Below, piece after piece: positions 1 through 28,364 of a stretch of 28,364 nucleotides of DNA (positions within the stretch are counted from its first letter, which is position 1; every line of letters starts with the position of its first letter). The notes under the pieces were generated by a model. It had not been told where the DNA came from, did not search any database, and worked only from the letters and a program-made list of their open reading frames with translations. Made by a program: the position numbers and the translations under genes. Origin of the DNA: a virus; the IMG/VR virus record IMGVR_UViG_3300038701_002066, positions 1 through 28,364 of that record; one strand, 5' to 3'.

Positions 1-15
1 AGGTGATCAAGGAAA

Positions 16-1416
16 TTGAGCGCAATTATCAATACCTCAAAGTCGGGGAGTTTTCCCTTGCTTGATGCTCTTGAGACCGCTCAGCGCGCTTTGAGCATGA
101 ACACCCCACAGGGCGATGCTGACGCTCTGTCGGTGTCTGACGAGATCCTTCAACACGAGCCGACAAATCCCCACGCCATGTATATGGCCGGGACCGCGCT
201 TTTCCGAATGAAGCAACACGGGCTTGCCGCCCTGATCCTGAATAGCGCTAGCCAGCTAAACCCTGGCGAAGCAGCGATCTGGAATAACCTTGCTATCTCA
301 CTGCGGGAATACCACCCGAAAGACGCGGTGGCTGTGCTTCGTAAGGCCATCGAGTGTGACCCAAGTCACATTGAGAGCCGCAAGAACCTTGCCGCATGTC
401 TTGGCCGGATTGGTCAGCGCGAGGAAGCTATTGAACTGAACCGCAAACTCAGGGAGGAACGCCCTGACGATCCGGACATCCCGTACAATCTGGCGCTTGA
501 TCTACTGCACACCGATAACTGGTCAGAAGCGTTCGAGGCCTATCAATACTCTGAAGGCAACGCACAGCGCAAAGTGCGCAATTACCACGCGGACAAGAAA
601 ACCCCGCGCTGGGAAGCATATGACACGGGCGAAACGGTTGTCCTGTATGGCGAGCAAGGGGTAGGTGACGAAATGCTTGCGGCGGCAAGCTATGCCGCGC
701 ACATCGCGCAGTATCCGTCTTGCCAGTTTATCATTGAGTGTGACCCCCGCCTTGAGAGCCTGTTCAGGCGCTCATTCCCTGACGCGACAGTCTACGGAAC
801 GCGCGACAAGGGTGAGCTGGAATGGCCCACAGAGGAGCAGCCAGATTGCGCACTGATCGGAATGGCAGCATTTGGCGAGCTGATAACAGCAGGCGTTGAA
901 GCCGCGCCCTGGCTCAAGCCTGACCCTGTCCTGGTCAAGATGTTTACAGATTTACTCGCCTCTTATGGCGATGGCCCCAAGATCGGCTTGAGCTGGTCTG
1001 GCGGGGCGAAGGATTGGGACCGCATGGAGCGGACCATTCCGATTGAAGAATTGGGGCCGATACTTGCTACACCAAACGCAACGATCGTATCGCTAGAGTA
1101 CAGTGACGGCCCCAAACCTGATGGCGTGTTAGACCTCTCATGGGCGACACGCAAAGGCGTTGACCTCGATGTCACGGCTGCCCTGATTGCGGCCCTGGAC
1201 ATGGTTGTGAGCGTCCCGCAGACGGTTTGCGACATTGCGGGGGCGGTTGGCACACCTTTGAAGGCGCTTGTGTCCCATAACCCGCCCTGGCGCTTCGCTG
1301 AGGCTGCAGGGGATGCCTGGATCTGGAAAGACGTGAAGACCTACCGCAAGAAAGCGGGCGGCAACTGGATGCCCGTGCTGGCGCAGTGCGCTCGGGACAT
1401 TCGGGAGGGATTGTGA
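16..1416 (+). CDS. TPR-repeat protein with GT-B glycosyltransferase-like C-terminal half
   Basis: A 466-residue protein. Residues about 45-180 form helical tetratricopeptide-like repeats (for example AAIWNNLAISL followed by AVAVLRKAIECDP, then RKNLAACLGRIGQREEAIEL). The C-terminal half resembles GT9/GT41-type GT-B enzymes: GLSWSGG, then DVTAALIAALDMVVSVPQTV, then DIAGAVGTPL. This TPR plus GT-B layout is known from O-GlcNAc-transferase-like and flagellin-modifying enzymes, so transfer of a sugar to a protein, perhaps a virion protein, is an inference. The frame is closed by TGA at 4-6, so the start is TTG 16 (AAGGAA just upstream, short spacing) or Met29 at 100. An acyltransferase and a second glycosyltransferase lie downstream, supporting a glycan module. 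The acceptor is unknown. Confidence 0.72.
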   Translation: MSAIINTSKSGSFPLLDALETAQRALSMNTPQGDADALSVSDEILQHEPTNPHAMYMAGTALFRMKQHGLAALILNSASQLNPGEAAIWNNLAISLREYHPKDAVAVLRKAIECDPSHIESRKNLAACLGRIGQREEAIELNRKLREERPDDPDIPYNLALDLLHTDNWSEAFEAYQYSEGNAQRKVRNYHADKKTPRWEAYDTGETVVLYGEQGVGDEMLAAASYAAHIAQYPSCQFIIECDPRLESLFRRSFPDATVYGTRDKGELEWPTEEQPDCALIGMAAFGELITAGVEAAPWLKPDPVLVKMFTDLLASYGDGPKIGLSWSGGAKDWDRMERTIPIEELGPILATPNATIVSLEYSDGPKPDGVLDLSWATRKGVDLDVTAALIAALDMVVSVPQTVCDIAGAVGTPLKALVSHNPPWRFAEAAGDAWIWKDVKTYRKKAGGNWMPVLAQCARDIREGL

Positions 1417-1799
1417 TGCCGTTACCAGAACGCCCGATTGATCGCCTGCTCAGAGAGCGAGAGCTGAAGAAAAAAGGAGCGTCCAACCCCTTCCTGCAGA
1501 TGCTTGATGCGCCGCAGGAGGCTCCAAATCCGTTTCTCGCAGTGCTTGATCAGTCTACCGCAGCACGGGCCGCTCAACTGGAGGCCTCACAAGCTCAACG
1601 CGGGCGTCGCGAGTTCAACAATATGGATTTGATGGGAGGTCCCGGCCAAGACTGGACAAACAGTTATTCTATGCTGCGCAATCAAGTCGGGACAGGTGAC
1701 CTCTCACAAGAGGATGCAAAGGCGATGATGGATGAAATTATGCGTAAAAACCGGGTCAACCGTGGCGCTAATCCATTCCTATACGGAGTGTCACCATGA
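1416..1799 (+). CDS. Small NPF-motif protein, probable virion component
   Basis: A 127-residue protein of no recognised family. I chose ATG 1416 because GGGAGG sits at 1403-1408 and the start overlaps the previous stop (TGATG). A basic, helical N-terminus (RLLRERELKKKG) is followed by three copies of a short motif: NPFLQML at residue 24, NPFLAVLD at 38 and NPFLYGV at 119, close to the C-terminus. The same NPF[LIM] motif occurs in three more proteins of the structural region (genes at 5397, 6372 and 7565), so this is probably a virion or assembly protein although it lies within the glycan module. The middle is polar and Gln/Arg-rich. The function is unknown; a shared binding motif is an inference. 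Confidence 0.75.
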   Translation: MPLPERPIDRLLRERELKKKGASNPFLQMLDAPQEAPNPFLAVLDQSTAARAAQLEASQAQRGRREFNNMDLMGGPGQDWTNSYSMLRNQVGTGDLSQEDAKAMMDEIMRKNRVNRGANPFLYGVSP

Positions 1800-2356
1800 T
1801 ACACCCAAAAGCAGAGGTGCACGATGACTGCACAATTGGTGAAGGTACGCGCATATGGCAATTCGCTTCCGTCATCCGCGGCGCTAAGATTGGCAAGGAT
1901 TGCAACATTGCTAGCGGGTCTTGCATTGATGGCAGTACTATTGGGGATCGCTGTACTATCGCGCATAATCTGGCTATGGGGCCGGGCTTCAAGGTTGGCA
2001 ATGACTGCTTCATTGCGCCGAATGTCACGTTCTGCAACGATGCTTGGCCACGCTCTCACAAAAAGGGTTTCGACGTTGAGCGCTATGACGACACGCACCA
2101 CGCGGTCATCATGGAAGACGGGGCAACGATAGGGGCCAATTCGGTTATCCTGCCGGGTGTCATTATTGGACGCGGCGCAATGGTTGCTGCGGGCTCTGTC
2201 GTGACAGTAAATGTCCCTGAAGACACGCTCTGGATGGGGTCTGGCGCGCTTCGCAAGATTTCTGGCGAACACATGAAGGACCGTATCCGCTTTGCACAGA
2301 CGGGCCTCGAAAAAACGACTGCATATATGGAGGCACGAGGCTTTGTCATTGCCTGA
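1796..2356 (+). CDS. Left-handed beta-helix (hexapeptide repeat) acyltransferase, WbpD/WlbB-like
   Basis: A 186-residue protein made largely of hexapeptide repeats (IGEGTRIWQ, IRGAKIGKDCNI, IDGSTIGDRCTI, VGNDCFIAPNV, IGANSVILPGVIIGRGAMVAAGS), the signature of left-handed beta-helix acyltransferases. The order of repeats, the HNLAMGPG turn, and the NDAWPRS segment followed by the GATIGANSVILPG block resemble WbpD/WlbB enzymes, which N-acetylate UDP-3-amino-uronic acids using acetyl-CoA. Start ATG overlaps the upstream stop by four bases (ATGA). Between two glycosyltransferase-like genes it probably completes a nucleotide-sugar used to decorate the virion or the host surface. The fold is certain; the sugar substrate is inferred. 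Confidence 0.85.
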   Translation: MIHPKAEVHDDCTIGEGTRIWQFASVIRGAKIGKDCNIASGSCIDGSTIGDRCTIAHNLAMGPGFKVGNDCFIAPNVTFCNDAWPRSHKKGFDVERYDDTHHAVIMEDGATIGANSVILPGVIIGRGAMVAAGSVVTVNVPEDTLWMGSGALRKISGEHMKDRIRFAQTGLEKTTAYMEARGFVIA

Positions 2357-2990
2357 GCTTGCTATTGTCTGCCCCTTCTGGGACACAAACAAGGAAAGCA
2401 AGAGCTTTTCGAGTATGTACACGGAAGAATGGGTGGAGCGGCTCTATCGGGGCTTCAAGCGACACTGCACGGTGCCGTTCGAGTTTATCTGCTACACGGA
2501 AAAGGAACGCACGTTCACTGAGCCGATTACGCAGATGCCCTTCAGCACTGAAACGCCAACTTACGAGAACTGCCTTGAGCCTTATGCGCTAGGGCGCCCA
2601 ATGATCCTGGTGGGCCTTGATACGATTATCACGGGCAACATCGATCATCTTGCAGAATACTGCCTTGAGAGCGGCAAGCTCGCGGTCCCTCGTGACCCGT
2701 TCTTTCCTCAGACAGTTTGCAACGGTGTGGCTTTGGTCCCTGGCGGCAGTAATTGGATATATGACCAATGGCTTGAGGACCGGGACAAGTTTACAGGCTA
2801 CACCAAGGACATGGACTTTATCCGATCCCTCGATACGGCTGTGATCGACGATTTGTTTCCGGGTGATGTTGTTTCATACAAAGGCCACGTAAAGCATTAC
2901 GGGCTTGGGGATGCGCGTATAGTCTACTTCCACGGGGAAGAGAAAGCCCATCAACTTAACCATGAATGGATTGAACGCGAATGGCGCTGA
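2349..2990 (+). CDS. Small GT-A-type glycosyltransferase
   Basis: A 213-residue protein starting PELAIVCPFWDTN. I favour TTG 2349 (GAGG at 2336-2339, eight-base overlap with the acyltransferase stop); another in-frame TTG at 2292 would add 19 residues. The segment ILVGLDTIITGNIDHL (Asp near residue 91) resembles the metal/nucleotide-sugar site of GT8-like phage and bacterial glycosyltransferases, although the second Asp of a DxD is replaced. The C-terminal YFHGEEKAHQL is the usual closing motif of such proteins. It is the third glycan gene in a row, immediately before the adaptor gene, so decoration of a virion protein or host glycan is plausible but unproven. Confidence 0.75.
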   Translation: MPELAIVCPFWDTNKESKSFSSMYTEEWVERLYRGFKRHCTVPFEFICYTEKERTFTEPITQMPFSTETPTYENCLEPYALGRPMILVGLDTIITGNIDHLAEYCLESGKLAVPRDPFFPQTVCNGVALVPGGSNWIYDQWLEDRDKFTGYTKDMDFIRSLDTAVIDDLFPGDVVSYKGHVKHYGLGDARIVYFHGEEKAHQLNHEWIEREWR

Positions 2991-3628
2991 CAAATCTAGG
3001 TGAACTCAAAACGGCGATTGCTACCCGCTTGAGCCGTTCAGACCTCACATCAGAGATTCCAGACTTTATCACGATTGCTCGGCACAAGATGATGCTTGGT
3101 GACTATGCCAATGACATTCCAGCGGTTCGGATTGATGACATGCTGACGGTCGAGGAGTCGCTGACCCTTGCAACGGGTGTGGCTGACCTCTCAGGCCTCG
3201 CAAACACCTATTTGCAGCGTCATTCGCTTTACATTGACGACACGGACGAGACGCCGCTCAATTTTATGCCTGTGGCGCGGTTCAACCGCCTTGGTAGCAA
3301 GACGCAGAGCGGGACACCGCAATTCTACACGGTGTACAAGAAAAAGCTCCAGGTGGCGCCGTATAGCAGCCAGGACATCAAATTCACCTACTATTCCGAA
3401 CCGACAGCCATGAGCGACGATTCAGACACAGATGTTATCTTGACCAAAGCGCCCCATGCTTACCTCTATGGTGCGGTGGCAGAGGCTTATGCCAAGATCC
3501 GTCAGTTCCAGAATGCGCAGCTCTACATGAGCCAGTTCCGGAGCGCGGTGATTTCGCTGAATGAGGACAGCGACAACGAAGAGTTTAGCGGCGACAGCAT
3601 CGCCATGTATGCGGATCGTGTTGCATGA
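2981..3628 (+). CDS. Phage adaptor protein (SU10/P22 gp4-like head-tail connector)
   Basis: A 215-residue protein. The opening LGELKTAIATRLSRSDLTSEIPDFI matches in pattern the phage adaptor family of short-tailed phages, in which a dodecameric ring bridges portal and tail. The later part, QFYTVYKKKLQVAP then DIKFTYY then YLYGAVAEAYAKIRQF, is also typical: a beta-rich middle and a C-terminal helical hairpin. Start ATG overlaps the glycosyltransferase stop by ten bases; the stop overlaps the next start by ATGA. Its place just before a beta-propeller-like nozzle candidate follows the P22 gp4 then gp10 order. Family placement comes from recognisable motifs, not from a search. Confidence 0.72.
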   Translation: MALTNLGELKTAIATRLSRSDLTSEIPDFITIARHKMMLGDYANDIPAVRIDDMLTVEESLTLATGVADLSGLANTYLQRHSLYIDDTDETPLNFMPVARFNRLGSKTQSGTPQFYTVYKKKLQVAPYSSQDIKFTYYSEPTAMSDDSDTDVILTKAPHAYLYGAVAEAYAKIRQFQNAQLYMSQFRSAVISLNEDSDNEEFSGDSIAMYADRVA

Positions 3629-5076
3629 CACCGCTTGGTGAATGGACCCCAGACCTGCCGCATGTGCTTGGCCCAAAGCTGATTGACGCAAAGAACGTCA
3701 TCCCGCATCCAGGCGGTTACAAACCGTTCAAAGACCTGACTAATGGCACCAATGCCCTGGCCGCAGAACCACGAGGCGGGGCGTCGTTCAGAGATAGCGG
3801 CCTGAACAGCCATATCTACGCAGGCTCGGCCACAAAGCTCTATGAGCTGGCAAATGATGGCTCCTGGACAGATCGGACACGTTCCAGCGGCGGTGACTAT
3901 GCGACATCCACGAATGAAACATGGGATTTCACGCAGTTTGGGGATCTCTGCATCGGTGTGAACTGGAACGATGATGTGCAGAGCATCAATATGAGTTCTG
4001 GGAGCAATTTCGCAGCGCTTGGCGGTTCGCCCCCGAAAGCCCGTCACATTGAGACGTTTAGCGATTTCGTCTTCCTCGGAAACACTGAAAACAGCGTTTC
4101 ACAGATCAAGTGGAGCGCAATTAACGACGCAACAGGCTGGACAGCCGGAACAGACCAATCTGACGAGCAGACATTTCCTGATGGCGGGGCGGTCCAAGGC
4201 TTTGCGGCGCATGATGTGCTGATCGTCTTCCAGCGGTTCAAGATTCGCCGTCTACAATATGTTGGCCCTCCGGTCATCATGCAGATTGATGTGATCTCTG
4301 AAGAAAAAGGCGCAATCGTAGACGGAGCAATCTGCTCACAGGGCGCAATCAGCTTTTTCCTTGCCAATGACGGGTTTTATGCGCTGGCAGGCGATAGTCT
4401 TTCACCCATCGGCGCGGACAAGGTGGACAAGTGGTTCTTTGCGGATGTGAACCAGAGTTACATTCACAAGATGACCAGCGAGGTCGATCCACAATCGAAA
4501 ATCGCTTACTGGTCCTACGCCTCGACAAGCTCAGTCAACGGCATTCCTGATACACTGCTGATGTATAACTGGACCGCTCAGCGTTGGGCTTATGCACGCA
4601 TCACGGTTGAGCGCCTGCTGAACATTTACGGGCTTGGCTATACGCTGGACGGCCTTGATACGTTGACCACGAACATTGATAATTTCGACATTCCGTTTGA
4701 TGATCCGGTTTTGACGGGCGGGACACTCCAGCTCAACGGCTTCGGATCGACGTACCAGCTCGGGCCATTCTCGGGCTCGGCATTAGAGGCAACCGTTGAA
4801 AGCGGGGATTTTGAGCTTGTGCCGGGGCGCCGGTCTTATCTGTCAGGCGTTGAGCCGGTCATTGATACGACAGCGGCAACCATCGCTGTGGCGCCTAAAG
4901 CGCGCCTTGGGGCAACAGCAAGCTATGACAGCGCCATGAGCCAGGAAGTCAACGGATACACTTCGCAGGACGCAACCGGACGCTATCACAGGGTCAAAAT
5001 GGGTGTCCCTGCGGCGTCGACATGGAACGATGCCAGTGCGTTCAATTTTGAAGTGGCGGATGACGGGCAGACATGA
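3625..5076 (+). CDS. Probable tail nozzle / DNA-stabilisation protein (beta-propeller-like)
   Basis: A 483-residue beta-rich protein that opens TPLGEWTPDLPHVLG and contains repeated Gly/Asp/Thr-rich strands with recurring W/Y-containing blades (WTDRTRSSGGDYATS, GVNWNDDVQSIN, FVFLGNTENS, VLIVFQRFKIRRLQYVGP, SFFLANDGFYALAGDS). Proteins of this length and texture directly after the adaptor are nozzle or packaged-DNA-stabilisation proteins (P22 gp10 type) in short-tailed phages. ATGA overlap joins it to the adaptor upstream and the small protein downstream. No catalytic motif is visible. Structural role is well supported by context; the exact tail part is inferred. Confidence 0.68.
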   Translation: MTPLGEWTPDLPHVLGPKLIDAKNVIPHPGGYKPFKDLTNGTNALAAEPRGGASFRDSGLNSHIYAGSATKLYELANDGSWTDRTRSSGGDYATSTNETWDFTQFGDLCIGVNWNDDVQSINMSSGSNFAALGGSPPKARHIETFSDFVFLGNTENSVSQIKWSAINDATGWTAGTDQSDEQTFPDGGAVQGFAAHDVLIVFQRFKIRRLQYVGPPVIMQIDVISEEKGAIVDGAICSQGAISFFLANDGFYALAGDSLSPIGADKVDKWFFADVNQSYIHKMTSEVDPQSKIAYWSYASTSSVNGIPDTLLMYNWTAQRWAYARITVERLLNIYGLGYTLDGLDTLTTNIDNFDIPFDDPVLTGGTLQLNGFGSTYQLGPFSGSALEATVESGDFELVPGRRSYLSGVEPVIDTTAATIAVAPKARLGATASYDSAMSQEVNGYTSQDATGRYHRVKMGVPAASTWNDASAFNFEVADDGQT

Positions 5077-5396
5077 GCCAGAACCGCACACAGAAGGTTG
5101 CGCCGACAGAGACAGATCCGCGACGCCTCGCAATTGCCATCAACGGAATCATTGACGGGCGAACGGACAATTACGGGTCAGTGACCTTGACAGCCAGCAC
5201 GGCTACCACGGTTGTGAGTGAGGCGCGGGTGACAGACTTTTCAACGGTTATTTTGACGCCTCGGACAGCAAATGCGGCGGCAGAATTGGGTGCGGGCGGC
5301 ATGTATGTGAGCGCAATGGCCTTGGGGTCATTTACGATCACTCACGCGAACAATGCGCAGACAGACAGAACATTTGACTACAGTTGGAGCGGATAG
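5073..5396 (+). CDS. Small beta-rich virion protein
   Basis: A 107-residue protein with a short polar head (QNRTQKVAPTETDPRRLAIA) and a compact beta domain: GSVTLTASTATTVVSEARV, then TVILTPRTANAAAELGAGG, MYVSAMALGSFTITHANN, ending TDRTFDYSWSG. The 'SVTLTA...TTV...A..GSFTITHANNAQTDRTF' layout is common in small structural proteins of podoviruses that sit near the tail genes. It starts inside the ATGA overlap with the nozzle candidate and stops one base before the next start. It may be a tail or capsid accessory protein; no enzyme motif is visible. Confidence 0.65.
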   Translation: MSQNRTQKVAPTETDPRRLAIAINGIIDGRTDNYGSVTLTASTATTVVSEARVTDFSTVILTPRTANAAAELGAGGMYVSAMALGSFTITHANNAQTDRTFDYSWSG

Positions 5397-5888
5397 ATGG
5401 ACTTTGGCGGTCTTTTAGAGGGACTTTTGGCGAACCGTAACAACCCGTTTATGGGCGGGGGCGGTTTGCCACCAATCAAAACGAACATGGCGCCACCTGA
5501 AAACTTCTGGGAGGGCAACAAGTTTCATATTGGCGCTCCTGGCATGCAGGCGACACCTCCGCCACAAGCGCAGCATCAGCAACCATCTCCTGCGCCGCAG
5601 CCTGTTCCGCCCACGGTGGGCGTCGGTGGCGGTGCTATGATGCCCGGTGGGACGCCTCCTAACCCGTTTATTCAGCCAGCCATGAGGGAGCAGGGCACAT
5701 TGACGCTTGGTGAGACTGTAACTACTCCGCCCAGCCTGCCTGCCACCATGCGCAACCGTGTCCCTTATATTGATCCGTCGACTGTCCAGCTCGCTCCAAG
5801 CGCTGCAGACCCTTATGACGACGGCACCGGCAAGAACGGCGTTCAGGGATACGGCAAAAATCCATTCATGAAGGGGATCATGCGATGA
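5397..5888 (+). CDS. Pro/Gly/Gln-rich NPF-motif protein
   Basis: A 163-residue low-complexity protein, unrecognised as a family. A short hydrophobic head (MDFGGLLEGLLANRN) leads into three NPF motifs: NPFMGGGG at residue 16, NPFIQPAM at 89 and NPFMKGIMR at 155, the last at the very C-terminus. Between them the chain is rich in Pro, Gln and Gly (PPPQAQHQQPSPAPQP) and likely disordered. The start ATG follows the preceding TAG directly, and the stop overlaps the next gene by ATGA, so it is translationally linked to virion genes. The terminal placement of NPF resembles the proteins at 1416 and 7565. I infer a flexible scaffold or linker for virion assembly. Confidence 0.68.
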   Translation: MDFGGLLEGLLANRNNPFMGGGGLPPIKTNMAPPENFWEGNKFHIGAPGMQATPPPQAQHQQPSPAPQPVPPTVGVGGGAMMPGGTPPNPFIQPAMREQGTLTLGETVTTPPSLPATMRNRVPYIDPSTVQLAPSAADPYDDGTGKNGVQGYGKNPFMKGIMR

Positions 5889-6385
5889 GCGAAACAATGC
5901 CCAAATTGGTGGTTCAGCAGGTTAAGCCAGATCACATCGCTATGGTCGCGCCGCATGTGCGCGAACTTGTCGAGAAGGCTTGTGCTTTCTCCAATGGCCG
6001 CTTTGATCCGGCTAGCGTGTTCGAGAACTGCGCAGGGCTGAACCAAACGCACAAATGGCAGCTCTGGGTGGTCTTTGACCCTGCTGGCGCGACAGATGAG
6101 AACTTCAAGGATCATGTGAAGGCGGTTACGGTAACCAGCCTTAACGTGTATCCGACAGGGCAAAAAGTAGCTGAAACCATCCTGATAGGCGGCAAAGGCC
6201 CGTCTGAAGAATGGCTTCATTATTTCGAAACACTGAAAGCATGGGCAAAGGCTAACGGGGCCAGCCGCATTCAGTTTATTGGGCGGCGCGGATGGCAGCG
6301 CTCGATGAAGTCACTTGGAATCAACTGGAAGCCAGTTGCAACCATGTTTGAGTGCGATCTGGAGGAAGCCGATGGGACAGTCTAG
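5885..6385 (+). CDS. GNAT-like virion-associated protein
   Basis: A 166-residue protein with the secondary-structure order of a GNAT acetyltransferase: an N-terminal strand and helix (VQQVKPDHIAMVAPHVREL), central strands WQLWVVFD and KAVTVTSLNVYP, a helix (SEEWLHYFETLKAWAKANG) and a C-terminal strand plus RIQFIGRRGWQRSMKSLG. The classic acetyl-CoA R/Q-x-x-G-x-G/A loop is not evident, so it may have lost catalysis. GNAT-like proteins ending in a GRRGW-type segment occur beside ejection-protein genes in T7-like phages, which fits the S74-ended and large ejection genes downstream. AAGGGG lies upstream of the ATG. Role in the virion is inferred. Confidence 0.6.
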   Translation: MSETMPKLVVQQVKPDHIAMVAPHVRELVEKACAFSNGRFDPASVFENCAGLNQTHKWQLWVVFDPAGATDENFKDHVKAVTVTSLNVYPTGQKVAETILIGGKGPSEEWLHYFETLKAWAKANGASRIQFIGRRGWQRSMKSLGINWKPVATMFECDLEEADGTV

Positions 6386-7565
6386 CGGCACTGAGACCGT
6401 AACCCAGAATAGCGAACCCTGGAGTCAGGCACAGCCTTACTTGCAGGACATTTTTAGCAACAGCCAGCAGCTTTATCGTCAGGGTCAGGAGTATTTCCCC
6501 GGCTCGACGGTGGTGCCGTTCTCTCCGCTTACAGAGCGCGGAATGCAGGGGCTTGAGCATCAATATAGCCAGACGAACCCTGTCGGCTATCAGACGGCCA
6601 GCAATACGCTGCACAATGTCGCTCAATCGGGCGGTAGCAATCCATTCATCAAGAATGTTCAGGATGCGGGTGCGGTGCAGAATGATGCGGGCGCAAATGT
6701 GCTGCAGTCGTTCGCCAATAATGGGCAGCAAAATCCGTTCCTTGATGCGCAGTTTGACCGGGCTGCTGAGCGGGTGCGGGATAACACGTCCGCCATCTTT
6801 TCCAAATCTGGCCGCTATGGCTCTACAGCGCACCAGGACGCGCTTTCTGACAGCTTGGGCGACATGGCCAACAACTTCTACGGACAAGCCTATGAGACTG
6901 ATGCAAATCGGCGCTTTGGCGCAGCGGAGGCGCTCGGCGCGCGGCAAGCGGGCGACATCAACCGAAACCTCGGGGCGCAAAGCACGGCGGCAGGGCTCAG
7001 CCAAGGGGCCAACAGCCAAGCCATGCAAGCCGCAGGAATGATGCCAATGCTGAACGAGTATGCGGGCGCCAATAATCGCGGCCTGATGCAACTCGGCGGC
7101 ATGCGTGAGCAGATGGCCGGACAGCAGCTGCAAGACGCCATGAACCGCCACAATTTCGGACAGAACGCCGGGTGGGATCTGCTCAACCGTTATAACTCGA
7201 CAATCCAGCCGATTGCGGGCCTTGGCGGATCATCTACAGGCACCCAGCCAAGCTCAGGGCCTAGCACACTGCAAACGCTCGGCGGACTCGGCATGATGGG
7301 GCTCGGCATTTTCTCAGACAGACGCCTGAAGCATGACATCAAGCGCATCGGCACACGGCTTGGGCATAATTGGTATTCATTCCGGTATAATACGGACGCT
7401 CCGGAGATTATCCGCGAGGGTGTCATGGCTCAGGACATTCTTGAGACCAATCCGGAAGCGGTGAGCGTAGACAGCTCGGGTTACTACAAGGTGAATTATT
7501 CGATGCTCGGGCTTGAGCCGACAGTACGCAATGCCCGCAAGTTTATTATGGAGGGGGCGCGCTGA
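6372..7565 (+). CDS. DNA-ejection/virion protein with C-terminal Peptidase_S74 chaperone domain
   Basis: A 397-residue protein. Start ATG 6372 is preferred because GGAGGA lies at 6361-6366; it overlaps the upstream gene by 14 bases. Residues 1-310 are helical, Gln/Ala/Asn-rich, as in podovirus ejection proteins (SEPWSQAQPYLQDIF, then EYFPGSTVVPFSPLTERGM), and include NPFIKNV at 90 and NPFLDAQF at 121. After a Gly-rich hydrophobic stretch the chain reads FSDRRLKHDI at 314-323, the conserved beginning of intramolecular-chaperone Peptidase_S74 domains, with cleavage expected before Ser315 and a matching tail (GVMAQDI, PEAVSVDSSGYYKVNYSML). S74 domains assist trimer folding and usually end tail spikes; ejection proteins with this tail are also known. 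Confidence 0.78.
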   Translation: MGQSSGTETVTQNSEPWSQAQPYLQDIFSNSQQLYRQGQEYFPGSTVVPFSPLTERGMQGLEHQYSQTNPVGYQTASNTLHNVAQSGGSNPFIKNVQDAGAVQNDAGANVLQSFANNGQQNPFLDAQFDRAAERVRDNTSAIFSKSGRYGSTAHQDALSDSLGDMANNFYGQAYETDANRRFGAAEALGARQAGDINRNLGAQSTAAGLSQGANSQAMQAAGMMPMLNEYAGANNRGLMQLGGMREQMAGQQLQDAMNRHNFGQNAGWDLLNRYNSTIQPIAGLGGSSTGTQPSSGPSTLQTLGGLGMMGLGIFSDRRLKHDIKRIGTRLGHNWYSFRYNTDAPEIIREGVMAQDILETNPEAVSVDSSGYYKVNYSMLGLEPTVRNARKFIMEGAR

Positions 7566-7843
7566 TGTACGGACACGCAATGAGCCAGTTCAGCAGCCCG
7601 TTTGCCATGCAACGAGCCAAACGCCGCGAACAGCTTGGCCATCTCGGGCAGATGAGTAATCCGTTCTTGCCGCACATGCAGGAGCAGCAACAGGCGCCCG
7701 TTAATCCCTTGCTTCAGCAAAAGGAAGCCAAGGAAAAAAGCTTTGAGCCGGAAACGCCGTGGATGCAGCAGCCCGGAATGTTCGGCGTTGATCGCCAAAA
7801 CGCGATGATGGGCGGGCTAAACCTGCTTATGGGAGGGTTTTAA
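7565..7843 (+). CDS. Small NPF-motif protein sharing a C-terminal module with its neighbour
   Basis: A 92-residue Gln/Met-rich protein of unknown family that begins in the TGATG overlap with the S74 gene. It carries SSPFAMQ near residue 11, NPFLPHM at 32 and a weaker NPLLQQK at 47. Its last 22 residues (GMFGVDRQNAMMGGLNLLMG) closely match residues 39-58 of the next protein (GMFGLDKGTLMMGGLGLLAG), which suggests duplication or a shared assembly signal. The hydrophobic Gly-rich end could insert in a membrane or pack into a channel. GGGAGG inside its 3' end serves as the ribosome site of the next gene. Virion or ejection role is inferred from context. Confidence 0.65.
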   Translation: MYGHAMSQFSSPFAMQRAKRREQLGHLGQMSNPFLPHMQEQQQAPVNPLLQQKEAKEKSFEPETPWMQQPGMFGVDRQNAMMGGLNLLMGGF

Positions 7844-9202
7844 ATGGCAATGCCCGGTTATGACCTCTGGAACCCGCTGAAGCGCTACAGCTCTGCAATG
7901 CAGGGCGGTGCGTCACCAGCTGACCCGAAGAAAAAGAAGCCCTATTTTGAACGTGAAGGCATGTTTGGGCTCGACAAGGGAACCCTGATGATGGGCGGGC
8001 TCGGCTTGCTCGCAGGCAACCGCAACACAGGCCCACAAATGATGCTGCAAAGCCTTGCGCATGGCATGAACGCGCAAGGCGAGCGCCGCAAAGAGGCCGA
8101 GCGTCAAGCCAAGATGGACAAGTTCAAGCAGGGCCTGACCCCTGAACAGGCCATGTTGTTTGATGTTGCGCCAAATGCGGTTGCGGGTGGCATGGCGCAG
8201 GAGATGTTTGCGAAGCCTGCAAAGCGCGAGATCATCAAAGGCGCGGACGGCTATCAGTATTATGCGGACAACGGCCAGCGTGTGCTTGCTGATGTTAAGG
8301 CGCCTGGAAAAGCCCCTGCGACTGGAATGATTCAGGATGAAACCGGAAATTGGGTATATGACCCTGATTACCTGACGGGCCAAGAGCGTCTGCGCGCGGC
8401 TGGGCGGGATAGTGTCAGCGTGAGTGTCGGCGCGGATGGCGGTCGTTACAAGTCGCTTGCGGAGGTTCCGGTTGGTCAGCCAGTGCCGCTTGATTTGCTA
8501 CCAATCCCTGAGAGCAAGATTCCAGAAGACCGATACCCTGTGCGGGCGGACAACGGCGCGGGCTTCTCATTTGAAGTCATTCCTGGGTCAACCGCTGAAA
8601 GCAAGGCAGAATCTCGGAACAATCCGACCACGATTGATAGCCTGATTGGTTCCTACGCCACGCTGAACAAAAACAAGGCTATTCGTTCGCAGCAGAACAG
8701 TGCGGGCGAGAACTTTGGCGCCATGTTCTCAAAAACGCCTCCTGGGCGGTTTGTGGATGCGCTTGGCGGCGATGTTGGCAACGCAGATAACGACACAGCC
8801 CGCGATAACATCGAAGGCATTTCAATGAACATGCTGATGAAGATGATCAGCATGTCTGACGTGTCTGCACGCGCAATGGATTCTGACGCTGAAATGAAAG
8901 CATGGCTAGGCGCTATCAAGGGCGATCAATACGAATCCGCCCTGACCAAGCTGCATGTTCTCGATACCAGCTTTGGATCAGGTCAGGCGCTTGAGCGGGC
9001 CTATGCCAATAATCAAATCGATCGTGATACATACCTGTATGTAACACAGCGCGCCAACACTGACCCGATGGCTGTAGCGATGAAACAGCGCATGCAGCAA
9101 TATGCGGCGCTTGAAGAAAGTGTAGGAAATGAGAACCTGACAGATTCTGAGCGTCAGGAGCTGGAAGAACTACGAGCATGGCAGGCACAGAATGGCGGGT
9201 AA
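7844..9202 (+). CDS. Ejection-type internal virion protein
   Basis: A 452-residue mostly helical protein. The N-terminus has WNPLKRY and a basic run, then the GMFG..D...MMGGL.LL module (39-58) shared with the upstream gene, and a heptad-like helix (GERRKEAERQAKMDKFKQGL). A short beta segment EIIKGADGYQYYADNGQRV followed by MIQDETGNWVYDP resembles repeats in phage ejection proteins. The C-terminus, DSERQELEELRAWQAQNGG, is coiled-coil-like and echoes the start of the following protein. GGGAGGG lies before the ATG. Placement among large internal proteins supports a role in DNA ejection, as for P22 gp7/16/20 or T7 gp14-16; no enzymatic motif is seen. Confidence 0.68.
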   Translation: MAMPGYDLWNPLKRYSSAMQGGASPADPKKKKPYFEREGMFGLDKGTLMMGGLGLLAGNRNTGPQMMLQSLAHGMNAQGERRKEAERQAKMDKFKQGLTPEQAMLFDVAPNAVAGGMAQEMFAKPAKREIIKGADGYQYYADNGQRVLADVKAPGKAPATGMIQDETGNWVYDPDYLTGQERLRAAGRDSVSVSVGADGGRYKSLAEVPVGQPVPLDLLPIPESKIPEDRYPVRADNGAGFSFEVIPGSTAESKAESRNNPTTIDSLIGSYATLNKNKAIRSQQNSAGENFGAMFSKTPPGRFVDALGGDVGNADNDTARDNIEGISMNMLMKMISMSDVSARAMDSDAEMKAWLGAIKGDQYESALTKLHVLDTSFGSGQALERAYANNQIDRDTYLYVTQRANTDPMAVAMKQRMQQYAALEESVGNENLTDSERQELEELRAWQAQNGG

Positions 9203-12200
9203 TGAACGCGAAGAACTCGAAGCCCTGCGCAAGCGACGCCGTTTGGCTGAGCTTGAAGCCAAGGCGTCAGGTGGGCAGCAACAGCCTGTAGATCCAAACC
9301 TGCAAAATTTTGCTGTGCCTGATCGTATGGCGGGCTTGCCCATGCCGTTTGCGGGTGAGCCGACAGATTATATGACTGACAGCTTGTCAGGCTTCGGTGT
9401 TTCTGTTCCAAGTGGTGCGCCGGATTCGGTAAAGTCTGCGATGGTGGAAGGGGCCAGAAATGAACACAGAGATCGTCAAGCCAAAACGCGGCTCGCGGTT
9501 AAAGGTAAGCTCGCTTCTATTACTTCCCCTGGTCGTTTTGCATCCCGTGGCTTTGGTGCGCTTTCTGGCGATAGTGAGCGCGATGACATTCGAGCGCTTG
9601 AAAGAACTGGTGCTTTCGCGTCGGGCGTTGAAGACTTTGGAACATTCGGATACTCAGACGAACTTCACGGACTGACAGGCGGGCCAGAAGCGCTTTCTCG
9701 GCAACGAACTTCTGTAAAAGACGCTTGGGAACAGCACCCCGTTTCCACACTGGCAGGCGGCGCAACCACATTTGCGCTTCCAGGACAGCAGGTGCGCGGC
9801 GCATCGACTGGCGGCAAGGTTGCCAGCGGTATGCTGCGCGGCGGCATCTGGGGCGGCTTGTATGGCTCTGGATCAGGTGAAGACACCGCAGATCGATTTT
9901 TGAAGGCGGGCCTGTACGGCACAGGCGGTGCACTAACGGGCGGATCACTTGTTGCTGGTGGTCGCGGCGTTGACTTTCTTGCTCGCAAGCTTCCGGGCTC
10001 TGCTGAACTGCGCGCCCTGACAAGCAAGATTGTTGGAAACAAGAGCCTTACCACTGTAGAGATCAAAGCCCTTGAAGGGGCCATTTCAGAGGTTCAGACC
10101 GTCGCTCGGGCCAATGGCCGCAAGATTGATCGCGGCGCGGCCAGGAATGAGCTGATTGCAGCAATGCGCGGTGGACGCCCTAATGACTTCATGTTTGAGG
10201 CACTTGGCGAGGAAGGCGTAATTGCCGCTCAGGGCGCAGCCCAGCCAGGAATGGCGGGCGCAACGGACATAGCTGAGGCGCTCGGTCGGCGTGGCGAGGA
10301 ACAATATGCTCGCATTAACTCGGCGGTGTCGAAACTGGCGGGTGGCAAAAACATCTCCAGCAGTCTGGAAGAACTTGGCCGCGTCAAGAAGGACGAAGCG
10401 TCACCGATTTATGAGCAGGCCTATAAGGTGCCTGTGAATGTTAATTCGCCTGAGTTCCAGGCGGTAGAGTTAACACGTAGACTTCCTGAGTTTCAAGCTG
10501 GGCAAACGCGCGGTGAACGCATTTGGCGCCTTGAGACAAACAACCCAGACGGCAAGTTCAAGCAGCTGCCCTATTTCCGACAGATCCAGTACATCAAAGA
10601 AGGCGTTGATGATCAGATTGGCAGCTTAATCAAAAAAGGTGACCTAGCTCAGGCTGGAGCGCTAATAGGCCGCAAAAATGAGTGGCTTGGGCAGGTCGAT
10701 ACCATGAACCCGCTTTATGGTGATGCTCGCCAAATGTGGGCGGGGGCGGCAGCGCAAAAGAACGCGCTTGAGCTTGGCGAGAAGATGCTCGGAACGCCGG
10801 GCTACTCGCCTACAGGTGCGCGCTGGCGTGAGATTCAGGCGGCTTATGCCAAGATGTCAGAGGCCGAAAAGGTGGCGTTTTCTGTTGGCATGTATGATCG
10901 GGCTATTCAGATGGCTGGCGATCAGGCGGCGACGGCGACAGGAAATAGTGTTTCACGCCGCATGATGACCCCCAATACTGAGCAGCGTATTCGGGAAATC
11001 TTGCCCGCAGAGCAGGCCGATGAGTTCTTGGAGCTGATCAATCGCGAATATACGCAGCAAGTGACCGCAAATCGGGTGCTTCCAGCTGCGGGCTCAAAGA
11101 CCAGCAGCGCGATGAATGCTGTTGATGCTGTGCGAGCTGCAACGGGTGGCGCGCGCGCTGTCGCGGGCCAGCTGGCAGAGCCCCAGCGTCTTCTTGGGCG
11201 CGCTCAACAGGGCGCTCGCGAGTGGATGGAAAACAATGCGAAGCGGCAAGGCTCGCTTACGCAGTTCTTGTTGCGTCAGGTAGATGATCCTGAGCTTCAA
11301 AAGGCGCTTGGGCTGGCATCACCTGACCCGCAGCTACCGCCCCCATCAGGTGGCTCAGCACCCCCAGTTGCAAACACTTTCGATCAGCGCACAAGCCAAT
11401 TCCCGCGCACGTCAACCGCTGACGTGCCGGAAGCACCTTACTATCATGGCACTAGTCGGCCATTTGACGGCTCCCTCGATCCAAACGCCCCCGCGTCATC
11501 AGCAGATAACATGGCTCGTGGAGGTGTGTTCATGTCAAGCAATCGAGACGTGGCCTCACAATACGCTCAGGGACCAAACGCACGGGTTTTGCCGGTCGAT
11601 CCGAAAGTCAAAAACCCGATGACCACTGACATGGGCGGTGTAGAGGCAAATGATCAAGCAATTCAGCGCCTGATCGATGAGGCAAAGGCTGCAGGTCACG
11701 ACTCGCTGATCCTGCGAAACATCAAGGATGGCGCTTACAAGGATGCCCCTGTCTCTGATGTGATGGTCGTGTTCAGAGGTGAGGATGCGGTGATTGTGCC
11801 TGCGCCTGGAAGTGGCGCAAAGCCCGGCCTTATGGACCGCATCGCAGCCAAAGGAAAAGACAGTGAGCGAGGCAACATTGTAATTGATGGCCGCCCCATG
11901 CGCCGACAGGACGCAATGCGCGAGGCCAGATCAGCGGGCGGGGGTTCGTTCCCGACAGCTCCGGCTGCACCGGCTGCACGGCGCCCAGCGTCTACTGCTA
12001 TGGAGCAGGCGCGCGGAATAGGCGATAGCCCTTTGCTCCCATTGCTTCTAATGGGTGGCGGCGGAACTGCAGCAGTAGCGGGTATGAATCACTTCCTGAA
12101 CCGTCCTGATGCGGGCAATAAGGCGCAAGAGCCTGAAGCCTCACCACTTCAGCAGGCGATTCTGGGGCCTAGCCTGAAGCCTGACCTTAGCGGGCCTCAA

Positions 12201-12521
12201 CAAGCCTCTGTCGATCGCGCAAACACAGAAGCGAGACAGCAGGACCAAGCTCAGAGAGCTGAGTACTGGGACCACCTGAAATCCAGAGGCGACGGTAGCT
12301 CAACGGAGTGGAACCAGATCATGCAGGCGCGGGCCTCTGACCTGAAGGTTACGCCGGAAGATGCTGCGCGCGGGATTATCCGCAAGCGTCTACCATATGC
12401 CTATGATGTGCCCGTAAGCGTCCTCAAGGATGCGCCTGTTGAGGTCTTGATTAACGGCGAATGGCTTCCTGAAACCGCTCTGACAGTTCCCAATGAGCAG
12501 CGCGCATTAGAGCTACAGTAA
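9192..12521 (+). CDS. Large ejection protein with predicted ADP-ribosyltransferase-like domain
   Basis: A 1109-residue protein, by far the longest here. The head (NEREELEALRKRRRLAELEA) is a coiled coil; residues about 180-260 are Gly/Ala-rich and hydrophobic, followed by long helical regions typical of internal virion proteins. Residues about 750-865 differ: YYHGTS (750-755), GGVFMSSNRDVASQYA (777-792), VLPVDPKVKNPM, AGHDSLILRN (834-843) and DVMVVFRGEDAVI (856 onward). This order matches the ART-PolyVal-like ADP-ribosyltransferase fold (H in HGT, Tyr after the FxS strand, terminal VVF strand). A hydrophobic stretch near 944-965 may enter membranes. The inference is an injected host-modifying enzyme; the catalytic set should be confirmed by structure prediction. 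Confidence 0.75.
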   Translation: MAGNEREELEALRKRRRLAELEAKASGGQQQPVDPNLQNFAVPDRMAGLPMPFAGEPTDYMTDSLSGFGVSVPSGAPDSVKSAMVEGARNEHRDRQAKTRLAVKGKLASITSPGRFASRGFGALSGDSERDDIRALERTGAFASGVEDFGTFGYSDELHGLTGGPEALSRQRTSVKDAWEQHPVSTLAGGATTFALPGQQVRGASTGGKVASGMLRGGIWGGLYGSGSGEDTADRFLKAGLYGTGGALTGGSLVAGGRGVDFLARKLPGSAELRALTSKIVGNKSLTTVEIKALEGAISEVQTVARANGRKIDRGAARNELIAAMRGGRPNDFMFEALGEEGVIAAQGAAQPGMAGATDIAEALGRRGEEQYARINSAVSKLAGGKNISSSLEELGRVKKDEASPIYEQAYKVPVNVNSPEFQAVELTRRLPEFQAGQTRGERIWRLETNNPDGKFKQLPYFRQIQYIKEGVDDQIGSLIKKGDLAQAGALIGRKNEWLGQVDTMNPLYGDARQMWAGAAAQKNALELGEKMLGTPGYSPTGARWREIQAAYAKMSEAEKVAFSVGMYDRAIQMAGDQAATATGNSVSRRMMTPNTEQRIREILPAEQADEFLELINREYTQQVTANRVLPAAGSKTSSAMNAVDAVRAATGGARAVAGQLAEPQRLLGRAQQGAREWMENNAKRQGSLTQFLLRQVDDPELQKALGLASPDPQLPPPSGGSAPPVANTFDQRTSQFPRTSTADVPEAPYYHGTSRPFDGSLDPNAPASSADNMARGGVFMSSNRDVASQYAQGPNARVLPVDPKVKNPMTTDMGGVEANDQAIQRLIDEAKAAGHDSLILRNIKDGAYKDAPVSDVMVVFRGEDAVIVPAPGSGAKPGLMDRIAAKGKDSERGNIVIDGRPMRRQDAMREARSAGGGSFPTAPAAPAARRPASTAMEQARGIGDSPLLPLLLMGGGGTAAVAGMNHFLNRPDAGNKAQEPEASPLQQAILGPSLKPDLSGPQQASVDRANTEARQQDQAQRAEYWDHLKSRGDGSSTEWNQIMQARASDLKVTPEDAARGIIRKRLPYAYDVPVSVLKDAPVEVLINGEWLPETALTVPNEQRALELQ

Positions 12522-12634
12522 CGTGGAAAAGGCCCATTACTGCGGCCCAGAATGCCCAGCTTAGCCCGAAATCAAGCACTTCCAACATAGCCGCAAATCT
12601 TAACGATTAGCGGTCTGAAAAGCAAGGAGCCCCT
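12522..12634 (+). other. Intergenic gap before the lipoprotein gene
   Basis: This 113-base gap is the largest inside the late operon. It contains no convincing -35/-10 pair and no hairpin followed by a T-run. AAGGAG at its 3' end is the ribosome site of the lipoprotein gene. A promoter of the phage's own type could be present but cannot be recognised by eye. Confidence 0.5.
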
Positions 12635-12874
12635 ATGAGGTCCATCATTCTCGCTGGCGCATTGGCGCTCAGCGCATGCGAAACCGTGCGAATCAATGGC
12701 GTCGAGATCCAGCCCGAGGAGCAATTTACCTGGAGCTTGTTCTCTGTGGCTGTTGCAACCGCGCTTTATCATCTCGCAGATGGCGGTCAGCCTGATGCGC
12801 CCCAGAAGCAGAAATGCAAGCGCCTGACAGAAACCGGCACCTGTTCAATCCCGTTTGATGTATATGAGGAATAA
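12635..12874 (+). CDS. Small lipoprotein
   Basis: A 79-residue protein with a short lipoprotein signal: MRSIILAGALALSAC, with Cys15 in an LSAC lipobox, so signal peptidase II processing and lipidation are expected. The mature part is about 65 residues, with a hydrophobic stretch (WSLFSVAVATALYHLA) and two further Cys near the end (KCKRL, TCSIPF). A strong AAGGAG precedes the ATG. It sits between the ejection proteins and the tail fibre. Phage lipoproteins beside receptor-binding genes sometimes block superinfection (T5 Llp is the known example), but no similarity to Llp is claimed; it could also belong to the lysis set. Confidence 0.72.
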   Translation: MRSIILAGALALSACETVRINGVEIQPEEQFTWSLFSVAVATALYHLADGGQPDAPQKQKCKRLTETGTCSIPFDVYEE

Positions 12875-12877
12875 CCA

Positions 12878-13849
12878 ATGAGCGTTTTTGATTGGTCAAC
12901 CACGGCTGCGGATAATGACGACGCAGACAGCAACATCAATTGGGCTGAAGGACAGGCGCCGTCGACCGTAAACGACAGCTCCCGCGCCGAGATGGCTCGT
13001 ATTGCCCACTGGCGCAACATGCTTGGCGCTAATGTCACGATGGGCGGGACGGGCAATGCGTACACCTACACGACAGGTGAGACGCTGACGGCCTATGCTG
13101 ATGGCATCCGCTTGCTATGGTCCCCTAACGCTGACCCGACAGGCGCGGTCACGATCAATGTGGACGCAATAGGGGCTAAAAAGGTCTACATGCCAGACGG
13201 CACACAGGCCGGGAATGGCTCGCTAGACGCTGATAGCCTTTATGACTTGGTGTATGATTCCAGTCTCGATAGTTCGGCGGGTGCGTTCAAGATTGTGGGC
13301 TTTCCTGACACGACGCTGACGGCTGCGGATTACCTGACGGTCGCGAACAACCTCTCAGACGTTGCCAGCGCATCGACGGCACGTGGAAACATTGGCGCAT
13401 ACGGCTCTGGCGACAATGCGAGTTTTGGGACGCTAACGGCTAGTGGTGACGTTGCGATTGATACCGATACGCTGTTTGTAGACGTGTCTGCAGATAAAGT
13501 GGGTGTTAACAATGCTGCGCCGGACTTTGAGATGGACGTTATTGGTGAGGTAGCGGGCTACGCGCCAACATTTGCTTCCTCACAATCCGGAACCTTCTCT
13601 GATGAAGAGACGTATGGCCGTGGTCATTTGATTGAAATGGGCGGCCCGATCACACTTAGCTCTATGGCAAACGGCGCGCACGGCATGGTTATCAATCGGA
13701 GTGCCTCAACTCGTACACTCAGTAGATCCGGAATTACTATGTATGTTAATGGAAGTGCTAAGGCTTCCGCAACTGTGGCGGGTAAGGGCGTGTTCGGCTT
13801 CGTGTATGTGTCTAGTTCCGAGTGCTACGTCACGGGGGATGTATATTAA
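12878..13849 (+). CDS. Tail fibre protein
   Basis: A 323-residue protein. The N-terminal segment INWAEGQAPSTVNDSSRAEM with MARIAHWRNMLG is the recurrent virion-anchor region of podovirus and siphovirus tail fibres. It is followed by a beta-rich Gly/Thr/Ser shaft, a LTVANNLSDVASASTARGNI repeat common in fibres, and SFGTLTASGDVAIDTDTLFV with VDVSADKVGVNNAAP, as seen in shafts that lead to a C-terminal domain. No S74 chaperone domain is present at this end; the C-terminus (FGFVYVSSSECYVTGDVY) forms a small beta tip. AGGA lies before the ATG. It probably binds the host receptor, with the next gene as accessory. Confidence 0.82.
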   Translation: MSVFDWSTTAADNDDADSNINWAEGQAPSTVNDSSRAEMARIAHWRNMLGANVTMGGTGNAYTYTTGETLTAYADGIRLLWSPNADPTGAVTINVDAIGAKKVYMPDGTQAGNGSLDADSLYDLVYDSSLDSSAGAFKIVGFPDTTLTAADYLTVANNLSDVASASTARGNIGAYGSGDNASFGTLTASGDVAIDTDTLFVDVSADKVGVNNAAPDFEMDVIGEVAGYAPTFASSQSGTFSDEETYGRGHLIEMGGPITLSSMANGAHGMVINRSASTRTLSRSGITMYVNGSAKASATVAGKGVFGFVYVSSSECYVTGDVY

Positions 13850-14274
13850 TGGCGCTCAAGTCTTTTTTTGGCGCAATCGGGCCACGCATCGCCATGAGCG
13901 ACACGGAGTCTCATTCTTCAAGCAGTAGCTCGGCTCACACTTTAACTCTTACTCTCAATACAGATGGCACGTTTGATGTTGACGATAGCGTAAATGGCTC
14001 GGTTGCAACCGGCAATTGGCTTTGGCCTCCGGGCGCGGCATCGAGTGATTACGCGGTCACAGCCACATTTGTGAGCGAAGATCCGGGCCTTGGTGGCGGC
14101 GGAACCTACACGGGGACATTTGGTAGTTCGCTCAATTTAGGAACCGCGCGATCATGGTCTCAGACGGTTGGCTCCGATCCGGACGATCCGCGCAATGTTG
14201 TTTTTGATTTAGATTTCACATGGAATGGCGGAGCCAAAGGTCACACAGTCCGCGTAACATTAACCGTATCATAG
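13849..14274 (+). CDS. Tail-fibre-associated beta-sandwich protein
   Basis: A 141-residue protein starting MALKSFFGAIGPRIAM; ATG 13849 overlaps the fibre stop (TAATG) and has a GGGGG run 13 bases upstream. A Ser-rich linker (SDTESHSSSSSSAHTLTLTL) leads to a predicted beta-sandwich with Gly-rich turns (FVSEDPGLGGGGTYTGTFGS) and a final strand HTVRVTLTVS, reminiscent of Ig-like or fibronectin-like virion domains. Coupling to the fibre gene suggests a fibre tip, a fibre chaperone or a capsid decoration protein. No family is recognised with certainty. Confidence 0.62.
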   Translation: MALKSFFGAIGPRIAMSDTESHSSSSSSAHTLTLTLNTDGTFDVDDSVNGSVATGNWLWPPGAASSDYAVTATFVSEDPGLGGGGTYTGTFGSSLNLGTARSWSQTVGSDPDDPRNVVFDLDFTWNGGAKGHTVRVTLTVS

Positions 14275-14283
14275 GAGCACACC

Positions 14284-14844
14284 ATGAGTGTAGCGATTGA
14301 AACCGTAGAGCTGATTATCGCCCTGCAAGCAGCTTCGAAAGAGGCGCAAGATGTCATAGAAGCGACAGAGGACGCCACTGACGGCGATTTGGCCGCTTTG
14401 GGCCATAATGGTGTGCGAGATGCCGCCAAGGACGCTCACAACATCTGTAACAACCTGATCCGGCGACTCGGAGGCTTGGCGATTGAGCCGAAGAAGCCGG
14501 ACCCCGTTGAACAGCCTGCTCCGGAACTTGAACCAGAGCCGGAGGTCACTGCTTCTGAGGCTATGCTTGACGAACTGGAAACCAAAAAGTCAAACCTTGA
14601 CCGCGCGATTGAGGAAGCAAAGGCCGAGGAGCCGCCCGCAGAAATTGCGGACCTGATGGACCCCGGCCTGACGACCCGTCAGAACCTGGATGCTTTGATT
14701 GCCAAATATGCGAAGCTCATGGGCGAGCGTGAATACGCTCTGAAGCATGGCGACGAAAGCGAGGCCATGAAACTTTTGAAGCGCGCTGAAACTATTGACA
14801 GCGGCATCAAGTGGAACCGCGCCCGGTTGGCCGAGGTTATCTAG
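14284..14844 (+). CDS. Coiled-coil protein with acidic Pro/Glu linker, unknown function
   Basis: A 186-residue, mainly helical protein. Residues 1-65 form an alpha-helical domain (VELIIALQAASKEAQDVIEA and AAKDAHNICNNLIRRLGGLA). A Pro/Glu-rich linker (PVEQPAPELEPEPEV) joins it to a C-terminal coiled coil (MLDELETKKSNLDRAIEEAK ... LMGEREYALKHGDESEAMKL). AGGAG precedes the ATG. The stop overlaps the GTG of the PAS-fold gene, so the two are probably translated together. I recognise no family; it may be a cytoplasmic partner of the next protein or a minor virion protein. Confidence 0.6.
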   Translation: MSVAIETVELIIALQAASKEAQDVIEATEDATDGDLAALGHNGVRDAAKDAHNICNNLIRRLGGLAIEPKKPDPVEQPAPELEPEPEVTASEAMLDELETKKSNLDRAIEEAKAEEPPAEIADLMDPGLTTRQNLDALIAKYAKLMGEREYALKHGDESEAMKLLKRAETIDSGIKWNRARLAEVI

Positions 14845-15272
14845 TGCCTAGCGAAGATCTGATCCGCAAATTCGAGAGTCTGGCGGATCAGGCCAAAGCC
14901 GTCAGCACAGAGTCCCGTCCGCTCCTGGAGGCTGTGAGACAGTTTCCGGGGCTGGCATGGATCAAGCGTTATGACCCGCACACCAGCAAATATGTCATGG
15001 TGGTGCTGTCTCAGCAGTACATTTTGCGCATCCTTGGCGGTAAGATGGAAGATTATATCGGCAAGACCGATTTCGACGTGTGGGACTATGATACAGCTCT
15101 GATGTTCTTCGAGAACGACGAAATGACCCGCAAGGGTGAGCGTAACGCCACACAGATCATTGAGGAGCCTTGGGAGTCTGCACGCACTGGCCAGAAGGGC
15201 ACATTTCGCGGTTACAAGTGGATGTTTGAGGTGGAGGGTCACGTTTACGTGGTAGGAATGGGGGCGGCTTAA
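14844..15272 (+). CDS. PAS-fold protein beside the lysis genes
   Basis: A 142-residue protein. The start is GTG 14844, overlapping the previous TAG; a GTG at 14811 would run inside the previous gene. Residues about 30-142 read like a single PAS domain: FPGLAWIKRYDPHTSKYVMV (first strand pair), LSQQYILRILGGKMEDYIGK (helix with the typical DYIGKTDFDVW turn), ALMFFENDEMTRKGE (connector helix) and three closing strands ending YKWMFEVEGHVYVVGMG. PAS domains bind ligands or protein partners and sense small molecules or redox state. There is no output domain, so any signal must pass to a partner such as the adjacent coiled-coil proteins. No cofactor-binding Cys or His is obvious. Confidence 0.68.
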   Translation: MPSEDLIRKFESLADQAKAVSTESRPLLEAVRQFPGLAWIKRYDPHTSKYVMVVLSQQYILRILGGKMEDYIGKTDFDVWDYDTALMFFENDEMTRKGERNATQIIEEPWESARTGQKGTFRGYKWMFEVEGHVYVVGMGAA

Positions 15273-15829
15273 TGCCAGATTATTTAGGGCCACAGGATGC
15301 CCCTTCTCGCATTGAGAAATTCCTGGATGAAATGAAAGCCATAGTCCGCGAGGTTCTGACAGAGCAGGCCCGCTTGAAGGATGACATGGTTCGCTTAAAG
15401 GCAGACAACGCAGACCATGCCGCCTTGCGCCGCGTACAGGACGAAATGCGCGTCTATGTGGACACGAAAACAGAGTCCGGAATTGATCGCGGTGTCAAAG
15501 CTCTTGAAGACAAGGTTGGTCTGGCCCGCTCGTCCATCCTGACGGAAACAGAAAAAATGATCGTTACACGCCTGAATGATTGGGCAGACGAGCGCTTGCA
15601 GCCGATGCTTGATGAGATCTTGTTGAGCCGTGAGAGGCAGGCCGAAAAAGATCGCGAGATGCGCTGGCAGAAGGTCAAAAATCGCATTACAACTGTCACT
15701 TCAGTTATCGCGCTGATCACAGCGATCGTGCTGTTTGTGATGTCCTTGCAGAACCAAGGACAGCCAAGCGACGCGAAGCACTTAGACAGGCTCAACAGCG
15801 TTGGTGACGCGGCTCTGAGCATACAATAG
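15272..15829 (+). CDS. Coiled-coil protein with C-terminal membrane anchor
   Basis: A 185-residue protein beginning MPDYLGPQDAPSRIEKFLDE. Residues about 15-135 are charged and heptad-like (IVREVLTEQARLKDDMVRLK, DEILLSRERQAEKDREMRWQ). A single hydrophobic segment ITTVTSVIALITAIVLFVMS lies at about 139-159, followed by a short polar tail. With the basic flank KVKNR before the segment the coiled coil is expected on the cytoplasmic side. The start overlaps the PAS gene (TAATG). It resembles phage holin-associated or XhlA-like tail-anchored proteins only in general shape; direct lysis function is an inference. Confidence 0.6.
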   Translation: MPDYLGPQDAPSRIEKFLDEMKAIVREVLTEQARLKDDMVRLKADNADHAALRRVQDEMRVYVDTKTESGIDRGVKALEDKVGLARSSILTETEKMIVTRLNDWADERLQPMLDEILLSRERQAEKDREMRWQKVKNRITTVTSVIALITAIVLFVMSLQNQGQPSDAKHLDRLNSVGDAALSIQ

Positions 15830-15838
15830 GGGCATTTA

Positions 15839-17215
15839 ATGGCATTACCGTTTCTTCGGGGTGAGACCGAAGAGAACGCGACGCAGACTCTTGCGTTCGT
15901 GTCCATCGTCATCGTGACGCTTGGTCTCGCTGTATTCAACGTATGTGGAGCGATTGCGGGCTCTCAGTCAGATAGCTGGCTAGAGGTTGTTATTCGCGGC
16001 GCATTCGGGCTGGTCATTACCGGCGCGGAGTTCCTGGCTGCTGTGGCGCTTGTTCGCGTCATGCTGGCCAAGAACACGCTGCGTAAGGTGGTTGGTACAA
16101 TCATCTTTATCGGTCTTGCATGGGTCTGCATCCAAAACGGCAAGCGCGCGGCTCACCTGATCTTCCCCGAGTTCGAGCAGAGCGCGGCGCTATTGGAAGC
16201 CAAGGCAGGTATTGCCGCTGAGCAGGAAACAGAGCGTCAGGCGGCGCAGGAACGCTCACAGGAGGCACTGCCTGCGCTTCTGGCCAGTGTGCAGCAAGAC
16301 CTTGCAGATGCGCGCCGGGAGCAGCGTCTATTGCAGGCACAGAGCCCTGAGAAGATTGCCGAGATGCAGCAGATGCTGATCACGAATGGTTATTACTTCT
16401 ATCAGGTAGACGGCAAGATTGGGCCTGAGACAGAACGCGCTATGCGATCGATGGGCGAGGATTTGCGCAACCGCATTGAGAGCCTGACCGATCAGGAACA
16501 GAACCTGATGGCCGGATTGACCGCTGCGCCCGCTATCGTAGCTGTCAGCGCTGACAATCTGACCCCAGCGGCTCAACAGGCTGTGTTAGCTGATCAAGCC
16601 CGTCAGGCACGTCGAGCCGCCATCTGGATAGAGATCATGCTCTGGGTGGTCGAGGGCGCTCGCTCATTTGGCCTGTGGGCGCTTGTGACGACCATCACAG
16701 CGAAAGACCAGAAAGACCCCACACGCTCAGAAGCTGCCAGAAAGGGTTGGCAGACCCGCAAGAGCGCAGAAGAGGAAGAACGCGAACAGCTCAAGATTGA
16801 TGATGGTCCTTACTGGTCCCTGAAAATCATCAAGGCGCTCAATAACGGTATGCCGAAGCGCACGGTTAAGGGCACAATGCGGACGTTCTTTTCCAACATG
16901 GAGCCGAATGCCGTCAAGCTACGCCTGACGCGCCTCATGGACGCTCGCTTAGAGCTTCCCAAGGGCTTCTACAAAGACGGCAAGGGCGACGTGAAACGCG
17001 CTGACAGAGCCATTGAGCGTGGCTTCCTGAGCGAAGACCGCAAGACATACCTGATGCAGGAGCATATTGATTACATCCTGATGGAGGGTGAATACGCGCC
17101 CAAAAAGAAGGCCGACAAAAAGCCCAAGCAAGAGACGAACGGCAAGGACCATTCAACCGATTTAACAATTCCAGAATTGGGGCATGACGACAATGTTGAC
17201 AGACCAGAGGCTTGA
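15839..17215 (+). CDS. Four-TM membrane protein with periplasmic PG-binding-like loop
   Basis: A 458-residue membrane protein. Hydrophobic segments at about 18-40, 48-76 and 83-99 are followed by a roughly 160-residue loop, a fourth segment at about 262-287, and a charged C-terminal domain (about 288-458). Within the loop, a coiled coil (SALLEAKAGIAAEQETERQA) precedes MQQMLITNGYYFYQVDGKIG and PETERAM (176-202), the pattern of a PG_binding_1 domain (LxxxGYY, VDGxxGPxT). With three N-terminal TM segments this loop is periplasmic, where peptidoglycan lies. The C-terminal part is basic and helical and could be a winged-helix or membrane-surface domain. AGGGG precedes the ATG. A lysis or envelope-anchoring function is inferred from the neighbouring endolysin. 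Confidence 0.68.
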   Translation: MALPFLRGETEENATQTLAFVSIVIVTLGLAVFNVCGAIAGSQSDSWLEVVIRGAFGLVITGAEFLAAVALVRVMLAKNTLRKVVGTIIFIGLAWVCIQNGKRAAHLIFPEFEQSAALLEAKAGIAAEQETERQAAQERSQEALPALLASVQQDLADARREQRLLQAQSPEKIAEMQQMLITNGYYFYQVDGKIGPETERAMRSMGEDLRNRIESLTDQEQNLMAGLTAAPAIVAVSADNLTPAAQQAVLADQARQARRAAIWIEIMLWVVEGARSFGLWALVTTITAKDQKDPTRSEAARKGWQTRKSAEEEEREQLKIDDGPYWSLKIIKALNNGMPKRTVKGTMRTFFSNMEPNAVKLRLTRLMDARLELPKGFYKDGKGDVKRADRAIERGFLSEDRKTYLMQEHIDYILMEGEYAPKKKADKKPKQETNGKDHSTDLTIPELGHDDNVDRPEA

Positions 17216-18299
17216 GGAATTTCTATTCATAAGCGAAGGCGGAAACCGCAAGGCCTATGATGACAAGCAGCCTTGGCTTGACCTGAAGCCAGGGGACGAG
17301 ATCAAGGGAACGCTGACCTATGGTCCGGGGTTCACCGCTCGACCCGATGGAAGCCCCGTGCAGATCGGTGACACCATGACCGATCAGGAGGCCTATGACC
17401 GCCTGAAGCAATACATCAAAAGCGAGATTGAGCCGGTCCTGGAGGACCTTGTTCACGTCCCGATTGCGGCGAGCATGGCAAATGCGCTTGGCTCGCTGGT
17501 GTTCAATTTCGGGGCGTCAGAGGTTTACAAGTGGCGCCTGTGGGGCCGCATCAATTCCGGCGAGCCGCCAGCCCAGATCATCAAGGAATGGGTGACAGGA
17601 ACGTTCTTCTCAGGTGGTGAGCCGATGCTTGGCCTGTGGCGGCGACGGTTCAAGGAGCTGGCGCTTGCGTTCGATGTGGACTGGCGCGCCGGCGATAATG
17701 CCGATTGGGAAACGGACCCAGAAGAGTTCCTGCAAGTTCTCGGCTGGGATGGCACCATGCCTAAGCCCGCGCCTATCGTGCATGAGGATCTGTTCGAGCC
17801 GGTCCCAGAGCTTCCACCTGTCGGCACTGACCCCACGCCTGAGACAGGCTGGACAATGGATGACCGGCAGTATGACAGCGTTCGCGCTGGAGGCTTCCAG
17901 GGCACGTATGCAGAGTTCATGTCCCATCGCACAGTGGTCACGAAGCGCAACGCAATCGAAGCGCCTAAGATCGATGTTACCAAGCCACCTAAGCCGATGG
18001 AAGACAGCGAGACGCATCGCGGCCTTGCGAAGCAAACGGCAGGCAAGGAAAACATTACGCTCGGCACCACGCTTACAGGGGCCGCTGCGACGGCTGCAAC
18101 CGTTCGTGAGCTGACCCGAGACGCTACAGCGACGGTTGAGACTGCCAGCCCTGTGGTTGGCGGCTTCACCGCAAATCATTTCATTCTGATTGGCCTTTGC
18201 ATTGGTATTCCGCTCTTCCTGTATGGCGCGTTCAAAGCGTTCCGGGGCTGGCAGATTGCCCGCCAGGGCCGTGAGCAGGGGGTTCAATTGAAAGTATGA
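17184..18299 (+). CDS. GH24-type endolysin with C-terminal transmembrane segment
   Basis: A 371-residue protein; ATG 17193 (Met4) is an alternative start with better spacing to GGGG at 17179-17182. Residues 10-190 resemble T4/P22-type lysozymes: the catalytic Glu18 in SEGGNRKAYDD, Asp27 nine residues later, then KGTLTYGPGFT in place of the usual TIGYGHT, and IGDTMTDQEAYDRL. The gap between Asp27 and the expected Thr (43) is about ten residues longer than in T4 lysozyme, an insertion (KQPWLDLKPGDEIKG). A Pro-rich linker leads to a hydrophobic segment HFILIGLCIGIPLFLYGAF at 332-350 and a basic tail. The C-terminal TM is unusual; export is unexplained, since no N-terminal signal or SAR segment is visible. 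It cleaves the glycan strands of peptidoglycan. Confidence 0.82.
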   Translation: MTTMLTDQRLEEFLFISEGGNRKAYDDKQPWLDLKPGDEIKGTLTYGPGFTARPDGSPVQIGDTMTDQEAYDRLKQYIKSEIEPVLEDLVHVPIAASMANALGSLVFNFGASEVYKWRLWGRINSGEPPAQIIKEWVTGTFFSGGEPMLGLWRRRFKELALAFDVDWRAGDNADWETDPEEFLQVLGWDGTMPKPAPIVHEDLFEPVPELPPVGTDPTPETGWTMDDRQYDSVRAGGFQGTYAEFMSHRTVVTKRNAIEAPKIDVTKPPKPMEDSETHRGLAKQTAGKENITLGTTLTGAAATAATVRELTRDATATVETASPVVGGFTANHFILIGLCIGIPLFLYGAFKAFRGWQIARQGREQGVQLKV

Positions 18300-18595
18300 T
18301 TGGCCTCGCTTCAATCGGCTCCACTATCGCCAACAGCCGCGCCGCGCAAATTGCGCTTGGTGCGGGCCTGTTTGTGCTCAGCTTCCTTTTCTGGCTGGGC
18401 CAGCATGATCGTAGATTACTCCAAAACGAACGCCTGCGCGCGGAGCGTAAAGCTCGCAAGACGCAGGAAGCAATTAGGGAAACCAACAATGAAAAATCTA
18501 CACAAGTGGCTGATGCTCGCGCCTCTGCTCCTCGTGGCGTTGATGCCGCTGACAGCGTGCCAGAGCACCTCCGAAGCATCGTCATCCGTGATTGA
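18296..18595 (+). CDS. Rz: i-spanin (Rz-like) inner-membrane subunit
   Basis: A 99-residue protein with an N-terminal membrane anchor (IALGAGLFVLSFLFWLG, about 19-35) and a charged, helical periplasmic part (RLLQNERLRAERKARKTQEA, then IRETNNEK), the architecture of lambda Rz. Its start overlaps the endolysin stop by four bases (ATGA). A lipoprotein gene begins inside it in another frame (18489), the embedded Rz/Rz1 arrangement. The pair fuses inner and outer membrane after endolysin action. Sequence identity to a particular Rz is not claimed. Confidence 0.8.
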   Translation: MIGLASIGSTIANSRAAQIALGAGLFVLSFLFWLGQHDRRLLQNERLRAERKARKTQEAIRETNNEKSTQVADARASAPRGVDAADSVPEHLRSIVIRD

Positions 18596-18740
18596 AGAAG
18601 TCGCGGTTGATATGGAGGCGGCGGTCTGTTCAGACCTTCAGCCTGAGCCGCTCACCTCGCACCAGTTCAACGAGGCTCCTCAGTTCTGGCGTGATTACGT
18701 GATCCGCGCTGCTGCCGCTTGGGAAGCCCGATGCGCCTAG
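18489..18740 (+). CDS. Rz1: o-spanin (Rz1-like) outer-membrane lipoprotein, embedded in Rz frame
   Basis: An 83-residue lipoprotein starting MKNLHKWLMLAPLLLVALMP with an LTAC lipobox (Cys24), so signal peptidase II cleavage and outer-membrane anchoring are expected. The mature part (QSTSEASSSVIEEVAVDMEA ... AVCSDLQPEPLTSHQFNEAP) has two further Cys; it ends FWRDYVIRAAAAWEARCA, similar in pattern to the C-(x)n-W-x-x-C ends of alphaproteobacterial phage o-spanins. It starts within the i-spanin gene in a different frame and runs 145 bases past its stop. The nearest in-frame upstream starts lack a signal, which decides the start. Confidence 0.8.
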   Translation: MKNLHKWLMLAPLLLVALMPLTACQSTSEASSSVIEEVAVDMEAAVCSDLQPEPLTSHQFNEAPQFWRDYVIRAAAAWEARCA

Positions 18741-18904
18741 ACGAGATCCGCAAGGACAAGCTCCTCGCCAATGCCCACCGCCTGCATTCAGGCAAGGGCT
18801 TGAAGCGCCCCCAGCTCAAGTCAAAGCAATCGTCCTGGCATCTCACACTTGCAATGATTGTCGTAGTCTGCGGACTCGGGCTGGTGTTCTATGCGGGCAA
18901 CTAA
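18731..18904 (+). CDS. Small single-TM protein, holin candidate
   Basis: A 57-residue protein (MRLDEIRKDKLLANAHRLHS ... SSWHLTLAMIVVVCGLGLVFYAGN). The first 35 residues are basic and polar; the hydrophobic segment WHLTLAMIVVVCGLGLVFYA is at the C-terminus, giving an N-in, C-out topology. GGGAAG precedes ATG 18731, which overlaps the o-spanin stop. Size and location fit a small holin or holin regulator but single-TM proteins of this kind are not recognisable by sequence. No other clear holin is visible in the cassette. Confidence 0.62.
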   Translation: MRLDEIRKDKLLANAHRLHSGKGLKRPQLKSKQSSWHLTLAMIVVVCGLGLVFYAGN

Positions 18905-19277
18905 GCAGATTGCGTATCAACGGCCTGTGAAGAAAGCTCAGGCCATTCAGCTCAAAGGCGTGGTCTGGTTCTTCCTGTTCTTCATGGCCCTTCTGGCATA
19001 CGCTGTATGGGCGACAGCAAGCCTCTATTCGAACCGCCAATATACCGCACTCGGAAAAGCGGTTCAGTGTGTTGAGCGGCCAAGCTACGAGTATTTCAAA
19101 TTTTGCAACGGTTTGGTTGACGGAAGCGCCTGCATGCTCGCGAGCCAATCGCGCATGATGCAGTGGTATGATCCGATTGATGAAGCCTGCGCACAGTTTG
19201 AGCCGAAGAGAAGCTTCGTGTTTGAAGTGCCAAACCCGGAGAGAGATACACTTGAAGTTGCTGAACAAGCAGGGTAG
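18891..19277 (+). CDS. Single-TM protein with Cys-rich periplasmic part
   Basis: A 128-residue protein whose start overlaps the previous gene by 14 bases. A basic N-terminus (RATKQIAYQRPVKKAQ) precedes a TM segment at about 24-46 (VVWFFLFFMALLAYAVWATA). The following 80 residues contain four Cys (CVERPSY, KFCNGL, SACMLAS, DEACAQF) and are expected in the oxidising periplasm, where two disulfides could form. It is the last gene of the plus-strand late operon. It may be a lysis accessory or antiholin-type protein, or an exclusion factor; no family is recognised. Confidence 0.6.
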   Translation: MRATKQIAYQRPVKKAQAIQLKGVVWFFLFFMALLAYAVWATASLYSNRQYTALGKAVQCVERPSYEYFKFCNGLVDGSACMLASQSRMMQWYDPIDEACAQFEPKRSFVFEVPNPERDTLEVAEQAG

Positions 19278-19481
19278 AATCTGAGGGCTGCGGCGGCGTG
19301 GAAAGTAGACACGCGATGAGTGGCTTAAGCTGATCTGTACGAGGCATCGGCATTTCGGTCAAAAGGCCTCCATGAGTACCGAGAGCTCGGAGTCTTGAGC
19401 AGCTTCACGGCAGTGGGGCATGACGGGAATAAGCACCCCCTTTATTCAGTCAGAGTAACGCCTGACCCGCAGCGATCTCCT
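19278..19481 (+). other. Gene-free segment after the late operon
   Basis: About 200 bases hold no gene on either strand. Several small stems are visible: GCGTG (19296-19300) with CACGC (19310-19314) around a nine-base loop, CCGA..TCGG near 19380-19390, and GGGG (19415-19418) with CCCCC (19436-19440) followed by TTTATT, which could be a weak terminator. No ribosome site or long open frame is present. It may be a 3' untranslated region or a structured RNA. Confidence 0.45.
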
Positions 19482-19508
19482 TTGAACCGCCACAATTTAT
19501 GATACAAT
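19482..19508 (+). promoter_or_regulatory. Predicted promoter of the small RNA
   Basis: TTGAAC (19482-19487) and TACAAT (19503-19508) resemble -35 and -10 boxes of a sigma-70-type promoter. The spacer is 15 bases; reading the -35 as TTTGAA or CTTTGA gives 16 or 17. The expected start is about 19515, exactly where the first stem of the RNA candidate begins. No gene follows within reach on this strand. Confidence 0.45.
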
Positions 19509-19513
19509 GAGAT

Positions 19514-19606
19514 AACCGGAGCGAGTTGCGTATTATGCCCCCTTACGCGGGTAGCTCGGTTGGAAACCCCCGGACTCCGCTTGTAAGTGGTGCCGGGGGT
19601 TTTTTT
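19514..19606 (+). ncRNA. Candidate small structured RNA (about 93 nt)
   Basis: Beginning at the expected start of the preceding promoter, AACCGGAGC (19514-19522) pairs with GCTCGGTT (19554-19561) with one bulged G. Inside this, GCGTA (19528-19532) pairs with TACGC (19544-19548). A second hairpin follows, CCCCCGG (19567-19573) with CCGGGGG (19593-19599), extended by A/T pairs, and seven Ts end it. The whole is non-coding: no start codon with a ribosome site lies in it. Phage small RNAs of such size can regulate or act as decoys; target and function are unknown. It could also be just a structured 3' end of the late transcript. Confidence 0.5.
19564..19606 (+). terminator. Strong intrinsic terminator between convergent operons
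   Basis: AAACCCCCGG (19564-19573) pairs with CCGGGGGTTT (19593-19602), ten base pairs, followed by a run of seven Ts (19600-19606). A smaller stem, CCGCTT/AAGTGG, folds within the loop. It ends plus-strand transcription. On the other strand the hairpin is followed by only three Us, so it may end the leftward operon less efficiently; the T-run overlaps the TAA of the last leftward gene. Confidence 0.85.
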
Positions 19607-19703
19607 ATATGCGTTCCCAAATCGAGATGATAGCCGCGAGAAGGCCAACCCCAAAACCGATCATGACCAGCTGGTAAAACGGAATCGGTTTTCTCTTGTC
19701 CAT
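19605..19703 (-). CDS. 32-residue membrane peptide
   Basis: An open frame of 32 residues (MDKRKPIPFYQLVMIGFGVG then LLAAIISIWERI): a basic N-terminus followed by one hydrophobic segment of about 20 residues. A GGGGGAGAG ribosome site ends three bases before the ATG. It is the last gene of the leftward block, and its TAA lies in the T-run of the terminator. Small single-TM peptides of this type are common in phage accessory blocks; a function cannot be inferred. Confidence 0.6.
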   Translation of the reverse strand: MDKRKPIPFYQLVMIGFGVGLLAAIISIWERI

Positions 19704-19715
19704 TCTCTCCCCCTA

Positions 19716-19841
19716 TTAGGTTAGGCCAAGCACACTAGCCGCAATAATCGAAATGGCGATGCCAGAAATTACGCCGAACACATAACACGCAATCATGATA
19801 CCGACCGCTCCGGCTCCTGCGGCGTTTGCAACTTCTCTCAT
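19716..19841 (-). CDS. 41-residue membrane peptide
   Basis: A 41-residue frame (MREVANAAGAGAVGIMIACY then VFGVISGIAISIIAASVLGLT) with a perfect AAGGAGG ribosome site five bases before the ATG. It is Gly/Ala-rich and hydrophobic through most of its length, with no strongly charged tail, so it may span the membrane once or form a hairpin. A second, 32-residue membrane peptide follows 12 bases downstream. The strong ribosome site argues that it is expressed. It is too short for family assignment. Confidence 0.62.
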   Translation of the reverse strand: MREVANAAGAGAVGIMIACYVFGVISGIAISIIAASVLGLT

Positions 19842-19875
19842 CTATTCCTCCTTAAGAACGGGTGTGGTTGAGCGC

Positions 19876-20145
19876 TCAGCCATCCCGCCCTCCAGTATCG
19901 GTGTCGGTTCGGAGGCGCTTTCCGATATACCAGAAAGGCGCGAAGGGCAGGCAGAAGACCAATCCAGCAATTAGGAGCCCTAAAGAGATTGGCCATGCCG
20001 CCAGCGCCCACAAAATCATAAACCAGATGACCGGATGCAGGCCGTCCTTTTCGGCCCCTATTAAGTAGGCACCATAGGCGATCCACGAAAAGCTCAGGCC
20101 AAGCGCACCCCAAAGCCAAATCAGATTGAACAGCTCCTCACCCAT
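19876..20145 (-). CDS. Small multi-TM protein
   Basis: An 89-residue hydrophobic protein starting MGEELFNLIWLWGALGLSF. I chose this ATG because GGAGG lies eight bases upstream; an ATG two codons earlier is too close to it. Three hydrophobic segments are visible (LIWLWGALGLSFSWIAYGAY, VIWFMILWALAAWPISLGLL, and LIAGLVFCLPFAPFWYIG), the last two nearly continuous. The end is charged (KRLRTDTDTGGRDG). It overlaps the upstream gene. Role unknown; a membrane-directed host-modulating or exclusion protein is possible. Confidence 0.68.
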   Translation of the reverse strand: MGEELFNLIWLWGALGLSFSWIAYGAYLIGAEKDGLHPVIWFMILWALAAWPISLGLLIAGLVFCLPFAPFWYIGKRLRTDTDTGGRDG

Positions 20146-20410
20146 CACCATCGCCTCCCTCGCTCTGTATCGGAGATACCCACCTCTTGATCGGCAGCGG
20201 CACAGCGCAAAGTGCCTCCAGCCATGCATGTAGTTTCTGCGTTGGCTTGGCGTCTGCGGTGTCGGAATCAATCAGATAGTTGTCGAACAGCCATTCTTTG
20301 ACGCTCTTTGTGGCGGGCGAGTTCCAGATGTTCGAAGGAATGTTTGCACCCGGTTCGCCGGACACAGCGTATTCGATCGCGATCACGAGTGTCAGAGGAC
20401 TATGCATCAT
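20138..20410 (-). CDS. Small conserved phage-type protein
   Basis: A 90-residue protein beginning MMHSPLTLVIAIEYAVSGEP; GAGGGGGG lies just before the double ATG and the start overlaps the previous gene's stop. The C-terminal part (TQKLHAWLEALCAVPLPIKR, then WVSPIQ) is a pattern I have seen in small phage proteins of alphaproteobacteria, of unknown function. The mix of a Leu/Trp-rich helix and a Pro turn suggests a compact soluble fold. It overlaps the next gene by eight bases. Confidence 0.65.
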   Translation of the reverse strand: MMHSPLTLVIAIEYAVSGEPGANIPSNIWNSPATKSVKEWLFDNYLIDSDTADAKPTQKLHAWLEALCAVPLPIKRWVSPIQSEGGDGDG

Positions 20411-21200
20411 CGCCCCCCTCGTTCTGGGGCGGGAGCGGTTCAGGCATCCAATGCGTAATCCCGTCGATAATGTATTCGCCATTTAGAAGCGTGAACCAGC
20501 CGTGAGAATGCCTGTACTCCAAGACCGACTTTCTGAACCGACAAGTCATGCGCCGGGGCCGGGGAGTGATCGACCCTTTATGTGGAACGTACCAGACAAA
20601 AAACGGGGTTGCGTCTAAAGGTGCGCCGTCCAATCCCGGACGCCATCCACTCTGCGTGGGTGTGGCTGAGAGGGCGGCGAGGATGGCCTCAACACCAGCC
20701 TTTCGAATGTTTCTGTAAAACGGGGACGCCTTGTCCCAATCTATCGCCGGAATCTTAGCGGTCTTCGCTTCCGCATCATGCTGAATTTTCGCCAACTCCG
20801 CCACCCGCACGTCACCGGCAGGCTGGACGGGGGTGATAATTAAACCGGCCTCTTTGAGGGTTTCGATAATTTCAGCCGCGCCCGCATTCGTGCTCTCATA
20901 TGGATAGCGGTCACCCAAGAACGGCTCAATACTTTCGGCGAGGTGATCCCCCAAAACATCAATCGCAAGCTCCCCCACACCCGGCTGGGCTTCTGCCTGC
21001 GGCTGGCTGGCTAGGGCTTGGCGGGGTAAAACCGTGAAACCGGCGCGCGCTAGATCATCCAGAATGTCTCTAACGGCGTCATCTAGGTCGCAATCCATCA
21101 GCCTTGAGTTTTGGCAGGTGTACGCCGTCAGCGCAAACCTGATTGCCTCTTTTGCGCTATCATCAAGCGCTTCGATCAGCTCGTGTGTGTTAGTGGTCAT
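20400..21200 (-). CDS. DUF551-type phage protein
   Basis: A 266-residue protein. The first 180 residues are helical, acidic and low in hydrophobics (HELIEALDDSAKEAIRFALT, DDAVRDILDDLARAGFTVLP), with a repeated ARAGF/KEAGL turn. The last 80 (GWRPGLDGAPLDATPFFVWY, a Trp-rich middle, and ITHWMPEPLPP) match the DUF551 signature, in which THWMPxPxPP closes the domain. DUF551 domains are common in phage accessory genes of unknown function, often fused to Ead/Ea22-like proteins. GGAG lies about nine bases before the ATG. It overlaps its neighbours by 4-11 bases. Confidence 0.75.
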   Translation of the reverse strand: MTTNTHELIEALDDSAKEAIRFALTAYTCQNSRLMDCDLDDAVRDILDDLARAGFTVLPRQALASQPQAEAQPGVGELAIDVLGDHLAESIEPFLGDRYPYESTNAGAAEIIETLKEAGLIITPVQPAGDVRVAELAKIQHDAEAKTAKIPAIDWDKASPFYRNIRKAGVEAILAALSATPTQSGWRPGLDGAPLDATPFFVWYVPHKGSITPRPRRMTCRFRKSVLEYRHSHGWFTLLNGEYIIDGITHWMPEPLPPQNEGGDDA

Positions 21201-21505
21201 TGGTTTCGTCTCCGCTCAGCGGCGCGCTTCCTGCGCTCTTTCCGGTTCAGTGTAGATTCAGGGTCTTGATCGTCGCCCAATGGGCCATCCTCATAATGAC
21301 CATGAGGGCCTGAAGGCTCGAACATCTCAATGATGTCACGTGCCTCTTTCATCGCACGTAGGAGTCCTTCAATTGGAAGGTAGCAATACTTCGAATCCGG
21401 GTCATCCTCGGACCTGAAGGCACCGATAAACAACCGCTTTCGCAAAGTCTCGCGCTCGAACAAATCAATGTAATGCTCTAAATCGGGTACCGGCCCTTGG
21501 CTCAT
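21197..21505 (-). CDS. Hypothetical protein with basic C-terminus
   Basis: A 102-residue protein (MSQGPVPDLEHYIDLFERET...). AAGGAG lies upstream of the ATG. It has a helical middle (LLRAMKEARDIIEMFEP) and an acidic segment (DGPLGDDQDPES), then ends in a basic run (NRKERRKRAAERRRNQ), which might bind nucleic acid or ribosomes. No family is recognised. It overlaps both neighbours by four bases, in a chain of translationally coupled genes. Confidence 0.65.
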   Translation of the reverse strand: MSQGPVPDLEHYIDLFERETLRKRLFIGAFRSEDDPDSKYCYLPIEGLLRAMKEARDIIEMFEPSGPHGHYEDGPLGDDQDPESTLNRKERRKRAAERRRNQ

Positions 21506-21948
21506 TCCTGTACTCCTTGTGCTTGGAGAAGGGCGATCAGCAGGGCTATCGCGGGGGATTTGTGCTCAACCTCATCGAGTTTTTTTATGACGTCAGGATA
21601 GCGCCCAACATCGACATCACTCAGCTGAACAGCCGTTAACCCCTGCACGGTCATAAAGATTTCCAGATGCCAAAGCGGAGGCAGCACCTCGCGAACGAGT
21701 GCCAGCGCTGCGTCTAGGGATGCGGTGTACTTGGGAACATACTTTTCTTTCCCGCATGGCTGGCCTCCAATCCATAGCTCATACGTCCCTGGATTTACGG
21801 TGCATTGTTCGTAGCGAGCGCGCGGGTTGTTTCGGTGCCGTTTGGGCATGTGCGGACGCCACCCACAAACAAATGCGATCTCCGCATCAAGCTCCCTGCT
21901 CGCCCCCTCCGCCTCGCGCAGTCTGGTTATGAGAGATTGGTTAGTCAT
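21502..21948 (-). CDS. Phage accessory protein of the SLDAALALV type
   Basis: A 148-residue protein. The opening SLITRLREAEGASRELDAEI and a later YTASLDAALALVREVLPPLW, with a C-terminal SPAIALLIALLQAQG, form a pattern often met in small accessory proteins of alphaproteobacterial phages; the function is unknown. A Trp/Cys-containing central segment (AFVCGWRPHMPKRH, YELWIGGQPCGKE) may be a small beta region. AGGTGA precedes the ATG. It overlaps the upstream gene by eight bases. Confidence 0.7.
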   Translation of the reverse strand: MTNQSLITRLREAEGASRELDAEIAFVCGWRPHMPKRHRNNPRARYEQCTVNPGTYELWIGGQPCGKEKYVPKYTASLDAALALVREVLPPLWHLEIFMTVQGLTAVQLSDVDVGRYPDVIKKLDEVEHKSPAIALLIALLQAQGVQE

Positions 21949-22132
21949 TGATAATCACCTGCTTTTCGATGCGATAACCGTGCGCTTCAAGGTGTTTGAG
22001 AACGTCATGCGCAGCGCCTCGGAAGGTCTCCCACATGAGCGGCCCAGCTTTTGTGGGAACGTCCTCGGCCTTGGTGCCGAACTCGTAACGGCAGAGCGCC
22101 CGTGCGATGATTTCAAGTCGATCACTCGGCAT
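21941..22132 (-). CDS. 63-residue hypothetical protein
   Basis: MPSDRLEIIARALCRYEFGT ... DVLKHLEAHGYRIEKQVIIND. I chose ATG 22132 because GGGAGG sits five bases upstream; a longer frame would extend well inside the preceding gene. The sequence suggests two helices (SDRLEIIARALCRY and WETFRGAAHDVLKHLEAHG) separated by a loop. The layout, in which RALCR is followed by W..F...A...L..L...GY, is common in short phage proteins of unknown function. Confidence 0.62.
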   Translation of the reverse strand: MPSDRLEIIARALCRYEFGTKAEDVPTKAGPLMWETFRGAAHDVLKHLEAHGYRIEKQVIIND

Positions 22133-22700
22133 CCGTCCCTCCCGCTTTAGCGCGTCGTAGGAAGTTGCGGGCGCGTCTGCCGCCGTCAAAGCAAACGGGC
22201 GAAGCCTTCCATTGGTTTTCACCAAACGGGACATCGTGATGGTTTGCCTTCGTGCCGTAAAAGTCCAAAATCTCCCGAGCTTCTTCTAACTGTGAGCGTG
22301 TGGCCTCAATGCATTCGACAACCGGGCGTGATCCGTGCCAGTCTGCAGGCTCGCCAGTTCCGCCAGTGACAGCGCGATAGCATTCGTGCAGCGATGCCTT
22401 ATGGCCACGGTCTTCATCCTTCCATTGAGCCGCCTGTTGTTCGAGACGTTCGGCTTTCGCTTCTGCCGCCTCTATCCGGTCCAGCAGTCCGATAACCGTT
22501 TGGGGGTTTGCTGCGGCGATGAAGGCGGCGTTATCGTCAGCGATCTGCTCAATGTCTCCGCAATCAACTTCGGCAATGCATCGACCAGGGCCGCGAACAT
22601 AGCATTCTTGGCCGGGATACATGGGCGCTTCCCATTCCCAAGGTCCATCGGTCGCCTTCAGCGCCAGCGCGCGGAGATCTTTATCTGTGGGGGTGGTCAT
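22122..22700 (-). CDS. Ead/Ea22-like phage protein
   Basis: A 192-residue protein. The start is DLRALALKATDGPWEWEAPM; then NAAFIAAANPQTVIGLLDRI, the signature of Ead/Ea22-like proteins (FIAAANP..V..LLD.IE), followed by a coiled coil (EAKAERLEQQAAQWKDEDRG). The C-terminal part is not recognised. The family is common in lambdoid and related accessory regions; function unknown. The KATDGPW segment recurs in the gene at 22893 with a near-identical 23-base DNA stretch. The start overlaps the preceding stop. Confidence 0.75.
   Translation of the reverse strand: MTTPTDKDLRALALKATDGPWEWEAPMYPGQECYVRGPGRCIAEVDCGDIEQIADDNAAFIAAANPQTVIGLLDRIEAAEAKAERLEQQAAQWKDEDRGHKASLHECYRAVTGGTGEPADWHGSRPVVECIEATRSQLEEAREILDFYGTKANHHDVPFGENQWKASPVCFDGGRRARNFLRRAKAGGTDAE
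22637..22659. repeat. 23-base near-identical repeat, copy 1
   Basis: This stretch, within the Ead/Ea22-like gene, matches 23204-23226 at 22 of 23 bases. Both encode KATDGPW on the minus strand. The identity extends over synonymous sites, which suggests recent duplication or recombination between the genes rather than protein-level selection alone. Confidence 0.75.
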
Positions 22701-22900
22701 TGGGCTGGTATCCCTTGCAGGTTTGGCGGGAAAACCCCGATCTTAATGTGCTTCTCAGGCCCGCAGTGATTGGTCTTTCTGTGGGCTTCGCTGAGTGTGT
22801 ACCGGCCAGCCTCTTCAAGCTTGGTCGTGTAGCCGCGACTTTCGGGACGCCAGTAAGCGTTGTGCTCGCCGGAATAGATGTAAAAGCTCTGCTCACCCAT
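22697..22900 (-). CDS. 67-residue SGEHNAYWRP-type protein
   Basis: MGEQSFYIYSGEHNAYWRPE ... GRYTLSEAHRKTNHCGPEKH. AAGGAGA lies about ten bases before ATG 22900. The order of motifs (YIYSGEHNAYWRP, GYTT...AGRYT, GPEKHI) is familiar from small phage proteins that seem to carry a short beta-hairpin plus helix; the function is not known to me. The gene overlaps its upstream neighbour by eight bases and its downstream one by four. Confidence 0.66.
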   Translation of the reverse strand: MGEQSFYIYSGEHNAYWRPESRGYTTKLEEAGRYTLSEAHRKTNHCGPEKHIKIGVFPPNLQGIPAQ

Positions 22901-23273
22901 TGTCTTCGTCTCCTTGGAGTGTGCGGCGGGCAAACTCGACACGGGCGATTAGTTCGCGCCCGTCCGCGCTGCTCTGGTCCACTATGTGAGCGCTTGTGAA
23001 TGCCTCCATTGAGCCAAGACGCTCAACCGCACTCTTGAGACGCTCTATCTCTTCCCTGAGTGCTGGGTAGGCGTTGACGAGAGCGACGATTAGGGCGGCG
23101 TTGGCCTCTCGATCGATGCTCGCAACATTGTCATTCTTGTAGCAGCGCAGAATCTGCTGGCCGTGCGATCTGACGACATACGGAACACATCCACTTTGAC
23201 GCGCCCAAGGTCCATCAGTCGCCTTCTCAAGCAGTACGTCCAGCGCTTCCAGTGTTTTATCTATGGGGGTCAT
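22893..23273 (-). CDS. Small protein sharing the KATDGPW module
   Basis: A 126-residue protein: MTPIDKTLEALDVLLEKATD, GPWARQSGCVPYVVRSHGQQ, then a segment ANAALIVALVNAYPALREEI that parallels NAAFIAAANPQTVIGLLDRI in the Ead/Ea22-like gene. It is therefore likely a shorter relative, and the two genes share 22 of 23 bases over the KATDGPW codons. The C-terminal half is helical and charged. GGAG lies eight bases before the ATG; the start overlaps the previous stop (ATGA). Confidence 0.68.
   Translation of the reverse strand: MTPIDKTLEALDVLLEKATDGPWARQSGCVPYVVRSHGQQILRCYKNDNVASIDREANAALIVALVNAYPALREEIERLKSAVERLGSMEAFTSAHIVDQSSADGRELIARVEFARRTLQGDEDNG
23204..23226. repeat. 23-base near-identical repeat, copy 2
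   Basis: This partner of 22637-22659 has one difference (A for G) and lies at the same codons of the paralogous gene. Confidence 0.75.
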
Positions 23274-23638
23274 GATGGGGCTCCGGAGAGACCGCCATGC
23301 GCAACAATCAGGGCAATGACTTTTTCAGTTGGAACGTATCCATAGACCGTCTGGGTTGGGTCTTCTGGATTTTCGCAATGCTCCATTACCTCATCGGTTG
23401 GCCGCTCGGTTGGAAAGCCTAGCTCCCACGACGAGTAGTGATCGGACTCATCGCAGCGCGGGGAAGAGTACTTGCCCCATCCGCCTTGTACGCTGACCTC
23501 GAACCCGTCTTTGCAGACAATCTTTTTGCGCGGCAGGCGATAAATCTGCCACCCCTCGTAGGCAAAGCTTTGGCGGTCTTCCGGAAGTTTCTCGCCGCGC
23601 AGAGTGTTCATGTGCGCTTGAAACTCTTCGTCTGTCAT
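23270..23638 (-). CDS. Phage accessory protein (DGFxVSVQ / YGYVP type)
   Basis: A 122-residue protein. The pattern KIVCKDGFEVSVQGGWGKYS, then SPRCDESDHYSSWELGFPTE, then VYGYVPTEKVIALIVAHGGL recurs in short phage proteins: a beta-rich centre with aromatic and Ser residues, and a C-terminal YGYVP helix. Its function is unknown. AGGA lies about six bases before the ATG. It overlaps the next gene by ATGA. Confidence 0.7.
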   Translation of the reverse strand: MTDEEFQAHMNTLRGEKLPEDRQSFAYEGWQIYRLPRKKIVCKDGFEVSVQGGWGKYSSPRCDESDHYSSWELGFPTERPTDEVMEHCENPEDPTQTVYGYVPTEKVIALIVAHGGLSGAPS

Positions 23639-23642
23639 CTCT

Positions 23643-23735
23643 CTATCCTTGCTTTGAGTGTGGCCCTGGAAGCGGGCGGTAGGTGTATGCGATCCACAGC
23701 CAGAAGACTGCAGCGAGGGTGAAAAGGATGGTCAT
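23643..23735 (-). CDS. 30-residue membrane peptide
   Basis: The frame MTILFTLAAVFWLWIAYTYR then PLPGPHSKQG: one hydrophobic segment of about 17 residues and a short basic, Pro-rich tail. GGGAG lies about nine bases before the ATG, and the start overlaps the previous stop (ATGA). Single-TM micropeptides recur in this block (19605, 19716). Function unknown. Confidence 0.6.
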   Translation of the reverse strand: MTILFTLAAVFWLWIAYTYRPLPGPHSKQG

Positions 23736-23893
23736 TTCGCTAACTCCCTCAGTTTGTTGAGCTGGGCAAATGCTCTTACCTTCCGGCCATGCTGCCACTC
23801 AACCGCCTCATTAATCCGGCGCCGCTCCTCCATCAGCACAATATATTTATTGCGCTCAACGTGATACTCTTTCTCAGCTTCTGAAAGGGTCAT
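23732..23893 (-). CDS. 53-residue charged helical protein
   Basis: MTLSEAEKEYHVERNKYIVL followed by MEERRRINEAVEWQHGRKVR and AFAQLNKLRELAK. The whole protein is predicted as one long, highly charged helix, possibly a coiled coil or a nucleic-acid-binding helix. It is coupled to both neighbours by ATGA overlaps. No family is recognised. Confidence 0.62.
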   Translation of the reverse strand: MTLSEAEKEYHVERNKYIVLMEERRRINEAVEWQHGRKVRAFAQLNKLRELAK

Positions 23894-24087
23894 GCCGCAA
23901 CCTTCCACTGTTCTGCATAGCGCTCAGCTTCGCTTTTGTGCCGGTCTTGCGTTTCGATCATCTGCTCGCGGGCTGCGAGGTGCATGAAAAAGTTAGACCC
24001 ACAGGCCATGTCCGACCGCTCCTTGATGAAAGGATTGCGCGGGTGCGGCGCCTGATAAGTGGCAAGGGGGATTGTCTTCAAAATCAT
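23890..24087 (-). CDS. 65-residue hypothetical protein
   Basis: MILKTIPLATYQAPHPRNPF then IKERSDMACGSNFFMHLAAR and a charged helical tail (EQMIETQDRHKSEAERYAEQ). It contains one NPFIKE, but unlike the virion NPF proteins the motif occurs once and outside the structural region, so I treat it as chance. ATGA overlaps join it to both neighbours. Function unknown. Confidence 0.63.
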   Translation of the reverse strand: MILKTIPLATYQAPHPRNPFIKERSDMACGSNFFMHLAAREQMIETQDRHKSEAERYAEQWKVAA

Positions 24088-24332
24088 ATTTCATCTCCTG
24101 ATGCTTCTACAGCTTCAATCGCTCTCAGGTTCTGATCCATCAGAAACATCAACCGATCATCGATCGCCTCAATGCGCTCACGGTGAACCTCAATAAGGTA
24201 CTTCTTTTGCTCTTCAGCTTTCTTGATCTCGCGCTGAATGCGGCGATACATCTCAAGCGGTGTCTCAACCGGGCAAATCGTGCGGAGCCATGTTGGCGTT
24301 GTCTCGTCGTACAAGGTGATCGGATTGCTCAT
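24084..24332 (-). CDS. 82-residue coiled-coil protein
   Basis: The N-terminus MSNPITLYDETTPTWLRTIC is followed by a long coiled coil (MYRRIQREIKKAEEQKKYLI, then EVHRERIEAIDDRLMFLMDQ, then NLRAIEAVEAS). It resembles no family that I can name. It is coupled to both neighbours by ATGA and may act with the other helical proteins of the block. Confidence 0.64.
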   Translation of the reverse strand: MSNPITLYDETTPTWLRTICPVETPLEMYRRIQREIKKAEEQKKYLIEVHRERIEAIDDRLMFLMDQNLRAIEAVEASGDEI

Positions 24333-24643
24333 GACAGGTGCTCCTTTTTGTAAGGTTCCCAGTCTGCCTGCTCAACATAACCGCGCTCCAGCGTCTGTGC
24401 GATCTTCAGCGCGTTGCTAAGGAAGTGCGCAAGCATCTCCTGGCGTGACGCATCAAGATCTGAACTGCCTTCACGAGACGCGCGGATGTACCGCTTCAAC
24501 ATCTCTTCCGTCTCTGTCAGGTGGTTCTGCCACCATGCTTGTGGCCAGCTGGCGCCGGAAATCTCAAACCGCGCCGGCTTGGCATCGGCATTAATATAGC
24601 CGTCTTGTGCGGGGTCGAATGGGTGCTGATAAATCTTTGCCAT
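24329..24643 (-). CDS. First gene of the leftward block, hypothetical
   Basis: A 104-residue protein, MAKIYQHPFDPAQDGYINAD ... FEISGASWPQAWWQNHLTET ... ADWEPYKKEHLS. I chose ATG 24643 because GGAGAAG lies upstream; an upstream start would reach into the operator region. A Trp-rich centre (SWPQAWWQNHLTET) is followed by two helices (EEMLKRYIRASREG and RQEMLAHFLSNALKIAQTLE). Its first position, next to the divergent control region, suggests early expression. No family is recognised. Confidence 0.64.
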   Translation of the reverse strand: MAKIYQHPFDPAQDGYINADAKPARFEISGASWPQAWWQNHLTETEEMLKRYIRASREGSSDLDASRQEMLAHFLSNALKIAQTLERGYVEQADWEPYKKEHLS

Positions 24644-24672
24644 GTAGGTCTTCTCCGTTTTGATGACTTTAC

Positions 24673-24688
24673 GTTCGCACGTACGAAC
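24673..24688. promoter_or_regulatory. Candidate operator, inverted repeat
   Basis: GTTCGCACGTACGAAC is an inverted repeat: GTTCG and CGAAC arms around a six-base CACGTA core. A single arm-like GTTCGC recurs at 24707-24712, overlapping the rightward -35 box. Cro/XRE regulators typically bind such short two-arm sites. The binding protein is inferred to be the gene at 24747. Confidence 0.5.
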
Positions 24689-24712
24689 TCTCATTGCAAG
24701 TAAAAAGTTCGC

Positions 24713-24738
24713 TTGACCTAATGTTTTTTTCTGATAGT
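24713..24738 (+). promoter_or_regulatory. Rightward promoter, probably giving a leaderless mRNA
   Basis: TTGACC (24713-24718) and GATAGT (24733-24738) have a 14-base spacer, or 15 if the -35 is read as CTTGAC. The start would fall near 24745-24747, at the ATG of the regulator. Upstream bases GTGTCAGCCC contain no ribosome site, so a leaderless transcript is likely, as for lambda cI from PRM. Confidence 0.45.
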
Positions 24739-24746
24739 GTCAGCCC

Positions 24747-24962
24747 ATGAGCAATCTATTAAAAGCATGGCTTAAAGAAAAAGGGCGCGGGTCAGCGGCA
24801 CAGCTTTCTCGTGATACCGGCCTCTCAAAAGCCTATATCAGTGAGCTTGCCAGCGGTAAATGCGGCCAGCGAATGACAGCAAAAACAGCTAAAGCTCTTC
24901 AAGTTGGCACGGGCATTAGTGCGCTCGTCTGGCTGGGTCTTGAAACGTCTAGGGGTTCGTAA
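24747..24962 (+). CDS. Cro/XRE-type helix-turn-helix regulator
   Basis: A 71-residue protein with a classic HTH: SAAQLSRDTGLSKAYISELA, then SGKCGQRMTAKTAKALQVGT. Size and layout fit a DNA-binding Cro-like repressor without a dimerisation/protease domain. It has no ribosome site and begins at the expected transcript end. Its place next to an inverted repeat and at the border of two divergent operons suggests it controls the early switch. The C-terminal ISALVWLGLETSRGS is short, as in small Cro-type proteins. Confidence 0.85.
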   Translation: MSNLLKAWLKEKGRGSAAQLSRDTGLSKAYISELASGKCGQRMTAKTAKALQVGTGISALVWLGLETSRGS

Positions 24963-25396
24963 TGGCGTATGAAGAGCATAAGATTCAAAAGTCTATTTGC
25001 GAGTTGTTGCATTATCAGCTTCCGCCAGACGCAACCTACTTCGCCTGTCCGAATGGGGGCAGCAGGTCACAAATCACAACCAAAAATGGCCGCAAGTTTT
25101 CTATCGAAGGAAAGCGTTTGCGCGATGAGGGTGTTGTTGCGGGGGTTGCTGACCTTATGATTGTTTGGGGCGGCAGACTCATTTGCTGGGAAATCAAGAC
25201 ACCGAAGGGGCGTCAATCTACTGCTCAAAAAGAATGGGAAAAGCGGATTACCGAATGTGGCGCTGTATATGCTGTCATTCGTTCCGTTGATGAAGCCAAG
25301 GCGTTTCTTGAAATGATTGGCTGCAAAAAACCATCTCGGTTGGGGTCAAATCAGGAAAACGACATTGATGCTTGGCTTAAGGGGGAGGCGATATGA
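24962..25396 (+). CDS. VRR-NUC domain nuclease
   Basis: A 144-residue protein matching the VRR-NUC pattern of PD-(D/E)XK-like nucleases: FACPNGGSRS at about 27, LRDEGVVAGVADLMIVWGG with Asp64, then ICWEIKTPKGRQSTAQKEWE with Glu77, Lys79 and Gln89. These supply the D-ExK-Q catalytic set. Phage VRR-NUC proteins are linked to DNA structure processing such as Holliday-junction or flap cleavage. It overlaps the regulator by one base (TAATG) and the HNH gene by ATGA. It is AT-richer than the genes after 25988. Confidence 0.85.
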   Translation: MAYEEHKIQKSICELLHYQLPPDATYFACPNGGSRSQITTKNGRKFSIEGKRLRDEGVVAGVADLMIVWGGRLICWEIKTPKGRQSTAQKEWEKRITECGAVYAVIRSVDEAKAFLEMIGCKKPSRLGSNQENDIDAWLKGEAI

Positions 25397-25986
25397 GAGT
25401 TTGCAGAGTTCAAAATTGCAACAATAAGCATCTGGCCCGAGGGTATTGTAATAAGCATTATTTGCGCTGGTACAAGCACGATGACCCACTAGCGATCGCA
25501 AAGGTTGAGAATGGCGCAGCCTACCAATGGGTTTTAGATCACGTAAACTATCAAGGTGATGATTGCATTGAGTGGCCGTTCGCTCTTTCCGATAACGGTT
25601 ACGGTCGCGTTTTCTATAAAACCCGGACCCGTGTATCATCTCAGTTAATGTGTGAGCTGGCGCACGGCTCAATGCCCGCACCGAAAATGCAGGCTGCACA
25701 CTCTTGCGGTAACCGAAAATGCATGAATCCTAATCATCTTCGTTGGTTGACCCGCTCAGAGAATGAAATTGAAAAGCGCAATCATGGAACCTCCCTTTTA
25801 GGTGAAGGCAATCATACCGCAAAACTAAACAATAAATCGGCGCTACAGGTTTATCACGCTCACGGTTCTGTTCGTGAGATAGCAGAGAAATTCCAAGTCT
25901 CACGAACCACTGTCTCTGAGATTAAATCTGGCACTCGATGGTCGCATGTGACCGAAGCGAATCAAAAGCAAAAAAAGGAAGCTTAA
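25393..25986 (+). CDS. HNH endonuclease, homing-type
   Basis: A 197-residue protein. An N-terminal zinc-binding pair (Cys4, Cys9, Cys19, His22 in CRVQNCN and YCNKHY) precedes an HNH_3-like core, AAHSCGNRKCMNPNHLRWLT (101-120), with structural Cys105/Cys110 and catalytic His103 and His115. A C-terminal HTH (REIAEKFQVSRTTVSEIKSG) gives DNA specificity. This is the layout of free-standing homing endonucleases common in phages. The gene lies between the VRR-NUC and Sak4-like genes, is AT-rich (47-48% GC by counting sample lines) and may be an invader. ATGA overlap at the start is compact for an inserted gene. Confidence 0.85.
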   Translation: MRVCRVQNCNNKHLARGYCNKHYLRWYKHDDPLAIAKVENGAAYQWVLDHVNYQGDDCIEWPFALSDNGYGRVFYKTRTRVSSQLMCELAHGSMPAPKMQAAHSCGNRKCMNPNHLRWLTRSENEIEKRNHGTSLLGEGNHTAKLNNKSALQVYHAHGSVREIAEKFQVSRTTVSEIKSGTRWSHVTEANQKQKKEA

Positions 25987-25987
25987 G

Positions 25988-26779
25988 ATGACTCTAAAAA
26001 TAATCTCTGCCGAGGAGCGCATGGCTGAAAAGAAGGGCGTTAAGGCCTTTCTGCTCGGTCCATACGGTGTCGGCAAAACCAGCTTGTTAAGGACGCTCGA
26101 TCCAGAGCGGACGCTGTTTCTTGACTTTGAGGCGGGTGACCTGGCTGTTCAGGATGTTCCTGTCGATCAGGTCCGCCCCAAAACGTGGAAGGAATGCCGC
26201 GACTTGGCATGTTACCTTGCCGGGCCAGATCCTGATGCCGCAGAAAATGCGGTCTACAGTCAAGAGCACTATGACGCGATCAAGGAAGACTTTGATGGCC
26301 TCAACCTCGACAAGTACGACACTATTTTCATTGACTCGATCACGGTTGCTGCGCGGATCTCATTCAAATGGGCACAGCAACAGCCAGACGCTCACACCAA
26401 GGACGGCAAGCCCGACACGCGCGGCGCTTACGGTTTGCATGGGCGCCAGATGATCAAATGGGTCACACAGTTACAGCACGCTCGCGATAAGAACGTGGTG
26501 TTTGTCTGCCTCCTCGATGAGAAGGAAGACGATTTCGGCCGCACAACATGGTGGCCGCAACTGGAAGGGCAAAAGGCTGGGCGTGAAATCCCCGGCATTG
26601 TTGATGAAGTCATCACGCTTGCGCTCATCCGTCCCGATGAAGGCGACCCCTACCGCGCCTTTGTCACTCGGCCAGACAATGAATGGTCGTATCCCGCCAA
26701 GGACCGATCGGGGCGTCTCGAAATGATCGAGGAACCTCACCTTGGCAAACTTTTCACCAAGCTTACGAAAGAAGATTAA
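25988..26779 (+). CDS. Sak4-like RecA-fold ATPase / single-strand annealing protein
   Basis: A 263-residue protein with Walker A GPYGVGKTS (24-32) and Walker B YDTIFIDSI (Asp116), plus the long C-terminal part with HARDKNVVFVCLLDEKEDDF and a QLEGQKAGREIPGIVDEV segment typical of AAA_24/Sak4 phage ATPases. Sak4 proteins anneal or exchange DNA strands with help from an SSB-like partner; here such a gene follows. A nuclease (27724) completes the recombination set. Start ATG lies two bases after the HNH stop. Confidence 0.82.
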   Translation: MTLKIISAEERMAEKKGVKAFLLGPYGVGKTSLLRTLDPERTLFLDFEAGDLAVQDVPVDQVRPKTWKECRDLACYLAGPDPDAAENAVYSQEHYDAIKEDFDGLNLDKYDTIFIDSITVAARISFKWAQQQPDAHTKDGKPDTRGAYGLHGRQMIKWVTQLQHARDKNVVFVCLLDEKEDDFGRTTWWPQLEGQKAGREIPGIVDEVITLALIRPDEGDPYRAFVTRPDNEWSYPAKDRSGRLEMIEEPHLGKLFTKLTKED

Positions 26780-26780
26780 G

Positions 26781-27326
26781 ATGCCACTCAATTTTAACGA
26801 TGCAGAAACCCAATCAAGCGGCGGCGGCGATTTCGAGCTGATGCCGGACAATACCATTGCGCCGGTCATTCTCGCCATGCGAGGCACTCGCAAAACCAAG
26901 GCAGGCGATGCCAATATGCTTGATTGCGAGTTCACAATCACCGAAGGCAAGTTTGCGCGCCGCAAGTTCTGGGGGCTGTTTATGATCAGCTCAAACGGAT
27001 CATCCGGGCATGACAAAGCCGTCAACATTACCAAGTCCCGCGTCCGCGCAATGCTTGAAAGCGCTCGCGGCGTCACCCCAACAGATGAAAGCGAAGCCGC
27101 TCTTGCGGCCCGCACGATCAATGATTGGGATGACCTAGACGGCCTTGAGTTCGTTGCTCGCATTGGCATTGAAGAAGGCACTGACGGTTACCAGGACAAG
27201 AACGTCCTGAAATCTGCCATCACGCCGGACTCGAAAGACTATGAAGGCTTCAAGCCCAAGCCTGTCAAAGCGGCGACTTCTGCACCCGCAGAAGAAAAGC
27301 CAGCAGGGCGCCCATCATGGGGCTAG
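26781..27326 (+). CDS. SSB-like (DUF669-type) DNA-binding protein
   Basis: A 181-residue protein starting MPLNFNDAETQSSGGGDFEL. The central part (VILAMRGTRKTKAGDANMLD, CEFTITEGKFARRKFWGLFM, then ARGVTPTDESE) follows the pattern of DUF669/OB-fold phage proteins that follow Sak4-like ATPases and act as SSB partners. The C-terminus is Pro/Ala/Glu-rich and flexible (VKAATSAPAEEKPAG then RPSWG), reminiscent of the acidic tails of SSBs though it is less acidic. The start lies directly after the preceding gene; it overlaps the next by ten bases. Confidence 0.65.
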   Translation: MPLNFNDAETQSSGGGDFELMPDNTIAPVILAMRGTRKTKAGDANMLDCEFTITEGKFARRKFWGLFMISSNGSSGHDKAVNITKSRVRAMLESARGVTPTDESEAALAARTINDWDDLDGLEFVARIGIEEGTDGYQDKNVLKSAITPDSKDYEGFKPKPVKAATSAPAEEKPAGRPSWG

Positions 27327-27706
27327 AGTCTGCCAAAGACCCTGATCAGCGGTGCATTGTCGCCGCTGGTCGGGCCATCACTCCAGAGCTTCAGGCTCTG
27401 GGGGCGATGGTTGGCGAAAAGCAGGCCCAGACCATCGCAACATTCGCGGTGCTCGGCTGGCTTTCCCAACGGCCCGTCGAATGGTCCCGTGACCGCTCTA
27501 TTGCCCACATGGGTGAACCAGATGCCTACACAGTAGGCTTTGCTGAAACTATCCTGCCAATTCTGGCAGACGGCGATTTTCCCTTTGATAAACCAATTAT
27601 TAACTGGTCCAAGGAAGAAATGGCCAAGTTCCTCGCCCAGGCCTTCGAGTTGATCGAAGAGCAGCGCGCGTCTACACTCGAAACCGAGGGTCACATCCCT
27701 TACTAA
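27317..27706 (+). CDS. Hypothetical protein of the recombination operon
   Basis: A 129-residue protein with an N-terminal helical part (QALGAMVGEKQAQTIATFAV, then LGWLSQRPVEWSRD) and a closing FDKPIINWSKEEMAKFLAQA, then FELIEEQRA. It overlaps the SSB-like gene and precedes the exonuclease by 17 bases, so it is probably coexpressed with them. I recognise no family. The distribution of short helices suggests a soluble protein; a modulatory role in DNA metabolism is only a guess. Confidence 0.65.
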   Translation: MGLESAKDPDQRCIVAAGRAITPELQALGAMVGEKQAQTIATFAVLGWLSQRPVEWSRDRSIAHMGEPDAYTVGFAETILPILADGDFPFDKPIINWSKEEMAKFLAQAFELIEEQRASTLETEGHIPY

Positions 27707-27723
27707 AACCGCATGGGGGCATC

Positions 27724-28364
27724 ATGCTTGATTTTAATCCAAGTGCTTTTCAGCGTTCCGCTGAAGTCAAGAAGATCCACGAAGCGATCGATCGCGCTCT
27801 GATCCAGAAAGCGCAGCAACAAGCTCGCCGTGACTATCTTGGTGCCTCCGGCATCGGGAGCGCATGCGAACGCCGTGTGCAGCTCCAGTACATGAAGCAT
27901 CCATACGATGCAGATTATGTGCCAAACCCGCGAACGCAGCGCATCTTTGCGCGCGGACACATCGCGGAAGAGATGGCCATCGAATGGCTGACGCTTGCAG
28001 GGTTTCAACTCAAAACACACGACAAGAACGGTCGTCAGTTCCGCTTTGAGGCAGCCGAAGGCCGCTTCGCGGGCCATTGTGATGGCGTCATCATGTCCGG
28101 CCCTGGCATGTCACAGCCGGGCATTTGGGAACATAAAGCCATTGGCGCCAAGTCCTTCAAAGCGATCGAGTCGCGCGGTGTCGTAAAGGCCAAGCCTGAA
28201 TACGCTGCACAGATCGCGATTTACCAAGCCTATTTCGACTTCACCGGCCCGGCGCTGTTCCAGGCGACGAACATGGACACGATGGAGATCTATTTCGAAT
28301 TGGTCCCATTCGACAAGAAACGGGCGCAAGACGCATCTGACCTGGCAGTTGCAATCATTAATCT
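27724..28364 (+). CDS. PD-(D/E)XK exonuclease (RecB/Cas4-like), 3'-truncated by window end
   Basis: At least 213 residues; the frame is still open at the last base. It begins MLDFNPSAFQRSAEVKKIHE; YLGASGIGSACERRVQLQYM is the usual N-terminal Cys-containing segment. Catalytic motifs are visible: GHIAEEM (Glu82/83), GHCDGVI with Asp120, WEHKAIG with Glu136 and Lys138, then QIAIYQAY (Gln163, Tyr167), all typical of Cas4/AddB/lambda-exonuclease-like phage nucleases. With the Sak4-like ATPase and SSB-like protein it would trim DNA ends for annealing. GGGGGC lies before the ATG. Confidence 0.82.
   Translation, partial: MLDFNPSAFQRSAEVKKIHEAIDRALIQKAQQQARRDYLGASGIGSACERRVQLQYMKHPYDADYVPNPRTQRIFARGHIAEEMAIEWLTLAGFQLKTHDKNGRQFRFEAAEGRFAGHCDGVIMSGPGMSQPGIWEHKAIGAKSFKAIESRGVVKAKPEYAAQIAIYQAYFDFTGPALFQATNMDTMEIYFELVPFDKKRAQDASDLAVAIIN

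What the first reader, a model, noticed from the sequence alone, without database searches (positions are those of the whole stretch)
11439..11790. ADP-ribosyltransferase-like domain inside an ejected virion protein
Residues about 750-865 of the 1109-aa protein read YYHGTS ... GGVFMSSNRDVASQYA ... NPM ... AGHDSLILRN ... DVMVVF, the order of the ART-PolyVal-like fold. If ejected with the DNA, it would modify host targets from the first minute, as T4 Alt does, but here the enzyme is built into a large ejection protein. I have read this from motifs alone.
Basis: partly seen in the sequence, partly recalled or inferred. Interest (0 to 1): 0.75.

Follow-up and report, generated by a model that had tools for sequence, protein, structure and literature searches.

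The report
ADP-ribosyltransferase domain in phage ejection protein
A small short-tailed bacterial virus seems to carry, inside the last of the proteins it pushes into the host along with its DNA, an enzyme-like domain of the family that tags other molecules with pieces of NAD; the idea is already known from other phages, but this protein frame and its swapping between sister phages have, as far as I found, not been described.

Summary
In detail: the motifs lie in order at 11439-11786, aa 750-865 of the 1109-aa ORF 9192-12521, far above chance (36 bits against a window-free ART-PolyVal profile; best of 20,000 shuffles 8.5). Pfam gives ART-PolyVal at its cut-off for the domain alone. The AlphaFold model (pLDDT 85, pTM 0.80) finds ART-superfamily folds throughout its top 50 PDB matches. 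The host protein is the last of a LUZ24/PhiGT1-like ejection cassette. Its core (aa 135-682, phrog_5880) is nearly the whole protein in relatives; ART and C-terminal tail are extra. Of 34 relatives with an assigned slot protein only the sister L099 also has an ART there. L099 keeps ART, hydrophobic segment and tail, although its N-terminal two thirds is unrecognisably different while neighbouring virion genes are mostly 67-84% identical. H752 and D856 are in place; the strand-2 Tyr is Phe780, a common family variant. Precedents: virion-packaged polyvalent ARTs (2017), T4 Alt (works alike, another clade), and cyanophage A-4L, whose last ejectosome protein has YHGT...GTYFS and was matched by Foldseek. 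Catalysis, ejection and target are inferred, not shown.

The parts
9192..12521 (+). 1109-aa last ejection (internal virion) protein that carries the ART domain
   Evidence: ORF; phrog_5880 E=3e-36; gene order as in LUZ24-like podoviruses
9594..11237 (+). ejection core, aa 135-682 (phrog_5880), which in relatives makes up nearly the whole protein
   Evidence: I1_23 67-688 of 702 aa; Mae-JY35 34-650 of 655 aa
11424..11789 (+). ART-PolyVal domain, aa 745-866
11445..11447 (+). His752, motif I (HGT) in strand 1
11529..11531 (+). Phe780, motif II position in strand 2 (family Y 19 / F 14 / W 11 of 48)
11562..11564 (+). Tyr791, AxxY tyrosine (family Y 38 / F 8 of 48)
11700..11702 (+). Asp837 of the G[YHF]DG motif, 48 of 48 in the family alignment
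11757..11759 (+). Asp856, candidate acidic residue in strand 5
12030..12086 (+). hydrophobic Gly-rich segment aa 947-965, possible membrane helix, also present after the ART in L099
12345..12464 (+). C-terminal tail KVTPEDAARG...NGEW (aa 1052-1091), shared with L099
   Evidence: z = 7.5 against shuffles
2981..3628 (+). head-tail adaptor (SU10_adaptor PF24175)
3625..5076 (+). tail nozzle / P22 gp10-like protein (phrog_3287)
6315..7565 (+). ejection protein (phrog_4287 DNA ejection protein) with C-terminal S74 chaperone
7844..9202 (+). second ejection protein; first ~125 aa shared with L099, whose version matches phrog_2534 'released from the phage upon host infection'

Best explanation
The gene is the last (P22-gp16-slot) ejection protein of a LUZ24/PhiGT1-like podovirus, to which a C-terminal effector cassette has been added: linker, H-Y-[EDQ]-type ART of the ART-PolyVal kind, linker, one hydrophobic segment and a short conserved tail. 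Proposed working: the protein is packed in the head, leaves ahead of or with the DNA, its core helps to form the channel through the envelope, the hydrophobic segment sits in the inner membrane and the ART is presented in the cytoplasm at the point of DNA entry, where it uses NAD+ to ADP-ribosylate a host molecule before any phage gene is expressed. Shown: domain identity and predicted fold, gene order, add-on architecture, shared C-terminal cassette in a sister phage. Inferred: packaging, ejection, topology, catalysis, host target.
For: Fold and family: PF18760 at its cut-off for the domain alone; 36.3 bits to an independent profile versus 8.5 for the best of 20,000 shuffles; AF2 pLDDT 85.1, pTM 0.80; listed PDB matches are Xre-RES, tankyrase, PARP4, cholix, ExoA and 9k3a_B, prob 0.96-1.00; 61 viral matches at E<=1e-3, many named ART-PolyVal. 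Ejection slot: nozzle homologues in 59 phage records, same cassette order, phrog_5880 shared with last ejection proteins of I1_23 and Mae-JY35, equivalents called DNA ejection / DNA transfer / virion structural protein. Add-on: none of the 14 relatives' slot proteins scanned has PF18760; 33 relatives' slot proteins have median 607 aa against 1109. Retention: L099 has its own ART and the same downstream segment and tail although the N-terminal part is unrelated by BLAST and hhalign. Precedent: A-4L ORF27, the 9k3a_B chain of a pre-ejectosome, has YHGT...GTYFS at aa 1425.
Against: Whole-protein Pfam score is below the cut-off; the strand-2 Tyr is Phe and the family's QIKS motif after strand 5 is lost, so the domain may be weak or inactive. 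Foldseek E-values against PDB are only about 2e-3, TM about 0.5. The only sister ART shares 28% identity and its own model did not find ARTs in the PDB (helical insert dominated the matches). One hydrophobic segment with a mean hydropathy of 1.39 is weak evidence for a membrane helix. No virion proteomics for this phage.
Confidence: 0.62

Rival explanations
1. Pseudo-ART: the domain keeps the fold but not catalysis and serves as a structural or ligand-binding (NAD or ADP-ribose) module of the ejection protein.
For: Phe instead of Tyr in strand 2, QIKS motif lost, score just at the Pfam cut-off. Pseudo-ARTs have been proposed elsewhere (PMC7955679).
Against: His752, Y791, D837 and D856 are all kept; Y/F/W are interchangeable at the motif II column in the family (19/14/11 of 48), and L110 with 86 bits to PF18760 also has Phe there. 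Two sister phages keep different ARTs in the same slot, which suggests selection for the activity rather than for one fold surface.
Confidence: 0.2
2. The domain is enzymatic but does not modify host proteins: it degrades NAD+, modifies nucleic acid or blunts an NAD-based host defence.
For: ARTs of this superfamily have diverse substrates (PMC9503650); the best PDB match is the Xre-RES toxin fold; RES toxins deplete NAD+ (own knowledge).
Against: RES ranks first by a hair; PARP-type protein-modifying ARTs follow in nearly all ranks. The authors of the ART-PolyVal definition postulate host proteins as targets. Nothing here tells targets apart.
Confidence: 0.13
3. The protein is a virion or assembly component that is not delivered to the cytoplasm; the ART acts in the producing cell or only inside the virion.
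For: No direct ejection data for this phage; DNA ejection roles are inferred from gene order and PHROG names.
Against: Same slot as P22 gp16 / T7 gp16-type proteins, which reach the inner membrane and cytoplasm (PMC8954989); preceding gene of L099 matches 'released from the phage upon host infection'.
Confidence: 0.05

Closest known systems
ART-PolyVal (PF18760), ART domains of polyvalent proteins, prototype in Roseovarius Plymouth podovirus 1 N4-like vRNAP (PMC5512222)
   Same: HGT motif, GxxF strand 2, AxxY, NP, G[YH]D, strand-5 acid; ART in a large virion-cassette protein
   Different: Here the carrier is a 1109-aa phrog_5880 ejection protein with one recognised enzymatic domain, not a multi-enzyme giant or vRNAP; Phe780 for Tyr; QIKS lost
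Anabaena phage A-4L ORF27 (1717 aa), chain 9k3a_B of the cyanophage A4 pre-ejectosome
   Same: ART-like YHGT...GTYFS motif in the C-terminal part of the last ejectosome protein; matched by Foldseek to the window model
   Different: No detectable sequence relation of the rest (phmmer); no Pfam hit; which residues are resolved and whether its authors named an ART could not be checked
Last ejection proteins with phrog_5880 (Rhizobium phage RHph_I1_23, Microcystis phage Mae-JY35)
   Same: Homologous core, same gene slot
   Different: They end where the core ends; no ART
T4 Alt
   Same: Presumed strategy: ART packaged in the head and injected with the DNA
   Different: Separate enzyme of the R-S-E clade, not fused to an ejection protein; the window domain is of the H-Y-[EDQ] type
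PhiGT1_5 and L020 ART proteins of LUZ24-like podoviruses
   Same: ART in a head-cassette protein of related phages
   Different: Free-standing protein (in L020 with a GNAT-like part) between portal and nozzle genes, other ART subgroup

Membership tests
ART-PolyVal (PF18760) | Pfam score at or above the curated cut-off (31.2 bits) | tested here: inconclusive
   25.3 bits for the whole protein, 31.2 bits for the isolated domain
ART-PolyVal (PF18760) | His in strand 1 (HG[TS]) | tested here: met
   H752 in predicted strand 750-754
ART-PolyVal (PF18760) | Tyr in strand 2 | tested here: inconclusive
   Phe780 in predicted strand 779-782; the family sample itself has Y 19, F 14, W 11 of 48
ART-PolyVal (PF18760) | Asp in strand 5 | tested here: met
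   D856 in predicted strand 854-860; same column T 15, D 11, N 6 of 48; the exact register is alignment-dependent
ART superfamily | Split beta-sheet ART fold | tested here: met
   AF2 pLDDT 85.1, pTM 0.80; ART-superfamily PDB matches throughout the top 50
ART superfamily | NAD-dependent transferase activity | not testable with these tools
   needs purified domain
Polyvalent proteins | Two or more disparate effector domains in one virion-linked polypeptide | tested here: inconclusive
   only one recognised enzymatic domain plus an ejection core
Podoviral last ejection protein (P22/T7 gp16 slot) | Gene position after nozzle and other ejection genes, before tail fibre genes | tested here: met
Podoviral last ejection protein (P22/T7 gp16 slot) | Homology to proteins of that slot | tested here: met
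   phrog_5880 shared with I1_23 and Mae-JY35 slot proteins
Podoviral last ejection protein (P22/T7 gp16 slot) | Present in virions and released on infection | not testable with these tools
   no proteomics for this metagenomic phage
T4 Alt family | R-S-E active-site motif | tested here: not met
   strand 1 carries H752, H-F-D set

The most novel reading that the evidence does not exclude
The last ejectosome protein of small podoviruses is a general delivery slot for enzymes that act at the DNA entry port, its N-terminal channel part and its C-terminal ART being exchanged between sister phages, so that even small podoviruses carry T4-Alt-like host takeover at time zero.
Probability: 0.3. Interest if true: 0.68.

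Novelty: new variant of a known kind. Interest (0 to 1): 0.47.

Why it matters
A 2022 survey puts ARTs in only about 3% of podoviruses (PMC9503650), and a review of ejection proteins names peptidoglycan hydrolase and DNA binding, with no mention of ribosyltransferase (PMC8954989). An ART in the ejectosome itself, here and apparently in A-4L, would give small podoviruses a way to change the host before transcription starts, and makes a simple test possible: does the DNA-entry machine also deliver an enzyme? If it proves inactive it would still show that ejection proteins collect enzyme folds.

Tried and rejected
Full-protein and domain scans of viral contigs found no homologue of the window's own sequence; tblastn of the ART in phages gave one weak hit, of the whole protein in plasmids none, and 289 genomes of the class of G038 (the Alphaproteobacteria MAG that holds L109) none, so residue conservation could only be judged across the wide ART-PolyVal family. 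That family sample was drawn with the pattern PL[VL]VYHGT, so its H, G, T and Y columns are conserved by selection of the sample and are not counted as evidence. phmmer of the window ART against PDB found nothing useful; a profile search gave only sub-threshold ART toxins and RNA 2'-phosphotransferase. The first alignment with L020 and L092 misaligned beyond strand 2 and was not used. Foldseek of the L099 ART model matched helical hairpins, not ARTs: inconclusive. 'L099 simply has a diverged copy of the same protein' was tested: N-terminal and core parts give no convincing similarity (the core reaches z=3.1 against shuffles but below the best shuffle), ART and tail do. A chance motif was rejected by shuffling.

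Full report
What is there. The window is a 28,364-base linear virus record from IMG/VR. The gene at 9192-12521 codes for 1109 aa. All motifs of the finding lie in the stated order between nt 11439 and 11774. Pfam ART-PolyVal PF18760 matches aa 750-820 with E=2.8e-5 in the whole protein (25.3 bits, below the cut-off) and with 31.2 bits, exactly the cut-off, when the domain is given alone. A profile made from six ART-PolyVal domains without the window scores the domain 36.3 bits; the best of 20,000 shuffles scores 8.5. It is therefore not chance.

Fold. I fetched 80 ART-PolyVal loci from viral contigs, aligned 47 of their domains plus L099 with the window and predicted the structure: mean pLDDT 85.1, pTM 0.80, strands at aa 750-754, 779-782, 798-804, 809-813, 838-845, 854-860 and a helix at 821-833. 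Foldseek against the PDB lists ART-superfamily proteins throughout its top 50: Xre-RES, tankyrases, PARP4, cholix, exotoxin A (best E=1.8e-3, prob 0.96-1.00, TM about 0.43-0.51) and, in rank 4, chain 9k3a_B of the cyanophage A4 pre-ejectosome. Against viral models 61 matches have E<=1e-3, several named ART-PolyVal, TM up to 0.69.

Active-site residues. The ART-PolyVal definition asks for His in strand 1, Tyr in strand 2 and Asp in strand 5 (PMC5512222). The window has H752, F780 and D856, plus the AxxY tyrosine Y791 that corresponds by position to the second, stacking Tyr of PARPs (PMC7955679; this equation is my inference). In the family alignment the strand-2 column is Y 19, F 14, W 11 of 48, the AxxY column Y 38, F 8, the G[YHF]DG aspartate 48 of 48, and the D856 column T 15, D 11, N 6. 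H, G, T and Y of the first motif were fixed by the way the sample was drawn and prove nothing. The window lacks the family's QIKS motif after strand 5. Reading: ART fold near certain, activity likely but open.

The carrier. The cassette is adaptor (PF24175), nozzle (phrog_3287), small proteins, ejection protein with S74 chaperone (phrog_4287), second ejection protein, then the ART-bearing gene. The nozzle has relatives in 59 phage records, among them LUZ24-like Pseudomonas, Rhizobium, Paracoccus, Microcystis and Pelagibacter phages, mostly with the same order; PhiGT1, with annotated injection genes, is of the same kind. aa 135-682 match phrog_5880 (E=3e-36); the same family covers 67-688 of 702 aa in RHph_I1_23 and 34-650 of 655 aa in Mae-JY35. 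Hence aa 683-1109 are an addition. None of the 14 relatives' slot proteins scanned has PF18760; over 53 records only G000, L020, L092 and L099 match at all, and only the window and L099 in the ejection slot. Slot proteins of 33 further relatives have a median of 607 aa; one (LUZ24-like DL54, 1056 aa) is nearly as long without a PF18760 match. Many viral contigs are fragments, so these counts are of those that reach the slot.

The sister phage. L099 is 84% identical in the nozzle, 73% in the first ejection protein and mostly 67-81% in the other neighbouring virion genes, but its slot protein (1294 aa) is not recognisable as a relative over the N-terminal two thirds. It carries its own ART-PolyVal at aa 879-1044, which scores 28.3 bits against the profile free of L099 and window. 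Downstream both proteins have one hydrophobic segment (947-965; 1187-1205), a SPLQQAILG / NPLSQILG motif and a tail VTPE..ARG...NG[EQ]W (tail z=7.5). Either the front part was exchanged and the back kept, or two ARTs were taken up independently; both mean that the combination is under exchange. AF2 of the L099 domain is confident (pLDDT 82.5) but its Foldseek matches are caught by a helical insert, so its identification rests on sequence.

How it may work. T7 gp16 and P22 gp16-type proteins are packed in the head, leave early, and part of T7 gp16 is placed in the cytoplasm with C-terminal membrane helices (PMC8954989). By analogy the ART, which lies between the core and the C-terminal hydrophobic segment, would be shown to the cytoplasm at the DNA entry port and would use NAD+ to tag a host molecule before phage transcription. 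Every step of this is inference from position and fold.

Comparison with the known. Polyvalent proteins with ARTs, including an N4-like podoviral vRNAP thought to be injected, were described in 2017 and a T4-Alt-like role was proposed then; most ART-PolyVal hits that I fetched lie in very long ORFs, commonly above 1500 aa. A-4L ORF27 is the 9k3a_B chain; it has YHGT...GTYFS at aa 1425 of 1717 and no Pfam hit. The Foldseek table does not tell which residues matched, so that the matched part is this region is an inference. T4 Alt works alike but belongs to the R-S-E clade. So the principle is known; new are the compact phrog_5880 ejection protein as carrier and the exchange between sisters. I found no paper on it in ten searches, but the library lacks most subscription journals.

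Noticed in passing
window 16-2990: TPR protein, hexapeptide-repeat transferase and a glycosyltransferase-like ORF lie directly before the head-tail adaptor; the TPR and glycosyltransferase-like ORFs are kept in L098 and all three in L099. Looks like a glycosylation set inside the structural cassette (MW202512 has TPR, FkbM and GalT-like genes in a similar place).
   Followed up: partly
window 5885-6385: 166-aa protein in the slot annotated elsewhere as RimL/GNAT acetyltransferase-like 'head assembly protein' (PhiGT1_16) or 'aminoglycoside acetyltransferase' (KLEP18-1 gp18); 67% identical in L099, 81% in L098.
   Followed up: no
L008 10033-10590: Microcystis phage Mae-JY35 has an 'Appr-1-p processing' (macrodomain) gene directly after the nozzle gene, i.e. 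an ADP-ribose-handling protein in the same virion cassette.
   Followed up: no
L020 70-1629 and L112 4918-6081: A different ART (L020: with a GNAT-like part) sits as a separate protein among head genes of related podoviruses, 42% identical between the two.
   Followed up: partly
L092 2232-2537 (L106 1480-1743): Short ART-like ORF of about 87-102 aa right after the portal gene, apparently a truncated or minimal ART.
   Followed up: no
L205 20116-25269 (A-4L ORF27): ART-like motif YHGT...GTYFS in an ejectosome protein with a deposited structure and no Pfam annotation.
   Followed up: partly
L113 5378-10327 (Pseudomonas phage F116): F116 has an ART-PolyVal match inside a 1649-aa late protein next to a 2129-aa 'methyltransferase', just before the lysis genes; another likely ejected polyvalent protein.
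   Followed up: no
L098 10267-11907: The first ejection protein of the sister phage L098 has long repeat-like insertions (NPFxNQ..., SRNLSGLxxAAGL...) absent from the window and L099.
   Followed up: no

Follow-up and report, generated by a model that had tools for sequence, protein, structure and literature searches.

A Predicted Family of Phage Small RNAs at the End of the Lysis Cassette, with a C-rich Loop Complementary to Lysis-gene Shine-Dalgarno Sequences

Results

A Predicted Small RNA Between Two Convergent Gene Blocks

The unit at 19482–19606 of the 28,364-base IMG/VR virus record IMGVR_UViG_3300038701_002066 (the whole stretch analyzed, hereafter the window) is predicted to encode a member of a new phage small RNA (sRNA) family, since its promoter is conserved, compensatory changes occur in both of its hairpins, and no Rfam family matches it. 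Comparison of related loci, which are designated by L numbers, places a gene for this predicted sRNA where the lysis cassette ends in a group of podovirus-like phages and prophages. Repression of lysis-gene translation is our leading inference on its function and not a result. A preliminary description of the DNA had proposed a small regulatory RNA at this place; the covariation supports this proposal, and we infer that the RNA is transcribed and regulatory.

The window carries a podovirus-like phage, with stabilization and head proteins, a DNA ejection protein, a lysozyme, and a Sak4-like annealing protein, and the host of the virus is probably an alphaproteobacterium. The + strand late operon closes with a lysis cassette, which includes spanin-like small proteins in addition to the genes in Table 1, and the − strand carries the accessory genes from 19838 onward. 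The unit sits between the two, as had been noted before, and the same convergent arrangement was found in the relatives with enough flanking sequence. The earlier observation that no ORF explains the unit also held: no + strand ORF of at least 50 aa was present at 19482–19606, where the three + frames are short and interrupted, and a 70-aa minus-strand ORF that overlaps the unit (19442–19654) shows no sign of being a gene. A tRNA/tmRNA search of the window found none. In two relatives, Hsp70/DnaK-like genes were observed within the lysis region, between the membrane-protein and endolysin genes (L002, 7017–8522; L051, 10511–11983).

Table 1. Positions of the predicted sRNA, its parts, and the neighboring features (window coordinates unless a locus is named)
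Feature	Position	Strand	Basis or remark
Lysis-cassette membrane protein, peptidoglycan-binding-like domain	15839–17215	+	
Proposed pairing site ATAGGGGCATTTAATG, SD and start of membrane-protein gene	15826–15841	+	7-nt complement
Endolysin gene	17193–18299	+	Phage_lysozyme PF00959, E 4e-15
Proposed second pairing site GGGGCATGACGACAATG, SD and start of endolysin gene	17179–17195	+	9 bp, one G-U
128-aa one-TM protein, lysis cassette	18891–19277	+	
Diverged structured element, closing stem GCTGCGG...CCGCAGC	19286–19474	+	Shared flanks, GGAAAG hairpin loop
Predicted sigma-70-type promoter	19482–19508	+	Sequence; conservation in relatives
Predicted small RNA, 5′ hairpin and intrinsic terminator, 93 nt	19514–19606	+	Fold, model matches, compensatory changes
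5′ hairpin, begins at predicted +1	19514–19561	+	Sequence, fold, compensatory changes
Apical loop TTATGCCCCCT, proposed seed	19533–19543	+	Conserved (U/A)GCCCC
Intrinsic terminator	19564–19606	+	39/39 bases (19567–19605) identical in L002; inner-stem covariation
Skipping-rope RNA, L008	9693–9796		3′ end of phage late operon, directly upstream of sRNA promoter
Skipping-rope RNA, L020	265–369		3′ end of phage late operon, directly upstream of sRNA promoter

Promoter, Hairpin, and Terminator

The promoter boxes reported previously were located as −35 TTGAAC (19482–19487) and −10 TACAAT (19503–19508), separated by a 15-nt spacer, and a TGA before TACAAT gives an extended −10 element (TGA-TACAAT, 19500–19508). 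A consensus promoter scan did not list this site because the scanner accepts spacers of 16–18 nt, and the same scan showed no enrichment of promoter-like sites in the region. A promoter and a terminator without conservation would not be convincing. In the nearest relative, L008, 30/34 to 31/36 promoter bases are identical, and the promoter is the best-conserved segment (30/34, versus 32/46 for the 5′ domain, 27/43 for the terminator, and 45/105 aligned bases downstream). The spacer element CGCCACA recurs in L014, L020, and L003 and, by the search pattern, in L050/L052.

The predicted transcript has the 93 nt that had been proposed for the transcription unit. It folds at −46.7 kcal/mol (z −4.0), and 0/200 shuffled sequences were as stable. 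The nested stem does begin at the expected +1, and its inner part pairs GCGTA (19528–19532) with TACGC (19544–19548). The outer stem, formed by AACC[G]GAGC (19514–19522) and GCTCGGTT (19554–19561), is present with eight pairs and one bulged G; as a small correction, it consists of two 4-bp helices around the one-base bulge. Likewise, the 10-bp terminator hairpin of that description exists as 10 outer pairs, made up of CCCCCGG...CCGGGGG (19567–19599) and an AAA/TTT extension and followed by a seven-T run (19600–19606), but the hairpin is not a plain one: it contains an internal loop and an inner stem, that is, a bulged A (A19574), one C-G pair, a U.U mismatch, a 5-bp inner stem, and a UGUA loop. 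We considered a switch in which the apical loop pairs with the GGGG of the terminator arm but discarded it, given the much greater stability of the terminator hairpin.

The terminator's internal loop reads GA(C/T)TC at 19573–19577 and at the equivalent positions in L002, L008, L014, and L017. This sequence fits GANTC, which CcrM methylates in alphaproteobacteria, and may be a coincidence of the RNA motif.

Related Loci

Near and distant nucleotide searches of annotated phages returned no homologue. Protein-guided and pattern-guided searches identified nine further distinct loci at the matching place, namely where the lysis cassette, or what remains of it, ends, with convergent accessory genes where these are visible; with the window, there are ten distinct members. 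They come from phage contigs and from prophage fragments of an uncultured Parvularcula and a related genome. In L002, positions 10726–10764, at the same genomic place, are identical to window positions 19567–19605 (39/39, including the loop), and the compared proteins of the two are about 56% identical. In L008, the promoter is nearly identical and the outer stem is re-paired; L014 and L020 are two prophage fragments from the same uncultured Parvularcula assembly.

A covariance model was trained on three sequences (the window, L008, and L014). Beyond this training set, it matched L017 (57 bits), L002 (42 bits), L020 (34 bits), L003/L006 (24 bits), and L007 (17 bits). The promoter-to-terminator pattern search added two more phage groups, L050/L051 and L052/L055; in both, the unit comes after genes for lysozyme, spanin-like, and small TM proteins. 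These loci score modestly with the model (19 bits), but their context and fold agree with the family. Two of the nine further loci are weak covariance-model matches. Of about 400 genomes that are related to the Parvularcula assembly, only that assembly and one other contained clear copies. The model matches L018 and L019, which lie in housekeeping genes or chromosomal DNA, were regarded as chance matches; the weak matches L024–L027 and L056–L058 were left out, and the pattern matches L048, L049, and L054 were rejected because they have no context in common with the family.

Several observations concern the surroundings of these loci. A second bulged-A terminator hairpin lies on the minus strand of L017 (1–73), downstream of the accessory region and cut by the contig end; it is perhaps another copy of the RNA or a common type of terminator. 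tRNA genes or tRNA 3′ ends and, in L003, an integrase gene (PF00589, E 2e-15) adjoining one of them were seen past the sRNA region (L003, 3838–3876 and 3900–5006; L020, 1788–1859; L014, 3018–3070; L007, about 11560–11600). These sites are likely attachment sites, so some of these phages would be temperate. The exact terminator core was absent from the bacterial genomes searched, which gives no evidence for the idea, considered and rejected, that the terminator represents a copied piece of a host gene serving as an attachment site.

Conservation of the Structure

All ten loci folded alike without constraints, with a hairpin starting at the predicted +1 and then a large terminator hairpin, and the 5′ hairpin ends at, or 1–2 bases from, the base of the terminator hairpin. 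An intrinsic terminator is present in 10/10 loci. The preliminary description had suggested looking for covariation in the outer stem, and compensatory changes are indeed present there across the homologous loci: the stem reads AACC/GGUU in the window, AGGC/GCCU in L008, AGUC/GAUU in L014, AAGC/GCUU in L017, ACAC/GUGU in L003, and CGCU/AGCG in L050 and L052. The inner stem of the terminator covaries in L008, L014, and L017. In the terminator stem, a bulged or mismatched A is usually accompanied by a single pair, a mismatch, and an inner stem of 5 bp. The apical loop is always C-rich, with (U/A)GCCCC, or GUGCCCC in L003.

In a sequence-only alignment of three members, two-sided changes occurred at 8/25 pairs, and 94.7% of the cells could pair, compared with 32–42% for slid structures. 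In the model-fitted alignment of eleven matches, which is biased toward the structure, the values were 19/25 pairs and 92.4%, compared with 35–40%. This covariation led us to reject a chance origin of the structure.

The suggested Rfam search was also carried out. None of the 4227 families of Rfam 15 reached its gathering threshold in the window region, and permissive thresholds also gave nothing for the sRNA. The best scores for the sRNA (anti-hemB, asX2, and TCV_H4; 13–17 bits, with gathering thresholds of 49.5, 70, and 50) are at chance level, and what these families have in common with it is the hairpin-terminator layout.

Complementarity of the Loop to Lysis-gene Start Regions

For every phage, the complementarity of the loop to the start regions of the phage's own genes was assessed. 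In the window, the loop sequence AUGCCCC is the 7-nt complement of GGGGCAU, and GGGGCAT occurs upstream of both 15839 and 17193; the pairing at the endolysin site (UUAUGCCCC/GGGGCAUGA) comprises 9 bp with one G-U. In 6/6 phages with readable starts, the syntenic membrane-protein gene has 6–8 contiguous complementary nt at its Shine-Dalgarno (SD) sequence, AGGGGC(A/U), and in all six this gene ranked within the top 2–3 of its genome or fragment by loop complementarity. The endolysin gene ties for the top complementarity in the window, L008, and L051, and GGGGC is absent from the endolysin start of L052.

Loop and target also agree in type: UGCCCC occurs with GGGGCA in the window and L008, and AGCCCC occurs with GGGGCU in L002, L007, L051, and L052. 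Matches between loops and targets of the same type span 6–8 nt, whereas those between different types mostly span 5 nt. The Fisher value of 0.003 is optimistic because the target gene was picked after the complementarity had been seen. The target membrane proteins form two families without mutual similarity, and both loop types occur with both families. The window and L008 have the DNA upstream of the target start in common, so a single event may account for the A/U match. Matches of 6–8 nt are short, and other genes had lower duplex energies in L008 and L002. In L009, whose contig ends at the relevant place, and in L010, no sRNA was detected, and the same AGGGGCUG SD was found at the membrane-protein gene and, in L009, at the endolysin gene as well, so the motif may have another cause. 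The unusual GGGGC SD was seen at three lysis-region genes of the window (15272, 15839, and 17193) and at their counterparts in L008.

Possible Function of the sRNA

Our preferred explanation, which we put forward tentatively and as somewhat short of an even chance, is that the unit is a stand-alone phage sRNA of about 93 nt, with its own promoter and terminator, whose loop represses the translation of lysis genes. The sRNA would be made from the sigma-70 promoter, and its 5′ hairpin, which begins at +1 and abuts the structured terminator, presents the C-rich loop. This loop, with UGCCCC in the window, would pair with the GGGGC(A/U) SD at the membrane-protein gene of the lysis cassette and, for several of the phages, also at the endolysin gene. 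Such pairing would lower the translation of the lysis genes, which could set the timing of lysis or keep these genes silent in lysogens and early in infection. The bulged-A stem of the terminator may, speculatively, bind a protein or stabilize the RNA.

A real phage sRNA might instead act with its loop mainly on host mRNAs containing G-tracts, or by sponging host sRNAs, the lysis-SD match being incidental. We consider this unlikely, although pairing of C-rich loops with G-tracts is an established mode in alphaproteobacteria (PMC5869019; PMC6234868), the known phage sRNAs PreS and VpdS act on host genes (PMC12197685), and the AGGGGC SD persists in relatives without a detected sRNA; the agreement between loop type and target nucleotide in 6/6 phages and the recurring top rank of lysis-cassette genes would be left unexplained. 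It is still less probable that the RNA acts through protein binding by the conserved bulged-A stem of the terminator, as a decoy or as a tag for an RNA-binding protein of the phage or the host. The 39/39 identity of the hairpin in the window and L002, despite the divergence of the compared proteins, would fit such a role, as would the recurrence of the bulged A, one pair, mismatch, 5-bp stem, and 4-nt loop while the stem pairs change, and the similar hairpin seen a second time in L017. However, L003, L050/L052, and L007 depart from the terminator motif, and the partner protein is only hypothetical.

The most improbable of the readings weighed here is that the unit only terminates the late operon, that its promoter is weak or fortuitous, and that a 3′-end fragment of the late transcript is what accumulates as the stable product. 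The position at the end of the late operon agrees with it, the stability of the terminator alone yields much of the fold score, and promoter-like sites arise by chance. Against it, the promoter is the segment conserved best, the predicted +1 coincides with the start of the 5′ hairpin, which covaries, and related bacterial skipping-rope loci have a terminator of their own and no such unit.

Among known systems, GsrN of Caulobacter crescentus, a precedent for the proposed kind of loop pairing, is a host-encoded sRNA controlled by the general stress sigma factor; it uses a 5′ C-rich loop to base-pair with a G-tract within an mRNA leader, and it activates katG (PMC5869019). It resembles the predicted sRNA in mode only, as an alphaproteobacterial small RNA with a C-rich loop directed at a G-tract; the window sRNA is phage-encoded at the lysis cassette, and repression rather than activation is proposed for it. 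PAK_P4as15 of Pseudomonas phage PAK_P4 is also a phage RNA proposed to repress an endolysin gene and thereby delay lysis, but it is an antisense RNA of about 550 nt acting in cis (PMC12197685), whereas the window sRNA has about 93 nt, lies apart from its proposed targets, and would pair through a short loop. PreS of lambda, which acts on dnaN, and VpdS of VP882, which acts on phage and host RNAs in quorum-sensing control, are likewise small phage-encoded RNAs thought to base-pair; both use Hfq (PMC12197685), and they differ from the window sRNA in structure, place, and hosts.

With the predicted sRNA, the short list of known phage-encoded small RNAs gains a family that covariation supports and that Rfam 15 lacks, and the translation of lysis genes offers a concrete, testable target. 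If the proposed repression is true, the timing of lysis in these phages would be set partly by an RNA.

Upstream Element and Skipping-rope RNA

Skipping-rope RNA (RF02924), for which a pseudoknot has been described (PMC7779021) and which is present among phage noncoding RNAs (PMC8501573), scored above the gathering cutoff of 36.7 bits in L008 (44.8 bits) and L020 (43.9 bits). It is a structured RNA of the same phages that adjoins the unit in these two loci, but it is a separate RNA, and the sRNA does not match RF02924. In L008 and L020, the skipping-rope RNA has no terminator of its own, whereas the bacterial copies L032–L034 and L036 have one. The bacterial skipping-rope loci, from genomes related to the Parvularcula assembly, are without this sRNA; therefore, the pairing of the two RNAs appears to be a feature of this phage group.

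In the window, RF02924 gave no Rfam match, and only the flanks and one hairpin are recognizable: the TAGAATCT..GCTGCGG and CCGCAGC flanks are common to the skipping-rope relatives, and the hairpin has a GGAAAG loop. The GCTGCGG...CCGCAGC closing sequences occur at the same place in L014 and L017, with no Rfam match where tested. The element at 19286–19474 is probably a diverged, enlarged skipping-rope derivative that the Rfam model misses.

It is conceivable, if rather doubtful, that the end of the late operon holds a two-RNA cassette, a skipping-rope RNA followed by the independently promoted C-rich-loop sRNA. The loop would co-evolve with the lysis-gene SD, and the sRNA would serve as a trans-acting brake on lysis. 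If true, this cassette would be a layer of control besides antiholins. The constant place of the sRNA beside the skipping-rope RNA would also offer a clue to what that Rfam family does.

By eye, a 9-bp pairing of the apical loop with the upstream element (GGGGCATGA, near 19416) can be drawn, in the window only. In L007, the upstream element (10590–10670) contains a tRNA T-arm-like sequence, GCGGGTTCGATTCCCGC, and a second hairpin, GTGGGATCGAAACCCAC.
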